Origin: Gordonibacter massiliensis (ex Traore et al. 2017)
GTDB taxonomy: Bacteria; Actinomycetota; Coriobacteriia; Coriobacteriales; Eggerthellaceae
NCBI GenBank assembly: GCA_900170005.1
Contig: LT827128.1
Span: 3,158,168-3,222,167 of the forward strand
Reading direction: 5' to 3'
Length of the DNA stretch: 64,000 nt
Within the stretch, counting starts at the first letter, position 1. The number at the start of each line of letters is the position of its first letter. The translations under genes were made by a program, and so were the position numbers. This document shows, in pieces, positions 1-64,000 of this stretch. The notes under the pieces were generated by a model. That model made no database searches. It saw nothing but the letters and a program-made list of their open reading frames with translations, and was not told the DNA's origin.

Positions 1-387
1 GAGCTCGTCGTCGCGTTTGGTGCGGGCGTCGCGATCCGCGAACGCGGGCAGGGGGTCGAGGGCGCCCGCGCCGCCATCGACGATTCCGTCGGGCACGGCG
101 AGCGGCGGGATGTCGTCCGGGTCGTCCACCAAATCGCAGCAGTCCACGAAGAACGCGCCCCTGATGGCCAGCAGGACCTGTTCGGGCTGGGGAGCGGTGA
201 AGCGGATGAACAGCCCGTGGTCGCGCAGGTAGGAGATGGTGTTCGGATCCCTCTTGACGGTTCGCGGGTGGCACGACACCGAGTCGCAGAGCGGTTCGAC
301 GCGGCGTACGACCAGCGCGGCGCGCGTGTTCTCCAGCCCGCAGTTGGGCTTGAGCATCACCCGCACGATGATGTCGTCGCTTCGCAC
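1..387 (-). CDS. CheA-like protein, P2-like domain, 3' end outside window
   Basis: The first 129 codons of a minus-strand gene that runs off the left edge. It starts with GTG after a GGAGGA ribosome-binding site. Residues 5-85 fit the CheY/CheB-binding P2 domain of CheA kinases: a strand with VRVMLKPNCG, then NTRAALVVRRVEPL, then FIRFTA. After residue 95 the sequence becomes an Asp/Pro/Ala-rich linker. Family CheA normally begins with an HPt (P1) domain, and none precedes this P2-like part. The kinase core may lie beyond the window, or this may be a rearranged CheA. Context with CheR, an MCP and a GGDEF protein supports chemotaxis signalling. The P2 assignment rests on pattern only. Confidence 0.55.
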   Translation of the reverse strand, partial: MRSDDIIVRVMLKPNCGLENTRAALVVRRVEPLCDSVSCHPRTVKRDPNTISYLRDHGLFIRFTAPQPEQVLLAIRGAFFVDCCDLVDDPDDIPPLAVPDGIVDGGAGALDPLPAFADRDARTKRDDEL

Positions 388-401
388 GCTTCCTCCCCCG
401 C

Positions 402-1004
402 CTACTCGGTCGGACCCGACTGCGCGAACACGCAGCGGTTCTTGCCGGTTTCCTTGCTGTGGTACAGCGCCCGGTCGACGCAGGCGAAGTTCTCGTTGAA
501 CGTGAGGCCGGGATCGTAGGCGCTCAGGCCGAACGTGAGCGTGCACGAGAACTCCCCGATGCCGTCGTCGACGCGGTACGCGGCAACCTCCTCGCGCATC
601 TGGTCGCACAGGCGCAGGGCCTCGTCGTCGGGCGTCGAGAACAGCACGACCAGCAGCTCCTCGCCGCCCCAGCGGATCACCGGATGGCCGCCGGCCAGGT
701 CGTCGAGGATGTCGGCAATGCACACGATGGCGACGTCGCCCGCCTGATGCCCGCGCACGTCGTTGATGAGCTTGAAGTCGTCGATGTCGCACAGGGCCAG
801 CACGATGCTCTCTTCGCGGCTCGCACGGGCGATTTCCTGCTCGAGGTAGTCGGTGAGGTAGTGGCGGCTGAACAGCCCGGTGAGCTGGTCGCGGAACGCC
901 AGGCCGCGCATGGCGTCCAGCTGTTGTTTCAGCTGCACGTTGTCGGCGCGCAGGCGCTCGTACTCCCTGCGCGCCTCTTCGGCGGCTTGGTCGGGGGAGG
1001 CCAT
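402..1004 (-). CDS. GGDEF-domain protein, probable diguanylate cyclase
   Basis: A 200-residue cytoplasmic protein predicted to make cyclic di-GMP from two GTP. Residues 1-33 form a charged coiled-coil-like helix. The GGDEF domain follows with DQLTGLFSR at 39-47, DIDDFKLIND at 73-82 and the active-site signature GGEEL at 113-117, an accepted active variant of GGDEF. No sensor or receiver domain is present, so regulation must come through the coiled coil or a partner. It lies 3 nt behind the MCP gene and 14 nt before the CheA-like gene, so it is probably co-transcribed with the chemotaxis block. An RxxD inhibitory site is not obvious. Confidence 0.85.
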   Translation of the reverse strand: MASPDQAAEEARREYERLRADNVQLKQQLDAMRGLAFRDQLTGLFSRHYLTDYLEQEIARASREESIVLALCDIDDFKLINDVRGHQAGDVAIVCIADILDDLAGGHPVIRWGGEELLVVLFSTPDDEALRLCDQMREEVAAYRVDDGIGEFSCTLTFGLSAYDPGLTFNENFACVDRALYHSKETGKNRCVFAQSGPTE

Positions 1005-1007
1005 GTT

Positions 1008-2579
1008 CTACCGGCCGATCTCGGTATCGGCTGCCTTCTCGGTTTTGAAGCGGCCGATCAGCCGTTTGAGCTCGTCGGCGTGCCCGGCAAGCTCCTCGCC
1101 GATGACCGCGCTCTCCTCGGACGCGGCCGAGTTCTCCTGCACGACTTCGGAAAGGCTGTCCATGCTCTCCTGAATCTGCGTTATGGCTTCCATCTGCTGC
1201 TGCGAGGCCTGCGCGATGGCGGTCATCATCTCCTTGATGCCCTCGGTGGCCGCGACGGCCTCTTCCATGTTCCGCGACGTGGAGCCTATCATGGCGCCGC
1301 CGTTCTCCACGCTTTCTATGGCGCGTCCGGCCAACTCGTCGGCCGCGCGCGACGCCTCGCTCACCTGCGACGCCAAGCGGCGGATCTCCTCGGCCACGAT
1401 GGCGAACCCGCGCCCCGCGTCGCCGGCGCGCGCGGCTTCGACCGATGCGTTGAGCGCGAGGATGTTCGTCTGGAACGAGATGTCCTCGATGGAGTTGGCC
1501 AGCTGCGAGATGCTCTGGGCGCTCTGCCTCACATCTTCGATGGTCTGCACCGTGAGGGCTATCTGGTCGCTGCTGTGCTCCACGGCTCCCAGCACGTCGG
1601 AGGTGCTGGCGTTGGCGGTCATGACGTTTTCGGTGTTCTCCTCCACCACCTGCGTGATGTTCTGCACGTTGGTGGCCAGTTCCTCGATGGCGATAGCCTG
1701 CTCGGCCGACCCTTGCGCCACGGCCTGCGATCCGTCGGACATCTGGGACGAGGAGCGCGCCACCTGCTCGGCGGTTTCGTCCAGCTGGCGCACGGCCATG
1801 CGCAGGGATGCGACCGTGTCGTTCACGGAGGCGGCGAGGGAACCCAGTTCGTTGTGCGCGTCGTAGTCGATGCTCGCCGTCAAATCGCCGGTCGCCACGC
1901 GCCTTGTGGCCTGGTCGATCTCCCGTATCGGCTTGGCGATGGCTTGCGTTATGCGCCGCCACATGAGCACGACGATGACGATGGCCGCCACGCCCAGCAG
2001 CCCGATGACGACGGACGTGACGACTTCGACGGCTTTCGCGCTGCCGACGAAGTCCCGCGCCACGCTCTCGGCCACGTCGACGATGCTCGAAGCCAGCTCC
2101 ACGGTGATGTCCTTCTGGGGAAGGTAGTTTTCTTCGAAGATGGTCGCCGCGCGCTCGCGATCCCCCTTCTCGATGGCCGCGACCACGTCGTTGCGGTAGG
2201 CTATCAGGCTCTCGTTCGCGTCGGCGAAGCGGTCGAGCAGGTCCTGGTTGGCGGCGAAGTACGCCGAGATGACGTCGAACTCCTTCGTGCGCTCGTCCGA
2301 CAGCCTGTTGATGGCCGCGATGGCCTGCTCCTGATCGGATACGCTGTCGGCGTCGATGAGCTGCTCGATGTGCGTCGACATCTCCTCCACCGTGCTGCGC
2401 AGGGCAACCGCGCCCTTCGACACCTGGTAAGGGCGTTGGTAGAAGCTGTCGGTCATGGCCGCGTTCTGGTGGACCGCGAACAGGGCCACGGCGATCGAAA
2501 CGACGAACAGGCTGATGACGATGCCGTAGGACACCATCAGAATGCGGCTGATGCTCATGGTCGAATGGGTGCGTCTCAT
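1008..2579 (-). CDS. methyl-accepting chemotaxis protein
   Basis: A 523-residue transmembrane chemoreceptor. TM1 is about residues 13-36. An all-helical extracytoplasmic four-helix-bundle sensor spans about 40-180. TM2 is about 184-206, followed by a HAMP domain from 208. The C-terminal signalling domain carries the conserved hairpin tip [20 protein letters not shown], which contacts CheA and CheW, and flanking Gln/Glu-rich methylation helices. I chose the ATG at 2579 because it overlaps the cheR stop codon as ATGA, a usual translational-coupling arrangement. The longer upstream reading has no membrane-protein character. The ligand is unknown. Encoded next to CheR, which should methylate it. 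Confidence 0.93.
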
Positions 2580-3436
2580 GAAAGGTTCGCTTTCGGTTGC
2601 TTTTGGTAGATGGAATTGCCTCGGTACGCGAACAGCGTGCGCTCGCGGACGATCTCCGCGTGTCCCAGCACGAGGTAGCACGAGGGGGCCAGATGGTCGT
2701 GCAGCATGCCGATCGCCCGATCACGCACCTTGTCCTTGAAGTAGATGATGACGTTGCGGCACAGGACGAGGTCGTACGTCCGCCGCAGCGCGTGCGGATC
2801 GGCCAGGTTTCCTTGAACGAAGGACACGCGCGAGCGCACGTGGTCGGCGACGGCGAACGAGCCGTCGCGCTCCGAGAAGTAGGAGCGCAGCCAACGGGCG
2901 GGCACCTTGTCGACGCGCGCGGCGGGGTAGACGGCCGCGCGGGCCTCTTCGATCGAGGGCTTCGACACGTCAAGGCCGGTGATCCTCACCAGGGGAAGGG
3001 AGCGGGTGCGGGCGAAATCCTCCACGAGCATGGACAGGCCGTAGCATTCCTCGCCCGTGGAACAGCCGGCGCACAGCACGTTCCAAGGGCGGTCGGGCCG
3101 TTTGGCCAACAGCTCGGGAAAGGCGGTTTTCGCGATGAAGTCGAACTGCCCGCTTTCGCGCAGGAAGTAGGTGTAGTGGGTGGTGACGAGGTTGACGAAC
3201 CGCTCGCACGCCTGCGGATCGCGGCCCGATTCGACCACGTCGAGGTAGGCTGCGAACGACGGCAACCCCAGGCGGTCTCGTTCGCGTGACAGCCGGCATT
3301 CGAGCAGCACGCGTTTCGATTCCATGTTCAAGCCGTACGTTCGGGCAAGATACGAACAGGTGCGCTCGAATTCGCTGTCGGTCAGATGTTCCACGCGTGC
3401 CGTTTCTACCGGGGGGTTGTCGTATTGAGACAACAT
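2576..3436 (-). CDS. cheR: CheR chemotaxis methyltransferase
   Basis: S-adenosylmethionine-dependent glutamate methyltransferase that methylates chemoreceptors during adaptation. An N-terminal helical CheR_N domain (about residues 15-75) precedes a Rossmann SAM-binding domain. Family marks include the FLRES motif, [15 protein letters not shown] (SAM loop), ITGLDVSK and [12 protein letters not shown], the typical CheR catalytic-core strand. The length, 286 residues, is normal. The start ATG at 3436 has no strong ribosome-binding site. An in-frame ATG at 3487 would add 17 residues that look unrelated to the family. The last four bases overlap the MCP start, so the two are translationally coupled. 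Confidence 0.92.
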
Positions 3437-3518
3437 AGCATGGAAACCGGCGTGTGTCCCGGTCACTGGGTGGTTTCCCGGCCGCATTTTGCCGATGCGG
3501 CCGGGTCGCCGAGGCTTA

Positions 3519-5015
3519 TCAGAAGGGGTAGGGATGCGGCGCGTGCTGGACGCTCGTCCAGTGGGTGCGCGTCATCTCCTCGAGAATCCATCGGCCGTTG
3601 AAGCGGCCGAGACCGGAGTTCTTCTCGCCGCCGAAGGGCACGTGCTGCTCGTCGGCCACGGTCATGTCGTTCACGTGCGTCATGCCGGCGTCGATCTTGA
3701 GGGCGAACGCGGTGGCGCGCTCCACGTCGCCGCCCACGACGGCCGACGACAGACCGTAGTCGCTCATGTTCGCGAAGCGCAGGGCCTCGTCCTCGCCGTG
3801 CGCCACGATGATGGGAGCGAGCGGGCCGAAGCTCTCCTGCAGCGCGATGTCCCAGGCGGGGTCGACGCCGCCGAACACGACGGGCGGCATGACGAGGCCG
3901 TCGGGCTCGCCGTCCAGCAGCACGCGCGCGCCCTGCTCCTTGGCGCGCTGCACCTTCTGCTGCAGGCCGGCGAGCTGGGACTCGTTGATGATGGGGCCTA
4001 TGTCGGTAGCGGGGTCCAGCGGGTCGCCGCACACGAGCTTGCGCGCGCGGTCCACGAAGCGCTCGGTGAACTCGTCGGCCAGCGAGGCGTCCACGATGAT
4101 GCGGTTCGTGCTCATGCATATCTGCCCCTGGTGCAGGAAGCGCCCGATGATGGCGATGTCCACGGCCTGCGCCACGTCGGCGTCGTCGAGCACCACGAGC
4201 GGGCAGTTGCCGCCCAGCTCGAGCGCCACGCGCTTGAGGCGCGCGCCGCCGGCCGTCTTCGCGCCGATGCCGCGGCCCACCTCGGTCGATCCGGTGAACG
4301 AGATGAGCTTCGGCACGGGGTGCTCCACGAAGTAGTCGCCGATGACGCTTCCGCGCCCGACGAGCACCGAGAGCAGCCCGGCGGGAAGCCCCGCCTCTTC
4401 GTAGATCTTCGCCAAAAGGAGGCCGCCCGTGACGGGCGTGTCGCTGGCCGGCTTCAGCACCACGGCGTTTCCGCAGCCCAGCGCCGTGGCGACCGAGCGG
4501 TTCGACAGGTTCAGCGGGAAGTTCCACGGGCTGATGACGCCCACCACGCCCAACGGCTGGCGGTACACGCGGTTCTCCTTGTCCGGCGTGTCGGAGGGGA
4601 AGATGTCGCCGTGCATGCGGTAGGGGAAGCTCGCCGCCTCCTCGGTGATGTTGCGGGCGGCGCCCACCTCGAACTCGGCTTTGGCGCGGATGCTGCCGGA
4701 CTCGCGCTGGCACCATTCCACCAGCTCGTCATGGCGCGCGTCGAAGATGTCCACGGCGCGCCTGAGCACGCCGGCGCGTTCGGCGGGAGCGGCGGCGGCC
4801 CATGCGCGCTGGGCGCGTTCGGCGGCGGCGTAGGCCTCGTCCACATCGGCGCGTTCGGCCAGCACGTGGGTGGCCAGAACGCTCTGGTCGTAGGGGTTCA
4901 CGTCGCGAGCCTGCTCGCCGCTGCCGCCATCGCGCCAGGTGCCGGCGATGAAGAGCTTGTCCAGCTCGTCGTAGGGTCGAGGGGTTGCGGGGGATGCGTT
5001 CGGGGAAGGTGCCAT
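3519..5015 (-). CDS. NAD(P)-dependent aldehyde dehydrogenase
   Basis: A 498-residue soluble aldehyde dehydrogenase that oxidises an aldehyde to the acid with NAD(P)+. Signatures in order: GVISPWNFPL (Asn transition-state stabiliser), KPASDTP (cofactor Lys), FTGSTEVG (dinucleotide loop), LELGGN (general-base Glu), GQICMS (nucleophilic Cys) and QESFGPLAPI. The overall pattern is closest to the benzaldehyde/vanillin dehydrogenase branch of the family. The substrate cannot be fixed from sequence. The ATG at 5015 has AGGAG eight bases upstream. A long open frame continues upstream on the same strand to 6245, but it only mirrors rsmI and is not coding. Single-gene unit. Confidence 0.93.
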   Translation of the reverse strand: MAPSPNASPATPRPYDELDKLFIAGTWRDGGSGEQARDVNPYDQSVLATHVLAERADVDEAYAAAERAQRAWAAAAPAERAGVLRRAVDIFDARHDELVEWCQRESGSIRAKAEFEVGAARNITEEAASFPYRMHGDIFPSDTPDKENRVYRQPLGVVGVISPWNFPLNLSNRSVATALGCGNAVVLKPASDTPVTGGLLLAKIYEEAGLPAGLLSVLVGRGSVIGDYFVEHPVPKLISFTGSTEVGRGIGAKTAGGARLKRVALELGGNCPLVVLDDADVAQAVDIAIIGRFLHQGQICMSTNRIIVDASLADEFTERFVDRARKLVCGDPLDPATDIGPIINESQLAGLQQKVQRAKEQGARVLLDGEPDGLVMPPVVFGGVDPAWDIALQESFGPLAPIIVAHGEDEALRFANMSDYGLSSAVVGGDVERATAFALKIDAGMTHVNDMTVADEQHVPFGGEKNSGLGRFNGRWILEEMTRTHWTSVQHAPHPYPF

Positions 5016-5531
5016 GGCGGTCTCCTGTTCTCGGAGCGCGGCGGGGCCGGGTTGCGCCGTCGCGCGCGGGCCAACCCCCTCAGTATAGGAGCCCGTTGGC
5101 GGAAGGGCGACGCGTGCGGCGAACGGTTGCCCGGCGGGAACCGGGCGCTCATGTTCGGGAATACCTGTTGGAGAGGGAACAGTTTGCGAGGACGGACGGC
5201 AGGCGGCGACCCGTGGACGGCGAGAGGCGGCGGATGGGCGCGGAATGGGTGATCGGCTAGGGGAGGTTGGCGAGGGGCGGACGGCGTGGACGGGGAGGCG
5301 AGGGGCGAGGGCAAGGCGGAGGCCGGGCTGTGGGAGGGCCGACGGTCTGCGGCCGCGTGGGGGCTGCGCGCGGCGGATTGCGGACGAGGCACCGACGTCC
5401 GCGCGGTCGTGGGCGTTTGGCGAACGTCTCCGTGCGCGGGCCGCCGGGCGCTGGGCGACCGGGCCGAAGTATGCGATCATGGAGCGGACAGAGACGCGGC
5501 GCGGCGACGCGGCGGGAAGGGAGCGGTTGGC
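5016..5531. other. gene-free GC-rich interval
   Basis: About 500 bases between the divergent aldehyde dehydrogenase and the small membrane protein. Several open frames exist on both strands, but their translations are Arg/Gly/Ala-rich low-complexity sequence with no ribosome-binding site, as expected for shadow frames in very GC-rich DNA. I see no convincing promoter, RNA or repeat. It should contain the two divergent promoters. Confidence 0.5.
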
Positions 5532-5657
5532 ATGGGATGCTACGGAAGCTTGGCTTGCACGGGGGACGGCCCGTTGCCGTTCATCATTGGCGGCGTGGTG
5601 GTCGTGGCCGTCGTGGTTCTGGTGGTGGCGTTCGTGCTCATGCGGCGCAACCGCTAA
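5532..5657 (+). CDS. 41-residue membrane protein resembling a bare sortase sorting signal
   Basis: ATG with AGGGAG upstream encodes 41 residues. The layout is a short Cys-containing head, LACTGDGPLP at 7-16, one hydrophobic helix (about 17-36) and the basic tail MRRNR. This is the order of a sortase signal: LAXTG-like pentad, hydrophobic stretch, positive tail. Class E sortases of high-GC Gram-positives are known to use LAXTG. Alternatively it is just a small single-pass membrane protein. It ends 12 nt before rsmI, and its stop codon forms part of the rsmI ribosome-binding site, so both are probably on one transcript. Product function unknown. Confidence 0.5.
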   Translation: MGCYGSLACTGDGPLPFIIGGVVVVAVVVLVVAFVLMRRNR

Positions 5658-5669
5658 GGAGCGTCGATC

Positions 5670-6524
5670 GTGACGGGAAAGCTGGTCGTCTGCCCCACGC
5701 CGCTCGGAAACCTGGGCGACATGACTGAGCGAGCGCTGGCGGCGCTGCGCGCGGCCGACGTGGTGTGCGCCGAGGACACGCGCGTGACGGGCAGGTTGCT
5801 GGCGGCGTACGGCATAGAGAAGCGCCTGGAGCGTTTGGACGAGGCCATGATCGGCGATCGCGGCGCGGGCGTGGTGCAGCGGGTGCTGGACGGCGAGACG
5901 GTGGCGTACTGCTCGGATGCCGGCATGCCGGGCGTGTCCGATCCGGGGTTGCGCCTGGTGCGCGCGGCTCGCGAGGCGGGCGCACCCGTGGAAGTGCTGC
6001 CTGGACCCACGGCCGCCGCCACGGCGTACGTGGCCAGCGGCTGCGACAACCCTCGCTTCTACTTCGGAGGCTTCTTCCCGCGCAAAGACGCCGAGCGGCG
6101 CGCGCTGCTGGACTCCCTGAGCGCGCTCGACGCGGCGCTCGTGTTCTACGAGAGCCCCAACCGGCTGGCGTCCGCGCTCGATGCGCTGGCCGCGGCGCTG
6201 CCGCAGCGCGAGGTGGCCGTGTGCCGCGAGCTCACCAAGCTGCATGAAGAGGTGGTGCGCGGCCCCGTGGCAGCCGTGCGCGACGAGTTCGTCGCTCGCG
6301 CCGCCGAGGGCGGACGCGGCGTGAAAGGCGAGATCGTCATCGTGGTGGACGGTCCGAACGCGGCCGAAGGGGCCGCCGCCGCGCTGGGCGCGCGCGAGGC
6401 CGCTGCTGCGCGGGCCGGCGAGCTCAAAACGGCGGGCATGCGCAACAAGGATGTCGCGCGCGCGTTGGTCGAGGAGTTCGGCATCGCGCGCAACGTGGCG
6501 TACGACCTGGCTCTCGAGGCGTGA
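5670..6524 (+). CDS. rsmI: 16S rRNA 2'-O-ribose C1402 methyltransferase RsmI
   Basis: A 284-residue tetrapyrrole-methylase-fold enzyme that methylates the 2'-OH of C1402 in 16S rRNA. Family signatures are clear: PTPLGNLGDMT at the N-terminus, EDTRVTGRLL, CSDAGMPGVSDPG and a GGFFPRKD segment. The start is GTG at 5670 with AAGGA at 5656-5660, overlapping the previous stop codon. The C-terminal Ala-rich helical extension resembles the small C-terminal domain of many RsmI proteins. It is followed after 9 nt by the YgjP-like gene. A housekeeping function, assigned with high certainty. Confidence 0.95.
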   Translation: MTGKLVVCPTPLGNLGDMTERALAALRAADVVCAEDTRVTGRLLAAYGIEKRLERLDEAMIGDRGAGVVQRVLDGETVAYCSDAGMPGVSDPGLRLVRAAREAGAPVEVLPGPTAAATAYVASGCDNPRFYFGGFFPRKDAERRALLDSLSALDAALVFYESPNRLASALDALAAALPQREVAVCRELTKLHEEVVRGPVAAVRDEFVARAAEGGRGVKGEIVIVVDGPNAAEGAAAALGAREAAAARAGELKTAGMRNKDVARALVEEFGIARNVAYDLALEA

Positions 6525-6533
6525 GGGCGCGCT

Positions 6534-7175
6534 ATGGCCGAACGAAGCAAGAGCGCCGCGCGCGGCGTTAGGGCGAAACCCTCCGCGTCTGCAGGACGTC
6601 GCGCACCGCAGCGGCGGGGGCCGGTGGCGGAGCCCGTCGAGCTCGAGGTCGACGGGCTGGCCGTGCGCTTGGTGCGCAAGCGCGTGAAGAACATCAACCT
6701 GCGCGTGAAGGCGCCCGACGGGCGGGTGGAGGTGTCGGCTCCGCCGCGCGCCTCCGACGCCGTCGTGGCGGCCTTCGTGCGCGAGAAGCGCTCATGGATC
6801 GATGCGAAGCGCGCCGAGGTGGCCTCGTCCCCCCGCGTCGAGGCCGCGCAGGCGTCGCCCGAGGAGGTCGCCGCTTGGCGCGCCGTGGTGGAGGCGTGCG
6901 TGCCGGCCTTGGTGGAAGCGTGGGAGCCGCTCATGGGCGTGAAGGCGGGCAAGCTGGCCTACCGCAACATGACGAGCCGTTGGGGCAGCTGCCAACCTGC
7001 CACGGGGCGCATCTGCATCAACGTGAGGCTCGCGCTCTATCCGCCGGAGTGCCTGGAGTACGTGGTGGTGCACGAGCTGTGCCACCTGCGCGAACGCGGC
7101 CATGGCCAGCGGTTCAAGGATCTCATGGACACCTATATGCCCGATTGGCGCGAACGGCGGGCAAAATTGCGCTGA
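6534..7175 (+). CDS. YgjP-like M48-family metallopeptidase
   Basis: A 213-residue zinc metallopeptidase of the YgjP/DUF45 group. The zinc motif HELCHLRERGHG (HExxH-like, with HELCH and a third His four to five residues on) is at about 180-191. It is preceded by the group hallmark SRWGSC at about 146-151 and a C-terminal DxxMPDWRERR segment. The first 40 residues are an Ala/Arg-rich tail with no signal peptide, so it is cytoplasmic. The substrate is unknown. In family members the HELCH sequence replaces strict HExxH with Cys at position 4. Probably co-transcribed with rsmI. Confidence 0.85.
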   Translation: MAERSKSAARGVRAKPSASAGRRAPQRRGPVAEPVELEVDGLAVRLVRKRVKNINLRVKAPDGRVEVSAPPRASDAVVAAFVREKRSWIDAKRAEVASSPRVEAAQASPEEVAAWRAVVEACVPALVEAWEPLMGVKAGKLAYRNMTSRWGSCQPATGRICINVRLALYPPECLEYVVVHELCHLRERGHGQRFKDLMDTYMPDWRERRAKLR

Positions 7176-7247
7176 GCGCAGCGTCGGGCGGCAACCGCGC
7201 TTTTCCCGGCGGTTTGGAAAGCCGTGCGCCGAGGAAGTCGCTCCGGT

Positions 7248-8582
7248 CTAGCCGCTTCGGACGAACGTGAGCGCGCTGCCGTCCAAGGTCTGCATCCAAG
7301 CTATGTAGGTGTCGGGGTAGTGGGAGGTCATCGCAAGCCCCAGGTCCACGCCGAGCAGCGCCTGCACGGCAGAGGCCAGGCCGGCCGGGTTCAACAGGCT
7401 CTCGAGCGTAGGCAGGCTTTGCGCCGCTTGCGCGTCGAACGAGTCGAGGCGCGCCAGCGATTCGGCATCGTAGGCGCTCAGCGTCCCCGTGTTCGCCTGA
7501 TATGCTTGCTGCATGAGGGCGAGCGACGAAGCGAACCGGGCGTCGTCGAGTCCCGGCAGCTCCACGGTGGTTCCGTAGCGCCCGTAACCCCAGGCAGGAA
7601 GCGGCAACTGAGGTACGAGGTCGGAAGGGTTCACCACGTTGAAGATGCCCGCGTACGCCTCGCCGTTCCGGTCGTTCGCCTGCGTCGAGCACGGGGCGGC
7701 GAACGTGTAGGCGAAGATGCGGTCGACCGGGGCCAAGGCGTCGGGGCCGCTTGCGCGGTCTATCAGATCCGCCGCCAGTAGGTTGGCTATGGCCCCGCCG
7801 CGGCTGTGCCCGGTGACCACGATGCGCGTGCGCGCCGGATCCGCGCCGATCTCGGCGAGGTAGCGTTCGAGCGACGCCTCGACCTCCTGCTCAGCCGTCT
7901 TGAACCCGCGATGGTCGGCTCCTGAAGATTCCGCGTCCGGGAGGTTGAAGTTGCTGAGCCATTCTGCGCCGTAGCTTCCCCGTATTCCCACGAACACGAG
8001 CGTGTCCGCCGCGGCTCCCGCCTCTGACCTGGTCGTGCCTCCGGCGGCGGTGCGCTTGCTCGCAAACGTGTAAGCCGCCACGTCGTGCGAGCCGTTGACC
8101 AGCGCGGCCATCTGGTCGAGCACGGCGCTGCGCAGCGCGTAGGAGTCCGTGCGCACGTGCGTGAAGCCGAGAGAGCCCAACGCTCGCTCGGCATAGGGAA
8201 CGCCGTCGTTGCCGCCGCCGTAGAAATGCGATTCCGAGTTGCACACGGCGCTGAGCACCGCGCAGCCTGTCGCGATGCCGTGGTGGTAGCGCTGCGAGCT
8301 GCCGTCGAACCAGGCGTCTTCCAACTCGAGCCGCGTGGACGTGCGGCCTGCCGGGTTGTCCGGGTCGTGCGCGGCCACCGCCTCGCTGCAGTACTCGGCC
8401 TCGATGGGGCCGTCCTGGGCGGCCGGCAGCGCGAGGGCGGACGCCTCGGGAACGGAGCGCAAAGCGGGAAAGCCCGTCGCCGCGCCGATGAACTGCACTT
8501 GGACGACGAACAGGCCGACGAGCGCCAGGGCGGTGATCGCCGTTTCGAAAACAGCCAGGAGGGGGCGGTGCGACCCGGCCAT
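7248..8582 (-). CDS. exported lipase (class 3)-like protein
   Basis: A 444-residue membrane-anchored alpha/beta hydrolase. One N-terminal hydrophobic segment (about residues 10-32) follows MAGSHRP and could be an uncleaved anchor. The nucleophile elbow GHSRGGA, preceded by RIVVTG, is the class 3 lipase Ser motif. Downstream NVVNPSDLVPQLP holds the typical Asp of the triad, and a His near SHYPDTY probably completes it. This arrangement is shared with Mbeg1-like and fungal-type lipases. ATG at 8582 has AGGAG upstream. A TATACT minus-strand hexamer at 8627-8632 could be its -10 element. Substrate not deducible. Confidence 0.8.
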   Translation of the reverse strand: MAGSHRPLLAVFETAITALALVGLFVVQVQFIGAATGFPALRSVPEASALALPAAQDGPIEAEYCSEAVAAHDPDNPAGRTSTRLELEDAWFDGSSQRYHHGIATGCAVLSAVCNSESHFYGGGNDGVPYAERALGSLGFTHVRTDSYALRSAVLDQMAALVNGSHDVAAYTFASKRTAAGGTTRSEAGAAADTLVFVGIRGSYGAEWLSNFNLPDAESSGADHRGFKTAEQEVEASLERYLAEIGADPARTRIVVTGHSRGGAIANLLAADLIDRASGPDALAPVDRIFAYTFAAPCSTQANDRNGEAYAGIFNVVNPSDLVPQLPLPAWGYGRYGTTVELPGLDDARFASSLALMQQAYQANTGTLSAYDAESLARLDSFDAQAAQSLPTLESLLNPAGLASAVQALLGVDLGLAMTSHYPDTYIAWMQTLDGSALTFVRSG

Positions 8583-8856
8583 GCAGGCTCCTTCGGACAG
8601 GTGGTCAGGGGTTTCGCTTGACGTCCAGTATAAAAACGAAAGAAGGCGCAAGGGCCGGTCGTTGGCAAAACAGCACATACCTTAAGCATACGTGTGGTGC
8701 GCGTGTAGATAGGATGGATCCGACGCGTCGAGTACGGCGTTTCTGCTGCTTGCCGCGGCGTCGGGCTCGTGCGAGGCGCCGCTGCGCACGAAGGTTCGAA
8801 CGCGGAATCGGAACGTCGATGACGGGGCTGGCCGTTGGCTGGCGGGTGGAGGGAGG
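8583..8856. other. spacer between two minus-strand hydrolase genes
   Basis: About 270 bases. The right part is the 3' flank of the alpha/beta hydrolase gene. The left part holds a possible minus-strand -10 (TATACT, complement of 8627-8632) for the lipase gene. I see no terminator with a T-run and no further gene. Confidence 0.4.
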
Positions 8857-9684
8857 CTAGGCGGCTTCGGCGAGCGACGAGGGGTTTCGCCGCGCGATGT
8901 ACGCGTCGACGGCGTCGGCGGTTTGCTCCTGCTGCTCGGCCGGGTCGATGGAGGCCGTGCCGTCGCCGCTCTGAGGGCCGTACGCGCCGAAGCCGGTGTG
9001 GTTGCCTCCGGGTATCTCCACGGTGAGGGCGCCTTTCGGCATGAGCGCCTCGCTGTCGGCCAGCTTGTCGCGGTTGAGCACCCGGTCCTCCGAGCCGTAC
9101 ACCACGAGGGCGCCCAGGTCGGTGGCGGAAAGGTCGCTTGCCGCGTACGCTCCCAGCAGCACAAGGCCCGCGAGCGCGCCGTCGTCGGCGTGGTCGGCCG
9201 CGTACTGCGCCGCCATGGACCCGCCGAGCGAGTGCCCGCCGACCCACCAGCTTGACACCTGAGGATAGGCCGCGCGTACTTCGTCGGCTGCGTTCACGTT
9301 GAAGAACGCGAAGTTGAAGGGCATCTCAACGACCACGGCCAGGTAGCCGCGCTCGGCCAAGTCGCGCATGAGCGGGGCGTATGCGGTGTACTCGACCTTC
9401 GCCCCGGGATAGAACACAAGGCCCGCTTTGGACGTGGGGTCGCCGAACGCCACGTAGCTCGCGCCTCGATGCACGGGGAGCTGCGTCGTGGAGACGAGGT
9501 TTTCATGATCGGTATCCGCGTCGTGGTAATAGTCGCCCGCATACACGAGGAACGCCGCCACGGCCAGCACCATGACGACTGCGATCGCCGCGAGCGCGAT
9601 GGCCAGCCTTCGAGGCCAGCGCCGGCGCGGCGCGGCGGGGTCGGTGGCTGCGGCGTTCTCGGATGTCTTGTCGGCACGTTTCAT
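8857..9684 (-). CDS. membrane-anchored alpha/beta hydrolase
   Basis: A 275-residue protein with a basic N-terminus (RRRWPRRL) and one hydrophobic helix at about 26-48, then an extracytoplasmic alpha/beta-hydrolase fold. The nucleophile elbow is GGHSLGGS. VVYGSEDRVLN carries the acid and GGNHTGFG the catalytic His, so the triad is complete. The fold resembles dienelactone-hydrolase-type enzymes used on small esters. It lies 274 nt upstream of the lipase-like gene on the same strand, suggesting a pair of surface hydrolases. The start codon has no strong ribosome-binding site. Substrate unknown. Confidence 0.82.
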   Translation of the reverse strand: MKRADKTSENAAATDPAAPRRRWPRRLAIALAAIAVVMVLAVAAFLVYAGDYYHDADTDHENLVSTTQLPVHRGASYVAFGDPTSKAGLVFYPGAKVEYTAYAPLMRDLAERGYLAVVVEMPFNFAFFNVNAADEVRAAYPQVSSWWVGGHSLGGSMAAQYAADHADDGALAGLVLLGAYAASDLSATDLGALVVYGSEDRVLNRDKLADSEALMPKGALTVEIPGGNHTGFGAYGPQSGDGTASIDPAEQQEQTADAVDAYIARRNPSSLAEAA

Positions 9685-9763
9685 AAACAGGGATGATAGC
9701 AGCTTTCCGCCGCTTGTCGCTCTTCGGTTTCCCTTTCGCGTCGCACCGTTGATGCCCTGCCCC

Positions 9764-9817
9764 TTGCATCTTCATCATCTGCCAAGTATACTTATCATTA
9801 TGACAAGAAAACTTGGC
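9764..9817 (+). promoter_or_regulatory. promoter with overlapping inverted repeats for the membrane protein/XRE pair
   Basis: TTGCAT at 9764-9769 and TATACT at 9787-9792 are separated by 17 bp, a good sigma-70-type promoter. The -10 sits inside the palindrome AAGTATACTT (9784-9793). A wider inverted repeat, GCCAAGT at 9781-9787 with ACTTGGC at 9811-9817, and a second pair CTTATCA/TGACAAG, surround it. This is the layout of a self-repressed operator, most likely for the XRE regulator encoded two genes on. Promoter and repeats are seen; the regulator assignment is inferred. Confidence 0.6.
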
Positions 9818-9874
9818 ATTTTGGAAGCAGATTAATCAATAGCGCCGACCGCAGTGAGCCGAAGGAGGGTTCTT

Positions 9875-10189
9875 ATGGATAAGAATGAGATCTTGGAGAA
9901 GAATCGCAAAGACAACCGCGGCGCCGACGAGCGGTTCCGCATTCTGAACCAGCGGCAGAGCGTGGTCATGGTCAGCGCCATGCTGGCTATGTGGATGATC
10001 CTGTTCTTTTGGAACGTGTTCCGAGGTCTTGATACCAGCCAAGGAGGCGCCATCATGCTTTCCGGTGTGGCGGCCATGGGCTTTTGGCAGTTTCACCAAT
10101 ATCGGATGAAGGCGGGCATCTTCTTCGGTATCTTGGCGGCTTTCGGCGCCGTGTCGTTCGCGGCCAACTACATCATGGCCACGATGTAG
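9875..10189 (+). CDS. small two-TM membrane protein (DUF6442-like)
   Basis: A 104-residue protein beginning MDKNEILEKNRKDNRGADER, then two hydrophobic helices at about 31-53 and 60-80 and a third near 84-102. ATG at 9875 is preceded by GAAGGAGGG. Small membrane proteins of this look are commonly encoded directly before a minimal Cro/C1-type regulator in Firmicutes and Actinobacteria, which is the situation here (next gene after 9 nt). The DUF6442 name is from pattern memory, not a search. Role unknown; it may sense or be controlled by the partner regulator. Confidence 0.65.
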   Translation: MDKNEILEKNRKDNRGADERFRILNQRQSVVMVSAMLAMWMILFFWNVFRGLDTSQGGAIMLSGVAAMGFWQFHQYRMKAGIFFGILAAFGAVSFAANYIMATM

Positions 10190-10198
10190 GGGACGATC

Positions 10199-10450
10199 AT
10201 GATCAAGATGCCTTCCCTCGGATTCGATGATGTGCACGACAACGACGGCGAGCTGGAGCTGTGCAACCGCTTGAAGGCGGCGCGTGCCGAAGCGGGATTG
10301 TCCCAAACAGAGCTCGCTCGTCTGGTGGGCGTGTCGCGGCAGACCATCTCGTCCATAGAGACGGGCCTGTTCAACCCTACCGCCAAGCTGGCGCTCGTGC
10401 TATGCATCGCGCTGGACAAGAAGTTCGAGGACTTGTTTTACTTTGAATAG
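10199..10450 (+). CDS. XRE/Cro-family transcriptional regulator
   Basis: An 83-residue regulator that is almost only a helix-turn-helix: LCNRLKAARAEAGLSQTEL, then ARLVGVSRQTISSIETGLF, then a tail reaching KKFEDLFYFE. This is the compact YgzD/Cro type that dimerises and binds palindromes. It is co-transcribed behind the small membrane protein and probably represses the operon through the inverted repeats at 9781-9817. There is no separate sensor domain, so the membrane partner may supply the signal. Confidence 0.88.
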   Translation: MIKMPSLGFDDVHDNDGELELCNRLKAARAEAGLSQTELARLVGVSRQTISSIETGLFNPTAKLALVLCIALDKKFEDLFYFE

Positions 10451-10452
10451 CG

Positions 10453-10521
10453 CATCAATTGATGTGAATGGCATCGACAAAGGTCTGCTTTTCCTTTATG
10501 ATGGTCACATCATTTGATGTG
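10453..10521 (+). promoter_or_regulatory. toxin-antitoxin promoter flanked by two palindromic operators
   Basis: TCGACA at 10474-10479 and TATGAT at 10497-10502 with a 17-bp spacer make a promoter aimed at the toxin gene. The perfect palindrome CATCAATTGATG lies just upstream of the -35 (10453-10464). CACATCATTTGATGTG lies just downstream of the -10 (10506-10521). Both share the half-site CATCA/TGATG. The symmetric placement fits autorepression by the HTH-containing antitoxin, as known for mqsRA. Confidence 0.7.
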
Positions 10522-10537
10522 ATTGGACGGTTCGCCC

Positions 10538-10921
10538 GTGGAAGCGATTGCGGAAAAGTGGAAAATCGAGGCCGTGTTGGCCTTGGTGCGCGCGACAAAG
10601 CTCGAGCGTTTCTTTGTGCTCGGCTCAGAGCGGATCGATTCGAAAACGCATCGTTTTATGCGGCAAGTCGGATACGATCGTCCGAGTGTTTTCCGCGAAG
10701 TTCGCTCCTTGCGCGTTGGGAACTATTCCCAAGGGCCGTTGCCCGACGACAAAGGGCGAGCGCATGACGTATGGGTTTTCGGGAAGTATATTGCTCGATA
10801 CCAGGTTTACATCAAGCTCGTCGCCTTTGTAGAAGGCGGGGAGGTGCGCTGCCTGTGCGTCTCCTTTCACGAGGCGGAACGCCCTTTGACGTTCCCGTAC
10901 GGTTTGGAGGGCGATGCGTGA
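10538..10921 (+). CDS. MqsR/RelE-like toxin of a type II toxin-antitoxin pair
   Basis: A 127-residue basic protein. The C-terminal third, HDVWVFGKYIARYQVYIKL then CLCVSFHEAE, matches the end of the ribonuclease toxin MqsR, where QVYLK is followed by VSF. The toxin gene precedes the antitoxin, the mqsRA order, and overlaps it by 4 nt (GTGA). I prefer GTG at 10538, behind GGACGG; TTG at 10523 would add five residues but starts at the edge of the operator. Predicted activity is mRNA interference. The relationship is distant and seen by eye only. It could also be another barnase-fold toxin. Confidence 0.55.
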   Translation: MEAIAEKWKIEAVLALVRATKLERFFVLGSERIDSKTHRFMRQVGYDRPSVFREVRSLRVGNYSQGPLPDDKGRAHDVWVFGKYIARYQVYIKLVAFVEGGEVRCLCVSFHEAERPLTFPYGLEGDA

Positions 10922-11937
10922 ACACGATAACGACGTTTTGCACGGAATGCGAGCGACAGGTCAAGGCGACCATAGAAGAGGTTCGCGAGACGATCGACGT
11001 TCGCGGTTGTGCTGTCACCGACGACTTCGAATATGCGGTTTGCCCCTATTGCGAGAGCCGCATACCGGAGCCGGTTCTTGTAGATCGCAACTTCGCGAAG
11101 ATGTACGGGGCCTATCGCGAAGCTGCGGGCATTCCCCAGCCCGACGAGATCGTGGCGCTGCGACGGCGTTACGGGTTCTCGCAGCGCGTGTTCGCGGCCG
11201 TGCTGGGCATCGGCGTCGCCAGCGTGCAGCGCTACGAGGGCGGCGCCCTCCCGTCGGAGTCCCATGCCGAGCTGCTTCGCCGGGCGCGCGATCGACGGTT
11301 CCTGCTCGAGCGCTTGCGCGGCGGCGCGCTTCGATTGAGCGCGCAGGAGCGGGAACGCGCGCTGCGAACGGTTGAGCAGCAGGCGACGAGCCGTGTGGAT
11401 TACGCGGTCGTGCGCCTCGATCTGTTGGATTGCCTGCCGCGCGAGGTCGCGCCCGAAACCGGCATGCGCGCGCTCGATGCCGACCGTTTGCGGGAGGCGG
11501 TCGTGTACCTTGCCGCCCACGTGGGAAACCTGTTCGCGACGAAGCTGAACAAGGTGCTGTTCTACTTGGATTTCTCGGCGTATCGCGACGAGGGCGTCGG
11601 GTTCACCGGCTTGCGCTACGCGCGGGCCGACTACGGCCCGGTTCCCGACCAGTACGACCTCGTCATGGCGGCCCTCGTCGACGGCAAGGCGCTTTCGTAT
11701 CGGGAGCAGGGCGATGGGCGCGTGGTCGTCGCGCATCGCGGTGCCGATCTCTCGGCGTTCTCGCCCCAAGAGGTGGCGCGCCTCGATGCCGTCGCCTCTT
11801 TTGCGAACGGCTTCTCCAGCTGCGCGGAGCTTTCGGCCTACGCGCACGAGGAGGAAGCCTGGCGAGAAACGCCCTCGGGCGCGCTGATCGACTACGGGCT
11901 CGCCCGCAGCCTTCATGCTTCGAGCCTCAGTTGTTAG
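10918..11937 (+). CDS. MqsA-like HTH antitoxin fused to a Panacea (SocA/DUF4065) domain
   Basis: A 339-residue protein in three parts. Residues 1-50 form a zinc ribbon with Cys pairs FCTEC (8, 11) and VCPYC (42, 45), as in MqsA/YgiT. Residues 77-115 are an XRE helix-turn-helix, RYGFSQRVFAAVLGIGVASV. Residues 190-330 look like the Panacea domain (SocA/GepA, DUF4065), with LFATKLNKVLFYLDF and YARADYGPVPDQY. Panacea is known as a promiscuous toxin-neutralising domain. GTG start with TTGGAGGG upstream. It probably binds the toxin with the C-terminal part and represses the operon through the N-terminal HTH. The final 11 bases overlap the convergent deacetylase gene. Confidence 0.8.
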   Translation: MNTITTFCTECERQVKATIEEVRETIDVRGCAVTDDFEYAVCPYCESRIPEPVLVDRNFAKMYGAYREAAGIPQPDEIVALRRRYGFSQRVFAAVLGIGVASVQRYEGGALPSESHAELLRRARDRRFLLERLRGGALRLSAQERERALRTVEQQATSRVDYAVVRLDLLDCLPREVAPETGMRALDADRLREAVVYLAAHVGNLFATKLNKVLFYLDFSAYRDEGVGFTGLRYARADYGPVPDQYDLVMAALVDGKALSYREQGDGRVVVAHRGADLSAFSPQEVARLDAVASFANGFSSCAELSAYAHEEEAWRETPSGALIDYGLARSLHASSLSC

Positions 11938-12859
11938 CTCCATGGTGGAACGGCGGGGTGTCGTGAGTGAGAATGCCGAACGTGTAGCCTTGCTCGCGCA
12001 ATCCGTCGATAATGGCTGGCAGGGCCTCGACCGTCGTGCGTTTCACCGTGGTGTCGTGCATGAGCACGCACACGCGCTGCACGCCGCCGGCGCCGCCGAG
12101 CGCGTTCGCCGCAATGTCGGCGGCCGGCGGGGGCGGCGTCGCGGAGTCTCCGCCCGACGCGTTCCAATCGAAGTACTGGTAGCCTTGGGCGGGAACGCTC
12201 TGCACGAGACGGCTCATGATGCCCTTGCTGTAATTGACCGACACGGTGTTCGACGTGCCGCCGGGGAAGCGCACGATGTCGACCGTGCGGCCGATGCGCG
12301 ACGACACGGCATCCTGCACGGCCGCCAGATCGGCGAAGTAGGCGTCGTCGCTGGCGTACAGCTGCGCGTAATCGTGGGTGAACGTGTGCAGGCCGATGCC
12401 ATGCCCGGCATCGGAGATGTTCTTCACCAAGTCGATACGGTCGGAGTTTCCCTTGATGAAGAAGGTGACGTACACGCCCTTTTCCCGAAGCGCGTCCAAG
12501 ATGTCGAGCGTGTTGTCGGAGGGGCCGTCGTCAAAGGTCAAGTAGCATATTTTCGCCGAGGCGTCGCCGTTCGCGATGCGTTCTTCCACGGCCGCGCCCT
12601 CGGCCAGCACGGCTTCCGGCGACGTGGCCGGGGCGGGTGCGGGCCGCGCTTCGGGCTCCGGCTCGCTCGGCTTCGGAGTCTCGATTGCTTCGGGTTCTTT
12701 CACCGCCTCCTCGAGATCGGCCATAGCCTCGACATCGCTTTTCGCGGTTGCGCTCTCGCTTCCGGGCGTCGCTGGCGCGCATCCCGCAAGCGTGCCGCAG
12801 AGCGCGATGCAAACCAGCAGCGTGCAGCCGAGCGGGCGCCGGGGCGGCTGTGCTTTCAT
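11927..12859 (-). CDS. polysaccharide deacetylase lipoprotein
   Basis: A 310-residue carbohydrate esterase family 4 protein. The signal peptide ends in the lipobox LAGC, followed by a Pro/Glu/Ala-rich linker to about residue 100. NodB motifs in order: TFDDGPSDNT (catalytic base and metal Asp), HTFTHDYAQ (metal His pair), RFPGG, DWNASGGD and LMHDT. It should de-N-acetylate cell-wall or secreted polysaccharide outside the membrane. Start ATG at 12859 with AGAGAGG upstream. Convergent with the antitoxin gene, sharing 11 bp. The active-site residues are intact. Confidence 0.92.
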   Translation of the reverse strand: MKAQPPRRPLGCTLLVCIALCGTLAGCAPATPGSESATAKSDVEAMADLEEAVKEPEAIETPKPSEPEPEARPAPAPATSPEAVLAEGAAVEERIANGDASAKICYLTFDDGPSDNTLDILDALREKGVYVTFFIKGNSDRIDLVKNISDAGHGIGLHTFTHDYAQLYASDDAYFADLAAVQDAVSSRIGRTVDIVRFPGGTSNTVSVNYSKGIMSRLVQSVPAQGYQYFDWNASGGDSATPPPPAADIAANALGGAGGVQRVCVLMHDTTVKRTTVEALPAIIDGLREQGYTFGILTHDTPPFHHGANN

Positions 12860-13041
12860 CGGGCCTCTCTTTCGATGGGCGGGTCGAGGACAGGAGGAGG
12901 GGAATGCGGCCTTGCATCCATTATAGCCGCCGTCTACACCAAACTGTCTTCGGAGGGCCGTCTTGATGCGGGGCGAACGCATGTTTCGCATGAAACATTC
13001 GCGGATGATCTTTCCGGCCGACCGTCGCTTGGCGCACGCAT

Positions 13042-13049
13042 GCTAGAAT
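13042..13049 (+). promoter_or_regulatory. extended -10 promoter element upstream of metG
   Basis: TGCTAGAAT (-10 TAGAAT at 13044-13049 with the extended TGn) lies 160 bases before metG. No good -35 is present. The intervening leader of about 150 nt shows no T-box motif, so tRNA-sensing control is not apparent. Confidence 0.4.
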
Positions 13050-13205
13050 AAACAGTTGCTGCCCTTCGTGCCGAACGGTGAAGTTTTCCTCGATCGCACC
13101 GAAGGACCAGCACGACCCGGCGTCCGCATCATGCGCGGAGCGCGCCGACCGACCCGGCCGACCGGACACCATGAGCCCGGCAGCCCCGAGAACAAAGGAA
13201 GCACC

Positions 13206-14795
13206 ATGTCAAAGGGAACCTACTCGTTCACCACCCCCATCTACTACGTCAACGCGGCCCCGCACCTCGGCACCGCGTACACCACCATCGCGGCCGATAC
13301 CGTCGCGCGCTACCAGCGCATGAACGGCTACGACGTCGCGTTCGTCACGGGCATGGACGAGCACGGGCAGAAGGTGGCCGACACCGCCGCCGAGAAGGGC
13401 ATGGCCCCGCAGGACTGGTGCGATTCCATGGAGCCCGCGTTCCGCGACGCGTGGGACATGCTGGGCATCACCTACACCGACTTCGTGCGCACCACCGAGC
13501 CGCGCCACGCCGAGAGCGTGCGGAAGTTCTGGCAGGACCTCTACGACCGCGGCTGGTGCTACAAGGGCAGCTACGAGGGCTGGTACTGCGTGCACGAGGA
13601 GACGTACTACGCCGAAAGCGACCTTGAGAAGAACGACGAGGGCCAGCTCGTGTGCCCCGACTGCAAGCGCCCCGTGCAGAAGGCGGGCGGCGAGGAGAAC
13701 TGGTTCTTCAAGCTGTCCGAGTTCCAGGACAAGCTGCTTGCGTTCTACGAGGAGAACCCCGACTTCATCCGTCCCGAAACGCGCAAGAACGAGATCGTGT
13801 CGTTCGTGAAGAGCGGCCTGAAGGACCTGTCCATCTCGCGCTCAACGTTCGACTGGGGCGTGCCGCTGCCGTTCGACGAGGGGCATGTGGCCTACGTGTG
13901 GGCCGACGCGCTGTTGGCCTACCTCACGGGTATCGGCTACGCCGACGAGGGCGAGCGCGCCGACGAGTTCGACCGCCGCTGGCCCATGCAGTACCACTTC
14001 GTGGGCAAGGACATCACGCGCTTCCACTGCGTCATCTGGCCGGCCATGCTCATGGCGGCGGACATGCCCATCACCCACACGGTGTTCGGCCACGGCTTCC
14101 TGCTCACGAAGGGCGAGAAGATGTCGAAGTCGAAGGGCAACGCGCTCAAGCCCGTCGACCTGTGCCGCGTGTTCGGCGTGGACGCGTACCGCTACTACTT
14201 CATGAGCGACGTGCAGTTCGGCGCCGACGGCTCCATCTCCATGGAGCGCATGGTGCAGGTGTACAACGCCGATTTGGCGAACACCTGGGGCAACCTGTGC
14301 AGCCGCGTGTTCAACATGACGAAGAAGTACTTCGACGGCCAGGTGCCGGAAGTGCCCGCCGACGTGCTCGCCAAGGAGAACCCGCTGCGTGCGATCTCGG
14401 ACGAGCTGTACGCCGAGTACGACGCGGCTTTGGGCGCCGTGGACTTCACCGGTGCCGCCGCCGCGGTGCAGAAGCTGGCGAGCCGCGTGAACCTGTACGT
14501 GGAGGAGAGCGCGCCGTGGAACCTCGCGAAGAGCGAGGAGACCGCCGGCGAGCTGGCCGAGGTCATCTACAACGCGCTCGAGGCCATCCGCATCATCGCG
14601 CTGTATATGGCGCCGTTCATGCCGAACACGTCGGCCGAGGTGTTCCGTCGCCTGAGCTTGGGCGACGTGACGGCCGTGACCGACATCGAGGCCGCCACCG
14701 CCTGGGGACAGCTGCCCGCCGGCAACACCGTGGAGATCGGCGACCCCCTGTTCCCGCGCTTGGACATGGACGCCATCGACCTCGACATGGAGTAG
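13206..14795 (+). CDS. metG: methionyl-tRNA synthetase
   Basis: A 529-residue class I aminoacyl-tRNA synthetase charging tRNA-Met. The HIGH-type motif is PHLGTAYTTIAADT at the N-terminus, KMSKSKGN lies at about 300, and the zinc-knuckle region CPDCKRPVQKAGGEENWFF lies between. The C-terminal anticodon-binding helical domain is present, but the extra tRNA-binding (EMAP-like) domain of longer MetG forms is absent. This is a normal variant. ATG at 13206 has AAAGGAAG eight bases upstream. The upstream reading frame from 13056 is not protein-like. Confidence 0.97.
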   Translation: MSKGTYSFTTPIYYVNAAPHLGTAYTTIAADTVARYQRMNGYDVAFVTGMDEHGQKVADTAAEKGMAPQDWCDSMEPAFRDAWDMLGITYTDFVRTTEPRHAESVRKFWQDLYDRGWCYKGSYEGWYCVHEETYYAESDLEKNDEGQLVCPDCKRPVQKAGGEENWFFKLSEFQDKLLAFYEENPDFIRPETRKNEIVSFVKSGLKDLSISRSTFDWGVPLPFDEGHVAYVWADALLAYLTGIGYADEGERADEFDRRWPMQYHFVGKDITRFHCVIWPAMLMAADMPITHTVFGHGFLLTKGEKMSKSKGNALKPVDLCRVFGVDAYRYYFMSDVQFGADGSISMERMVQVYNADLANTWGNLCSRVFNMTKKYFDGQVPEVPADVLAKENPLRAISDELYAEYDAALGAVDFTGAAAAVQKLASRVNLYVEESAPWNLAKSEETAGELAEVIYNALEAIRIIALYMAPFMPNTSAEVFRRLSLGDVTAVTDIEAATAWGQLPAGNTVEIGDPLFPRLDMDAIDLDME

Positions 14796-14796
14796 C

Positions 14797-15056
14797 CTGT
14801 CATCCTGAGCGAGCGGAGCATTCAACAGTCCAGCGGACAGTCGAGGCCTCGAGCACGCGAAGCGAGCGCAGGGATGCCTCCGCGGAGCGGGGACGCGAAG
14901 GACCCCGCGCAGTGTCAGCGGGAAGCTCTGTCATCCTGAGCGGAGCGCGCCAGCGCGGAGTCGAAGGATCCCGTGCGGCGGCAGCGGGAAGCGTCACGGC
15001 TATCGCCGCACGGGATCCCTCGGCTCCGGCCTACGGCTTCGGTTCGGGATGACAGG
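14797..15056. repeat. REP-like inverted repeats, family A
   Basis: Two copies of a repeat whose unit starts CTGTCATCCTGAGCG. The first, at about 14797-14820, is a half element. The second (about 14928-15056) is a full hairpin: CTGTCATCC at the left edge pairs with GGATGACAG at the right edge, and GGATCCCGTGCGGCG pairs with CGCCGCACGGGATCC. Related copies are at 34446-34494 and 38579-38708. The element could act as a terminator or REP sequence between metG and tatD. Confidence 0.75.
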
Positions 15057-15105
15057 AAGCGCGCTTCGCTCGCTCAGATGACAATCGTTTTGAAAGGACG
15101 CGACC

Positions 15106-16149
15106 GTGACCGACGAACGACAAGCCGAGACCGACCCGATGTTCTTCGACGCGCTGTTCCATCGCAAGCGCAAGCACGGGAAGTGGGACGTCGTCGACGC
15201 GCCCCAGCTCGAGGCGCTCGTGGCGGACACGCACGCGCACCTGCAGCTGCTGGACGATCCGGCGCTCGCCTTGGCGCGCTGCGCCGCGAACGGCGTGGGC
15301 TTCGTCTGCACTATTTCCGACGTGCACGAGGACGGCTCCACCACCTATGACAAGCTGGATGCCTGGAAGCACGAGGGCGCGGTCGACACGGCCAAGATCG
15401 TCCATCGATGTTGAGGGACGCCCTGCCCGCGCGTGCCGCGGGTTCGCATCGCAACCGGCTGCCATCCCCACAACGCCAAGCACTACGACGACGCGTTGGA
15501 GTCCGTCCTGCGCGAACGGTTGGCCGATCCGCGCACGGCCGCAGTGGGGGAGATCGGACTGGACTTCCACTACGACTTCTCGCCGCGCGACGACCAGCGC
15601 ACGGCGTTTCGGCGCCAGGTCCGCGTGGCCAAGGAGTGCGGCCTGCCGGTCATCCTGCACGTGCGCGAGGCGCACGACGAGGCGCTGGCCATCATGCGCG
15701 ACGAGGGCTTTCCCGAGGCGGGCACGCTGCTGCACTGTTTCAATTTGGATTGGGACGTGCTCGAGCCGTGGGCCGAGGCCGGTTGCTACGTGGCGTTCGG
15801 CGGCCCGCTCACGTTCAAGAAGAGCGACGACACCCGCGAAGCCGCGGCCCGCGTGCCGGCGGACCGCCTGCTCACCGAAACGGACGCGCCTTACATGACG
15901 CCCGAGCCGTTGCGCGGAACGACCTGCGGGCCCGAGCACGTCGTGTTCACGGCCGAGCGTCTGGCCGAGGTGCGCGGTTGCGCGCCGGGCGAGGAGCGCG
16001 AGGCGCTGCTGCGCCGGCTCATGGCGAACGCCCGCAACCTGCTCGACCGCGAGCCGACCGCTTGGCAGCGCAAGGCGGCCGCGTCGTTCTACGCCGACGC
16101 CTTCGAAGCGCTGGACGGGCCGGCTGCGGCCGCAACCGACGGACAATAA
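15106..16149 (+). CDS. tatD: TatD-family metal-dependent hydrolase interrupted by an in-frame TGA
   Basis: One reading frame of 348 codons encodes a TatD-type DNase, but codon 103 (15412-15414) is TGA. Before it come ADTHAHLQLL (HxH metal site) and VCTISDVHEDG. After it come ATGCHPHNAKHYD, GEIGLDFHYDFSP, HVREAHDEAL, LLHCFN and LLTETDAPYMTP, the complete set of TatD metal ligands. The frame is the same on both sides, so this is not a frameshift. Explanations are selenocysteine (context Cys-TGA-Gly, with a hairpin just downstream), a nonsense mutation, or a sequencing error. If split, the 3' part could restart at GTG/ATG codons near 15433. Followed after 13 nt by the flavodoxin-fold gene. Confidence 0.8.
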
Positions 16150-16162
16150 GGAGCTGCACGTT

Positions 16163-17044
16163 ATGAACCGCCTGATCATCGTAGGGTCGCCTCGCACGGA
16201 CGGCCGCAGCGCGCATCTAGCCGACCTGCTGTTCGAGTCGTGCATCGACGAGTGCCCCGACGACGAGGTGGCGCTCGCGCCGGTGTCGACGCTCGCCATC
16301 GAGCCCTGCCAGGGATGCGACGGCTGCAAAGCCCTGGTTGAACGAGCCACGCGCGAACCGGACGACGACAAGGCCGACGACAAGGCCGAAGACGAGGCGT
16401 CCCGTCGCTGCGTCATCGACGACGACATGGCGGAGGTGTACGAGCTGATCGAAGCCGCCGACGAGCTGGTCGTGGTGTCCCCCGTGTACTTCGCCGGCGC
16501 TCCTGCCCAGTTGAAGGCGCTGCTCGATCGGTTGCAGCCCTACTTCTGGACCGATGCGCGCCATCGTGGGAAGCGCCCGGCCACGCTGCACGTGGTGGGC
16601 GAGGGCGGCGATCCGCACGGTTTCGAGCCGTTGGTGGGCGTGGTGCGCTCCTCGCTGTCATGCGCCGGTTTCGCGCTGGAACGCGTGCTCGATTGGGTGG
16701 GCCGGATCGACGAGGACGGCGAGATCACGGCCGAGGCCATCGAGCATCCGCTCGCGCCGCCGCCCGGCGCCGGCGCCTTCGGGCCCGAGGCGTCGGTTTC
16801 CGCAACCGACGACGGCGAGACGGCCTCCCCTGCGTCGCCGACGCGTCCGGCTCTGCGCCTTTCTTCCGAAGCCAAAGCTCCGCAGGGCGCCTCCGAAGCC
16901 CTGAGCGCAAAAAGCGGCAATCGCAGCGGGCGCAACGCGTCCGGGGCGAACCGTCCCAAGCAGGGGTCGCAAAAGCAGGGTCGCCCCAAGCAAAGCGGCG
17001 GCAAGCAGAACCGTCCGAAGCAGAACGGCAAGCGCCGTGGCTAA
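16163..17044 (+). CDS. flavodoxin-fold NADPH-dependent FMN reductase-like protein with a basic tail
   Basis: A 293-residue protein. The N-terminal 185 residues have the FMN-binding loop VGSPRTDGRSAHLADLL, a CQGCDGC pair near residue 52, and VVSPVYFAGAPAQLKALLDR, as in the NADPH-dependent FMN reductase/iron-sulfur flavoprotein group. An acidic insertion (DDDKADDKAEDEA) sits at about 72-84. From about 220 the protein turns into a low-complexity Lys/Gln/Arg/Pro tail with repeated RPKQ/KQG units, which looks nucleic-acid binding. The start ATG follows AAGGAG that overlaps the tatD stop. The last 8 bases overlap rsmA, suggesting a tatD-flavoprotein-rsmA operon. Confidence 0.75.
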   Translation: MNRLIIVGSPRTDGRSAHLADLLFESCIDECPDDEVALAPVSTLAIEPCQGCDGCKALVERATREPDDDKADDKAEDEASRRCVIDDDMAEVYELIEAADELVVVSPVYFAGAPAQLKALLDRLQPYFWTDARHRGKRPATLHVVGEGGDPHGFEPLVGVVRSSLSCAGFALERVLDWVGRIDEDGEITAEAIEHPLAPPPGAGAFGPEASVSATDDGETASPASPTRPALRLSSEAKAPQGASEALSAKSGNRSGRNASGANRPKQGSQKQGRPKQSGGKQNRPKQNGKRRG

Positions 17045-17951
17045 GCTCTCGCCGCTCGCCAGCGTGTCGGAGACGCGCGCCGTCCTCGAGGCTCACGGCC
17101 TGACGACGAAGTACTCGCTGGGGCAGAACTTCCTCGTCAACGACGCCATCCTGCAAAAGATCGTCACGCTGGCCGAAGTCGGGCCGGACGACGCGGTGCT
17201 CGAGGTGGGCCCTGGCATCGGCACGCTCACCATCGCGCTTCTGCAGCACGCCGCCCGCGTGGTGTCGGTCGAGCGCGACCCCGACCTGCCTGCCGTGCTG
17301 GCCGAAACCTGCGCGCCGTGGGCCGATCGCTTCGTCCTCGTCGAGAAAGACGCCCTTCACCTCGCTGCGGACGACCTGGCCGCTCTCGGCGGCTTCCTGC
17401 CGGGCAAGCTGGTGGCCAACCTTCCGTACGCGGTGGCGGCCACCGTCGTGCTCGACTACTTCGAGCGGTTCCCTTCGCTCGAAAGCGCCACCGTCATGGT
17501 GCAGAAGGAGGTGGCCGACCGCATGTCCGCCGTGCCGGGCACGAAGAGCTACGGCGCCTACACCGTGAAGCTGCGCCTGTACGCCGAACCGGCCGGTCGT
17601 TTCGGCGTGGGTCCCGGCAACTTCTTCCCGCCGCCCCGCGTGGAGAGCGCCGTATTGCGTCTGAACCGCCGCACGCTGCACGGCGAGGACGGCCCCCTCG
17701 ACGCGGCAACGCTCAAGGTCGCCGCGACCATGGCCGACGCCGCCTTCGCGAACCGCCGCAAGACGCTTTCGAACTCCTGCAAGACCTATTTCGCCGGTCG
17801 CGGCGCGGAGGGCGCTCGCGTGGCGGCGGTCCTTCCGCAGCTCTTCGAGCAGGCGGAAGTCGACCCCAAACTGCGCGGCGAAGCGCTTGCTCTCGAGGAT
17901 TTCATTCGCATGGGGCAGGCTCTTTCCGACATGCAGCGGCGTGTTTCCTAA
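17037..17951 (+). CDS. rsmA: 16S rRNA dimethyladenosine transferase RsmA/KsgA
   Basis: A 304-residue SAM-dependent enzyme that dimethylates A1518 and A1519 in 16S rRNA. Motifs: KYSLGQNFLVN at the N-terminus, VLEVGPGIGTLT (SAM loop), VERDPDL (acidic loop) and VANLPYAV, containing the catalytic NLPY. The C-terminal helical domain includes FANRRKTLSNSC. GTG start at 17037 lies within the end of the preceding gene, so translation is probably coupled. Typical family length. Confidence 0.96.
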   Translation: MAKLSPLASVSETRAVLEAHGLTTKYSLGQNFLVNDAILQKIVTLAEVGPDDAVLEVGPGIGTLTIALLQHAARVVSVERDPDLPAVLAETCAPWADRFVLVEKDALHLAADDLAALGGFLPGKLVANLPYAVAATVVLDYFERFPSLESATVMVQKEVADRMSAVPGTKSYGAYTVKLRLYAEPAGRFGVGPGNFFPPPRVESAVLRLNRRTLHGEDGPLDAATLKVAATMADAAFANRRKTLSNSCKTYFAGRGAEGARVAAVLPQLFEQAEVDPKLRGEALALEDFIRMGQALSDMQRRVS

Positions 17952-18047
17952 ACCGGCGCTCCGCTCGGCGCCGCGGTATCAGAAGAGGCGAGGGATCGGC
18001 CGGTCGTTCGCTTATGGTTAGCGAAAAGTAACATATCCGTGCAGATT

Positions 18048-18076
18048 CTGTAGAGTATTGACCAAGGTGGTATAAT
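18048..18076 (+). promoter_or_regulatory. extended -10 promoter for veg
   Basis: TATAAT at 18071-18076 is preceded by TGG, forming a perfect extended -10 (TGnTATAAT). The -35 position (around 18048-18053) is weak. The start codon is 48 bases downstream. A clean consensus -10 like this fits the high expression known for veg in other Gram-positives. Confidence 0.65.
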
Positions 18077-18123
18077 CTCGCTTTGTGATTTCTGTACGAC
18101 GGCACACGCGAGAAAGAGTGAGC

Positions 18124-18465
18124 ATGGATTTAGCTAAACAAGCCAAAATCGTTGACTCCATCCATGATACGTTACATGACTTCGTCGGTCAACGCCTGAA
18201 AGTGCGCGCCAACATGGGCCGCTCGAAGATCGTCGAAAGCGAGGGCGTGCTCATGCAGGTGCACCCCCAGCTGTTCATCTTGGAAGTCGACCGCAAGCGC
18301 GGGCGCACGGCCCGGCAGTCCTACCAGTACGTCGACGTCCTCACCGGCATGGTGGAGCTGTCGCAGAACGGCGAGCCGCTGTTCGAGCCCTTCGTCCCGG
18401 AGAACCCGCTGGCCGAGGCCCCGGCTCCCCTGGAGGAGCGCGAAGAGGAAACGGTGCTCTCCTAG
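18124..18465 (+). CDS. veg: Veg family protein
   Basis: A 113-residue small basic/acidic protein. Residues 10-85 match the Veg (DUF1021) family: IHDTLHDFVGQRLKVRANMG, GRSKIVESEGVL, LFILEV and QSYQYVDVLTGMVEL. In Bacillus subtilis Veg is linked to biofilm gene control and spore outgrowth; its biochemical role is not settled. The position directly downstream of rsmA is conserved in many Gram-positives, supporting orthology. The C-terminal acidic Pro/Glu tail is extra. ATG at 18124 behind GAAAGAG. Confidence 0.9.
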   Translation: MDLAKQAKIVDSIHDTLHDFVGQRLKVRANMGRSKIVESEGVLMQVHPQLFILEVDRKRGRTARQSYQYVDVLTGMVELSQNGEPLFEPFVPENPLAEAPAPLEEREEETVLS

Positions 18466-18488
18466 CATTCGGATCGCATGGTATCGCG

Positions 18489-18516
18489 GACGGGCATCGC
18501 ATCGGCGGTGCCCGTC
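18489..18516 (+). terminator. possible terminator after veg
   Basis: GACGGGCA (18489-18496) pairs with TGCCCGTC (18509-18516), an 8-bp stem with a 12-nt loop, followed by TTTGCG. The T-run is short, so termination may be partial. Confidence 0.4.
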
Positions 18517-18590
18517 TTTGCGTCTACCGGAGCCTTTTGCTTCCGGTCGCACGGTGCGCGTTTCTCGGGACGTCGCCTTTGGGCCGTCCG

Positions 18591-18623
18591 TGCGGCGCCT
18601 CGACGCGGCGTCGAGGCGCCGCA
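18591..18623. repeat. 33-bp near-perfect palindrome
   Basis: TGCGGCGCCTCGACGC (18591-18606) is the exact reverse complement of 18608-18623, with one base between. It is followed by ACGTTTTG. As RNA this would be an extremely stable hairpin that could stop transcription from veg before the LuxR gene. As DNA it could be a dyad operator or cruciform. Confidence 0.6.
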
Positions 18624-18722
18624 ACGTTTTGCCGTCCGTTTCTCCTGCGAGCCATTAAAATGGGTGGGATAAGCAATGCGCGCTCCGCATCGCGTGCTCG
18701 ATGCGGAAGGGAGGGAGGCGCT

Positions 18723-20138
18723 GTGGCCGCCGAAACGGAATCGACCGACAACGAGCGACTGCCGCACGTTTTCCGGCATTTCGACCTAGCCTATCTGGGC
18801 ATCTTCGCCCCGCATGTGTGGATCTACTGCGTGGCGCACCGGGTCGACCTGGATTTCGGCGGCGTGCTCGTGGGCATCCCGCTCTACTTGGCGCTCTCGG
18901 CGTTCATGCTGGTGATCATGCTGCTGGCATGGAAGCTGGACCTGAAGCGCATCGCGTCCCGGCTCGATTGGCCGTTGGCGGTGCTGCAGGCGGTCGCCAC
19001 GGTGCTGCTCGTGCTGCCGCTGCCCTTCACCGGCTTCGCCAGCGCTATCGTTGCGGCCGTTGCGGCCGGCATCGGCGTCGCGTGGCTTTACTTGCAGTGG
19101 GCCCCGTTCTACGCGCGCCTCGACGTGCGCGACGCCATCGCGTGCATCTTCGCGGCCATGGCGGTGGGTTCGGCCTGCAAGATCCCCATCGACGTGCTGC
19201 CCCCGTTGCCGGCGGCCGTCGTGCTGGCGGCTCTACCGTTCGTTTCGGTGGTGTTCGTGCGGCGCGCCTGCAGGCTCCAGCCGCCGGTGAAGCGCGAGCC
19301 GCGTCTGTTCTACGGCGAGAACCCCACGTCCATCCCCTGGAAGATACTGTTCGGCGTGGCTGCGTACAGCCTTATCATCGGCGCTATCCAGGGCATGCCC
19401 ATCGAAGTGGCCCCGCTGCCGGTGTGGCTCGCCACCACGGTGCACCACGCCTCCGAGGTCGTGGTGGCGCTCGCGGTGCTGTGGTGGGTGTTCGCGCGCG
19501 GCGGGCTGCTGCGGTTCTCGGCGCTGTGGCAGGCCGCGCTCCTGTTCACGGCCACGGGGCTCTTCTTCCTGCCGGTTATCGGGCCGGAATGGGCCGCCTG
19601 GGCGCTCCTGTCGGTGTCCATCGCGCAGACGCTCGTGGTCATGCTGTTCTGGGTGATGCTCGCCGACGTGGCGCATCACTCGAGCACGTCGCCCTTCGTC
19701 ATCTTCGGCTCGGGGTGGATCGCCTACACCCTGCCGTTCGCTTTGGGCGAGTTGGGAGGAACGGCGGCGGGCTCCAACGACGCCGGCACGACGGTGCTCG
19801 CCGTGCTCGCCTACGTGCTGACCATCGCCGCCGTGTTCGCGCTCAACGAGAGCACGTTCTCGCAGCGCCGCATCTTCGCCGATCTCGATCTGCCCACGCC
19901 CGAGCAATCCGCGTTCGCCAGCATCGACGCGGGATGCGTGGCGCTGGGACAGGAGCGCGGCCTCACGCCGCGCGAGGTGGAGGTGCTGCAGCTGCTGTGC
20001 AAGGGGCGTTCGAAAAGCTATATCGCCGAGAGCCTGTTCATATCCGAAAACACGGTGCGCTCGCACTCGAAGCACATCTACGCGAAGCTCGACGTGCATT
20101 CCAAGCAGGAGATACTCGATCTGATCGGTGCGCGATAG
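18723..20138 (+). CDS. LuxR-family regulator with multi-pass membrane domain
   Basis: A 471-residue protein. About twelve hydrophobic helices span residues 15-385. They are followed by a C-terminal LuxR-type HTH: GLTPREVEVLQLLCKGRSKS, then YIAESLFISENTVRSHSKHI, then YAKLDVHSKQEILDLI. This membrane-sensor-plus-LuxR architecture is strongly expanded in Eggerthella and relatives, where members sit next to the redox enzymes they control. Here the neighbours are apbE and an FMN/FAD reductase, so a link to that respiratory pair is reasonable but inferred. GTG at 18723 is behind a strong AAGGGAGGGAGG. No phosphorylation receiver domain is present. Confidence 0.88.
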   Translation: MAAETESTDNERLPHVFRHFDLAYLGIFAPHVWIYCVAHRVDLDFGGVLVGIPLYLALSAFMLVIMLLAWKLDLKRIASRLDWPLAVLQAVATVLLVLPLPFTGFASAIVAAVAAGIGVAWLYLQWAPFYARLDVRDAIACIFAAMAVGSACKIPIDVLPPLPAAVVLAALPFVSVVFVRRACRLQPPVKREPRLFYGENPTSIPWKILFGVAAYSLIIGAIQGMPIEVAPLPVWLATTVHHASEVVVALAVLWWVFARGGLLRFSALWQAALLFTATGLFFLPVIGPEWAAWALLSVSIAQTLVVMLFWVMLADVAHHSSTSPFVIFGSGWIAYTLPFALGELGGTAAGSNDAGTTVLAVLAYVLTIAAVFALNESTFSQRRIFADLDLPTPEQSAFASIDAGCVALGQERGLTPREVEVLQLLCKGRSKSYIAESLFISENTVRSHSKHIYAKLDVHSKQEILDLIGAR

Positions 20139-20181
20139 GCCGGAAAGCCCGCCATCCGAGGTGGGGGCTCTCGGCGCCGCG

Positions 20182-21171
20182 TCAAGCCGTGTGCACGTTC
20201 CCGTCCGCGTCGACGAAGTACGCGGCCAGGATGGCCGGATGCTCTCGCGCGAACGCGCATCCGCGCTCTATTCCCAACGCGAGCAAGGTGGTGGAGTACC
20301 CCTCCGCATCCAGCGAACGGCGCGCGAGCACGGTGGCACCTGCGGCGTCCGTCTCGACGGGGCATCCGGTTTCCGGGGCGAGGATGTGATGGTAGAGCGT
20401 TCCGTCGCGCTCGAAGCAGCGCTCGTACACGCCGCTGGTCACGGCCGAGGCGTCGCGCACCGCCACGGCGCCCACCACGCCCTCCTTGTCGCGCGGATCC
20501 TGCAGCCCGATGCGCCAGGCCACGCCGCCCGGCTTCTCGCCGTGCGCGACCACGTTGCCGCCCAGATTCACGATGAACGCGTCTATCCCGCGCGCCGTCA
20601 GCGCGTCGGCCAGCGCGTCGGCGATCCACCCCTTCGCGATGCCGCCCACGTCCACGGCTGCCAGCGGGTCGTCCAGCTGCGCGAACGCCTGACCTCCGCC
20701 ATCCGGGCCGCCCGACTCCTCCCACACCTTCAGCGTGCGCCAGTCCACATGCTCGAGGGCCGCGTCGATGCGCTCGCGCGCGGGAACCACGCCATCGTGG
20801 AAATTCCAGAGCCGCACCACCGCTCCCATGGTGATGTCGAACCGCCCCTCGCTGTCGGCGCAGTAGCCCTGGGCGGCGCGCAGCAGCGCGGCCGTGTCGG
20901 GGGCGATGCGCACGGGCCGTCCCTCCGCCGCGTTCAGCCGCGCGATGTCGGAATGGGGGAGCGTGCGCGAGAGGCGCCGCTCGAACGTGCGGCAGGCGGC
21001 GCGCGCGTCGCCGAACGCCGCACGGCACCTCGCGGGGTCGCCGAACGCCTGCAGGGTGATGACGGTGTTGAACGCGTAGAACAGCTCCGTCATCATGCCG
21101 CGCTCGTCCGGTCCCATCGTTTGGACGGCGTCCTCGAGGGGAATGGGGTCGTATGTCTCGTCGAAGTCCAT
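20182..21171 (-). CDS. apbE: FAD:protein FMN transferase ApbE
   Basis: A 329-residue flavin transferase that attaches FMN covalently to Ser/Thr of FMN-binding domains. Motifs: LFYAFNTVITLQAFG near the start, FDITMGAVVRLWNFHDG, DVGGIAKGWIAD (conserved DxGGIAKG), NLGGNV, and YERCFERDGTLYHHILAPETG. There is no signal peptide or lipobox. In many bacteria ApbE is exported, so a cytoplasmic or non-classical location is possible. Start ATG at 21171; a later in-frame ATG is also conceivable. Transcribed divergently from the FMN/FAD reductase, which carries a matching flavinylation site. Confidence 0.92.
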   Translation of the reverse strand: MDFDETYDPIPLEDAVQTMGPDERGMMTELFYAFNTVITLQAFGDPARCRAAFGDARAACRTFERRLSRTLPHSDIARLNAAEGRPVRIAPDTAALLRAAQGYCADSEGRFDITMGAVVRLWNFHDGVVPARERIDAALEHVDWRTLKVWEESGGPDGGGQAFAQLDDPLAAVDVGGIAKGWIADALADALTARGIDAFIVNLGGNVVAHGEKPGGVAWRIGLQDPRDKEGVVGAVAVRDASAVTSGVYERCFERDGTLYHHILAPETGCPVETDAAGATVLARRSLDAEGYSTTLLALGIERGCAFAREHPAILAAYFVDADGNVHTA

Positions 21172-21449
21172 GTGCCCAGTATAGGCCAAGGCCGGCCCCT
21201 GCGGGACGGCCCCTCCGCGCGAAAACCGGCCCCGCAGGCGAATCACCCGGTTCGTGTCATGCCCTCATCGGCGAAAACACCCGGTCCGTGTACTGGCGGC
21301 TCCAGGCCGCAGGGCGCATGATGCGGTCATCGCGAACGGCGAACGCACACCTCCCTCCCTTCGGTGCCGCCGCCGCTCGCGAACGAAAGGGAAACGCGCG
21401 GCGCCTGCGGGGCGATCGCGTTGCGAGGGAAGACCACCAAGGAGGAGCC

Positions 21450-23345
21450 ATGATTCAGAACCCGAACGAGATCGCAGCCCGCGAGCGCATGGAAGCGGCC
21501 ATGCGGCGCATCAACGAGAACGCGCGCAAGCGCTTCCAGCTCAACCGCCGCCAGTTCCTCTGCGGCAGCGCCGCCACGATGGCGCTGGCCGTGCTGGGTT
21601 TGGCTGGTTGCGCGCCGAAAGGCGGGTCCGCTTCGAGCGCCGCCGAGCAATCCTACCAAGCGGGCACGTACGAGGCCAGCGCCCCGGGCCGCAACGGCGC
21701 CATCAACGTGAAGGTCACGTTCACCGACGACGCCATCGACGCCATCGAGGTCGAGCACGACGAGAGCCGCAACATAGGCGACGCGGCCATCAACATCCTC
21801 AAGGACAAGTACCTGCAGGCGCAAAGTCTCAACTTCGATGGCGTCACGGGGGCGTCGCTGTCGTCCATGGCGTTCGCCACGGCCGTGGCGGATTGCGTCG
21901 ACCAGGCCGGCGGCAACGTGAAGGCGCTCAAAAAGGCCGACACGGGCATGGAGCCGGCGCCCGCCATCGACGAAGAATGCGACGTCTGCATCGTCGGATC
22001 CGGCGGTGCGGCCTTCGCGGCCGCCGTCACGGCGGCCGAGGCCGGCAAGACGGTGGTCATGCTGGAGAAGATGGACATCTACGGCGGCAACACGAACGCC
22101 GGCGAGGGCACGCTCAACGCGCCCGACCCCGAGCGCCAGGAGCCCCTCGGCATCGAGGACTCGCCCGACCTGTTCTACCAGCAAACGTTCGAGGGCGGCG
22201 ACGAACTGGGCGATCCGGCCCTCGTGCGCATCCTGGCCGACAACGCGCTGGACGCCGTGCACTGGATGGAGGATCACGGCCTGGTGTACGAGAAAGAGCC
22301 GTTCACGGCCATCGGCGGCCTGTGGCAGCGCGGCCATGCCGTGGAGGTGGAGAAGAAGGGCGAGCAGGGCGGCAGCTACTACGTGTCGTGCCTGAAGGAC
22401 TGCGCCGACAAGAGCGGCAAGGTCACGCTCTACACCGACGCGAAGGTCGAGTCCCTGGTGAAAGACGGCGGTCAGGTCACGGGCGTCACCGGCTCGCGTC
22501 CTTCGTCCGGCGCCGCCGTGAGCGTGAAGGCGAAATCGGTTGTGCTGGCCACCGGCGGCTACTCGCGCAATGCCGAGCTGGCCATGCAGTACGACAAGCG
22601 CGTCACGGAAACCATGCCCTCATCTAACGTGTGCTCGTCCACCGGCGACGGTTTGGGCCTGGGCGAAGGCGTGGGCGCGGGCCTTCGCAACATGGAGCTC
22701 GTGCAGATCCACCCGCTGGGCGACCCGCAGAACGGCGGCGTGGCCACGTTCGTGGGCAACTGGTTGGGCGTGGAGAACTACGTCATGGTGAACGACGACG
22801 CCAAGCGCTTCGTGCGCGAGGACGAACGGCGCGACACCATAGCCGACGCCATCCTCGAACAGCCCAACGACGAGATGTGGCTCATCGTGGACTCCACCGA
22901 CATCAAAGACGACCGCACCGAGGAGATAGCCGATCTGGTGGAGAAGGGCCACAGCTTCAAGGCCGACGACATCAAGGACCTCGCGGGTCAGATCGGCGTG
23001 CCCGCCGACGCGCTGGTCGAGACGATCGACGGGTACAACGCCTGCGTGAAAGCCGGTGTGGACACCCAGATCGCGCCCGGCAAAGAGCTGTTGGGCTCCG
23101 AGGTGAGCGACCCGGCGTACTACGCCTCGAAGCGCATCCCCACCATCCACTACACCATGGGCGGCCTGTGCATCACCACCGACGCGCAGGTGTGCACGGC
23201 GGCCGGCGAGCCTATCGGCAACCTGTTCGCCTGCGGCGAGGTTACGGGCGGCGTGCAGGGCGGCAATCGCCTGGGCGGCAACTCGTTCACCGACCTCATC
23301 GTGTTCGGTCGCATCGCCGGAGCTTCGGCGGTCGCGAACGCCTAG
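21450..23345 (+). CDS. Tat-exported FMN- and FAD-binding reductase (fumarate-reductase-like flavoprotein)
   Basis: A 631-residue extracytoplasmic flavoprotein. A twin-arginine signal NRRQFL (residues 32-37) ends in the lipobox LAGC (Cys54). An FMN-binding domain (about 68-155) contains DGVTGASLSS, the site type where ApbE links FMN to Ser/Thr. A FAD-dependent fumarate-reductase-type domain begins at CDVCIVGSGGAAFAAAV and ends with GGVQGGNRLGGNSFTDLIVF. Such lipoproteins take electrons from membrane donors and reduce organic acceptors such as fumarate or urocanate analogues. Eggerthellaceae carry many paralogues with different substrates, so the acceptor here is open. Strong GGAGGAG ribosome-binding site. 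Confidence 0.92.
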   Translation: MIQNPNEIAARERMEAAMRRINENARKRFQLNRRQFLCGSAATMALAVLGLAGCAPKGGSASSAAEQSYQAGTYEASAPGRNGAINVKVTFTDDAIDAIEVEHDESRNIGDAAINILKDKYLQAQSLNFDGVTGASLSSMAFATAVADCVDQAGGNVKALKKADTGMEPAPAIDEECDVCIVGSGGAAFAAAVTAAEAGKTVVMLEKMDIYGGNTNAGEGTLNAPDPERQEPLGIEDSPDLFYQQTFEGGDELGDPALVRILADNALDAVHWMEDHGLVYEKEPFTAIGGLWQRGHAVEVEKKGEQGGSYYVSCLKDCADKSGKVTLYTDAKVESLVKDGGQVTGVTGSRPSSGAAVSVKAKSVVLATGGYSRNAELAMQYDKRVTETMPSSNVCSSTGDGLGLGEGVGAGLRNMELVQIHPLGDPQNGGVATFVGNWLGVENYVMVNDDAKRFVREDERRDTIADAILEQPNDEMWLIVDSTDIKDDRTEEIADLVEKGHSFKADDIKDLAGQIGVPADALVETIDGYNACVKAGVDTQIAPGKELLGSEVSDPAYYASKRIPTIHYTMGGLCITTDAQVCTAAGEPIGNLFACGEVTGGVQGGNRLGGNSFTDLIVFGRIAGASAVANA

Positions 23346-23370
23346 CGAATTACAAGAACCGCTTCTCTTC

Positions 23371-23409
23371 CGAATGCCTCCCACTCTTTTTGCCGGTGGG
23401 AGGCATTCG
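23371..23409 (+). terminator. terminator after the FMN/FAD reductase
   Basis: CGAATGCCTCCCAC (23371-23384) pairs perfectly with GTGGGAGGCATTCG (23396-23409), a 14-bp stem with an 11-nt loop, followed by GCTTTTC. Confidence 0.8.
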
Positions 23410-23492
23410 GCTTTTCACGCAGGTTTTGGTTGCTCGGGGAATCATGAGGAGAGGGCGGTGCCGGAGGCCCATCTTCTAGCGGGGCGCGGTTC

Positions 23493-23696
23493 CTATTCGC
23501 CGGAGCCTTTGCGCTCGGCTTCTTCGGCTATCTCGCGGCGGACGGCGTTCGCGCATTCGGCCACGCGGCGCAGCAGCTCGTCGCGCAGGGCGGCCACTTC
23601 TTCGGGGGTCGCCGCTGTGGAAAACAACGCCTGGGCGGCGTCGCCGATAGAGGTCAGGTCGAGGGCTTCGTTCTCAGGTTTCGTCTGAACGGGCAT
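23493..23696 (-). CDS. 67-residue hypothetical protein
   Basis: I do not recognise this family. ATG at 23696 with a weak GAAAG upstream encodes a hydrophilic, helical, acidic protein: MPVQTKPENEALDLTSIGDA, then TPEEVAALRDELLRRVAECANAVRRE and an EEAERK tail. There is no signal peptide, TM segment or metal motif apart from one Cys. Codon use matches the surrounding genome, which supports a real gene. It lies between the reductase terminator and a G-rich intergenic region and has no evident operon partner. Confidence 0.55.
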   Translation of the reverse strand: MPVQTKPENEALDLTSIGDAAQALFSTAATPEEVAALRDELLRRVAECANAVRREIAEEAERKGSGE

Positions 23697-24010
23697 AGTG
23701 GTTGATTCGCTTTCGTTGAGGAGGTTGGACGTTGGAGCGTGGCTATGCACCGAGCGAGGGCCCAGCCGAGTGCGGGGGGGGGGGGGTTTTTTTGCATGTT
23801 CCTCCGGTCTGCCCCTTTTCCAGGGGGGTTCTTGCCGCCGGCCGGGGGCCGCTGTACAGACCCGCGCGCCGTCGCACATTTGCCGGGGGCACGCTCCAAC
23901 ACTACAAGACACATAACGCACAACCGCTGACAGGGGGGTTCTGCCCTTTTCAATGGGGGTTACTGCGCAGGCCGAGGCGGCGCATGCAGCGACGCGCCGC
24001 CTCGGCGACG
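23697..24010. other. G-rich intergenic region with homopolymer and short repeats
   Basis: No gene found. It contains G13 (23774-23786) directly followed by T7 (23787-23793). AGGGGGGTTCT recurs at 23822 and 23931. CTGCCCCTTTTCCAGGGGGG and CTGCCCTTTTCAATGGGGG are degenerate copies about 130 bp apart. A perfect 13-bp hairpin (GCCGAGGCGGCGC at 23971-23983 with 23994-24006) closes it. Read on the minus strand it is C-rich, like the small RNAs at 40122-41241, but no clear terminator is seen. Confidence 0.45.
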
Positions 24011-24038
24011 TTGCTGAGGTAATGTATCATACTACAAT
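24011..24038 (+). promoter_or_regulatory. promoter for the radical SAM unit
   Basis: TTGCTG at 24011-24016 and TACAAT at 24033-24038, 16 bp apart, would start transcription near 24045, giving a leader of about 200 nt before the radical SAM gene. The leader contains CGAACGG-TG-CCGTTCG (about 24079-24094) and a hairpin at 24196-24221 close to the ribosome-binding site. Confidence 0.45.
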
Positions 24039-24072
24039 AGTCATTAAACGATAAACCGCGAACGGGGTTCGA

Positions 24073-24165
24073 ATGATAGCGAACGGTGCCGTTCGGAGCG
24101 GTTCGTGCTTTGCTCAACAGTGCTTTTCGCCTCAGGCAATCGACAATGCCTCACCCAACCTTTAG
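24073..24165 (+). CDS. possible 30-residue peptide in the radical SAM leader
   Basis: ATG with GGGG five bases upstream encodes MIANGAVRSGSCFAQQCFSP and ten more residues ending in SPNL. Its two Cys are in the pattern SCFAQQCF. The position between the promoter and the radical SAM/SPASM gene is where a modified-peptide precursor would be expected. It could equally be a leader peptide or chance. No family recognised. Confidence 0.25.
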   Translation: MIANGAVRSGSCFAQQCFSPQAIDNASPNL

Positions 24166-24248
24166 AATGAGGGTCAACGACGAGATCAGATCGTGCCTGC
24201 CGTCCGCTTCGGAGCGGCAGGTTGGCGGGGATGGCGCGAGGAGGCTTC

Positions 24249-25505
24249 ATGAGGTTCGGTGACCAGGTGGTCGCGTTCGATTTCGCCGGTATTCCCATGG
24301 TCGGCAACATGAACACGGGCTACGCCATCGGCTTGACCGCTGAAGGCGCCGCCGTGTGCGACCGGCTGCAACGCGAGGACGTGGCGGAGCCCGAAATCGC
24401 TGCCGTCGATGCCGCGCTGCTCGAGCATCTGACGCGGGGCGGGTTCTTCGGCAACGAGAAGCCCGCCGAAGCCGTGGTGTCGGCCTACCTGCACGTCACG
24501 CAGCGGTGCAACCTGTCCTGCGTGGGCTGCTATTCGTACGACGACCAGCGCAACTGCCTGGAAGACGCCCCGCTCGACCATATCAAGCACGAGCTCGACG
24601 AGTTGGCCGGCGCCGGCTTGGCCACGCTCATCATCTCGGGCGGCGAGCCGTTTCTGCGAGCCGACCTTCCCGACATCGTCGCCTATGCGAAACGCGATTG
24701 CGGCATCCGCGCCGTGACCGTGCTGTCGAACGGCACCTGCATGACCGACGAAGCGCTGTCCGCGCTCGCGCCGAACGTCGATTGCGTGTCCGTCTCGTTC
24801 GACGGCTGCTCGGCTTCGGCACCGGCCTACATTCGGGAAGAGCAGCGTTTCGACGAGCTGGTGGCCGCGGTGAAGGCCGTGCAAGCCGCCGGCATCAAGG
24901 AAGCGCACATTATCCCCACTGTGCACGCGAAGAACGTGGACGACCTCAAAGACTACGTGCGTCTGTCGAAAGACCTGGGCGCCACGCTCAACTTCAGCCT
25001 GCTCACCTGCGCCCCCGACGACGAGCTGGCCGCCCTGCTGCCCGACGAGGCGGCCCTGCGGAAGCTGGGAGCAAGCCTGCTCACCCTAGACGATGGCAGG
25101 CCCGTGCCCGCCATGGACGCTCCCGTGAGCATGAACATAACCGTCAAGCGCAACTGCGGCGCCGGGTACCGCGGTGTGAGCGTGGCGGCGGACGGCACGG
25201 TGTATCCCTGCCATATGCTCCATCGCCCCGAGCTGGCGATGGGGAACGTTTTCACCGGCACGCTTGCCGAAGCGCTCGAGAGCGAGGTGTCGGCCACGTG
25301 CCGCGCCTTGGACGCGGAGCATTTCGAGGGATGCTCGACGTGTCGTTACGGACGAATTTGCGGGGGAGGCTGTCGAGCCCGCTCGCTGTTCGCATCGGGC
25401 AGTCTGGAGTCCCGGGATTCCTACTGCGCGATGACCATGGAGTTCTACGACAAGTTAGGAGCGGCCATGAACGCCGCACTGGAGAAGGCGAAAGGAGGTG
25501 TGTAG
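24249..25505 (+). CDS. radical SAM/SPASM peptide-maturase-like enzyme
   Basis: A 418-residue enzyme. The first 80 residues form a small N-terminal domain. The radical SAM cluster motif CNLSCVGC (CxxxCxxC, followed by YSYDD) is at about 94-101, with LIISGGEPF as the SAM-contact strand. A C-terminal SPASM region binds extra iron-sulfur clusters: NCGAGYRGVSVAADGTVYPC, then CSTCRYGRICGGGC and a final YCAM. This architecture is typical of enzymes that cross-link ribosomal peptides or mature quinohemoprotein subunits. ATG at 24249 follows GAGGAGG. The substrate is unknown; the 30-residue ORF upstream is the only nearby peptide candidate. Confidence 0.85.
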   Translation: MRFGDQVVAFDFAGIPMVGNMNTGYAIGLTAEGAAVCDRLQREDVAEPEIAAVDAALLEHLTRGGFFGNEKPAEAVVSAYLHVTQRCNLSCVGCYSYDDQRNCLEDAPLDHIKHELDELAGAGLATLIISGGEPFLRADLPDIVAYAKRDCGIRAVTVLSNGTCMTDEALSALAPNVDCVSVSFDGCSASAPAYIREEQRFDELVAAVKAVQAAGIKEAHIIPTVHAKNVDDLKDYVRLSKDLGATLNFSLLTCAPDDELAALLPDEAALRKLGASLLTLDDGRPVPAMDAPVSMNITVKRNCGAGYRGVSVAADGTVYPCHMLHRPELAMGNVFTGTLAEALESEVSATCRALDAEHFEGCSTCRYGRICGGGCRARSLFASGSLESRDSYCAMTMEFYDKLGAAMNAALEKAKGGV

Positions 25506-25606
25506 GATGCTGTTTTATAGTGAGGCTGACCCGCGGGCGGTATGCTATCCGATCGGGATTGCTGGAGGTTTTTGCATTGCTCCGGGTTTTTAACGCATAT
25601 TTTCTG

Positions 25607-25634
25607 AAAGGCCCTTTGAATTCAAAGGGCCTTT
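25607..25634 (+). terminator. terminator after the radical SAM gene
   Basis: A 28-bp perfect palindrome, AAAGGCCCTTTGAA with its exact complement, followed by ACTTTGTTT. The symmetry means it could act in both directions. Confidence 0.75.
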
Positions 25635-25647
25635 ACTTTGTTTCGGC

Positions 25648-25677
25648 TTGAATCGATGACGCTGTTATTCTGATACT
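25648..25677 (+). promoter_or_regulatory. promoter for the DUF2975/XRE pair
   Basis: TTGAAT (25648-25653) and GATACT (25672-25677) with an 18-bp spacer, 40 bases before the DUF2975 start. Confidence 0.45.
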
Positions 25678-25716
25678 ATTGCCTTAAAAGATTAGATCAA
25701 AGAATAGGGGAATTCG

Positions 25717-26247
25717 ATGGAATGCAGCGACGTCATTGAAACAGAAAACTCATTGATTCGAATCAACAAAGTGTGTCGAATGATATGCACATTTATCAAG
25801 GTTGCTTTCGTTGTGTTTTGTATTTGCTGGCTTTTCGTTGCTGCTTTCATGATAGGCACTTTTTCAGGTCAGGCATTAGGAGAGATTGCGACCCGAGTTC
25901 TTCTCCATTTAGTACGAGGCGCTGTTATTGCGGTGTTGTTCGCAGTGCTAATCGGCATCTTCTCCGATGCCGCAAAAGGCGAATCTCCCTTTACGATGAA
26001 GCAGGCAAAAAGGTTAAGGCTGATCTCGTATGTCTTAATTGTTTATGGGGTTCTCGAAATCGTCTTTTCTGCCAATGATGCAATTGTGTATTACGAGGGC
26101 ATAAACGCAGGGTTTGTTTCTACTGAAGATAGCGCAATAATCACGTTTAACTTTGCTCCATTTATTGCAGCTGCGGTTGTTTTCGCCTTTTCATATGTAT
26201 TCAAATATGGCGTCCTTCTGCAAGAGCTATCTGACGAAACGCTCTAG
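25717..26247 (+). CDS. DUF2975-type membrane protein
   Basis: A 176-residue membrane protein with four hydrophobic helices (about 22-50, 66-85, 103-123, 141-165). The segment KGESPFTMKQAKRLRLISYVLI between helices 2 and 3 is the DUF2975 signature. Such proteins are nearly always followed by a YozG-type HTH regulator, as here after 9 nt. Base composition is clearly lower in GC than the flanking genes, suggesting acquisition. Function in the family is unknown; a membrane sensor for the regulator is a reasonable guess. ATG with AGGGG eight bases upstream. Confidence 0.82.
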   Translation: MECSDVIETENSLIRINKVCRMICTFIKVAFVVFCICWLFVAAFMIGTFSGQALGEIATRVLLHLVRGAVIAVLFAVLIGIFSDAAKGESPFTMKQAKRLRLISYVLIVYGVLEIVFSANDAIVYYEGINAGFVSTEDSAIITFNFAPFIAAAVVFAFSYVFKYGVLLQELSDETL

Positions 26248-26256
26248 GCGCCTACA

Positions 26257-26526
26257 ATGCCCATCGTTCTTCATCTCGATCGCATTATGGCCGACCGCAA
26301 GATGTCGCTCAATGAGCTTGCTGCTAGAGTCGGCATCACGAACGTGAACATGTCGCGCATCAAGACGGGCAAGATCAGGGCCATCCGTTTTTCCACGCTC
26401 GATGCCATTTGCGAGGTGCTCGATTGCCAGCCCGGCGACATCATCGTTCACGTGTCTGCCGAAGAGGCGAGAGCGCTTTTTGGCGACGAGGAACCTTTCG
26501 ACGAAGACGATTCAGGCGATGGCTAG
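26257..26526 (+). CDS. YozG-like XRE transcriptional regulator
   Basis: An 89-residue regulator: MPIVLHLDRIMADRKMSLNE, then LAARVGITNVNMSRIKTGK, then IRFSTLDAICEVLDCQPGDI, the exact layout of the YozG/Cro-C1 family, with an acidic C-terminal tail (EDDSGDG). It forms a two-gene unit with the DUF2975 membrane protein. GC content is nearer the host average than in its partner. No ligand-binding domain. Confidence 0.9.
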   Translation: MPIVLHLDRIMADRKMSLNELAARVGITNVNMSRIKTGKIRAIRFSTLDAICEVLDCQPGDIIVHVSAEEARALFGDEEPFDEDDSGDG

Positions 26527-26647
26527 CCCGCAGCCGTTTCTTTGCCCAGCATATACGCGCAAGTTCTATGGACATTTTGATTCCCTATTTGACAAAAGCA
26601 CCCAATACCTGCAAAATAAGTCCTCGCGCTAAGGCGCACATATTCGT

Positions 26648-26723
26648 GGGGATGTAGCTCAGCTGGGAGAGCATCACGTTCGCAACGTGGGGGTCGTGGG
26701 TTCGAATCCCATCATCTCCACCA
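26648..26723 (+). tRNA. tRNA-Ala(CGC)
   Basis: A 76-base tRNA with encoded CCA. Acceptor GGGGATG/CATCTCC (one G-T pair), D-arm GCTC-AGCTGGGA-GAGC, anticodon stem TCACG/CGTGG with loop TTCGCAA (anticodon CGC), T-arm GTGGG-TTCGAAT-CCCAT, discriminator A. It decodes GCG alanine codons, abundant in this GC-rich genome. From 26664 on it is repeated at 28356-28417, so it served as an integration site. The 3' half now present may derive from the inserted element. Confidence 0.95.
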
Positions 26724-26733
26724 CGGAATTTCG

Positions 26734-26762
26734 ATTGGGCCGGAAATTTCTTCCGGCCCAAT
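26734..26762 (+). terminator. terminator after tRNA-Ala
   Basis: ATTGGGCCGGAA (26734-26745) pairs with TTCCGGCCCAAT (26751-26762), with a 5-nt loop and a following TTTTC. It lies inside the islet, so it was probably brought by the element to restore termination of the tRNA transcript. Confidence 0.8.
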
Positions 26763-26811
26763 TTTCATACGGGAATTCGTTTCGTATATAGTCACTTGCA
26801 CCCCCCTTGCC

Positions 26812-26839
26812 TTGGTTTGCTTGTCGAACGCTGTATAAT
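26812..26839 (+). promoter_or_regulatory. promoter for the islet genes
   Basis: TTGGTT (26812-26817) and consensus TATAAT (26834-26839), 16 bp apart, 38 bases upstream of the first islet gene. Confidence 0.6.
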
Positions 26840-26877
26840 GCACAAATGGTTATCTGATTCTCTGGCGGGAGATCTTT

Positions 26878-27336
26878 GTGTCCGAGTTCGACTTCGAAAT
26901 AGACATACCAGCTGATAACGACGGCTTTGTCCCCATGCAATGTCCATGTTGCGGCGAATCGTTCATGCTTCGCCCGGAGGACATCGAGGATGACTCTGTT
27001 CTTTGCATCAGATGTCCTATGTGTGGGATCGTATCCAACGGATACTTCACACCGGATATCATCGACCTTGCTTTGGCGAAGGCGGGGAACTGCGCGCTAG
27101 ATGCCATTCATGGTGAGATGAAGAAGCTTGAGTGCAAGTCCAAGAACGCTGCCGTGGAGTTTAAGGCTGGAAAAGCACCAAGACATGAGCAGGAGTCTCG
27201 GATTGTTCAAAGCCTCAGTGCTTTGCTTAAAGTTGAGTGCGAATATTGCGGCAGGTCTGCAAAGGTGGCCGCCGCATTGCGAATGTCAGCGTATATCTGT
27301 CCATGTTGCGGGGTGAGTAATTTCAATGATCGATAG
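26878..27336 (+). CDS. zinc-ribbon protein of the tRNA islet
   Basis: A 152-residue hydrophilic protein with four Cys clusters: CPCC (22-25), CIRCPMC (43-49), CEYC near 121 and CPCC near 142. Two paired ribbons thus enclose a helical middle. The opening FEIDIPADNDGF followed by a CPCC ribbon resembles the TFIIB-type zinc-ribbon hypothetical proteins often found in accessory regions. GTG start behind GGGAGA. The last 11 bases overlap the next gene, so the two products probably act together. No DNA-binding or catalytic domain is evident. Function unknown; a role in host-parasite conflict is inferred from location only. Confidence 0.75.
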   Translation: MSEFDFEIDIPADNDGFVPMQCPCCGESFMLRPEDIEDDSVLCIRCPMCGIVSNGYFTPDIIDLALAKAGNCALDAIHGEMKKLECKSKNAAVEFKAGKAPRHEQESRIVQSLSALLKVECEYCGRSAKVAAALRMSAYICPCCGVSNFNDR

Positions 27337-28141
27337 AATTGAGTTTAAACAAACGGTCTACGACTATCATTGCCAAGCGAGTCGTCTGCTGAGGGCCACT
27401 CCGGACACTTTCGCTTCGGATCTTGCGAAATTTCTGAGGTATATCGAAGAAACGATGATCATCGGTGAGTACGTACAGCGATGCGTTTCTAACAATCTTC
27501 CAGAAGAATTTGATATCGAAGCTGAGTTCAAAGCTGTTCAGGGAAGCTATGGCTCGATATTCGGGCCTTTCGGAGGCAGCGACGAAGAGGAGCTTGCCGA
27601 GGTGTACTTGATCTTGAAGGCGATTCAAGACAGCGGAGTCGATGGTCATAGCATGCTGTTCTTCGGATATGCCCAGGGATCGAAGAAATATCAGGATATG
27701 GTCAAGGGCTTTCTCGACAAGGTCGCATTCATTCTCATATCGCATATCGATCGTTATCTTACGAAACAGGGAATCGCCATGGGCGTGGACGAAAACCTTT
27801 CTCAAGAATTCAACATTCACGACTCTTCGAACACTCAAATCAATGCAGCAAGCTTTGGTTCCTCCATAACAGCAACTCAAAGCAACGGACTTGGGGTCGA
27901 AGCGATAGAGCCATTGCTTTCCGCGATTATTCGCTGCTCTGAGGATTTGAGCGATAAGGATAGGGAGGTTGTCCAAGACAGCGCGCAAACGTTGCGAGAG
28001 GATCTAGCCGCGGAGAAACCAAGAAAAAGCGTTATTAAAACAGCCCTTCATGCGCTTAAAGGAATAAAAGGCGGAGTCGATTTCGCTGCAGCTGTCGCCG
28101 AACTCGTAGCTTTTCTAGCTCCCTTTCTCGCAAAAGGATGA
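27326..28141 (+). CDS. 271-residue islet protein with amphipathic C-terminus
   Basis: I cannot name the family. The N-terminal 160 residues are predicted helical, with acidic patches. A short Ser/Asn/Thr-rich stretch (SSNTQINAASFGSSITATQ, about 169-187) follows. Next comes a charged helical segment with EKPRKSVIKTALHALKGIKG, and the protein ends in the hydrophobic/amphipathic FAAAVAELVAFLAPFLAKG. A polar linker before a KPRKS-type helix and hydrophobic end is seen in several poorly characterised defence-associated proteins. Membrane attack or anchoring by the C-terminus is possible but unproven. It overlaps the zinc-ribbon gene by 11 nt. Low GC. Confidence 0.7.
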   Translation: MIDRIEFKQTVYDYHCQASRLLRATPDTFASDLAKFLRYIEETMIIGEYVQRCVSNNLPEEFDIEAEFKAVQGSYGSIFGPFGGSDEEELAEVYLILKAIQDSGVDGHSMLFFGYAQGSKKYQDMVKGFLDKVAFILISHIDRYLTKQGIAMGVDENLSQEFNIHDSSNTQINAASFGSSITATQSNGLGVEAIEPLLSAIIRCSEDLSDKDREVVQDSAQTLREDLAAEKPRKSVIKTALHALKGIKGGVDFAAAVAELVAFLAPFLAKG

Positions 28142-28313
28142 TTTCCACATGCCGCAGCTTCATCATCTCGCGGACGATGCGGCCGGCCTTCTTGGCCAGG
28201 CCGGTCAGCATCAGCATGGCCAAGACGATCTCATCAATGTAGCTCCAGGTCTGCGCTATATTTGGGTGGATGCATTCACGACGGGGAGCATTTATATACG
28301 AAGGGCGCATCAC
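28142..28313 (-). pseudogene. possible gene remnant at the right end of the islet
   Basis: A GC-rich patch inside the low-GC islet has a minus-strand frame reading TWSYIDEIVLAMLMLTGLAK then KAGRIVREMMKLRHVE. The segment is protein-like and high-GC like the host. The frame has no convincing start and runs into AT-rich sequence, so it looks like a fragment. It may be the remains of lost islet cargo. The family is not recognised. Confidence 0.3.
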
Positions 28314-28355
28314 CGCCTTAGCTACTAAAATAATTGTGATGGTCTGCGTACCTCT

Positions 28356-28417
28356 TGGGAGAGCATCACGTTCGCAACGTGGGGGTCGTGGGTTCGAATC
28401 CCATCATCTCCACCACG
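28356..28417 (+). repeat. right-end copy of the tRNA-Ala 3' part (att repeat)
   Basis: Identical to 26664-26725. It contains the D-arm end, anticodon arm, T-arm and CCA end but no 5' acceptor strand, so it is not a working tRNA. Confidence 0.9.
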
Positions 28418-28424
28418 AAAACTT

Positions 28425-28457
28425 AAAGGACCGGAAGCTATCCTTCCGGTCCTTTTT
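28425..28457 (+). terminator. original tRNA-Ala terminator
   Basis: AAAGGACCGGAAG (28425-28437) pairs with CTTCCGGTCCTTT (28443-28455), loop CTATC, T5 run. A strong intrinsic terminator just right of the att repeat. Confidence 0.85.
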
Positions 28458-28910
28458 GCATCAAGCCCTTCGATACTTTCGGTCTCGCGTTGTGGGTTAT
28501 AGGCCAAAACATGTGTCCGGGGACAAAATCGGGACTTATGGTCGATTTCATGCGCGTTAGGGATAGGGTGTTTCGATAAAACGCCTGGTGGCGGAAAACG
28601 GCTCGCATTTTTCTCGCAGTTGAATCAACCACGGCGATGATTTTTGTCCATGACTTTAACAGTCATAATTCAGTCTTCGCCGTCTTTCGTCGCCGCTCCA
28701 ACCGCAACCCCCAAAACCTAACGCCAATGCACACCGCAAATCCTCCGCCCAATCTCAATCCTGACCTGCGAATAGTCGGGAGAGGGTTTTTCCCTATGCC
28801 TCGGGTGGGAATCACCCGGCGCGGTTGCGACGCCTCCGGAACCCCCAGCGAAAAAGTGTATATTTCGTGAAGGAGAGATCTACAGAAGGTCGAAGGGAGG
28901 AGATGCTTTG
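28458..28910 (+). promoter_or_regulatory. gene-free leader region of nrfA with a structured segment
   Basis: About 450 bases without a gene. The first 280 are unremarkable and low in GC. From about 28768 the sequence is GC-rich and can fold: CGGGAGAGGG pairs with its flank, and CGGGTG-GGAAT-CACCCG forms a hairpin, followed by GCGCGGTTGCGACGCC. That piece faintly resembles the core of cobalamin riboswitches (GGTGnnAnTC, then CGGCGCGG), but the match is partial. GTGTATATTTCG near 28853 could include a -10. Confidence 0.3.
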
Positions 28911-30161
28911 ATGAAAGCCATCATTGCAAGCAAGAAGACGAGATTATGGCTTTTCCTCATGTGCGCCTGCGCTTTGGTCATGGGCTTGGCGGCCTGTGCG
29001 CCACAGCAACCGAGCGAAGGCGTCGACAAGGGAAGCGAATCGGCGGTGGACATCAAAATCCCCGCACCGAACGAGAACGGCATCATCACGGCCGAGGCGT
29101 GGAAGGACGTGTACCCGAACGAGTACGCCACGTACGAGCAGAACAGCGAGAACAAGGATCCGGGCGACTACACGCAAATCTACCCGCAGATCCAAACCAT
29201 CTGGGCGGGTTCCGCCTTCTCCAAGTTCTACAACGAGCCGAACGGCCACACGTACTCGCTCACGGACATTCAGGAAACGGGGCGCAACCCCAAGACGGCG
29301 AACTGCCTGACCTGCAAGTCCTCCGAGTTCATCTTGAAGCAGAACGCCGACCCCACGCTGAACACGTCGGACATCCACGAGATGGAGGCCCAGGTAACCG
29401 AGCCTATCAGCTGCTACGACTGCCATGAGAACAGCCCGGCCGACGGTTCCAAGGCCATCCGCCAGTTCTTCGTGGACGCGGTGGGCGACGACGCGGCCAA
29501 GCTGCCGGAGGGCGCCATGTCCTGCGGCCAGTGCCACAACGAGTACCTGTTCCCCAACGAGAACAAGTCGGCCGAGAACCCGTGGAAGGGCCTGGCCGAG
29601 GCCACGCCGGAGAAGGTTCTGGCCAACGAGAACGCCATCAACTACGTCGACCACACGAACCCGACGAACGGCACGAAGCAGATCAAGGTGCAGCACCCCG
29701 AGTTCGAAACCATGTACGGCGGCGACATGGCCCCCATGGCCAAGCAGGGTTACAGCTGCTCCGACTGCCACATGGGCACCGAGAAGGATGCCAACGGCCT
29801 GGAGTACGCCAACCACAACTGGACGAGCCCGCTTGAGAACGACAAGCTCATCGCCAACGACTGCTCCAAGTGCCACCAGGACATCAAGGCCGAAGTCAAA
29901 GCCAAGCAGAAGGTCGCCATCGACCGCGTCAACAGCATCGGCGACAAGCTGGTCACGCTGAACAACAAGCTCGCCGAGGCTCAGAACAACGGCATGGCCG
30001 AAGACCAGCTGAACAAGATCCGCGACCTCAACCGCACGTCCCAGTTCTATTGGGATTGGGTCATGGTTGAGAACAGCGACGGCGCTCACAACTCCGCGCT
30101 CGCCCAAGACACGCTGAACAAGTCCGAGGCGGCCGTGGACCAAGCTCTGGCAATGCTCTAA
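28911..30161 (+). CDS. nrfA: cytochrome c nitrite reductase, catalytic subunit (lipoprotein)
   Basis: A 416-residue pentahaem enzyme reducing nitrite to ammonium outside the membrane. The signal peptide ends in LAAC (Cys29), so it is a lipoprotein, sensible in a monoderm. Haem sites: CLTCK at 132-136 (catalytic haem with Lys ligand), CYDCH 168, CGQCH 205, CSDCH 283, CSKCH 318. VQHPEFE at 260-266 supplies the active-site His. ATG at 28911, or TTG one codon earlier, follows AAGGGAGGAG. Electrons should come from the NrfH-like protein encoded next. Haem attachment should depend on the downstream ccm genes. Confidence 0.95.
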   Translation: MKAIIASKKTRLWLFLMCACALVMGLAACAPQQPSEGVDKGSESAVDIKIPAPNENGIITAEAWKDVYPNEYATYEQNSENKDPGDYTQIYPQIQTIWAGSAFSKFYNEPNGHTYSLTDIQETGRNPKTANCLTCKSSEFILKQNADPTLNTSDIHEMEAQVTEPISCYDCHENSPADGSKAIRQFFVDAVGDDAAKLPEGAMSCGQCHNEYLFPNENKSAENPWKGLAEATPEKVLANENAINYVDHTNPTNGTKQIKVQHPEFETMYGGDMAPMAKQGYSCSDCHMGTEKDANGLEYANHNWTSPLENDKLIANDCSKCHQDIKAEVKAKQKVAIDRVNSIGDKLVTLNNKLAEAQNNGMAEDQLNKIRDLNRTSQFYWDWVMVENSDGAHNSALAQDTLNKSEAAVDQALAML

Positions 30162-30192
30162 ACGATACGCGACCGGTCTCTCCGCCGCGCGG

Positions 30193-30223
30193 GGGAGGGG
30201 AAAGCGGCTTGCTTTCCCCTCCC
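30193..30223 (+). terminator. hairpin between nrfA and the nrfH-like gene
   Basis: GGGAGGGGAAAGC (30193-30205) pairs with GCTTTCCCCTCCC (30211-30223), loop GGCTT, no T-run. It could lower read-through or stabilise the nrfA mRNA. Confidence 0.5.
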
Positions 30224-30436
30224 GGCGCATATGCCGAAATCTCAAGCCGAAGAGCGCGCCTCACACGAAAAAAGGGGGCAAAACGGGCTAATTCCCCCCA
30301 AATGGGTGATAGGCGCAACGCCGGCTGAGGGCTAGTATGCATGAGGTAACGTGCTTGTGCCGACGGATTTGCGGACCATCCGCGAACCGATGCGAAGGTA
30401 CGGGCAATCGAGGATGCAAGAAAGGGGGTTATGGAG

Positions 30437-31153
30437 ATGAGCGAAGAGGAAACCAAAGTGGAAGCCGCTGCCGAGGCAGCCGCGACCGACGACTCCACGA
30501 CCGAAGAAGCCGCTCCCAAGAAAAAGGGGAAGAAGTGGCCCATCGTTGTCGGCGTTGTCGTGGTTGTTTTGATTGCAGCCGGTGCCGGCTTCTGGGTTTG
30601 GCACGAGCAGCCGAGCTTCTGCAACGCCATTTGCCACACGCCGATGGATCCGTATCTGCCGACGTACGAGGCGGAGCCGGGCCAGCCGGCCACGGACAAG
30701 TGGGGCAACGACGTGGCTGACGCCAGCGGCATGATGGCCGCCGTCCACCGTGTGTCGAAGGACCAGGGCGGCGCCGAAGCCACCTGCGTTAGCTGCCACG
30801 TTCCGACGATCGGCGAGCAGGTGTCCGAGGGCATGAACTGGATCACGGGCAACTACTACTATCCGCTCGAGGAGCGCGATCTTGAGCAGTTGGTCGAGGC
30901 TCGCGGCATTGAGAAGGATGCGTTCTGCCTGAACGAGTCCTGCCACAATCTCACGCGCGACGATCTGATCCAGGCGACGTCTAACCTGGGCCAGTACAAT
31001 CCGCACACGCCGCAGCATGGCGAGCAGACCTGCAGCAGCTGCCACAAGGCTCACCGCGCTTCGGTGAACGCCTGCACGCAGTGCCACAGCGAGGCCTACG
31101 TGCCTGACGGATGGCTGTCGTACCAGCAGGCGAGCAAGCTTGAGGTTGCGTAA
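30437..31153 (+). CDS. nrfH: NrfH/NapC-like multihaem cytochrome with unusual haem motifs
   Basis: A 238-residue membrane-anchored cytochrome that should pass quinol electrons to NrfA. An acidic N-terminal tail of about 33 residues precedes one TM helix (35-54). Haem-binding motifs: CNAICH at 61-66 (CX3CH, followed by TPM), CVSCH 116, CLNESCH 163-169 (CX4CH), CSSCH 198, CTQCH 212. Five sites are thus present, two with longer spacing than CX2CH; family NrfH has four CX2CH. I chose ATG at 30437 because GGGGG lies 8 bases upstream; ATG at 30431 is possible. The pairing with NrfA supports the role. Confidence 0.85.
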   Translation: MSEEETKVEAAAEAAATDDSTTEEAAPKKKGKKWPIVVGVVVVVLIAAGAGFWVWHEQPSFCNAICHTPMDPYLPTYEAEPGQPATDKWGNDVADASGMMAAVHRVSKDQGGAEATCVSCHVPTIGEQVSEGMNWITGNYYYPLEERDLEQLVEARGIEKDAFCLNESCHNLTRDDLIQATSNLGQYNPHTPQHGEQTCSSCHKAHRASVNACTQCHSEAYVPDGWLSYQQASKLEVA

Positions 31154-31198
31154 AGCCGCACCAACGTCGATAAGCGCCTTCGGGCGCAACCGCATAAC

Positions 31199-31247
31199 GA
31201 AGAGGGAGCCCGCCTCAAGCGTCTTGCTTGGACGGGCTTCCTCTTCA
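31199..31247 (+). terminator. long hairpin after the nrfH-like gene
   Basis: GAAGAGGGAGCCCG pairs with CGGGCTTCCTCTTC, with the inner pair CAAGC/GCTTG, giving a near-continuous stem of about 20 bp. No strong T-run follows. It probably separates nrf from ccm transcription. Confidence 0.55.
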
Positions 31248-31340
31248 AAGATTCGAAGAACGGAACGGCCCGCTTCCGCAGAGGGCGCAAAGCGGTTTTG
31301 ACATGGTGAATCTTTGAATTCGCCGTGCTTCCGTTCTTCG
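31244..31340 (+). repeat. interleaved inverted repeats upstream of ccmE
   Basis: TTCAAAGATTC (31244-31254) is complementary to GAATCTTTGAA (31308-31318). CGAAGAACGGAA (31254-31265) is complementary to TTCCGTTCTTCG (31329-31340). The order A-B-A'-B' means the two stems cross: they form a pseudoknot or exclude each other. This lies in the likely 5' leader of the ccm genes. Confidence 0.55.
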
Positions 31341-31392
31341 GAACTTTAGGGTACCTGACAATTGGGCGGAAGCTCTTGAGGAGGAGGCGAGC

Positions 31393-32058
31393 GTGAACGC
31401 GAAAACGAAACGACGGCTGATCGTCGTCACCGGCATCATCGTCATCGTGCTGGTGGTTGTCCTGGCGGTTGTCGGGGGAAGCTCGTCGGCGAAGTCGGTG
31501 AAGATAGCCGACGTGACGGGCGGCCAGTACGCCGACCAGAAGATCCAGGTGTCGGGCAACGTGGTGGAGAACTCCTTCACGACGGACGACAACGTGCTCA
31601 CGTTCGACATCTACGACCCCGACGGCGACATGACGCAGCAGCTGCGCGTCGTCTACGAGGGCGGCGTGGCGGCCACGTTCGGCAACGACGTGACGGCCAT
31701 CTGCACGGGCAGGGTCGGCGCGGACGGCGTGCTGCACGCCACGGAGCTCGTGACGAAGTGCCCGTCGAAGTACGAGAACTCCACCGACGCGCTGGGCGTG
31801 GCGCAGCTCGCGGGATACGGCGACAGCGTTCTGGACAAGCCGGTCAAGGTGACCGGCGTGGTGAAGGACGGCACGCTGACGGCGGCCGGCCAAGGCGACC
31901 GCTTCGTCATCGCGGACGCCGACGGCGCGGGCGAGTTGCCGGTCCTGTTCGAAGACGCGTTGTCCGACGAGGTGAAGGACGGCTCCGTGCTCGTGCTCAC
32001 CGGCTCGCTCAACGAGGACGGCAAGTTCCACGCCACCGACGTGGCTATCGCGCAGTAA
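31393..32058 (+). CDS. ccmE: CcmE haem chaperone, Cys-type, with a second OB-like half
   Basis: A 221-residue haem carrier for cytochrome c maturation. One N-terminal TM helix (9-28) leads into an OB-fold domain. The covalent haem site is CPSKY at 123-127, the CxxxY form, instead of HxxxY found in proteobacterial CcmE. CxxxY is known from archaea and Desulfovibrio-type system I. Residues 140-221 repeat the OB pattern (VKVTGVVKDG, FVIADADG, VLVLTGSLNEDGKFHATDV), suggesting an internal duplication. GTG start behind GAGGAGGAGG. First gene of the ccmEFABC run. Confidence 0.88.
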   Translation: MNAKTKRRLIVVTGIIVIVLVVVLAVVGGSSSAKSVKIADVTGGQYADQKIQVSGNVVENSFTTDDNVLTFDIYDPDGDMTQQLRVVYEGGVAATFGNDVTAICTGRVGADGVLHATELVTKCPSKYENSTDALGVAQLAGYGDSVLDKPVKVTGVVKDGTLTAAGQGDRFVIADADGAGELPVLFEDALSDEVKDGSVLVLTGSLNEDGKFHATDVAIAQ

Positions 32059-32130
32059 CGCGCACGACGTAGAACCATCGGATAAACTTGGCGGTCGCGC
32101 CCGTCGCGGCCGCTGCGAAGGGATACCTAC

Positions 32131-34554
32131 ATGTCAACATTCGGTCTGATAGGGTTGCTCGTTTCCTTTGCCGCCGTCGCCGTCTCCATCGCGTGCCTTC
32201 TCGTGGGCGCGATCATGGGACGCAAGCGCGCGGGCGGCGTCGCGGAAACCCTCACGTGGGGCGGCCACGTGGCGGCCATCGTGTCCGCCGTGGGACTCAC
32301 GGCGTGCTGCGGCATCCTGGTGTACTGCTTCATGACGGGCGACACGTCCATCGAGTACGTGGTGCGCCAGCACTCCGACTCCTCCAGCTCCATCGCGTGG
32401 CTCTACAAGCTCTCCGGGCTGTGGGCCGGGCGCGAGGGGTCGCTTTTGTTCTGGGCGTGGCTTATCTCCGTGTTCAACGCGGTGGTGGCGGTTCGCAACC
32501 TGAAGCGCCAGGAGAAGCTCGATTCCATGGCACTGCTCGTGTCGCAGATCGTGCTGGCCGCGTTCGTGGGCGTGACGCTGTTCTCCGAGAGCAACATGCC
32601 GTTCAAGGCCATGGCGTCGCAGTACTTCGACGCCCAGGGCAACCTGCGCGGCGAGGCGGCGCTGTGGGGCATGAACACGCTGCTGGAGCACTGGGCCATG
32701 GCCATCCATCCGCCCACGCTGTTCGTGGGCTACGCCGGCCTCACCATCCCGTTCGCCTACGCCATCGCCGCCGTCGTGACGAACGATTCGTCCAAAACGT
32801 GGGTCGTACGCTCGCAGCGCTACGCGCTGTTCTCCTGGTTCTTCCTCGGCATCGGCATCGGCCTGGGTGCCGTGTGGGCCTACGTCGTGCTCGGTTGGGG
32901 CGGCTACTGGGGCTGGGATCCCGTCGAGAACGCCAGCCTGCTTTCCTGGCTGGTGGGCGTGGCGCTCATCCACAGCTTCACCGTGTACCGCCAGCGCGGC
33001 GCGTTCAAGCGCTGGTCGGTCATGTGCGCGTGCCTCACGTTCGCGTTCGTCGTCGTGGGCACGTTCATCTCGCGCTCCGGCCTCGTGCAGTCCGTGCACG
33101 CGTTCGAGGGCGACAACGTCTCGCTCGTGCTGTTCGGCGGCCTTATCGCCGCCTCCGTGCTGGTCGGACTCGTGGGCATCATCGTGCGTTGGAAGTCGTT
33201 CGGGCCGTCCACGGCCGGCGGCGACGACATCTCCAGCATGGTCTCGAAAGATGCCGCCTACTACTTCAACAACCTTCTCATGATCGTGTTCACGCTGCTG
33301 CTCACGTTTATGACCATCGCCCCGGCGCTACCGTTCGGCCTGAAGTTCTCCACGGGAACCTACGACGCCATCGCGCGGCCGCTGGGTATCCTGTACCTCA
33401 TCGTTCTCACGGTGTGCCCGCTGCTGTCGTGGGGCAAGACGGAGGGCAAGCGCTTCTGGAAGCGCGCCCGCGTGCCCGGCATCTGCGCGCTCATGCTGTT
33501 CGCGGTGCTCATGTTCTACTACGTCACCTACCTGCTGCCCAGCTACCAGGACAACGTGGCGTACTACGCCGCCTTGGCGGCCCAGGGCAGCGAATCGGCC
33601 AAGGAGACGCTGTCCACGCTGAGCCCGGCCTGGTACTACAACGGCTTGACGGTCGTGGGCTTCTTGGTGGCGAGCCTGCTGTTCTTCAACTCGCTGTTCA
33701 TGTTGGGGCGCGGCATCCGCGCGTATCGGGAGAAGAACGGCGCGGGCGTGCTTTCCGCCGCGTTCGGCATGCTGGTGAACCGCGCGTCGTCGTTCGGCGG
33801 GTTCCTGTCGCATTTGGCCATGGCCGTGATCTTGGTGGGCCTCATCGGCTCGTCGATGTTCGTGACCGAGCGGACGGGCTACGTGGGATACGACGAGGAG
33901 GCCGACGCGACTACCGAGGACTTCGCCATACAGGACTTCACGCTGAAGTACACGTCGAACTCCGTCGAGGAAATGCCCAACGGCGACGACATCCTGTACA
34001 CGGTGAACTACGACGTGTACAAGGACGGCCAGTTCGTGGGATCCGTGTCGCCGGCGGTGCAGCTCGTGCAGTCCACGCAGCAGCAGAAGCTGGTGGCGGG
34101 CGTGATATCGTTTCCCACGGAGGATCTGTTCGTGGTGTACAAGGGCGTGAACAAGAACGGCGACTTCTCCATGGACGTGCGCGTGAACCCGCTCATCTCC
34201 GAAGTGTGGATAGGGTTCGGGCTGCTCATGGTTGGCGTCGCCATAGCCACTCTGGGCCGCCGCGGCGCGAAGCGCGGCAAGCTTGTTGAGGAGCCTGCAA
34301 GCGGGAACGGTGCCGACCTGGCCGGCGAGTCCGCAGGAGGGGACGGCATCGCCCAGTCGCTCAAACAGTCCTCGCAGAGCTGCGGAACTCGCTTGGTGGA
34401 CGACGCCGCCCCCTCCTGCTCCAAGGAGGTTGATGGCGATCCCGATTGTCATCCTGAGCGAGCGAAGCAAGTCGAAGGATCCCCTGCGGCGCCAGCCGAT
34501 CCGGCCGGCGAAGGGGCGAGCGCCCTCGCGGAAGAGAAGAAGGAAGAGGCTTAA
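32131..34554 (+). CDS. ccmF: CcmF cytochrome c haem lyase subunit
   Basis: An 807-residue polytopic membrane protein that transfers haem from CcmE to apocytochrome c. It has the tryptophan-rich WWD-type motif WGGYWGWDPVENASLLSW and conserved His segments such as LLEHWAMAIHPPTLFVGYAG. About 15 TM helices end near residue 710. After the last helix comes an atypical hydrophilic tail of about 90 residues. Its part DCHPERAKQVEGSP is translated from a REP-like repeat (34446-34494), so the tail was created or extended by repeat insertion. No CcmH or CcmG gene is seen nearby. TAA is 7 nt before ccmA. Confidence 0.93.
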   Translation: MSTFGLIGLLVSFAAVAVSIACLLVGAIMGRKRAGGVAETLTWGGHVAAIVSAVGLTACCGILVYCFMTGDTSIEYVVRQHSDSSSSIAWLYKLSGLWAGREGSLLFWAWLISVFNAVVAVRNLKRQEKLDSMALLVSQIVLAAFVGVTLFSESNMPFKAMASQYFDAQGNLRGEAALWGMNTLLEHWAMAIHPPTLFVGYAGLTIPFAYAIAAVVTNDSSKTWVVRSQRYALFSWFFLGIGIGLGAVWAYVVLGWGGYWGWDPVENASLLSWLVGVALIHSFTVYRQRGAFKRWSVMCACLTFAFVVVGTFISRSGLVQSVHAFEGDNVSLVLFGGLIAASVLVGLVGIIVRWKSFGPSTAGGDDISSMVSKDAAYYFNNLLMIVFTLLLTFMTIAPALPFGLKFSTGTYDAIARPLGILYLIVLTVCPLLSWGKTEGKRFWKRARVPGICALMLFAVLMFYYVTYLLPSYQDNVAYYAALAAQGSESAKETLSTLSPAWYYNGLTVVGFLVASLLFFNSLFMLGRGIRAYREKNGAGVLSAAFGMLVNRASSFGGFLSHLAMAVILVGLIGSSMFVTERTGYVGYDEEADATTEDFAIQDFTLKYTSNSVEEMPNGDDILYTVNYDVYKDGQFVGSVSPAVQLVQSTQQQKLVAGVISFPTEDLFVVYKGVNKNGDFSMDVRVNPLISEVWIGFGLLMVGVAIATLGRRGAKRGKLVEEPASGNGADLAGESAGGDGIAQSLKQSSQSCGTRLVDDAAPSCSKEVDGDPDCHPERAKQVEGSPAAPADPAGEGASALAEEKKEEA
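34446..34494 (+). repeat. family A REP-like repeat inside ccmF
   Basis: TTGTCATCCTGAGCGAGCG, then AGTCGAAGGATCCC and GCGGCGCCAGCCG, nearly identical to the left arm at 38581-38633. It is a half element without the opposite arm. Confidence 0.85.
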
Positions 34555-34561
34555 AGACCCC

Positions 34562-35275
34562 ATGGTCGCTGCGATCGAAACCAAGAAGCTCTCGAAGGTG
34601 TTCGGGAACCGCCGGGCGGTGGACAAGGTGTCCATCGAGGTGCCGCAAGGGGCGTTCCTGTCCATCTTCGGTCCGAACGGGGCCGGCAAGACCACGCTGC
34701 TGCGGGTGCTGGCCACGCTGTCGCGCGCGACCTCGGGCAAGGCGCTGCTCATGGGCATCGACCTGAAGGAGGAGCCCGACCAAGTGCGCGACCACATCGG
34801 GCTCATCTCCCACAACTCCATGCTCTACCCCGACCTCACGGCCGAGGAGAACCTGCTGATCTACGCGCGGCTCTACGGCGTGGAGGACCCTGAAGCGCGC
34901 GTGATGGCCATGCTGGAGGCCGTGGAGCTGAAGCACCGCCGGCTCGACGTGGTACGCACGTTCTCGCGCGGCATGACGCAGCGCCTGAGCATCGCCCGCG
35001 CGCTCATCCACGACCCCGACGTCGTGTTCCTGGACGAGCCGTACTCCGGCTTGGACCCGCACGCCGTGGAGATATTCGACGAGCTCATAGCGTCGCAGCG
35101 CGAGGGACGCACGTTCGTCATGGTGAGCCACGATCTTCAGAAGGGTTTCGACATGTGCACGCACGCCCTCGTGCTGGCGAAGGGCAAGGTCGTGGCGTTC
35201 GACGAGAAGGACGCGTTCGACTTCGACGAGTTCACGGGCCTGTACCGGGCCACGGTTGGCATGGGGGTGGCGTAG
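34562..35275 (+). CDS. ccmA: CcmA ABC transporter ATP-binding protein
   Basis: A 237-residue ATPase of the CcmABC complex that releases haem-loaded CcmE. Walker A GPNGAGKTT, Q-loop ISHNSMLYPDLT, signature FSRGMTQRLSIARAL, Walker B DVVFLDEPYSGLD and H-loop MVSHD are all present. The start ATG is 8 nt after the ccmF stop and has only a weak ribosome-binding site, so it is probably read by coupling. It precedes ccmB by one base. Confidence 0.93.
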   Translation: MVAAIETKKLSKVFGNRRAVDKVSIEVPQGAFLSIFGPNGAGKTTLLRVLATLSRATSGKALLMGIDLKEEPDQVRDHIGLISHNSMLYPDLTAEENLLIYARLYGVEDPEARVMAMLEAVELKHRRLDVVRTFSRGMTQRLSIARALIHDPDVVFLDEPYSGLDPHAVEIFDELIASQREGRTFVMVSHDLQKGFDMCTHALVLAKGKVVAFDEKDAFDFDEFTGLYRATVGMGVA

Positions 35276-35276
35276 C

Positions 35277-36035
35277 ATGACGCGCGCGAAGAAGGCGGCG
35301 GCCGCGGCCCGGCCCGCAGGCAGCGTGGCGCTTGCGCGGCCCTCCACGTTCCAGCAGTACAAGACGCTCCTGCGCAAGGACTTGGAGCAGGAGTTCCGCA
35401 CGAAGGAGATGCTCACGTCCATGGGCATCTACGCGCTGCTGGTGCTAGTGGTGTACGGGGCGGCGCTCGCGCAGACCACCTCCACGCTCGACGTGCTGCA
35501 GATGTCGGGCGGCCTTTTGTGGGCGCTCGTGGTGTTCACGTCGCTCTTGGGCCTGAACCGCTCGTTCTCGCACGAGAAGGAGCAGGGCTGCTTGGAGGGC
35601 ATTCTGCTGGTGCCGCTCGACCGCTCGGTCATCTTCTTGGCGAAGGCCACGTCGAACCTGCTGTTTTTGCTGGTGGTGGAAGTGATCGCCGTGCCGCTGT
35701 TCTACTTCTTCTTCCTCACCACCACCACGCCGGGCGAGAGCTTCTGGCTTTTGGTGGTGCCCCTGTTCGTGGGCACCGTGGGGGTGGCGGGCATCGGCAC
35801 GCTGCTGTCCACCATCACCATCAACACGCGCGGCAAGGACGTCATGCTGGCCGTGCTGTTCATCCCGCTCATCTTCCCGCTTTTGTGGGCCTGCGTGTCG
35901 GCCACCACGGCCGTCGTCGTGGGGGGCGAGGGCTACATGGACGTGTTCTTCCCGTCGCTGCTGCTGGCCGGCGGCTACGACGTGATCATGATACTGCTGA
36001 GCTGGGTGCTGTACGATTTCGTCATCAGCGCTTGA
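35277..36035 (+). CDS. ccmB: CcmB haem exporter membrane subunit
   Basis: A 252-residue protein with six hydrophobic helices after a basic cytoplasmic N-terminus. The CcmB marks are LLRKDLEQEFRTKEMLTSMG near residue 25, then SFSHEKEQGCLEGILLVPLD and a TITINTRGKDVMLAVLFIPL helix. It works with CcmA and CcmC to load and release haem-CcmE. The start is 1 base after the ccmA stop. A 100-bp inverted repeat separates it from ccmC. Confidence 0.92.
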   Translation: MTRAKKAAAAARPAGSVALARPSTFQQYKTLLRKDLEQEFRTKEMLTSMGIYALLVLVVYGAALAQTTSTLDVLQMSGGLLWALVVFTSLLGLNRSFSHEKEQGCLEGILLVPLDRSVIFLAKATSNLLFLLVVEVIAVPLFYFFFLTTTTPGESFWLLVVPLFVGTVGVAGIGTLLSTITINTRGKDVMLAVLFIPLIFPLLWACVSATTAVVVGGEGYMDVFFPSLLLAGGYDVIMILLSWVLYDFVISA

Positions 36036-36108
36036 GATGCTGACGGAGAAACGGCGCGGCGCGGGTTGGCTGCGCAACGCTCGGAGGTTGGTTGACGCCG
36101 GTTGAACC

Positions 36109-36211
36109 GTAGGGGCGATCTCCAGATCGCCCGCTCGCGCGCAGCGCGAGGATGCGGATTCCGGTTGTTTTCCGGCTTCGCCGGAACGGGCGATCTGGAG
36201 ATCGCCCCTAC
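36109..36211. repeat. REP-like inverted repeat, family B (25-bp arms)
   Basis: GTAGGGGCGATCTCCAGATC with CGCCC/G (36109-36133) is exactly reversed at 36187-36211. Each arm is itself a dyad (GGGCGATCT/AGATCGCCC). The 53-base spacer holds small GC-rich hairpins. Related elements are at 37377-37456 and 48260-48404. Confidence 0.85.
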
Positions 36212-36254
36212 GAAGATCGGCGTACTCGCACGCGTTCGAGAGAGAAGGAGAAGT

Positions 36255-37028
36255 ATGGCCGAGAAAACGAAGAAGGCCCTGAAGCTGCCGGAGGCGGGCG
36301 GGTGGCCCGACGCGGCGGCTCCGTGGATGCTCCTGGGGGGCGCGGTTTTGGCCACCATCGGGTTCGTGCTCACGTTCACGCTCGCGCCGCTCGTGCTGGG
36401 CGCGTCGGTGGACGGTGTGGAGCTGATCGGCGGGCAAATGGTGGCGAACAAGCTGCTGCTGTCCCAGAAGATTTTCTACTTCCACATGCCGGTGGCCATC
36501 ACGTCGTTCGTGGCGCTGGCCTTCACGGCGTACTATGGCATCCGCTTCCTCATGACGAAGGAGAAGCGGTTCGACACGTGCGGCAAGATAGCCACGGAGA
36601 TCGCGCTGCTGTTCATCTTGTGCACCATGTTCTCGGGCGAGCTGTGGGAGCGCTTCGAGTGGGGCGTGTGGTGGACGTGGGAACCGCGCCTGACCACGTA
36701 CTTCATCCTCATGCTCGTGGTCATCGCGTACTTCATCCTGCGCAACGCCATCGACGACCCGGAGCGCCGCGCCACCTACGCCAGCGTGTTCGGCATCATC
36801 GCGTTCGTGGACGCGCCCATCTGCTTCATGATCACGCGCCTCGTGCCCTCGGGCGTGCATCCCGTGATCTTCCGCACGGACTCGGGCCTGTCGCCCGACA
36901 TGCTCGTGCCGTTGCTGCTGTCCATGTTCGGCTTTTTCCTCATCGCTTTCGGCCTGTACCGTCTGCGCTTCCGCCAGACGCGCCTCGCCGAGCGCGTGGA
37001 AGCCGTCAAAGAGCAGCTTGAGGACTGA
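36255..37028 (+). CDS. ccmC: CcmC haem-handling membrane protein
   Basis: A 257-residue polytopic protein with six TM helices and the tryptophan-rich haem-handling motif GVWWTWEPRLTT between helices 3 and 4, plus a conserved FYFHMPVAIT His and a second periplasmic-side His near SGVHPVIF. It delivers haem to CcmE. ATG at 36255 with AGGAG. The gene follows the family B repeat and completes the ccmEFABC set. Confidence 0.94.
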   Translation: MAEKTKKALKLPEAGGWPDAAAPWMLLGGAVLATIGFVLTFTLAPLVLGASVDGVELIGGQMVANKLLLSQKIFYFHMPVAITSFVALAFTAYYGIRFLMTKEKRFDTCGKIATEIALLFILCTMFSGELWERFEWGVWWTWEPRLTTYFILMLVVIAYFILRNAIDDPERRATYASVFGIIAFVDAPICFMITRLVPSGVHPVIFRTDSGLSPDMLVPLLLSMFGFFLIAFGLYRLRFRQTRLAERVEAVKEQLED

Positions 37029-37129
37029 TGGTCCGCTGCTTGCCGAGCGGCGGCCGAGCCTGCGCCGCCGAAGCCTCGCTGACGTTGCTGGACTTGTGTG
37101 ACGTTCGTTGCCGATAGAAGGAGAATCCT

Positions 37130-37315
37130 ATGAACCCCGTTCTCGTTGAGATCTACAGCACCATCCTGCCGGCCGCTCCTTACGTGATCGGCGCGTATGC
37201 GCTCATATTCCTGGCGCTGTTCGTGTACGTGTTCATGGTCGTGCGCGGCCTGAAGAAGACGGAGAAGCAGATGGCCGTGCTCGAAGAAGCCATCGAGGAG
37301 CAGCGGCGCGACTAG
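37130..37315 (+). CDS. CcmD-like small membrane protein
   Basis: A 61-residue protein with one TM helix (about 15-37), a short basic turn (RGLKKTEKQ) and a charged C-terminal helix ending EEQRRD. This size, topology and position after ccmC match CcmD, which helps release haem-CcmE from CcmABC, although CcmD sequences are poorly conserved. Good ribosome-binding site (AGAAGGAG). Codon use is typical of the operon. Confidence 0.65.
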   Translation: MNPVLVEIYSTILPAAPYVIGAYALIFLALFVYVFMVVRGLKKTEKQMAVLEEAIEEQRRD

Positions 37316-37376
37316 CCTTTGCCGCGCTCGGCATGCGGCCGTGGAGCCGTGTCGAAGGCGCTGTTTCGTTGATCTT

Positions 37377-37456
37377 GTAGGGCAAGGGTTCTGCCCTTGC
37401 CGACGACCTGCGAAAACGTTGCTTGCTGAGCGGCAGGGGCAGAGCCCTTGCCCTAC
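37377..37456. repeat. REP-like inverted repeat, family B variant
   Basis: GTAGGGCAAGGGTTCTGCCC plus TTGCCG (37377-37402) pairs with 37431-37456 with two mismatches. Same GTAGGG start as the element at 36109 but a different inner dyad. Confidence 0.75.
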
Positions 37457-37473
37457 GGAAGCATCGCTCATGC

Positions 37474-37530
37474 TACAATAATCCGAGCGATTCGCCGAGG
37501 ACGCCGCCTGATCGCGGCGTCCTCGCTTTT
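37474..37530 (+). promoter_or_regulatory. galU leader: promoter followed by an intrinsic hairpin-T-run
   Basis: TACAAT (37474-37479) is a likely -10, with TTGCCC at 37449-37454 (19-bp spacing) as a poor -35 inside the repeat. Directly after comes CGAGGACGCCGC/GCGGCGTCCTCG (37496-37507, 37514-37525) followed by CTTTT. If transcription starts at this promoter the hairpin is an attenuator for galU. If not, it ends the ccm transcript. Confidence 0.5.
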
Positions 37531-37562
37531 AACCCCGATATTTTCGAGAAAGGCATCTGCTC

Positions 37563-38375
37563 ATGAAAGCTCTCATTCCCGCGGCCGGCCTCGGCACGCG
37601 CTTCCTGCCCGCCACGAAGGCGCAGCCCAAGGAAATGCTGCTGGTGGTGGACCGTCCGGCCATCCAATACGTGGTGGAGGAGGGCCTGGCGTCGGCCGCC
37701 GACGAGGTCGTCATCATCAACAGCCGCGAGAAGAAGGCCATCGAGGACCACTTCAGCCCGAACCCGGAGCTCGTGGCAACGCTGCGCGCCCGCGGCAAGG
37801 ACAAGTACGCGGACCTCGTGGAGCAGGTGGGCGACTACAACGTGAGCTACGTGTACCAAGACGAGGCGCTGGGCCTGGGCCACGCGGTGTACTGCGCGCA
37901 CGAGAAGACGGGCAACGAGCCGTTCTACGTGCTGCTGGGCGACGTGCTGGTGCCCGACAACCAGATGCTGCCGCGCATGCAGGAGGTGTCCGACGCCCAC
38001 GGCGGGGCCAGCGTGATCGCGGTCATGCCGGTGCCGGACGACCAGGTGAGCCGCTTCGGCGTCATCGCGGGCGCGGCGGTGTCCGACGACGTGTGGAAGG
38101 TGGACGCGCTGGTGGAGAAGCCAGCGCTCGAGGACGCGCCGTCGAACCTGGCCGTGTTCGGCCGCTACCTCTTGAGCGCGCGCGTGATGGAGCTTCTGGC
38201 CGACGTCGAGCCCGGCGTGGGCGGCGAGATCCAGCTGACCGACGCCCTCGACGCCGTGCTGCGCGAGGAAGAGATGTACGCGCTGGTCATCGACCCCGCC
38301 GACGGCTTCGACACGGGCACCGTGGAAAGCTGGCTGGAAACGAACAACATCTTGTTCGCACGGAAGAACGGGTAG
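37563..38375 (+). CDS. galU: UTP-glucose-1-phosphate uridylyltransferase
   Basis: A 270-residue nucleotidyltransferase making UDP-glucose for envelope polysaccharides. Signatures: KALIPAAGLGTRFLPATKA, PKEMLLVVDRPAIQYVVEE, ALGLGHAVYCA, VLLGDVL, RFGVIAG, VEKP and GEIQLTDAL. Slightly short of the usual 290 residues but complete through the C-terminal FDTGTVESWLETN. ATG at 37563 behind GAAAGG. Monocistronic with its own leader. Confidence 0.96.
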   Translation: MKALIPAAGLGTRFLPATKAQPKEMLLVVDRPAIQYVVEEGLASAADEVVIINSREKKAIEDHFSPNPELVATLRARGKDKYADLVEQVGDYNVSYVYQDEALGLGHAVYCAHEKTGNEPFYVLLGDVLVPDNQMLPRMQEVSDAHGGASVIAVMPVPDDQVSRFGVIAGAAVSDDVWKVDALVEKPALEDAPSNLAVFGRYLLSARVMELLADVEPGVGGEIQLTDALDAVLREEEMYALVIDPADGFDTGTVESWLETNNILFARKNG

Positions 38376-38429
38376 GAGCGAGCGAACGGGTGTCTCGCAT
38401 GAGGCATCCGTGACCGATGCTTGCGGCGC

Positions 38430-38550
38430 TTGCTTTTCGTTTCAGCGCACGCTACAATCCGATTCGACAGCAGCGCCCGCGCAACCGGGTGGTGCGGGTC
38501 AAGTGCTAAGCCGGGTTACTTGTCGAGGGCAGCCCGGCTTCTCCTTTTCT
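38430..38550 (+). ncRNA. stand-alone small RNA candidate
   Basis: TTGCTT (38430-38435), a 17-bp spacer and TACAAT (38453-38458) form a good promoter with a start near 38465. The RNA of about 85 nt folds with CCCGC/GCGGG (38476-38480, 38494-38498). It ends in AAGCCGGG/CCCGGCTT (38508-38515, 38533-38540) followed by CTCCTTTTC, a terminator. TCGACA (38464) can also pair with TGTCGA (38521) in the terminator loop. There is no coding frame. It does not contain the SRP, tmRNA or 6S signature sequences I know. Confidence 0.5.
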
Positions 38551-38578
38551 CCAACACCATTTGCCTAATTGCGTTTCC

Positions 38579-38708
38579 GGTTGTCATCCTGAGCGAGCGG
38601 AGCGAGTCGAAGGATCCCGCGCGGCGCCAGCCGGAGGCGCTTCGGCTGGCGCCGCGCGGGATCCTTCGACTCCGGCGGCTCGCGCCGCCTCCGCTCAGGA
38701 TGACAACC
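38579..38708. repeat. REP-like inverted repeat, family A (full hairpin)
   Basis: The left arm starts GGTTGTCATCCTGAGCG and contains GTCGAAGGATCCCGCGCGGC. The right arm is its near-complete complement ending AGGATGACAACC. The central 40 bases (GCGCCAGCCG...CGGCTGGCGC) pair perfectly. It sits between galU/sRNA and the convergent dehydrogenase and may terminate both. Confidence 0.85.
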
Positions 38709-38761
38709 TGGCCGGGTGCATGTCAATGCTGGTTTAACAGCGGGATGACAATCCGGGCTCG

Positions 38762-39724
38762 CTAATCCACCACGTTCTGCGGCTTGCCTTCCACGAACGC
38801 GCCCACGTTGGCGGCTACGGTGGCCAGCAGGCGTCCGCGGGCCTCATGGGTGGCCCAGGCTATGTGGGGCGTCACCACGATGTTCTGGCCCTTCGCCTGC
38901 AGCAGGGGATTGTCGGGGTGCATGGGCTCCGCCGACACGACGTCGGCGCCGAAGCCGGCCAGCTTGCCCGAGCGCAGCGCGTCCACCACGGCTTGCTCGT
39001 CCACGAGCGCGCCGCGGGCCGTGTTCAGCAGGTACGCGCCGTCCTTCATGCAACCGATGGTCTGCGCGTTCATCATGCGGTTCGTTTCGGGCGCGGCCGG
39101 CACGTGCAGCGACACCACGTCCGCGGTGGCGAGGAGTTCGTCCAAGCTCACCTGCCGCACGCCGTCGCCTTCCAGCTCGGGCTTGGCCGAGCGGTTCTCG
39201 AACACCACCGGCATGCCGAAAGCGCGTGCGATACGGCACACGGCCTGCCCGATGCTGCCCATGCCCACGATGCCGAACGTCTTTCCCGCAAGCTCCACGA
39301 GCGGCGTCTCCCAGAATGAGAAATCCTTGGCGCGCGTCCAGTCGCCGTCCATCACCAGACGGGAGTGCTCGCCCACGTGCAGGCACAGCTCCAGCAGCAA
39401 CGCGAACGTCATCTGCGCCACGTCGGGCGTGGAGTAGGCGGGCACGTTCGACACGACCACGCCGGCGTCGCGCGCCGCATCGAGGTCCACCACGTTGTAG
39501 CCGGTGGACGTGAGCGCGATCATCTTGAGGCGCGGCGCCCAGGAAAGTGCCTCGGCATCCCACGTCACCTTGCTCGACACGGCGACGTCGGCTTCGGCCA
39601 CCCGCTCCGCCAGCTGGTCGCGCGGCGTGCGGTCGTACACGGTGACGGTGCCGTATTGCTCAAGCGCGTCCCAGCTCAGGTCGCCGGGGTTGTTCACGTA
39701 TCCTTCAAGTACGACGATGTTCAT
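38762..39724 (-). CDS. D-2-hydroxyacid dehydrogenase
   Basis: A 320-residue NAD(H)-dependent oxidoreductase of the D-isomer 2-hydroxyacid family (glycerate/phosphoglycerate type). Rossmann motif FGIVGMGSIGQ at about 146-156, catalytic Arg in LLNTARGALVDE, Glu in VVSAEPMHPDNPLL and His in VVTPHIAWAT. The length fits the NAD-dependent glycerate dehydrogenase subgroup, but the substrate cannot be set. ATG at 39724 has AGGAGG upstream. Single-gene unit facing galU. Confidence 0.92.
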   Translation of the reverse strand: MNIVVLEGYVNNPGDLSWDALEQYGTVTVYDRTPRDQLAERVAEADVAVSSKVTWDAEALSWAPRLKMIALTSTGYNVVDLDAARDAGVVVSNVPAYSTPDVAQMTFALLLELCLHVGEHSRLVMDGDWTRAKDFSFWETPLVELAGKTFGIVGMGSIGQAVCRIARAFGMPVVFENRSAKPELEGDGVRQVSLDELLATADVVSLHVPAAPETNRMMNAQTIGCMKDGAYLLNTARGALVDEQAVVDALRSGKLAGFGADVVSAEPMHPDNPLLQAKGQNIVVTPHIAWATHEARGRLLATVAANVGAFVEGKPQNVVD

Positions 39725-39907
39725 GAGGAGCCTCCTGTTGCAGTCGGTGCAGAGAAGGCGATTCTAGCATGCACCCGGCGAACGGCTCGCGCTGCGGCGC
39801 GCGGTTGCCGATCTGGGGCGGTTTCGTCGGTTTTGGAATCGGGGGTCTTCGCAAGGCGAACCAACCCGAGCCCTGTCGACTGCGACTCCACAGAGGGCGT
39901 GTCCCTT

Positions 39908-40029
39908 ATGGCAGAGATCGCATGTTATGAACGAAAAGAGCCGCAGCTAACTTTCCACGACCTGGGGTTTCTCCGACAGACGGACGCTTGGAGGTCGAAA
40001 AATCGTTCATAACGTGCGATTTCCGCCAT
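39908..40029. mobile_element. MITE-like 122-bp element with 27-bp terminal inverted repeats
   Basis: ATGGCAGAGATCGCATGTTA and TGAACGA (39908-39934) match the reverse complement of 40003-40029 with three mismatches. The 68 internal bases encode nothing. The size and terminal repeats suggest a non-autonomous transposon relic, but I see no clear target-site duplication, so a large regulatory dyad is an alternative. Confidence 0.4.
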
Positions 40030-40121
40030 CGACTGCGAACTGCGCTGCCAAAGCGGCATCGACGTGGTCTTGGGCGACTCACTCGGCATGGGGGGCGTCC
40101 GTTTCGTCGAAAGAGGCCATC

Positions 40122-40256
40122 AAAAAGGATCGGCCCGGCGAGAGGGGAGCTCGCCGGGCCACAAGGAGGGGGTGTGCGGTGTTCTTGGACACCGCTACTG
40201 CTTTGCAAGGGGTTACAAGCAGTGCAAGCTGAAAGGAGGGGAGCCTTTCGCTTGCA
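40122..40256 (-). ncRNA. C-rich small RNA, copy 1 of 3
   Basis: Minus-strand RNA of about 135 nt. The -10 TATAAT is the complement of 40263-40268. Hairpin 1 spans 40255-40224 with a CTCCCCTCC loop side. Hairpin 2 spans 40222-40198 with an ACCCCTT loop, and hairpin 3 spans 40194-40177. A CCCCCTCC linker follows. The terminator GGCCCGGCGAG-CTCCCCT-CTCGCCGGGCC (40160-40132) ends in T5 (40126-40122). C-rich loops complementary to Shine-Dalgarno sequences are typical of Gram-positive regulatory RNAs such as LhrC. No protein frame is supported. Confidence 0.7.
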
Positions 40257-40557
40257 GGACCTATTATAAAAGTTGACCTTGAAGAACATATGGGCTGCAC
40301 GTGCTCGTTTTGTCGACAAGAAGGGCTGAATATGACGATTCGGTAACGTCCCTCGTAGTCGGCCCCAAAATCTCGGACGGGCGCAAGCATCGGCCAGGTG
40401 GGCGCTGTCGAAACCGGCATCGGTTGGGATGCGTCGCATCTTGCGCTGGGGGCGGCTGCTCGCTTCGCCCTTTCGACCCGATGTTTGGCAATCGGGACCG
40501 AAGGCGATCGTCGGGCTTTTATCAATCGCGTCGGTTTGCGAAGCAAGGTTGGCTCGG

Positions 40558-40694
40558 AAAAAGGATCGGCCCGGGGAGAGGGGAGCTCCACCGGGCCACA
40601 AGGAGGGGATGATGGCGCCTATTGGGCGCCACTTCTGCTTTTAAGGGGTTAAAGCAGATGCAAACTGAAAAGGAGGGGAGCCTTTCGTTTGCTG
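40558..40694 (-). ncRNA. C-rich small RNA, copy 2 of 3
   Basis: Paralogue of the RNA at 40122-40256, about 137 nt. -10 TATACT (complement of 40701-40706). Same order: a hairpin with CTCCCCTCC, a hairpin with ACCCCTT, and a variable third hairpin (GGCGCCCAATAGGCGCC, different from copies 1 and 3 but still pairing). Then an ATCCCCTCC linker and the GGCCCGG...CCGGGCC terminator with T5. Compensatory change in hairpin 3 supports a conserved RNA structure. Confidence 0.7.
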
Positions 40695-41105
40695 TCTCAC
40701 AGTATAAAAGTTGACCTTGAAAAACATATGACGGAGGAGTGGCCGTTTTGTGAATTAGGGGGCGCGAATGTAACAATTATATGAACAACCCCGCCCCATT
40801 CATCGCCCTCCCGTCGACTTCGGGCAACCGGGGTATGAAACCGATGGGCGCGAAGCCGCTCCCACGGGTGCGTTCCACGCCGTCGTTCCCATGTCGAGGG
40901 AGATTCGCGCGCGCGGAACGCGCGGCACCACGACGATGTCCGGGAACGATAAAGCACGGCAAGCAAGTCGCTCGTGGGTTCGGCGGTCAGATGCCCCTCG
41001 TGTTAGCGGTTCGTATCAAATAGATTGCTAAACAACTCAGAGACCGACCTTTGGCCTATAACCCCAATCTGGGGGAGGGGAGTTAAGGGACACGGTTGAT
41101 GCTGG

Positions 41106-41241
41106 AAAAAAGATCGGCCCGGGGAGAGGGGAGCTCCACCGGGCCACAAGGAGGGGATGATGCGGTGCTCTTGGACACCGCTACTGCTTTGTAAGGGGTA
41201 CAAGCAGTGCAAACTAAAAGGAGGGGAGCCTTTCGCTTGCA
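41106..41241 (-). ncRNA. C-rich small RNA, copy 3 of 3
   Basis: Third paralogue, about 136 nt. -10 TATAAT (complement of 41248-41253), terminator with T6 (41111-41106). The body is nearly identical to copy 1 in hairpins 1-3 and to copy 2 in the terminator stem. All three copies share CATA(T/C)GTT(T/C)TTCAA just upstream, in the -35 region (41264-41277 here), although the spacer bases differ in this copy. This suggests a common activator or sigma-factor site. Confidence 0.7.
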
Positions 41242-41619
41242 GGGCCCATTATAGGGGCTCGGGTTGAAAAACGTATGGCGCAAGCGTGTTCGTCTTGTGC
41301 AGCGGCCGTGCATGGTCGGTGAATTGCACTCCCGCCCGGCAAGCCTGCCGCTCGCGGACGTACGGCCGCCGCTCGCGTGCCGGGGAAATTTCAGCTCGTG
41401 CGCGGATCCTTCGACTTCGGCGTTTCGATCGCTTGGCACCAAACGCGATCCGGCGCTTTTCGCCCTGCGGGCGGTCGACCGCCCCTCAAGCCGTCGAACG
41501 GCCTGGGCGCGAGAATGCGAAGCGGGTCTTCTGTCGAAAGGTGCCGGATTTCGCTCCTTCGACCGTGCGCCGTGCGACGTTTTCGGTATCATGGACGGTG
41601 CCGAAGGAAAGGATCCCTC

Positions 41620-42606
41620 ATGTCCGACATAGCGCTGCGCTTTCATAAAGACATGCTCGTGCTGTCCGCCCCCATCGCCGCCGTGCTCGCGCGCCAAGGC
41701 GTCGACGTGACGCGCGATCTGGAGTACCTGAACCTCATCGAGCCCGAGGCCGTGCGCGACGCGCTGCGCCTCGAATCCATCGCAGGCGCCCAGTGCATCG
41801 TCGCCAACACGGAGGGCATCGCCCCCGCGCGGCTGGCGCACCACGGCATGGAGGATCGTGCGGAAGAGCTGGCCCGCGCCGCGCTTGCGGCCGTGCAGGG
41901 GCTCAGGCCCCAGCACGTGCTGGCCGAGGTTGGTCCGTGCGGGCTGCCCCTCGACGGCTCCAGCGCGGCGTCGCTCAACGAGAACCGCAGCCAGTACGCC
42001 CGCGCCGTTCGCGTGTTCGAAGGTGGGACGTTCGACGCCTTCCTGTTCGGTGGGTTCGCGAACCCCGTCGACCTCAAATGCGCGCTCATGGGTGCGCGTC
42101 AGGCGAGCGATCGGCCCGTGTTCGCGTCGGTCGACGTGGACGGCGACGGCCTCATGCCCGATGGGCGCACGACCATCGAAGAGGCGGCGTCGCTCATGGG
42201 CGAGTTCGGCGCCTCCGTGGCGGGCTTCTCCTCGGGCGCTCCGGTCGAGCAGGTTGCGGCGCTGGTCGAGCGCGTTTGCGGTACGGTCGATCTGCCCGTG
42301 CTCGTGCAGCTTCGCATTGCCGAGCGCGCTCCGAGGCAGGGTGCTCCCACGCCGGAGAACCCCTACTACTGCCCCGACGTCATGGTGGAGGCCGCCGCGC
42401 GTCTGCGTGCGGCGGGCGCGCAGTTCCTGCGAGCGGCGGGCGACGCCACGCCGGCCTACACCGGTGCGCTGGCGGCGGCCACCGACGGCTTCGACGTCGT
42501 CGCGCCTCGCGACGCCCGGCCGGCCGAGGAAGACGAGCCCGACTTCGCCGAGCTGTTGGCCGCCGCGCGCAGCAAATCGTTGTTCTCGTCGCGCGAGGAA
42601 GGATAG
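41620..42606 (+). CDS. homocysteine S-methyltransferase-like TIM-barrel protein
   Basis: A 328-residue cytoplasmic protein with the N-terminal pattern of the homocysteine S-methyltransferase (MetH N-terminal) family. It has LVLSAPIAAVLARQGVD at the start, GAQCIVANTEGIAPARLAHHG near 52, and LAEVGPCGLPLDGSSAASL near 107. The C-terminal GGCC zinc motif required for thiolate activation is not visible; the expected region reads FDVVAPRDARPAEEDEPDF. It may therefore be catalytically altered or act on a different substrate. ATG at 41620 behind AAGGAAAGGA. The following 90-residue gene is 8 nt away. Confidence 0.65.
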   Translation: MSDIALRFHKDMLVLSAPIAAVLARQGVDVTRDLEYLNLIEPEAVRDALRLESIAGAQCIVANTEGIAPARLAHHGMEDRAEELARAALAAVQGLRPQHVLAEVGPCGLPLDGSSAASLNENRSQYARAVRVFEGGTFDAFLFGGFANPVDLKCALMGARQASDRPVFASVDVDGDGLMPDGRTTIEEAASLMGEFGASVAGFSSGAPVEQVAALVERVCGTVDLPVLVQLRIAERAPRQGAPTPENPYYCPDVMVEAAARLRAAGAQFLRAAGDATPAYTGALAAATDGFDVVAPRDARPAEEDEPDFAELLAAARSKSLFSSREEG

Positions 42607-42614
42607 GTTCCGCC

Positions 42615-42887
42615 ATGCCCGCAACCGGATCGAACATCGAGCGCAGCCCGCACTACGGGGCGCTGCAGGACGTCGTGGACGGCCTGTTCGCCGGCACCTC
42701 AGCCGACGATACGGTGCGCCGCCTGGACGTGGTGATAGCCGCGGAGGCTGCCGATCTGCCTTCCGACCTCATGGAGGTGGTCCAGCTGCTGCCGCCGGGC
42801 TCCTACACGCGGCAGCGTCTGTGCGACCAAGTGAACTCCTCCATAGGCGGCCACGCCTGGGGCCAAGTGTACGGCACGGTGGAGTAG
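42615..42887 (+). CDS. 90-residue hypothetical protein
   Basis: I do not recognise the family. It is acidic and helical: SPHYGALQDVVDGLFAGTSA, then DLPSDLMEVVQLLPPGSYTR, and a C-terminal HAWGQVYGTVE. There is no signal peptide or metal motif. It is immediately downstream of the methyltransferase-like gene and probably co-transcribed, so it may be an accessory subunit or regulator. Codon use is host-like. Confidence 0.7.
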   Translation: MPATGSNIERSPHYGALQDVVDGLFAGTSADDTVRRLDVVIAAEAADLPSDLMEVVQLLPPGSYTRQRLCDQVNSSIGGHAWGQVYGTVE

Positions 42888-42974
42888 CCTCGCCCCCCGT
42901 CCCCCAACCTGTGAAATTCCTGTGACGGCCTTCGTGAATCACGAATGGAATCTAATTTGTAACAATTATCCCCC

Positions 42975-43044
42975 TTGTTTTCCGCGCCGCACCTCGGTAC
43001 TATATGTCCACGCTAAAACGCGTCTCCACCACAACATGTTGTGG
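42975..43044 (+). promoter_or_regulatory. nrdDG promoter with tandem NrdR-like boxes
   Basis: TTGTTT (42975-42980), a 17-bp spacer and TACTAT (42998-43003). The -10 is embedded in GGTACTATATGTCC, similar to the NrdR box core ACTATATAGT. Centred 33 bp downstream is the perfect palindrome CCACAACATGTTGTGG (43029-43044). Two boxes about three helical turns apart are the usual NrdR operator, repressing ribonucleotide reductase genes when dNTP/ATP is high. TTCGTG-AAT-CACGAA near 42931-42945 is a further dyad. Confidence 0.65.
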
Positions 43045-43159
43045 AAAAGGGGATAACAAGCGGTGGAAACTTTGGGTATAACTACAGCATAGCCACTGCT
43101 CGCAACCGAAAAACAACCAACGAAGACACGGCTCAACACACGCAGAGAGGACTCGCAGC

Positions 43160-45481
43160 ATGGTCACCACCATCATCAAGCGCGACGGGCGCACGGCGGA
43201 ATTCAACGAGGGCAAGATCGCCGAGGCGGTGGAGCGGGCGTTCCAGGCGTGCGGCGCCATGCAGGACCGCGCGGCTGCCGAGAGCATCGCGCAGCAGGTG
43301 GTGGAGAAGCTGGAGAGCGGCGCCATCGAGGGCGTGCCCACGGTCGAGGGCGTGCAGGACCTGGTGGAGGAGACGCTCATCGAGTCCGGTTTCGTGCAGA
43401 CGGCCAAAGCCTACATCCTCTACCGCGCCGAGCGCAGCCGCTCGCGCGACGTGAACAGCCGCCTCATGCAAACGCTCAAGGACATCACGTTCTCGAAGGC
43501 GTCCGACTCCGACATGAAGCGCGAGAACGCCAACATCGACGCCGACACCGCCATGGGCACCATGCTCAAGTACGGCTCGGAGTCGGCCAAGCAGTTCTAC
43601 GAGATGTGCGTCATCGAGCCGAAGTTCGCCCGCGCGCACCGCGAGGGCGACATCCACATCCACGACATGGACTTCTACACGCTCACCACCACGTGCTGCC
43701 AGATCGAGCTGAAGAAGCTGTTCAAGGGCGGCTTCTCCACGGGCCACGGCGTGCTGCGCGAGCCCAACGACATCGCCAGCTACGCGGCGCTCGCCTGCAT
43801 CGCCATCCAGAGCAACCAGAACGACCAGCACGGCGGGCAGGCCATCTGCGACTTCGACTACGGTCTGGCCGAGGGCGTGAAGAAGACGTACCGCCGCCTG
43901 TACAAGAAGCACCTGGCCGAGGCGCTCGACCTGCTCACCGACATCGAAGACGGCCGCGCCTTCGCGCAGGACGTCCTCGCGCGCGTCGAGGAGCGCACCG
44001 GCGTGTGGGCCTCGCTCGCCCTGGACGAGGGTTTCGGCTCCGCCCTGCGCGCCGAGCTGTCCGAGGCGGGCGTCGAGGAGGCCGTGATCGACCGCGCGCT
44101 GGCCTACACCGCCAAGAACGCCACCGCCGACACCGACCGCACGACGTTCCAGGGCATGGAGGCGCTCGTCCACAACCTGAACACCATGCACTCGCGCGCC
44201 GGCGCGCAAACGCCGTTCAGCTCCATCAACTACGGCATGGACACGTCCCCCGAGGGCCGCATGGTGGTGAAGAACATGCTGCTGGCCACCGAGGAGGGCC
44301 TCGGCTCCGGCGAGACGCCCATCTTCCCCGTGCAGATCTTCCGCGTGAAGGAGGGCGTGAACTACAACCCCGGCGACCCGAACTACGACCTGTTCAAACT
44401 GGCCATGCACTGCTCGGCGAAGCGCCTGTTCCCCAACTTCAGCTTCATCGACGCGCCGTTCAACGCGCAGTACTACAAGGGCACGCCCGAGACGGAGATC
44501 GCCTACATGGGCTGCCGCACGCGCGTCATGGGCAACGTGTACGATCCCGACCGCGAGATCGCGCCCGGCCGCGGCAACCTGTCGTTCACGTCCATCAACC
44601 TGCCGCGATTGGCCATCCGCTCGAAGGGCGACCTCGACCTGTTCTTCGACCTGCTGGACGCGAAGCTGGCGCTTACGGTGGGGCAGCTGGACGAGCGCTT
44701 CGAGATCCAGGCACGCAAGAAGGTGTACAACGCGCCGTTCCTCATGGGGCAGGGCGTGTGGATCGACTCCGAGAAGCTGGCGCCCGGCGACGAGCAGCGC
44801 GAGGTGCTGAAGCACGGCACGCTGTCCGTGGGCTTCATAGGCTTGGCCGAGACGCTGGTGGCGCTCACGGGCAAGCACCACGGCGAGTCGCAGGCGTCGC
44901 AGAACCTGGGGCTCGAGATCATCGGCCACATGCGCGGCTACCTGGACAAGCTCTCGCAGGAGCGGGGGTTGAACTACGGCCTCATCGCCACGCCGGCGGA
45001 GGGCCTGTCGGGTCGCTTCGTGCGCATGGACCGCGAGCGCTACGGCTCCATCCCCGGCATCACCGACCGCGACTACTACACGAACGGCTTCCACGTGCCG
45101 GTGTACTACGACATCAGCGCGTTCGACAAGATCGAGATCGAGGCGCCGTACCACGCGCTCACGAACGCGGGCCACATCTCCTACGTCGAGCTCGACGGCG
45201 ATCCCACGGGCAACCTCGAGGCGTTCGAGGCCGTCATCCGCCACATGAAGGAGAGCGGCATCGGCTACGGCTCGGTGAACCACCCGGTGGACCGCGACCC
45301 GGTGTGCGGCTACAACGGCATCATCGGCGACGTGTGCCCCAAGTGCGGCCGCACGGAGGAGGAGCACGGCATGGCCTTCGAGCGCATCCGCCGCATCACC
45401 GGCTACCTGGTGGGCACCCTCGACCGCTTCAACGACGCCAAGCGCGCCGAAGAGGCCGACCGGGTCAAGCACCAGATGTAG
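43160..45481 (+). CDS. nrdD: anaerobic ribonucleoside-triphosphate reductase
   Basis: A 773-residue class III ribonucleotide reductase using a glycyl radical to make dNTPs without oxygen. The N-terminal ATP-cone (about 1-95: TTIIKRDGRTAEFNEGKIAE) is the allosteric activity site. The catalytic barrel includes HIHDMDFY and CQIELKKLF. The glycyl radical loop is RRITGYLVG near the end. The C-terminal zinc site shows CGY and CPKCG, but the first Cys of the usual CxxCG pair is replaced (VDRDPVCGY), leaving three Cys. The activase NrdG follows. ATG at 43160 after a long leader. Confidence 0.96.
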   Translation: MVTTIIKRDGRTAEFNEGKIAEAVERAFQACGAMQDRAAAESIAQQVVEKLESGAIEGVPTVEGVQDLVEETLIESGFVQTAKAYILYRAERSRSRDVNSRLMQTLKDITFSKASDSDMKRENANIDADTAMGTMLKYGSESAKQFYEMCVIEPKFARAHREGDIHIHDMDFYTLTTTCCQIELKKLFKGGFSTGHGVLREPNDIASYAALACIAIQSNQNDQHGGQAICDFDYGLAEGVKKTYRRLYKKHLAEALDLLTDIEDGRAFAQDVLARVEERTGVWASLALDEGFGSALRAELSEAGVEEAVIDRALAYTAKNATADTDRTTFQGMEALVHNLNTMHSRAGAQTPFSSINYGMDTSPEGRMVVKNMLLATEEGLGSGETPIFPVQIFRVKEGVNYNPGDPNYDLFKLAMHCSAKRLFPNFSFIDAPFNAQYYKGTPETEIAYMGCRTRVMGNVYDPDREIAPGRGNLSFTSINLPRLAIRSKGDLDLFFDLLDAKLALTVGQLDERFEIQARKKVYNAPFLMGQGVWIDSEKLAPGDEQREVLKHGTLSVGFIGLAETLVALTGKHHGESQASQNLGLEIIGHMRGYLDKLSQERGLNYGLIATPAEGLSGRFVRMDRERYGSIPGITDRDYYTNGFHVPVYYDISAFDKIEIEAPYHALTNAGHISYVELDGDPTGNLEAFEAVIRHMKESGIGYGSVNHPVDRDPVCGYNGIIGDVCPKCGRTEEEHGMAFERIRRITGYLVGTLDRFNDAKRAEEADRVKHQM

Positions 45482-45491
45482 CAGGTTGAAC

Positions 45492-46130
45492 GTGACCCTG
45501 CCCGACACCATCCGCTTGTACGGTACGGCTCCGGACTCCATCGTCGATGGGCCGGGGCTGCGCTTCGCCGTGTTCGTGCAGGGGTGCACGCACGGCTGTC
45601 CCGGCTGCCACAATCCCGACAGCCAGCCGGCGTGCGGCGGCGAGGTGCGGGCGCTCGACGACCTCGTGGCCGAGATCGCGGCCAACGGCCTCGTGCAGGG
45701 CGTGACCGTCTCGGGCGGCGAGCCCTTCGAGCAGGCCGCCGCCTGCGCCGAGTTGGCGCGTCGCGTGCGCGGGCTCGGGCTGAACGTGTGGACGTACACG
45801 GGCTACCGCTACGAGGACCTGGCCGCGCTCGCAAACCGCACGGCCGACGCCTGCGCCTCCGACGCAGCGTGCGATGCTGCGCACGACGTAACCGCAGCTT
45901 CCACCCGCCTCTCGCTGCCCTCGGTGGACCCGGCCGGAGCGGCGGCCCTGCTCGCCGCCACCGACGTGCTGGTGGACGGCCCCTTCGTGCAGGCGCTCCA
46001 CTCCTTCGAGCTGGCGTGGCGCGGCTCGTCCAACCAACGGTTGATTGACGTTCCCGCGACCCGCGCCACCGGGCGCGTCGTTTTATGGGACACTCACGAG
46101 GATTTCCCCGAAAAACCGGCTTCTTGGTAA
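45492..46130 (+). CDS. nrdG: anaerobic ribonucleotide reductase activating protein
   Basis: A 212-residue radical SAM activase that generates the glycyl radical on NrdD. The cluster motif is CTHGCPGC (CxxxCxxC), followed by VSGGEPF and VWTYTGYRYED. An insertion of about 30 residues rich in Ala/Asp with two Cys (ACASDAACDAAHD) splits the middle, longer than in typical NrdG of about 155-175 residues. GTG at 45492 follows CAGG at the nrdD stop; TTG at 45486 is possible. Overlapping operon arrangement with nrdD. Confidence 0.92.
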   Translation: MTLPDTIRLYGTAPDSIVDGPGLRFAVFVQGCTHGCPGCHNPDSQPACGGEVRALDDLVAEIAANGLVQGVTVSGGEPFEQAAACAELARRVRGLGLNVWTYTGYRYEDLAALANRTADACASDAACDAAHDVTAASTRLSLPSVDPAGAAALLAATDVLVDGPFVQALHSFELAWRGSSNQRLIDVPATRATGRVVLWDTHEDFPEKPASW

Positions 46131-46181
46131 AGGGGCGCACGCCATGCGATGCGCCCGCGCGCAACATGGTAGGATAGCGGC

Positions 46182-47138
46182 ATGGAACAACTCGAGCACT
46201 ACATCGACGGCATCGTGCGCATCGACTGGCTGACCACGGCCCTCTCGGCCGTTGTCATCTTGGCGGTCACGGCCGTCGTCGCGCGCCTCACCGTCCGCTT
46301 CATGCGCAAGATGCTGCACTTCAACGAGGAGAAGAACCTGCCCTCCAGCTCCATCTTCGTGAACATCGCTCGCGGCGCCGTGTGGGTGCTGGGCGTGTGC
46401 ATCATGCTGTCCACCTGCTTCAACGTGGACGTGAGTGCCGCCATCACTGCGCTCGGCATCGGTGGCATCGCCATCTCGCTCGGCTTCCAGGACACCATCG
46501 CCAACCTGATCGGCGGCCTGCAGGTCAGCCTGCTGCGCATCGTGAAGCCCGGCGACAACATCGAGGTGGGCTCGTCGTCCGGCGTGGTGAAGGACGTCAC
46601 GTGGCGCCACACCACCATCAGGAACAGCAAAGGGGAAGAGGTCATCATCCCCAACTCCATCATCAACAAGACGGCGCTCACGCACCTGCCGCCCACGAAC
46701 CAGGTGAGCCTGCCCATCGTGGTGGTCACGCCCGGCGAGCACCTGAACGACGTGGCCGCCGCCATCGAGCACGAGGCAGCCCGGGCGGCGGGCGAGGTGG
46801 CCAAGCTCACGAAAGAGCCGAAGCTGTCGTTCTCGGCCATCACCGACGGCGGCTACGTGGGCTCCATCACGTTCAAGGTGGCGGACAGCCGCACGAGCGC
46901 CCGCGCCGGCGATGCCGTGCTGCGGGCCGTCGCGCCGCTCACGCGGGCCGGTGCGCCCCAGACGGCCGAAAAGGTGCTCGAAGAGGCCGAGCGCGAAGCC
47001 CAAGAAGCGCACGCGGAGGCCGCCGCCAAGCCGAAGCCCAAGCCCAAAGCGAAGCCGAGCGGCAAGCAGGCCGCTTCCACGAGCCTGCGCAAGCGCATGG
47101 CGCGCATGTTCCACGCGAGCAAAGGGGGTCAGTCGTGA
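46182..47138 (+). CDS. MscS-family mechanosensitive channel
   Basis: A 318-residue small-conductance mechanosensitive channel. Three TM helices (about 16-36, 62-82, 88-112) include the pore helix, with AITALGIGGIAISLGFQDTIANLIGG, well matched to the MscS TM3 Gly/Ala pattern. The beta domain follows with VKPGDNIEVGSSSGVVKDV and IIPNSIINK. From about 270 the C-terminus is an Ala/Glu then Lys/Pro-rich tail (KPKPKPKAKPSG), unlike standard MscS. ATG at 46182 with AGGA. Overlaps the DUF2804 gene by 4 nt (GTGA). Confidence 0.92.
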   Translation: MEQLEHYIDGIVRIDWLTTALSAVVILAVTAVVARLTVRFMRKMLHFNEEKNLPSSSIFVNIARGAVWVLGVCIMLSTCFNVDVSAAITALGIGGIAISLGFQDTIANLIGGLQVSLLRIVKPGDNIEVGSSSGVVKDVTWRHTTIRNSKGEEVIIPNSIINKTALTHLPPTNQVSLPIVVVTPGEHLNDVAAAIEHEAARAAGEVAKLTKEPKLSFSAITDGGYVGSITFKVADSRTSARAGDAVLRAVAPLTRAGAPQTAEKVLEEAEREAQEAHAEAAAKPKPKPKAKPSGKQAASTSLRKRMARMFHASKGGQS

Positions 47139-48220
47139 ACGAGAGCCGACTCGAAGGTCCGGGACCGCTGCATCGATTGGACGGCGCGCTTTCCGCGTGC
47201 GGCTGGGCCACGCAGCTGGAGCTGTCATACGACCGCGCCCGCATCAAGGCGCCGCGCTGGCGCATCAAGGAATGGGATTACTACCTGGTGAACGACGGGG
47301 CCTACGCCGTGGCGCTCACGCTGGGCGACTTGGGCTACCTCGGGCTCATCTCGGCGTCGGTCGTCGACTTCGAGCAGGCGGCCTTCAAGACCACGAGCGT
47401 CATCACGCCGTTTCCGCTCGGTCGCTTCCGCCTTCCCTCTACGTCGAAGGAGGGCGTGTCGAAGTTCGAGAACGGCCGCGTGGCGTTGCGCTTCGAGGCG
47501 GCAGACCGCGAGCGTCGCCTGCACGCGCAGTTCGTGAACTTCGACGGCAACGACGACCTCGTGTTCGACGCCGTGCTCTCCGACGAGCCGCAGGACACCA
47601 TGGTCATCGCCACGCCGTGGGCGGAGGATCCGCTCGCGTTCTACTACAACCAGAAGATCGTGGCCATGCGCGCTCGCGGCAGCTTCAAGAAGGGGCTGCT
47701 CGTGCACGGGTTCGCCCCCGACGACTCGTTCGGTCTGCTCGATTGGGGGCGCGGCGTGTGGACGCGCGACAACACGTGGTACTGGGGCGTGGCGCAGGGC
47801 TGGCAGGACGGGCGCGGCGGCTCGCAGCCGGGCTCGCACCGCTTCGGGCTGAACCTGGGCTACGGCTTCGGCGACACGTCGGCCGCCTCCGAGAACATGG
47901 CGTTCGTGGACGGCGTGGCGCACAAGCTGCACCGCGTGGACTTCGGCGTGCCCGAGAAGCCGGCCGCGTCCGACGCGCGCAGCGTGGCCGACCGCTACGA
48001 TTTGCTGGCGCCATGGCACGTCACCGACGACGAGGGCCGCGTCGACCTCGCGTTCACGCCGCTGCTCGACCGGGTGGACTGCATCAACGCCCTTGTCGTG
48101 CGCACCGACCAGCACCAGGTGTTCGGCCGCTTCGACGGCACCGTCGTCCTCGACGACGGCACGCCCTTCGAGGTGGCGAACCTGCAAGGCTCCGCCGAAG
48201 TCGTCCACAACGTGTACTGA
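47135..48220 (+). CDS. DUF2804 family protein
   Basis: A 361-residue soluble protein with the DUF2804 pattern: PRWRIKEWDYYLVNDGAYAV near the start, GLISASVVDFEQ, YYNQKIVAMRARGSF, LLDWGRGVWTRDNTWYWGVA and the glycine-rich GFNLGYGFGDTSAASEN-like block. It has no signal peptide. The family is beta-rich (lipocalin-like fold has been suggested) and functionally uncharacterised. GTG start, 4-nt overlap with mscS, AAAGGGGG upstream, so translation is coupled. Confidence 0.85.
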   Translation: MNESRLEGPGPLHRLDGALSACGWATQLELSYDRARIKAPRWRIKEWDYYLVNDGAYAVALTLGDLGYLGLISASVVDFEQAAFKTTSVITPFPLGRFRLPSTSKEGVSKFENGRVALRFEAADRERRLHAQFVNFDGNDDLVFDAVLSDEPQDTMVIATPWAEDPLAFYYNQKIVAMRARGSFKKGLLVHGFAPDDSFGLLDWGRGVWTRDNTWYWGVAQGWQDGRGGSQPGSHRFGLNLGYGFGDTSAASENMAFVDGVAHKLHRVDFGVPEKPAASDARSVADRYDLLAPWHVTDDEGRVDLAFTPLLDRVDCINALVVRTDQHQVFGRFDGTVVLDDGTPFEVANLQGSAEVVHNVY

Positions 48221-48259
48221 CGCTTCGACAAGGGGCTGCCCCTTTCAGAGCAGGTAATT

Positions 48260-48404
48260 CCCCGTAGGGGCGATCTCCAGATCGCCCGGCGCACAGGACT
48301 CCCCAAGGGAAAAACAATGCGGCGAGCGCACGGTGCGCTCGCCGCATGATCTCGATCTTCGCAAACCGCTTGCACCGGGCGGGCAGCAGCCCGCCCCTAC
48401 GGGG
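48260..48404. repeat. REP-like inverted repeat, family B with unlike cores
   Basis: Left arm CCCCGTAGGGGCG-ATCTCCAGAT-CGCCCGG (48260-48289). The right arm (48375-48404), read in reverse, is CCCCGTAGGGGCG-GGCTGCTGCC-CGCCCGG. Outer arms pair perfectly while the 10-base cores differ, so two element variants have been joined. Convergent mscS/DUF2804 and pilT transcripts end here. Confidence 0.8.
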
Positions 48405-48433
48405 ACAACCGTGCTCGTAGCGCGAAGGAGGCT

Positions 48434-49507
48434 CTACAGCCCTTCCGCCTCGAAGCGCTTCTTCAGCGCCTCCTGGTGGATGCTGTACTGCAGCGCCATC
48501 TCCTTGGCCACGCGACCGCTCTTCACCAGGTCGAACAGGCTCTGGTCCATCGTGCGCATGCCCTCGGCCCCTCCGGCGGCCAGCACGCTGTCTATCTGGT
48601 GCGTCTTCTCCTCGCGGATGAGGTTGCGGATGGCCGTGTTCGTGACCATGATCTCGAAGGCGGGCACCACGCCGCCGTCCACCGTGGGCACGAGCTGCTG
48701 GGACACGATGGCCTCCAGCACCATGGACAGCTGCATGCGGATTTGGCGTTGCTGCGAGGCGGGGAAGGCGTCGATGATGCGGTCGACCGTGCCGGCCGCA
48801 CCCGTGGTGTGCAGCGTGCTGAACAGCAGCTGCGCCATCTCGGCGGCGGTGACGGCCGTGCCGATGGTCTCGTAGTCGCGCATCTCGCCCAACAGGATCA
48901 CGTCGGGGCTCTCGCGCATGGCCGAGCGCAGCGCCTCGCCGTACGTGGCGATGTCGGTGGGCACCTCGCGCTGCGTGACGATGCAGCTGCCGTGCCGGTG
49001 CACGTACTCGATGGGGTCCTCCATGGTGATGATGTGCCCCGACCGCTCGTGGTTCAGCTTGTCGATGATGCAGGCCAACGTGGTGGACTTGCCCGCGCCC
49101 GCTGGGCCCGTGACCAGCACTAGGCCCTTCTGCAGCTTGGCCAGACGCAGCACCTCGTCGGGGATGTGGAAGTCGGCCGGGTTCGGCAGGCCGAATGGAA
49201 TGACGCGGATGACGGCGCCGAACGACCCGCGCTGGCGGAACACGTTCGCGCGGAAGCGCCCGATGCCCGAGATGGCGAACGAGAAGTCGTCGTCGTGGTT
49301 GCCGTTGTCCACGAAACGCTGCATGTCGCGGCCGCTCACCTCGTAGATGGCGCGCACGAACGTCTCGGTGTCGTCGGGCATGAGCGGTGCCGAGTCCAGG
49401 CGGATCTGCCGCCCGCTCACCTCGTAGGACAGCGGCAGGCCCGCAATGATGAAGATGTCGGACGCCTTCGCATCGACCATCTCGCGCAGCAGCTCTTCAA
49501 GTTTCAT
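48434..49507 (-). CDS. pilT: PilT-type twitching/retraction ATPase
   Basis: A 357-residue type IV pilus retraction ATPase. An N-terminal PAS-like domain precedes Walker A GPAGAGKST at about 131-139, the Asp box ITMEDPIEYVH, Walker B LGEMRDYETIGTA and the His box STLHTTGAAGTVDRI. The C-terminal AIRNLIREEKTHQIDSVL motif for retraction is conserved. Last gene of the minus-strand pilus-like cluster, 10 nt after the preceding gene. No PilB assembly ATPase is encoded in the window. Confidence 0.94.
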   Translation of the reverse strand: MKLEELLREMVDAKASDIFIIAGLPLSYEVSGRQIRLDSAPLMPDDTETFVRAIYEVSGRDMQRFVDNGNHDDDFSFAISGIGRFRANVFRQRGSFGAVIRVIPFGLPNPADFHIPDEVLRLAKLQKGLVLVTGPAGAGKSTTLACIIDKLNHERSGHIITMEDPIEYVHRHGSCIVTQREVPTDIATYGEALRSAMRESPDVILLGEMRDYETIGTAVTAAEMAQLLFSTLHTTGAAGTVDRIIDAFPASQQRQIRMQLSMVLEAIVSQQLVPTVDGGVVPAFEIMVTNTAIRNLIREEKTHQIDSVLAAGGAEGMRTMDQSLFDLVKSGRVAKEMALQYSIHQEALKKRFEAEGL

Positions 49508-49517
49508 CTCATCGCTC

Positions 49518-49985
49518 CTATCGTGTTTGCGCAGCGCCCGACCACAGCGTTTCGCCTGCGCCGTTCTCCGTCCACAGCGTCGTTGCCTTCCAAGCCTTCA
49601 CCACGTACGTCGCGTCGGCCTGTATGTCCAGCTCGACGGCGAGCGTGCGCCCGCTGTCGGCAGTGAATTCCGCGCGCACCGTCGCCCCGTCGAGCTCCGC
49701 GTTCGCCGGTAGCACCTTGTCGACGGCCGCGAGCGCCGCGTTCAAGCCGCCGCCCGCCGCGCGCACGGGCGCGAGCGCCGCGTCCACGTCGGCCGTGAAC
49801 TCCTGGGCGGCCCGTTCGTTGGCGTAGGTGTCGGCGGTGAAGTCCGCCTGCCGCTCGGCGGCCGCGTACGTGGCCTGCGCCGTCGTCACCGAAAGCACGG
49901 CCATGACGGCCAGGCACAAGATGATGACGAGGGCGAACAGGCTGATGGGGCCTATGCGCACCGATCCTCGACCGCGCGTGCTCAT
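49518..49985 (-). CDS. pilus-cluster membrane protein, pilin-like
   Basis: A 155-residue protein with a basic N-terminus (MSTRGRGSVRIG), one hydrophobic helix at about 14-34 and an extracytoplasmic domain with a helical Ala-rich start and beta-rich end. Layout and position suggest a minor pilin or assembly protein. There is no canonical type III prepilin cleavage site (Gly-Phe-Thr-Leu-Ile-Glu). The start overlaps the previous stop as ATGA and it lies 10 nt before pilT. Confidence 0.65.
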   Translation of the reverse strand: MSTRGRGSVRIGPISLFALVIILCLAVMAVLSVTTAQATYAAAERQADFTADTYANERAAQEFTADVDAALAPVRAAGGGLNAALAAVDKVLPANAELDGATVRAEFTADSGRTLAVELDIQADATYVVKAWKATTLWTENGAGETLWSGAAQTR

Positions 49986-50500
49986 GCTCCTTCGCCTCCT
50001 TCGGCCGCGGTGCCGGTCGGCGAAGCCGAAGCCGCGCCCGCGCTACCGCCGCCCGCCGCCTTCGCCCCGCTCACGTAGCGGGCCGACTCCAGCCGGTACA
50101 CCTCGGCGCCGTCGCAGGTCACCACGATGTCGGCGCGATACATCGTGCCGCCCTGCGTTCGCTCGGGCGTCACCTCGCACGTCACGACGTAGGCGCCCTC
50201 GGCACCGGCCGCCTGGGCCAGCTCGTTGCCCGCATCGTCGAACGCGGTGCTCGTCGACCCCGCCTGCGGCGTTGCGGCGAACTCCTCCGCCGCGTTCGAC
50301 GCCAGCAGCACGGCTTGCGTCAGCTGGCGCTCTTCCGCACCGCGGACGTGCGCCGCGCCGAACAGCTGCATGAACACCGCGAGCGCGAACGCCAGAAACG
50401 CCAGCAGCACGAGGGCCTCCACCACGAACGCCGTTCCGTGCCAGGTGGTGTCGGTGCCTCTGCGGGCTGCGAGCAGGGTTTCCGTGCGCTTCTTCGCCAT
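49982..50500 (-). CDS. pilus-cluster prepilin-like protein
   Basis: A 172-residue protein with a basic tail (MAKKRTETLLAARRG), a hydrophobic helix starting HGTAFVVEALVLLAFLAFAL that contains a Glu five residues into it, as pilins do (VVEALV), and an extracytoplasmic part ending in a Gly/Ala/Ser-rich tail. It is probably a minor pilin; processing at the Gly-Thr-Ala boundary is speculative. ATG at 50500 with GGGAGGT. Overlaps the next gene by 4 nt. Confidence 0.65.
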   Translation of the reverse strand: MAKKRTETLLAARRGTDTTWHGTAFVVEALVLLAFLAFALAVFMQLFGAAHVRGAEERQLTQAVLLASNAAEEFAATPQAGSTSTAFDDAGNELAQAAGAEGAYVVTCEVTPERTQGGTMYRADIVVTCDGAEVYRLESARYVSGAKAAGGGSAGAASASPTGTAAEGGEGA

Positions 50501-50501
50501 G

Positions 50502-51044
50502 CTAGGCACCTCCCCTCACGCTGCGCAGCGCCACTTGCACGCTGCCGTCGTCCGTCTCCACGGTGAGCAGCCCGTTCTCGTACGAGAACGCGAAGCGCTG
50601 CGACGCCACGATGGGGGAGGCCTTCTCCGGCGTGTAGGCCGCGTCGGCCAGCGCGTACTCTTCCACGATGGATCCCTGGTAGGCGTAGATGCGCGTTTCG
50701 AACGTGCCGTTGTCAAGGCGCTCGGTCAGCACGAGCGAGCGGCCCTCGGGGCCCTGGCCCGCGCCCACCGCGTCCACGGCGTCGGCCGCGCGCACGCTGT
50801 TCGCGATGAGGCCCGTGGCGAGCCGCGACGTGTCGGCCTGCTCGCGCACGTCAACGAGCGCGCGGTACAGCCCCGTGCCCGCCATGATGGCTATGAGCAA
50901 CGCTACGATGAACAGGGCGAACAGCAGCACGGTGAACAGCCGGCCGAAGTTCTGGCCGCCTTCGTCGCGCTGGGCGATCCCTCTGCTCGTCAAAGCCTCC
51001 ATAACGGAATCCTCGTCCTGCCCGGAAGGGCGCTCGCCCGTCAT
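50502..51044 (-). CDS. DUF4860-like pilus-cluster membrane protein
   Basis: A 180-residue protein. A cytoplasmic tail of about 30 residues (GQDEDSVMEALTSRGIAQRD) leads to the pattern GGQNFGRLFTVLLFALFIVA, one TM helix, then a beta-rich domain ending LLTVETDDGSVQVALRSVRG. I associate the pattern with DUF4860, found in pilus-like clusters of Coriobacteriia and Clostridia. ATGA overlap with the upstream gene. A minor pilin role is inferred. Confidence 0.6.
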   Translation of the reverse strand: MTGERPSGQDEDSVMEALTSRGIAQRDEGGQNFGRLFTVLLFALFIVALLIAIMAGTGLYRALVDVREQADTSRLATGLIANSVRAADAVDAVGAGQGPEGRSLVLTERLDNGTFETRIYAYQGSIVEEYALADAAYTPEKASPIVASQRFAFSYENGLLTVETDDGSVQVALRSVRGGA

Positions 51045-51367
51045 CGCGGCACCACCACGACGCTCGGCATGATGTTCTCGGCGAACACCTCGTAGGTGAT
51101 CACGTAGTCGCTGCGGTTCACCCGCAGGCCGTACTCGTCTTCCAGGTGCTCGAGCGAGGAGGGGTAGGAGCCCTCTATGGCGCAGCACTGCTTCGCGCTG
51201 TCCAAGATGGCGTTGCGCACGGACACGGCGCCCTGCTCGCGCAGGTTCTGGTTGACGGCCCCCGCCGCGAACCAGCCGCCCACGACGAGCGCCACCGCCA
51301 GCACGAACACGACGAGCTTCGTGCCGCGCCTGCGCTTACGTTGTTCTGTCGAACGCTCGTGGTACAT
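51041..51367 (-). CDS. small pilus-cluster membrane protein, pseudopilin-like
   Basis: A 108-residue protein: basic N-terminus RKRRRGTK, hydrophobic helix at about 17-37, then a short domain with AILDSAKQCCAIEGSYPSSLEHLEDEYGL. The phrase QCCAIEGSYPSSLEHL followed by a conserved Tyr/Gly is characteristic of pseudopilins (type II secretion GspG-like), where YPxxLxxL is common. It lies between pilC and the DUF4860 gene. Vicinal Cys is unusual for the group. Confidence 0.6.
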   Translation of the reverse strand: MYHERSTEQRKRRRGTKLVVFVLAVALVVGGWFAAGAVNQNLREQGAVSVRNAILDSAKQCCAIEGSYPSSLEHLEDEYGLRVNRSDYVITYEVFAENIMPSVVVVPR

Positions 51368-51377
51368 GCGCTCCGCC

Positions 51378-52430
51378 TTAGCCTATCGATCCCATGATGC
51401 CGATGAGCGGCAGCATGACCGACACGAGCGTGGCCCCCACGGCCACGGTGAGGAACGCGGCCAGCGCCGGCTCCACGCCGTCGACCAGGCGGTCCATCTT
51501 CACGATGGCGTCATCGAAGAACGTGAGCGACAGCCGCCCCAGCACGTCTTCCACGCTGCCCGAGCGAGCGCCGATGGTGAGCATGCGCGCGTACACGGGC
51601 TCGAACACGCCGCTGTCGGACACGGCCTGCGCCAGGCTCTTCGGCGCCGACAAGTCGAGCATGGCCTCGCGGGCCCCTTCGAGCTGCCGCTTGAGGGAGC
51701 GGTGGTCCACCATGGACACGGCCTCCTTCATGGCCGTGTCGGTGTCGATGCCCGAGGCCACGTAGGTGGCCAGCGCCGACGTGAAGCGGCTCAGGGCCAG
51801 TTGGTACATGGTGTTGCGCGTGAACGGCAGCTTCTCGGCCAGGCGCATCATGCTGCGGCGCCCGCCCTCGCTGCGCATGGCCACGGCCATGACGAGCACG
51901 AGCACCGTGCACACGAGCGTGATGGCCAGGGCCACCCAGCCGATGCCGATGGACGCGCCCACCGTGTTGAACGACCCGGCCGCTAGGCTGCCCGACAGGC
52001 TCTCGTACACGTTCACGAACACGGGCAGGATCACGGCCACGGTGAAGGCCAAGATAACCGACATGACGCACAGCAGGGCGGCGGGGTAGACGATGCTCGA
52101 GCGCATCTTCGCGAACAGGCGGCCCTCCTCATCGTAGTACACGGCCAGCGTGCGCAGCGTGGGCTCGAGGCGTCCCGACACCTCGCCCACGCCCACCATG
52201 TCCACCATGTGGCGCGGGAAACAGCCCGAGTCCTCGAGCGCGCTCGCCAACGTCTCGCCGCCGATGAGCCGCGCGTACACGGCGTCGCAGGCCCGCTTGA
52301 ACGCGCCGTCCTCCATGTTGTCGCCCAGCAGGCTCACCGCTTCGTCGGTCTGGATGCCGGCGGCCAGCATGATGGCGACGCTTTCGCAGAACGCGCTTAC
52401 GGCGCTGCTCTCGAGCACGGTAGTGGCCAT
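51378..52430 (-). CDS. pilC: PilC/GspF-type pilus inner-membrane platform protein
   Basis: A 350-residue protein with two repeats of the GspF fold. The first domain has FCESVAIMLAAGIQTDEAVSLL and MVDMVGVGEVSGRLEPTL, the second FTSALATYVASGIDTDTAMKE and MLTIGARSGSVEDVLGRLS. Three TM helices are at about 115-140, 165-190 and 325-348. It anchors pilus assembly. I chose ATG at 52430 because AAGGAG is 9 bases upstream; ATG at 52436 adds two residues. First gene of the cluster pilC-pilins-pilT. Confidence 0.92.
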   Translation of the reverse strand: MATTVLESSAVSAFCESVAIMLAAGIQTDEAVSLLGDNMEDGAFKRACDAVYARLIGGETLASALEDSGCFPRHMVDMVGVGEVSGRLEPTLRTLAVYYDEEGRLFAKMRSSIVYPAALLCVMSVILAFTVAVILPVFVNVYESLSGSLAAGSFNTVGASIGIGWVALAITLVCTVLVLVMAVAMRSEGGRRSMMRLAEKLPFTRNTMYQLALSRFTSALATYVASGIDTDTAMKEAVSMVDHRSLKRQLEGAREAMLDLSAPKSLAQAVSDSGVFEPVYARMLTIGARSGSVEDVLGRLSLTFFDDAIVKMDRLVDGVEPALAAFLTVAVGATLVSVMLPLIGIMGSIG

Positions 52431-52486
52431 TCTCATTCGCTCCTTGTCCGTTTTAGCGCTTTCGTCATATCGTCTTCGATCCGCAC

Positions 52487-53476
52487 TCAGTACGTGTACC
52501 GATCAGTGTATTCCTTCGCGTCGCCCACGTACTTCTCCGAGGCCCCGGCGGCGGCGAATGTCAGGTCGATGCGCGTCCACGTGTCGGCCTCGACGCTAAC
52601 TTGGACGCTTTTCCAGCTTCCATCAAGATATACCAAATTCCACGCATGGTAAATATTATCTGGGGAAACGTACCCGGTGATGATCTTCGTGGGAATTCCT
52701 TGACTGCGCAGCATGGCGGCGCCCAAGCTCACGTAGTCGAAGCAGATGCCGGTTCCCTCGGCCATAGTGGCGTCCGGGCTGGGCACATAGCCCGTCGCGT
52801 CGGCCAGCCGTTCGGCCTTCGCGGTGTCGTAGGTTATGTTCTGGGAGATCCACGTGTATATGTTGCGCAACACGTCGCCTTCGTTCTGGGCGTCGGCGGA
52901 GAGCTCGTTAGCCTTCGCCACGCACACGCTGTCCGCGTCGTAGTCGCAGTAGACGTTGGGGCGCAGGAACGGCTCGAACTCGCTGTCGAGGGTCACGTCG
53001 ATGGACACGCTGTTGATGGAAACGTAGCGATCGCCGCCCGTGTTCTGCATGACCTCCACGTCGTAGGAGCCGTCGCCCAAGGTGAGGGGCGCCGCGATGG
53101 GCGTGCCGTCGCCGGGCAGGTCGTAGTTGCGCTGTATGTCGTCTTTGGTGATCAGGAGCTTCATGCGGCTGGTGTTCTGGGCCGAAGCCGTCACGTAGCC
53201 GAGCGACGCGTTCGAGACGTCTATCAGGCTGTCGTGGTCGGCCGCGGCGGCGTCGGCGTTGAAGGGGGACGTGGCCAGGGGCGGCCGCTCGAAGGCGGGG
53301 CCGCTTGTGGAGCCGCTCGCGGAGGCGCCGGTGTCGCCGGATGCCGTGCCGCCGTCCGATCCGCCGCACCCTGCGAGTGCAATCAGCGCGAGGGCCAGCG
53401 CGGCCGCGAGCGCGACGGCAGAGGCGCGGCGCGCGGCCGTCGCCAGACGGGCTCTGCGTGCGCCGAAGCGTTCCAC
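52487..53476 (-). CDS. transglutaminase-like lipoprotein
   Basis: A 329-residue exported lipoprotein: signal peptide ending LIALAGC, a Gly/Ser/Thr-rich linker, a beta-rich region (about 80-170), then a transglutaminase-like cysteine-protease-fold domain. The triad is visible: Cys in GTGICFDYVS, His in NIYHAWNLVY and Asp in TWTRIDLTF. VLRNIYTWISQNITYD precedes the Cys as in the family. It may cross-link or cleave surface proteins, perhaps pilin-like ones encoded next, from which it is separated by about 55 bases on the same strand. Substrate unknown. Confidence 0.88.
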   Translation of the reverse strand: MERFGARRARLATAARRASAVALAAALALALIALAGCGGSDGGTASGDTGASASGSTSGPAFERPPLATSPFNADAAAADHDSLIDVSNASLGYVTASAQNTSRMKLLITKDDIQRNYDLPGDGTPIAAPLTLGDGSYDVEVMQNTGGDRYVSINSVSIDVTLDSEFEPFLRPNVYCDYDADSVCVAKANELSADAQNEGDVLRNIYTWISQNITYDTAKAERLADATGYVPSPDATMAEGTGICFDYVSLGAAMLRSQGIPTKIITGYVSPDNIYHAWNLVYLDGSWKSVQVSVEADTWTRIDLTFAAAGASEKYVGDAKEYTDRYTY

Positions 53477-54146
53477 GGACGGTCCTTCTGTCGGGTTCTG
53501 TCGAGGCGCCGCCCCTGCGGGCGGGCCGTCGGCTTTCGCTCATTATAGCGTGTCCAAAACCATGTCCCTTTGCGCGTTTCGCACGTCCACAATGTCATCC
53601 CGAGCCGGCGGGGCGGGTTCCTTCCCGCGTCGTTCGAAGCGGGGAGGGAGGACCCCTCCTCGGGCCGTCCCGGCGGGCGCTTTCTGCCCCGTGTTCTCCG
53701 AACGGGGGCCGAAAGCCGCATCGGAGGGACTTCCTCGCTTTCTGCGAAGGCGAGCGGGGAAATTCGCAGCGCAACGAACGGATGCTTTTCCGGCACGAAC
53801 GAGCGGGCGAGCCAGTGATCGACCGATTGGCATTCAACTTTTAGGTTGAAAGAAAAAAGCAACGTTGACGTGGCCTTCACGATTGCCATGCAGCCTGTCA
53901 GCACTTATGGAAAATCAAGTGAAAACAAGGTAAAACAGTTGATTGAGCAACCCCGGTCATTCGAAATGCGACCGTGATTGTGCTAAAATACAAATTGGAT
54001 TGAACCCTGCTTCTATTGCAGGGCTCGGTCTACCACGCCACGAACGCACGCTAGCATGCCAGACAACGTATGAGCGAATCTATTGCGAGTACCCAAGAGG
54101 GTGGGTGCCGCCGCATAGGCGCACCCTAGAGGATTCGGTGATACGT
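53477..54146. promoter_or_regulatory. 670-bp intergenic region upstream of the surface protein
   Basis: The left part (53540-53830) is GC-rich, with open frames on several strands that look like shadows; I find no supported gene. The right part (53830-54000) is AT-richer and holds an extended -10, TGCTAAAAT (53981-53989), pointing to the surface-protein gene, about 155 bases before its start. No riboswitch motif recognised. Confidence 0.4.
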
Positions 54147-57100
54147 ATGAGCATGTTCGATAAACTTTGCGACGCGAAGAACACGTTCGAGGGCAAGGCG
54201 CTGGCCGTCTTCATGGCCGTGGTGATGGCGTTCTCCCTGAGCAACCTCACGTCGTTCGCGAACGCGACGGAGGGGGACTCGTCGTCCGAGGCCCCCGCGG
54301 CGCAGGGCGCGCCGGGCGACGCCGCCGGCAACGAGGCCACCGAATCCGCCCAAGCGGGCGACCCCGAGACGGCCGCGCCGGCCGAGACGCCGGCCGCACC
54401 CGTCCAAGGCGAGACGACCGCGCCCTCCGTCCAGTCGCCCGCGCCCTCGGCCGACCTGCCCGTCGCCGAGCCCGGCGTGGCCGTAGTCAGCCTGGACTTC
54501 GAGCACGCGTACGTCAAGTACCTGGACCAGGACCTCAAGGCGCCCCTCGCGTCCTTCAACGCGCCTTTGAACAAGGAGCTCGCGTTCACGGCCCACGCCG
54601 ACACGGGCTATGAAATCGACAAGGTGAAGGCCGTCGTCAACGGTGCCGAGACCGAGCTGGCCGCCGACGAGCAGACCGGTGAGTACAAGGTCCCCGCCGA
54701 CCTCGTGACCAGCAACCTCACCATCCAAGTGGAAGCCAAGGCCGCGGAAGCCGAATCCCCCGCGCCCGAGGACTCCTCCGCCACCCCCATAACCTCCGAT
54801 ACGAAGATCGAGGCCGGCGACACTGCCGGCAACGATGTCGACAACGCCGTCGAGGACGAGGACGTCGTCAAGGTCGAGGCCGACGTGAGCAATCCCGCGT
54901 TCGAGGGCTATGCGTACGTGGGCGATGTCGTGGTTAAGGTGACCGCCGGCAAGGGCGTGTTGCCGGAGGGCACCACGGTGCAGGCCGCTCCGGTCGAGCG
55001 TCAGGACGTCGTCGACGCCGTAGCCGAGAAGATCGAGAACCAGGGCAAGACCCTCGAGAGCGCGACGGCCATCGACGTGACCCTGCTCGACAAGGACGGC
55101 AACGAGATCCAGCCCAACGGTGCCGTGAACGTGTGCTTCTTCGACACCAACGTCGAAGGCGAAGAGGTAGGCGTCTACCGCGTGTCCGACGATGCCGCAA
55201 CGGTCGAGACCATCGGCACTCGCCAAGCCGACACCGCCGTGCAAAGCTTCGATGTGGACCACTTCACGATTTACGTGGTGGGTGGCAGCAAAAACGACAC
55301 CAATGGCGACGGTAGCATGAACAGCAAGGCTAATCGCTACGAAGCAAAGCCCGGCGATACGGTCGAGCTTAAGAATGATAGCTGGAAGGGTCGAAATTAT
55401 GGATGGACGATTATCGATGGGGCTAGCAGTGCAGAAATAGTCTCCGAAGGCGAAGATCCTTCCGATTCGTATCTGCCTATTGCATCTGTGAAGATCAACT
55501 CTAATGCGAAAGCTGGTTCATCCGTAGTTGTCCGGTATGCGCACGATCTGTATCCGGATTCGAATAAACCGCAATATTTTTACATCACGGTCGTAACAGA
55601 AGGTTTCGCCGTCGACTTCGACCTCAACGGCGGCAGTGGAATCATCAACACGATGTATGGTGACCAGAACAAGGGCATCGAGCTTCCCGATGGCAGCGAT
55701 ATCGTCGCTCCTGCCGGCAAGCGTTTCGTTGGCTGGTCTGATAATAAGAAGGCGAAGGATCCGAAGTACAACGCCGGTGATTTGTACAAGCCTAGTAAAA
55801 ACACGACGCTCTACGCCGTGTATGCTGACAAGATTCCCGTGCCTGCGACAGCTATTCAAATAGCTGGCGAAGACTCGATTGGCGTAGGAAAAACCACGAA
55901 GCTGGAGGCGTCGCTCATTCCAGCGACGACAACCGACACTGTAACATGGGCGTCCAGCGACTCATCTGTCGCCACCGTTGACAAGAACGGAGTTGTTAGC
56001 GGGAAGAGCGTCGGTTCGGTTACGATCACGGCGAAGGCGGGTGGCGTTTCCGCGGAAAAGACTTTGTCCGTCGAGCATAAGCATACCATTACATATGTAC
56101 CCGGAAAGGGATCGGGCACCATCGCCGACCAGGTGGTCACTGACGGAGATTCCGTAACGCTGAGCGATGGGGCAGGGTTCACGCTTGAGTCAAATCGGCT
56201 GGTTGGCTGGAGGGATCAAGATTGGACCACCTATGCGCTTGGCGAAACCATTACGCCTGCCGGTGACCTTACGCTCACGGCTATGTGGAATCAGGTTTAC
56301 ACAGTTACCTTCGATCCCAATGGCGCGCAGGGGACGTCATACGTTCTTGAGTCGACGAGCAGCACCATAACGCTTCCGACTCCCGATGCCTGCGATTTCA
56401 CGTACCCAGGACATACGTTTGTGGGTTGGTCCACCGATAAGTCTGGTGGGGGTTCGAACTATGTCGCAGATATCCAGAACACTATCAAAAGCGGTATGAC
56501 CTACTATGCCATCTGGGTTGATAATAGTGCGGCAAAGGATCAAGTCGCCTACTTCTATGTGCGCACTACGGGAGGCCAAGATGGTATCAAGCCCGAGCCT
56601 GCTGGTTATCCCGCCAACGGGTATTATCCGAAAAACGGAGAAGAAGGCAATGTTAATATCAACGGTGTATGGTATAACAACTCCGGAAAGATAAAACAAG
56701 CTGTTGCCATCAACAACAATGAACTCGTTGCGTCCAACATCGCTTCCGAACCTCGCGACATGGCTTCGATCGTGCGGGCCCAGGGCGGTTCTTTCGACCC
56801 CGCTACGCAAAAGATCGTTTGGTATGTAATTAAGCATCAGAATAACGGTACGTGGCATGTAGACGGCGTTATCTGGGATAAGGGTAAATATTCGGTTACC
56901 TATCACTCAAATGGCGGCGAGGTCACGGCTGTTCCCAGCGCCAAGCAATACGCGGAAGACTCTCAAGTCAAGGTCGAATTCGACCCGTCTCCCACAAGGA
57001 CCGGTTATAAGTTCGTCGGCTGGGATACCGACGCCGGTGCAGATCCTAATAATGTTATGTATCCAGTAGGGTCTTCACCGAGCTTTAAGATGGGCGCAAG

Positions 57101-59750
57101 CAACGTTGATTTGTACGCCATCTGGGCTCCAAACCTTTATACGGTAAGTTACGTCGACGGCGTCGATAACGAAGTTGTTTTCCCCGACGATGTGCACGCC
57201 CAGTGCGCATACGAAAGCGACACCCCCGATTTCAGCGACGGTACTCCGCAGCGTCTTGGTTACAAATTTGCCGGATGGGAGCCCACGGTCTCCAAAACTG
57301 TTCTCGGAGACGCAACATACGCTGCGGTATGGCAAGCAGTGAACAGCAGCTATACCGTTCATTGGATCGACATTGACACTAATGAGCCCATAAAACCCGA
57401 TGACGTTCGATCTGCAAACACAGACACACCCGTAGCTGTTAAAGCCGCAGACAAGATTATCCCAGGCTATGAGTACGTGGCTGAGGGATCGGTAACTTCC
57501 GGAACCGTGGCGGCAGATGGGTCGCTGGCGCTTACCTTGAATTTCAAGAAAGCGCAGGTTCCTTATACGGTTCACTATTATTTGGAAGGAACGGAGACAC
57601 CTCTCGCTGGCGATACTCTTGGCAAGGGGATCTATGGAACTACGGTAGAAGTTTCGGCTCAGTCCATACCGGGTTATACGGTCGTAGGACCAGCTACGCA
57701 GCTTTTGCCTCTGTTGGAGCCGAAGAATAACGAAACTATCTTCTACTACAGTGCCGACGCCGCCTCGATCGTGTTCGAGGAGAACGGCGGCTCCGAGGTC
57801 GCCGACCTGGCCGGCAGGACCGGCGAGGCCCTCGCCTCCACGGCGATGCCGACCACGACCCGCGCCGGCTACACGTTCGCGGGCTGGTACGACAACGCGC
57901 AGCTCTCCGGTCCCGAGGCTACGGCCCTGCCCGCCGCCTACCCGGCTGGCACCACGACCTACTGGGCCAAGTGGACGGCCAACCCCTACGCCTACACCGT
58001 CAAGTACGTCGACGAGGCCGGCAAGTCCATCGCCGACTCCGTGGCCGGCGAGGCCGCCTTCGGCAGCACCGTCAAGGCCGCCGACTACAACACCAAGGCC
58101 ATCGACGGCTACACCTACAAGTCCGACACCGGCGACCTGGTGATGGGCCTGGACAACAACGTCATGACCGTGACCTACACGGCCAACCCCTACGCCTACA
58201 CCGTCAAGTACGTCGACGAGGCCGGCAAGTCCATCGCCGACTCCGTGGCCGGCGAGGCCGCCTTCGGCAGCACCGTCAAGGCCGCCGACTACAACACCAA
58301 GGCCATCGACGGCTACACCTACAAGTCCGACACCGGCGACCTGGTGATGGGCCTGGACAACAACGTCATGACCGTGACCTACACGGCTGATTTCTCCGAC
58401 CTCACCGCTACCGGCTTCGAAGTCACCTACGACGGCGGCACGCACAACGTCCAAGTTGGCGGTACCATCCTGCCGACCGACACCGTCGAGTACTGGGTCG
58501 GCAACACGAAGCTTCCCGCTAACGAGTTCGTTAATGTGGCCGACTCCGCTGAAGTGACGGTCAAGGTTATTCGCGGCGAGCAGACGTGGACGAGCGATCC
58601 GGTTACGGCGAAGATCAATCCGGCCAGCGTCGCTATCGTCGTCAACAGCGACACCAAGGTTTACGGTGCCGTCGATCCGACCTTCTCTGGCACGGTGTCC
58701 GGGTTGGTTGCTAACGGCGACCTGGGCGAGATAACCTACGGGCGTCTCGCAGCCGACGCTAACAAGGAGAACGTGGACGATGACATCACGTTGACCGCTT
58801 CTTACACGGACAACGGCAACTACGACGTAACCGTGACGAACGGCAAACTCACCATCACGCCTTCCGATGAGAACGCCATCGTCGCCACGGGCATCACCAA
58901 GACCTACGACGGCCAGGTTGCGTCCATCGTCGCGAACGCTGCCCAGCCCAATTCCACCATCGAGTACTCTGTCGACGGGCAGAACTGGACAACCAACAAC
59001 CCGACGTTCACCGACGTGGGAACCTACACTGTGCAGGCGAGGGCGATAAACCCGAATTTCGCGCAGGTGATCGCTTCCGCCGACGTGGTCGTTAGCCCCG
59101 CCACTATCACGGCTACGGCAAACAACCAGACGAAGGTTGCCGGCACGGCCGATCCCGAGCTGACGTACGCCTTCTCTGGCGTGGTGAACAACGAGGTCGC
59201 ACGCTTCATGGGCGGCTTGCAGCGCGAGACGGGCGAGGACGTGGGCTCCTACGCCATCAACCAAGGCGACCTTGCCCTGGTCGACAACGGAGACTTCCGC
59301 GCGTCCAACTACACGCTCGAGTTCGTTCCCGGCACGCTCGTCGTCACGGCCGCGCTCATCCCGGTGACGCCGCCTACGCCACCGACGCCGACGCCCGCAC
59401 CGACGCCGACGCCGGGCACGCCGCCTGCGGACGATCCGCTGGCTCCGATTGTCGCGCCCATCGCCGAGGTTCTGGCCGATGCGGTCACGCCGCTCGCCGG
59501 TCCGCAGGAAGAGACGATCTCCGATAACGACAACCCGCTCGCGGGCTACGACCGGGTGAACTGCTGGGTGCACTACTACCTCATCTTGGGCATCATCGTC
59601 ACCGTGATCTACGGCGGAGGCGTGCTCGTGCGGCGCATCAACTTCACGCGCAAGCTCAAGGGCTACGAGGACGACGTGCTCGGCGTGGAAGACGAGACCG
59701 CAACCGCAACGGCCGCCGCGCCCATGGCGACGGAAGGCAAGGAGGCCTAG
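54147..59750 (+). CDS. large repeat-rich cell-surface protein
   Basis: A 1867-residue exported adhesin-like protein. Signal peptide about 1-40 (FEGKALAVFMAVVMAFSLSN). An Ala/Pro/Glu linker, then InlB/Flg_new-type repeats with FxGW cores (KRFVGWSDN, HTFVGWSTD, KFVGWDTDAG, TFAGWYDN). One Big_2 Ig-like domain has TWASSDSSVATVDKNGVVSG. MucBP-like units include two identical 68-residue repeats, and MBG-type domains (TKVYGAVDPTFSGTVSGL, KTYDGQ) follow. A Pro/Thr stalk leads to EETISDNDNPLAG, one TM helix and a cytoplasmic acidic tail. No LPXTG. Start ATG at 54147 behind GGTGA. Followed after one base by a membrane-protein gene. Confidence 0.88.
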   Translation: MSMFDKLCDAKNTFEGKALAVFMAVVMAFSLSNLTSFANATEGDSSSEAPAAQGAPGDAAGNEATESAQAGDPETAAPAETPAAPVQGETTAPSVQSPAPSADLPVAEPGVAVVSLDFEHAYVKYLDQDLKAPLASFNAPLNKELAFTAHADTGYEIDKVKAVVNGAETELAADEQTGEYKVPADLVTSNLTIQVEAKAAEAESPAPEDSSATPITSDTKIEAGDTAGNDVDNAVEDEDVVKVEADVSNPAFEGYAYVGDVVVKVTAGKGVLPEGTTVQAAPVERQDVVDAVAEKIENQGKTLESATAIDVTLLDKDGNEIQPNGAVNVCFFDTNVEGEEVGVYRVSDDAATVETIGTRQADTAVQSFDVDHFTIYVVGGSKNDTNGDGSMNSKANRYEAKPGDTVELKNDSWKGRNYGWTIIDGASSAEIVSEGEDPSDSYLPIASVKINSNAKAGSSVVVRYAHDLYPDSNKPQYFYITVVTEGFAVDFDLNGGSGIINTMYGDQNKGIELPDGSDIVAPAGKRFVGWSDNKKAKDPKYNAGDLYKPSKNTTLYAVYADKIPVPATAIQIAGEDSIGVGKTTKLEASLIPATTTDTVTWASSDSSVATVDKNGVVSGKSVGSVTITAKAGGVSAEKTLSVEHKHTITYVPGKGSGTIADQVVTDGDSVTLSDGAGFTLESNRLVGWRDQDWTTYALGETITPAGDLTLTAMWNQVYTVTFDPNGAQGTSYVLESTSSTITLPTPDACDFTYPGHTFVGWSTDKSGGGSNYVADIQNTIKSGMTYYAIWVDNSAAKDQVAYFYVRTTGGQDGIKPEPAGYPANGYYPKNGEEGNVNINGVWYNNSGKIKQAVAINNNELVASNIASEPRDMASIVRAQGGSFDPATQKIVWYVIKHQNNGTWHVDGVIWDKGKYSVTYHSNGGEVTAVPSAKQYAEDSQVKVEFDPSPTRTGYKFVGWDTDAGADPNNVMYPVGSSPSFKMGASNVDLYAIWAPNLYTVSYVDGVDNEVVFPDDVHAQCAYESDTPDFSDGTPQRLGYKFAGWEPTVSKTVLGDATYAAVWQAVNSSYTVHWIDIDTNEPIKPDDVRSANTDTPVAVKAADKIIPGYEYVAEGSVTSGTVAADGSLALTLNFKKAQVPYTVHYYLEGTETPLAGDTLGKGIYGTTVEVSAQSIPGYTVVGPATQLLPLLEPKNNETIFYYSADAASIVFEENGGSEVADLAGRTGEALASTAMPTTTRAGYTFAGWYDNAQLSGPEATALPAAYPAGTTTYWAKWTANPYAYTVKYVDEAGKSIADSVAGEAAFGSTVKAADYNTKAIDGYTYKSDTGDLVMGLDNNVMTVTYTANPYAYTVKYVDEAGKSIADSVAGEAAFGSTVKAADYNTKAIDGYTYKSDTGDLVMGLDNNVMTVTYTADFSDLTATGFEVTYDGGTHNVQVGGTILPTDTVEYWVGNTKLPANEFVNVADSAEVTVKVIRGEQTWTSDPVTAKINPASVAIVVNSDTKVYGAVDPTFSGTVSGLVANGDLGEITYGRLAADANKENVDDDITLTASYTDNGNYDVTVTNGKLTITPSDENAIVATGITKTYDGQVASIVANAAQPNSTIEYSVDGQNWTTNNPTFTDVGTYTVQARAINPNFAQVIASADVVVSPATITATANNQTKVAGTADPELTYAFSGVVNNEVARFMGGLQRETGEDVGSYAINQGDLALVDNGDFRASNYTLEFVPGTLVVTAALIPVTPPTPPTPTPAPTPTPGTPPADDPLAPIVAPIAEVLADAVTPLAGPQEETISDNDNPLAGYDRVNCWVHYYLILGIIVTVIYGGGVLVRRINFTRKLKGYEDDVLGVEDETATATAAAPMATEGKEA
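57975..58382 (+). repeat. two identical 204-bp tandem repeats in the surface-protein gene
   Basis: 57975-58178 and 58179-58382 are identical base for base and encode the unit YVDEAGKSIADSVAGEAAFG to MTVTYTAN (68 residues). Identity at the DNA level points to a very recent duplication or active copy-number change. Confidence 0.95.
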
Positions 59751-59751
59751 C

Positions 59752-60339
59752 ATGAAGAAGAGCAACTGGATCATCCTGGCGGTCCTGGCCGTCGCCGCGG
59801 GCTTCTTCCTGTGGCTGTGGTATTATCTGGGCTTCAACTTCGTCGACGACCCGTTCGACCTAGTGCTCGCCATCGTGTGGTGGGCCGTGGTCGTGGTCCT
59901 GGTCATAGGGATCCATACGACGGAGAAAAAGCGCCAGCAGCGCGTGCGCACGGTGTTCGTGGGCGACGGCGCGGTCTTCAACAGCGAGAAGGGCCTCATG
60001 AGCTTCGAGGGCGCCGAGCCCGTGCGGGACGTCGTCGCCTCCATCCTGGAGAACCTGAAGTACGGCTTCGCCCGCGAGGACCTTCCCGAGCGGGACGAGT
60101 TCGACGCGAGGTATTTCATCCGCACCAAGGAGTTCGACCTGGAGAAGAAAGGCGGGGCTCAGGCGGAAGAAGCCCCGCTGCCGGCCGATCCCGCCCAGCC
60201 GTCCGGTTCCGCCGACGCCTCCGAGCCCAAGAAATGGACGGGCGAGGTCGTGGTGGTGGAGACGAAGGAGGAGCGGCCTTTCGACACTCCCGAGGAGCTT
60301 GCAGCCATCTTAGCCTCGCTCGACCAGAAGGCGGCCTAG
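59752..60339 (+). CDS. membrane protein co-encoded with the surface protein
   Basis: A 195-residue protein with two N-terminal TM helices (about 7-27 and 37-55), a basic turn KKRQQRVRT, then a cytoplasmic domain (VGDGAVFNSEKGLMSFEGAE, KYGFAREDLPERDEFDARYF) and an acidic, Pro-rich end. I do not recognise the family. The ribosome-binding site AAGGAGG lies in the last codons of the surface-protein gene and the start follows its stop by one base, so the two are one operon. It may help export or anchor the surface protein. Confidence 0.75.
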   Translation: MKKSNWIILAVLAVAAGFFLWLWYYLGFNFVDDPFDLVLAIVWWAVVVVLVIGIHTTEKKRQQRVRTVFVGDGAVFNSEKGLMSFEGAEPVRDVVASILENLKYGFAREDLPERDEFDARYFIRTKEFDLEKKGGAQAEEAPLPADPAQPSGSADASEPKKWTGEVVVVETKEERPFDTPEELAAILASLDQKAA

Positions 60340-60378
60340 CACTACAAAGCATCGAACGCACAGCACTACGACAAACAA

Positions 60379-60410
60379 GCGGCCCTCCCGAGAAACCTCG
60401 GGAGGGCCGC
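60379..60410. terminator. hairpin between convergent genes
   Basis: GCGGCCCTCCCGAG (60379-60392) pairs perfectly with CTCGGGAGGGCCGC (60397-60410), with an AAAC loop. There is no T-run on either strand. It is placed where both the surface-protein operon and the minus-strand Mop gene end. Confidence 0.65.
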
Positions 60411-60445
60411 TTCGCTTCGCGTAGCCGATATGACGGTGCGGGTCG

Positions 60446-60658
60446 CTAGTCGTCGACGCCGATGATGACCGACGACGCCTTGACGATGGCGTAGGCCTCC
60501 TTGCCCACTTCCAACTTAAGCTCCTTGAGCGACCCCATGGAGATCGTCGACGTGATGAGCTGCCCGCCTTCCAGCTCCATGATCACGATGGCGTTGACAG
60601 CTCCCGGATGAATGGCCGTGACGGTGCCCTTCAGCGTGTTGCGTGCGGAAAGCTTCAT
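60446..60658 (-). CDS. Mop/TOBE-domain molybdate-binding protein
   Basis: A 70-residue single Mop domain (molbindin): MKLSARNTLKGTVTAIHPGA, then VNAIVIMELEGGQLITSTIS and VGKEAYAIVKASSVIIGVDD. These small proteins assemble into hexamers that bind molybdate or tungstate in the cytoplasm for storage or sensing. This agrees with an anaerobe that uses molybdenum enzymes, though none are in this window. Complete and intact. Monocistronic, minus strand. Confidence 0.92.
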   Translation of the reverse strand: MKLSARNTLKGTVTAIHPGAVNAIVIMELEGGQLITSTISMGSLKELKLEVGKEAYAIVKASSVIIGVDD

Positions 60659-60920
60659 TGAATCAATGCACCCCTTTCGGTGTACCCCTTGGTCTACCTC
60701 GTCCTCTCTATTGTAGCGCCCCTTTCCCTATCGTAAGGCCAGAACCGCCACAAGGTGGCGTTTCCCAGCGCCTTCTCGAGACTTTACCAAGATTTGACCG
60801 GTCTTAGACAGTCGCTTGATACGCGGTCTTCATCATGGATAGGGCAGTGCGCTTCGTCTTCGGCGGCAGCGCGCAAAGCAGATATATATGCGCCTGCAGG
60901 GCGCCAAGGAAAGGAAGAGC
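60659..60920 (+). promoter_or_regulatory. intergenic region between the Mop gene and pstS
   Basis: 262 bases with divergent starts. TTGATA near 60818 and the TATATAT run near 60884 are possible promoter parts for pstS. I cannot identify a reliable Pho box. No gene seen. Confidence 0.3.
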
Positions 60921-61841
60921 ATGAAGAAGCGTTTGGTTATGGTTGCGATGGGGGCCTTGCTCGCGCTGGGCCTGTTCGGCATCGTGGGCTGCTCGGGCGG
61001 AAACGGCGGCGACGGCGGATCCTCCTCTAACGGCGATGCGGCGAAGGCCACGTCTCCGTCCGGCGAGGTTTCGGTTTACTCGCGCGAGGACGGCTCCGGA
61101 ACGCGCGGCGCGTTCATCGAGCTGTTCGGCATCGAGGAGAAGGACGCGAACGGCGAGAAGGTCGACATGACCACTCCTACGGCCGCCATCACGAACTCCA
61201 CGTCGGTCATGATGACGTCGGTGGCCGGCGACGCGAGCGGCATCGGCTACATCTCGCTCGGCTCGCTGAACGAGACGGTGAAGGCCGTGAAGATCGACGG
61301 CGCCGAGGCGACCACCGCCAACGTGAAGAGCGGCGACTACAAGATCGCCCGCCCGTTCAACATCGTGACGAAGGACGGTCTGTCCGACGTGGCCCAGGAC
61401 TTCGTCGATTTCATCATGAGCGCTGACGGCCAGAAGGTCGTCGGCGACGAGAAGTACATCCCGGTCGACGAGTCCGCCAAGGCCTACACCGCCTCCGGCA
61501 AGTCCGGCAAGGTCGTCATCGCCGGCTCCTCTTCCGTGACCCCCGTCATGGAGAAGCTGGCCGAGGCCTACAAGGCCCTCAACCCCAACGTCACCATCGA
61601 GGTGAACCAGTCCGACTCTACCACCGGCGTGAACATGGCCACGGAGGGCACCTGCGACATCGGCATGGCCTCCCGCGAGCTGAAGGACTCCGAGAAGTCC
61701 AGCGTGAAGGCCACGGTCATCGCCCAGGACGGCATCGCCGTTGTCGTGAACAAGGACGCTTCCGTCGACGAACTCACCTCCGACCAGGTGAAGGCCATCT
61801 ACACCGGCGAAGTGACCACCTGGGAAGAGGCGCTGGCCTAA
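60921..61841 (+). CDS. pstS: phosphate ABC transporter substrate-binding lipoprotein
   Basis: A 306-residue phosphate-binding lipoprotein (signal peptide ending IVGC). Phosphate-contact motifs are SREDGSGTRGAF at about 46-57 and AGSSSVTPVMEKLAEAYKAL at about 203. In E. coli-type PstS the GSSSxTP segment is at the N-terminus and SGT follows, so the two lobes are in swapped order here. This order recurs in Clostridia and Coriobacteriia and appears functional: both lobes are complete. ATG at 60921 with AAGGAAG. First gene of pstSCAB, with a terminator hairpin before pstC. Confidence 0.92.
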   Translation: MKKRLVMVAMGALLALGLFGIVGCSGGNGGDGGSSSNGDAAKATSPSGEVSVYSREDGSGTRGAFIELFGIEEKDANGEKVDMTTPTAAITNSTSVMMTSVAGDASGIGYISLGSLNETVKAVKIDGAEATTANVKSGDYKIARPFNIVTKDGLSDVAQDFVDFIMSADGQKVVGDEKYIPVDESAKAYTASGKSGKVVIAGSSSVTPVMEKLAEAYKALNPNVTIEVNQSDSTTGVNMATEGTCDIGMASRELKDSEKSSVKATVIAQDGIAVVVNKDASVDELTSDQVKAIYTGEVTTWEEALA

Positions 61842-61883
61842 TCGAGTTCCGCCGTTCTGGCGAACGGCGGACTGCTCGACGTT

Positions 61884-61916
61884 GCGAGGCGACGATGCAC
61901 CCCGCCTCGCCCTTTT
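61884..61916 (+). terminator. intercistronic terminator between pstS and pstC
   Basis: GCGAGGCG (61884-61891) pairs with CGCCTCGC (61903-61910), followed by CCTTTTTT. An intrinsic terminator inside the operon would let pstS be made in excess over the membrane subunits. Confidence 0.8.
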
Positions 61917-62016
61917 TTCGCTTGCCCTCACGTGCGAAGCACGCTCGGCCGCGAAACGGGGCGATTCGGGGCACCTCGCCGCCTCTCGCTGACATTGCCA
62001 GACCAAGGAGTTTTGA

Positions 62017-62877
62017 ATGTCTCAACTTCACATCAAAGAAGGCATAGCGAGAGCGCTGTTCGTTGCCGCCGCGGGGATATCGATCCTCGCGGTGGCTCTC
62101 ATCTGCGTCTTCCTTTTCGCGAACGGCGTGCCGGCCATCGCGGAAATCGGCCTTCCCGAGTTCCTCTTCGGCACCACGTGGCGCCCCGCCAACGACATCT
62201 ACGGCATCTTCCCCATGATCGTGGGCAGCATCTACGTCACGGCGGGCGCCATCGTCGTGGGCGTGCCCACCGGGCTTCTGTGCGCCATCTTCCTGTCGCG
62301 GTTCGCCAGCGGCAAGGTGGCGGCGTTCCTCAAGCCGGGCGTCGAGCTTTTGGCGGGCATCCCCTCGGTCGTCTACGGCTTCTTCGGCCTCGTGATCATC
62401 GTGCCGTTCATCCGCGACACCATGCCCGGACGCGGCTTGTCGCTTCTAGCCGCCGCCGTGCTGCTGGGCATCATGATCCTGCCCACCATCATCACCGTGG
62501 CCCAGAGCGCGCTGGACGCCGTGCCCAAGAAGTACTACGAGGGCGCGCTGGCGCTGGGCGCCGACCACGAGCGCTCGGTGTTCCGCGTGGTCGTGCCCGC
62601 CGCCGTCTCCGGCATCATGGCGGGCATCGTGCTGGGCGTGGGCCGTGCCATCGGCGAGACCATGGCCGTCATCATGGTGGCCGGCAACCAGCCCATCATC
62701 CCCGAGAGCATCTTCGCGGGCGTGCGCACCATGACCGCCAACATCGTTCTGGAGATGGGTTACGCGGCCGACCTGCATCGCGGCGCGCTCGTGGCCACCG
62801 GCGTGGTGCTGTTCGTGTTCATCCTGCTCATCACCATGCTGTTCAACGTCATCAAGAAGCGGGGTGAGCTGAAGTAA
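62017..62877 (+). CDS. pstC: phosphate ABC transporter permease PstC
   Basis: A 286-residue permease with six TM helices. PstC marks: GTTWRPANDIYGIFPMIVGS near 50, VELLAGIPSVVYGFFGL, and the EAA-type loop ALALGADHERSVFRVVVPAA facing the ATPase. GRAIGETMAVIMVAGN is conserved. ATG at 62017 follows AAGGAG. The stop codon overlaps the pstA start (TAATG), so translation is coupled. Confidence 0.95.
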   Translation: MSQLHIKEGIARALFVAAAGISILAVALICVFLFANGVPAIAEIGLPEFLFGTTWRPANDIYGIFPMIVGSIYVTAGAIVVGVPTGLLCAIFLSRFASGKVAAFLKPGVELLAGIPSVVYGFFGLVIIVPFIRDTMPGRGLSLLAAAVLLGIMILPTIITVAQSALDAVPKKYYEGALALGADHERSVFRVVVPAAVSGIMAGIVLGVGRAIGETMAVIMVAGNQPIIPESIFAGVRTMTANIVLEMGYAADLHRGALVATGVVLFVFILLITMLFNVIKKRGELK

Positions 62878-63842
62878 TGAGCGCGAAACTCACGATAGCC
62901 TTCGAGAGCGCCGGAGCCCCGGCAGCCGCCCCCGGCTCGGGGAACCGCATCGACTCGCTGTTCGAGGCGGTGGAGGAGCGCCACCGGAAGCGCCGCCGCG
63001 TCGTGTCGGCGCTGCTGCGCTCGGTGGTGTACCTGGGCGCGCTGCTCACCACGGTGGTGCTGCTGTTCCTGGTGGGTTACATCCTGGTCAACGGCGTGCC
63101 CTACCTCACGCCCTCCCTGTTCGAGTGGGAGTACAATTCCACGAACGTCTCGCTCATGCCCGCGCTGGTGAACACGCTCATCATGGCGGCGCTCTCGCTG
63201 GCCATGGCGGTGCCCGTCGGCGTGGGGTCGGCCATCTACCTGGTGGAGTACGCCAAGCGCGGCAGCAAGTTCGTGGCCGTCGTGCGCACCACCACCGAGA
63301 CGCTGCAGGGTATCCCCTCCATCATCTACGGCCTGTTCGGCATGCTGTTCTTCGTGACGGCTCTGCACTGGAACCTGTCGCTTCTGGCGGGCGCCTGCAC
63401 GCTGGCCATCATGGTGCTGCCGGTGGTCATGCGCACCACCGAGGAGGCGCTGCTGGCCGTGCCGGACTCCTACCGCGAGGGCGGCTTCGGCCTGGGCGCC
63501 GGGCGTTTGCGCACCGTGTTCCGCTGCGTGCTGCCCTCGGCCGTTCCCGGCATCCTGGGCGGCGTGATCTTGGCGCTCGGCCGCTGCGTGGGCGAGGTGG
63601 CCGCGCTCATCTTCACGGCTGGCTCCATCGCCCAGATCCCGAACTTCGCCGGCGAGGGCCTCGGGGCGCTGTTCGACTCCACCCGCACGCTGGCCGTGCA
63701 CATGTACACGCTTGCCAGCGAGGGTCTGCACATCAACGAAACGTACGCGACGGCGGTGGTGCTGCTGGTCATGGTGGTTCTGCTGAACCTGCTGGCCACG
63801 TTCGCCGCGAAGAAGATGAACAAGGGAGGCTCCGATGCCTAA
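62877..63842 (+). CDS. pstA: phosphate ABC transporter permease PstA
   Basis: A 321-residue permease with a cytoplasmic N-terminal extension of about 45 residues rich in Arg (ERHRKRRRVVSALLRS) and six TM helices. Conserved parts: IYLVEYAKRG, TTTETLQGIPSIIYGLFGML, the EAA loop GGFGLGAGRLRTVFRCVLPSA and LGRCVGEVAALIFTAGS. It pairs with PstC to form the channel. Its last 8 bases overlap pstB. Confidence 0.95.
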   Translation: MSAKLTIAFESAGAPAAAPGSGNRIDSLFEAVEERHRKRRRVVSALLRSVVYLGALLTTVVLLFLVGYILVNGVPYLTPSLFEWEYNSTNVSLMPALVNTLIMAALSLAMAVPVGVGSAIYLVEYAKRGSKFVAVVRTTTETLQGIPSIIYGLFGMLFFVTALHWNLSLLAGACTLAIMVLPVVMRTTEEALLAVPDSYREGGFGLGAGRLRTVFRCVLPSAVPGILGGVILALGRCVGEVAALIFTAGSIAQIPNFAGEGLGALFDSTRTLAVHMYTLASEGLHINETYATAVVLLVMVVLLNLLATFAAKKMNKGGSDA

Positions 63843-64000
63843 CGCAACGCTTGAGAGAACCGCTTCGGCCGGGCACGCTCCGGCCACGTACATGCCGCAT
63901 GCCCAAGGCCAGGCGGCCGACCGCCGGATGAAGGAGAAGGCTCCCGCCGACGCCCCCGCGAAGATGGGCGTGCGCGGCCTGGACCTGTACTACAAGGACT
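63835..64000 (+). CDS. pstB: phosphate ABC transporter ATP-binding protein, 5' part
   Basis: The first 55 codons are present; the rest lies outside the window. ATG at 63835 inside the end of pstA, with AAGGGAGG upstream. The N-terminal 43 residues are a variable Ala/Pro-rich extension, then KMGVRGLDLYYKD, the opening strand of PstB before Walker A. Assignment rests mainly on operon position after pstSCA. Confidence 0.85.
   Translation, partial: MPNATLERTASAGHAPATYMPHAQGQAADRRMKEKAPADAPAKMGVRGLDLYYKD

Follow-up and report, generated by a model that had tools for sequence, protein, structure and literature searches.

A family of multicopy C-rich small RNAs in Eggerthellaceae with a predicted anti-Shine-Dalgarno role

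INTRODUCTION

The closed 3.95-Mb genome of Gordonibacter massiliensis carries, on the minus strand, an array of three direct repeats, each about 140 bp long, which are 436 and 548 bp apart. The array is flanked by the gene for a 2-hydroxyacid dehydrogenase (38762-39724, minus strand) on one side and a homocysteine S-methyltransferase-like gene on the other. What do these repeats encode, what would switch them on, and on which genes would their products act? The locus was analyzed within a window, that is, the whole stretch of 64,000 nucleotides studied here. An earlier note on this DNA had read the units as paralogous small RNAs (sRNAs) that expose C-rich motifs complementary to Shine-Dalgarno (SD) sequences.

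RESULTS

In minus-strand order, each unit shows a −10 box (TATAAT or TATACT), hairpins 1 to 3, an unpaired linker, a terminator hairpin (GGCCCGG/CCGGGCC), and a T-rich tail. The loop of hairpin 1 reads CUCCCCU, the stem of hairpin 2 is formed by CUGCUU and AAGCAG, and the unpaired linker of copies 2 and 3 is CAUCAUCCCCUCCUUGU. Relative to shuffled sequences, the minus strands of the three copies fold with z-scores of −7.8, −6.6, and −5.5, versus 1.6 to 4.0 standard deviations below shuffles for the plus strand. The repeats, the boxes, and these scores confirm the earlier description of three minus-strand units, each with a −10 box, three hairpins, and a terminator. The features of the locus are as follows (positions in the window).

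37563-38375, plus: galU, conserved neighbor on the opposite side of the array
40120-40258, minus: sRNA copy 1, predicted start at about 40256, as judged by the position of its −10 box
40263-40268, minus: −10 box of copy 1, TATAAT
40279-40316, minus: CA repeat box of copy 1, phased at 11 bp and ending 10 nt before the −10 box
40163-40171, minus: linker anti-SD motif CCCCUCCUU of copy 1
40131-40161, minus: terminator hairpin of copy 1, followed by a T-rich tail (40122-40130)
40556-40696, minus: sRNA copy 2, start at about 40694, with hairpin 3 differing in sequence
40701-40706, minus: −10 box of copy 2, TATACT
40717-40754, minus: CA repeat box of copy 2, likewise phased
40600-40608, minus: linker anti-SD motif CCCCUCCUU of copy 2
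40568-40597, minus: terminator hairpin of copy 2
41104-41243, minus: sRNA copy 3, start at about 41241, adjoining the divergent methyltransferase gene
41248-41253, minus: −10 box of copy 3, TATAAT
41264-41301, minus: CA repeat box of copy 3, likewise phased
41148-41156, minus: linker anti-SD motif CCCCUCCUU of copy 3
41116-41145, minus: terminator hairpin of copy 3
41620-42606, plus: homocysteine S-methyltransferase-like gene, divergent conserved neighbor

A coding role was rejected, since no reading frame is conserved among the homologues and the longest complete frame has 24 codons (mostly 0 to 16). By computation, the three units are predicted to encode non-coding RNAs. That they are instead a transposon-derived or dispersed repeat with a function on the plus strand is extremely improbable. 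Such an origin could be read into three near-identical tandem units whose plus strand shows a ribosome-site-like AAGGAGGGGATGATG, yet BLAST with copy 3 as the query found exactly three copies genome-wide, all in the array (E-values for the other two, 6e-53 and 5e-43), and other genera share its placement, with galU on one side and the methyltransferase gene on the other. Moreover, the promoter, the terminator, and the better folding all belong to the minus strand, and the plus-strand frames following the AAGGAGGGGATGATG-associated ATG have 10 and 35 codons. Copy number, synteny, and strand signals thus exclude the plus-strand transposon parts that the earlier note had named as its counter-explanation. 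A 27-nt inverted repeat directly downstream of copy 1 (39908-40029; arms 89% complementary, 68 nt apart) is single-copy in the genome and hence not a dispersed element. Anaerobic ribonucleotide reductase-like genes (nrdD and nrdG) lie at 43160-46130, and the same neighborhood is conserved in many genera.

Iterated profile search and alignment gathered 37 homologues, from which a covariance model was built. With this model, the RNA was found in 104 of 140 Eggerthellaceae genomes, representing 38 of 48 genera, usually in one to four copies each; named carriers include Eggerthella sinensis, Paraeggerthella hongkongensis, Enteroscipio rubneri, Rubneribacter badeniensis, and Adlercreutzia sp. ZJ141. 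Under strict filters, about 222 Coriobacteriia genomes outside the family gave zero matches, and in a sample of 300 genomes of the class all 63 matches fell within Eggerthellaceae. A short exact pattern also matched a few unrelated records, in keeping with chance expectation.

The homologues show that the structure is maintained while the sequence changes: 12 of the 18 consensus pairs are altered on both sides, and helices 1 and 3 are rich in compensatory changes. Homologues with compensatory changes, whose absence would have spoken against the earlier note, thus exist, and its observation that hairpin 3 of copy 2 still pairs despite a different sequence holds. Pairing was retained in 96.6% of cells, versus 89% in shuffles and 30 to 42% when the alignment was slid, the slide control being flattering because the consensus structure had itself guided part of the alignment. 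Neither the shuffle control, in which 0 of 500 shuffles reached any of five covariation measures, nor the pairs of helix 3, which vary strongly, depend on the structure-fitted alignment alone. Distant members keep the four-hairpin fold, and the terminator and −10 box are present in nearly all homologues, with few exceptions.

Up to four C-rich sites are found per RNA, namely, in the hairpin-1 loop, the hairpin-2 loop, the linker, and the terminator loop. The linker motif CCCCUCCUU is identical in 37/37 homologues and 98% unpaired, with CAU beside it in 29, whereas the hairpin-2 loop site (ACCCC/CCCCUU) is partly conserved, being kept in 24/37 only. Of the C-rich motifs described earlier as exposed in every copy, the linker is the invariant one among the 37 homologues.

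Since the array occupies the same site relative to galU and the methyltransferase gene in different genera, the locus is inherited vertically. In the tree, one 20-row clade (92/95 support) holds copy 2 of this genome together with copies from many genera, and the methyltransferase-adjacent copy falls outside this clade in the multicopy genomes examined. The duplication thus probably predates the genera, although many forks of the tree are weak. In one genus (g6), a second copy lies far from the first on the same contig (G009:C1:2173200-2173470); its fold is kept, and it seemingly has no phased CA box.

A cmscan search of the whole window against all 4227 Rfam families returned zero families at the gathering threshold, and a search of the open-access journal literature on Eggerthella, Gordonibacter, and Coriobacteriia gave nothing relevant on sRNAs. 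Both results agree with the earlier statement that no such family was known from Coriobacteriia. Taken together, it is strongly supported that the array RNAs constitute a real, multicopy, C-rich, minus-strand sRNA family that was previously undescribed.

The promoters carry an element missing from the earlier note, a CA repeat box with a period of 11 bp that ends 10 nt before the −10 box. With positions counted back from base 1 of the −10 hexamer, C stands at −35, −24, and −13 in all 37 promoters without gaps, and CA occupies −46, −35, −24, and −13 together in 29 of the 37. Zero promoters showed four CA steps at register shifts of 1 to 5 bp or at periods of 8 to 10 or 12 to 14. No −35 consensus and no sigma-70-like promoter was found for the sRNAs. 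This is the OmpR/PhoB-type layout, in which 11-bp direct repeats at a fixed distance from the −10 box replace the −35 box. PhoB boxes have repeats 11 bp apart with a similar placing before the −10 box. CiaR promoters likewise contain repeats at an 11-bp period ending 10 nt before it (PMC3091779). We infer that the sRNA promoters are controlled by a response regulator of the predicted OmpR/PhoB class.

The genome encodes 20 OmpR-type candidate regulators, and listing them singled out none. A wider regulon of the regulator is not visible, since the full CA box occurs in this genome solely before the three sRNAs. Control by phosphate was rejected: the box resembles a Pho box, yet no PhoU domain match was found in the genome, and this, along with the restriction of the box to the array, leaves Pho control unsupported. 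Further upstream of the CA box, the copies differ (TTGTTAC types versus GTTCACCGA types), so the sibling sRNAs may respond differently. By eye, the 11-bp CA phasing extends two more repeats upstream in the copy 3 promoter and its orthologues (41264-41330). Copy-2 types carry TTGTTAC where copy-3 types continue the phasing, which constitutes a class-specific promoter difference.

Genome-wide target prediction was limited to pattern searches. The linker complement AAGGAGGGG was found 3 to 9 nt before an ATG at 17 genome sites, whereas its reversal gave 2 such sites. Of the 17, two belong to the plus strand of the sRNA units themselves, and some others do not lead to any plausible gene. Among the candidates are a YfcC-type antiporter (score under the model's curated cut-off), directly behind a carbamate-kinase-like gene named by eye, and a NapA-like molybdoenzyme gene, along with TorD-like and lactate-permease-like genes recognized by eye only. 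The AAGGAGGGG pattern again precedes reductases with TAT-like signals and membrane subunits in other genera, also as judged by eye. The prediction of ribosome-site pairing suggested in the earlier note thus yields candidate genes by pattern but does not discriminate by duplex energy: the energies do not place the antiporter leader above other leaders, of which about 11 to 14% in the background set pair as strongly with the linker or with the site in hairpin 1. The "global translational repressor" of that note overreaches, since AAGGAGGGG precedes about a dozen genes only, and a restricted regulon comprising the arginine antiporter and respiratory reductases fits better than global repression.

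AGGAGGGG, which is complementary to the sRNA and rare as a ribosome-binding site, was found before the arginine-operon antiporter gene in 34 of the 55 leaders that belong to sRNA-bearing genomes versus 0 of the 5 that belong to sRNA-less ones, related genomes being counted individually. With the same way of counting, GGAGGG stands before the NapA-like gene in 26/56 sRNA-bearing versus 0/14 sRNA-less cases, and the full GGAGGGG does so in 8/56 versus 0/14. In a crude background sample of 155 genes, the frequency of GGAGGG was 5.8%, and the single GGAGGGG belonged to a spurious gene call on the strand opposite an sRNA. In several genera that carry the sRNA, the antiporter gene is not preceded by GGAGGGG. 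The fourth G of this site is unpaired with the 16S tail (the 16S 3′ end), and its conservation is therefore better explained by the sRNA.

In G. massiliensis itself, the antiporter gene directly follows the carbamate-kinase-like gene, the region lying near 1491500-1494300. The antiporter leader contains CTCGATCCTC-N-AAGGAGGGG, which is common to several genera and could itself fold over the ribosome site. Antiporter leaders of another genus (g24) have as ribosome site, in place of AAGGAGGGG, another G-rich run, AAAGGGGGAGG, which might still pair with the sRNA loops.

Two alternatives have to be weighed against these data. In the first, the RNA and its pairing sites are the same, but genes other than the antiporter gene and napA are the main targets, or pairing leads to activation or mRNA stabilization; GGAGGGG before these genes would then reflect a strong need for translation together with shared ancestry. 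In E. lenta, the genes of the arginine pathway rank with the most highly expressed ones (PMC10234575), and such expression could favor strong ribosome sites. In addition, the duplex energy ranking is unspecific and the compared genomes are related. Nevertheless, GGAGGGG is missing before the antiporter and NapA-like genes in the sRNA-less genomes examined, and strength alone is insufficient to account for a G that the 16S tail leaves unpaired. We consider this alternative unlikely. Even less probable is the second, in which the C-rich loops and linker titrate a C/U-rich-binding protein, comparable to Csr-type sRNAs and CsrA, with mRNA pairing being secondary. Several near-identical loop motifs per RNA and multiple copies per genome would suit a protein sponge, but the linker complements the SD sequence over nine letters, is usually preceded by CAU, and has its complement conserved before specific genes. 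At the sequence level, the predicted anti-SD mode is well supported, and the sRNAs probably block ribosome-binding sites of energy-metabolism genes, e.g., that of the arginine transporter.

DISCUSSION

The family is a new one belonging to a known kind of regulator. LhrC1-5 of Listeria monocytogenes is multicopy and has C/U-rich UCCC sites in a loop, a single-stranded stretch, and the terminator loop; the single-stranded stretch blocks the SD sequence, and all copies depend on the two-component system LisRK (PMC4132741). The array RNAs are likewise multicopy, with C-rich sites in a loop, the linker, and the terminator loop and with a response-regulator-like promoter box, but they occur in a different phylum and have an extra variable hairpin 3. 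The LhrC model of Rfam matched neither the window at the gathering threshold nor 39900-41400 at an E-value of ≤5 (cmscan), so that the comparison drawn in the earlier note is an apt analogy and does not extend to membership.

The csRNAs of Streptococcus, sibling RNAs of the CiaRH regulon, have TTTAAG-N5-TTTAAG repeats 10 nt before the −10 box and an unpaired stretch that combines anti-SD with anti-start CAU (PMC3091779). Array promoters share the 11-bp period and the 10-nt gap, and the array linker is unpaired in 37/37 homologues, with CAU beside the anti-SD motif in 29/37. In contrast, the array repeat is NNCA..., present four times rather than twice, and the TTTAAG motif was not found; the RNA is GC-rich with more hairpins, and no sequence homology was detected. 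Mycobacterial 6C RNA (B11) acts through C-rich loops on G-rich leader sites without a known chaperone (PMC10470900). It is also an sRNA of Actinomycetota with C-rich targeting, yet it carries two C6 loops and does not occur in multiple copies, and its Rfam covariance model gave no match even at an E-value of ≤5 over 39900-41400. The best sRNA family in this relaxed Rfam scan (E-value of ≤5 over 39900-41400) was ar14 of Alphaproteobacteria (RF02344), whose hairpin and terminator loops carry CCUCCUCCC-type anti-SD motifs. With 24.1 bits, the match fell well short of the gathering score (58.8), and membership was rejected, the resemblance stemming from the C-rich loops. Most likely, then, the array sRNAs resemble LhrC and the csRNAs functionally and are members of neither, nor of 6C or ar14.

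Computation establishes the RNA family with its structure and synteny, the phasing of its promoters, and the site before the antiporter gene. The reading that we favor, with a probability of roughly two in three, is that these are Eggerthellaceae-specific trans-acting sRNAs, switched by an OmpR/PhoB-type regulator, that repress translation through their anti-SD linker, with the arginine antiporter as the favored target. From sequence comparison, we infer their transcription, regulator, pairing, and physiological role along the following lines. A phosphorylated OmpR/PhoB-type regulator would bind the 11-bp-phased CA repeats, which would take the role of the −35 box, and switch the copies on. 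Each unit would be transcribed independently and act in trans. The linker CCCCUCCUU, usually preceded by CAU, would pair with AAGGAGGGG-type SD sequences and keep ribosomes off. The favored target would be the arginine/ornithine-type antiporter gene beside carbamate kinase, and respiratory molybdoenzyme genes such as napA would be further candidates, so that the sRNAs would lower translation of arginine-energy and anaerobic-respiration genes. Repression rather than activation is an assumption made here by analogy. More tentatively, the siblings could form, throughout the lineage, the riboregulatory arm of a single two-component system and tune the arginine-deiminase energy pathway versus anaerobic respiration through competition for GGAGGGG ribosome sites that coevolve with them, with classes that predate the genera; in that event, the RNA classes might possess partly different promoters.

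These results provide a drug-metabolizing gut lineage with a widespread regulatory RNA, for which a covariance model and a predicted regulator class are at hand, and the concrete first candidate target sits in the main ATP-yielding pathway of the lineage. Genetic tools are described for E. lenta (PMC9734109), which opens the family to experimental testing. If confirmed, it would represent a further independent emergence, in Actinomycetota, of multicopy anti-SD RNAs tied to a two-component system.
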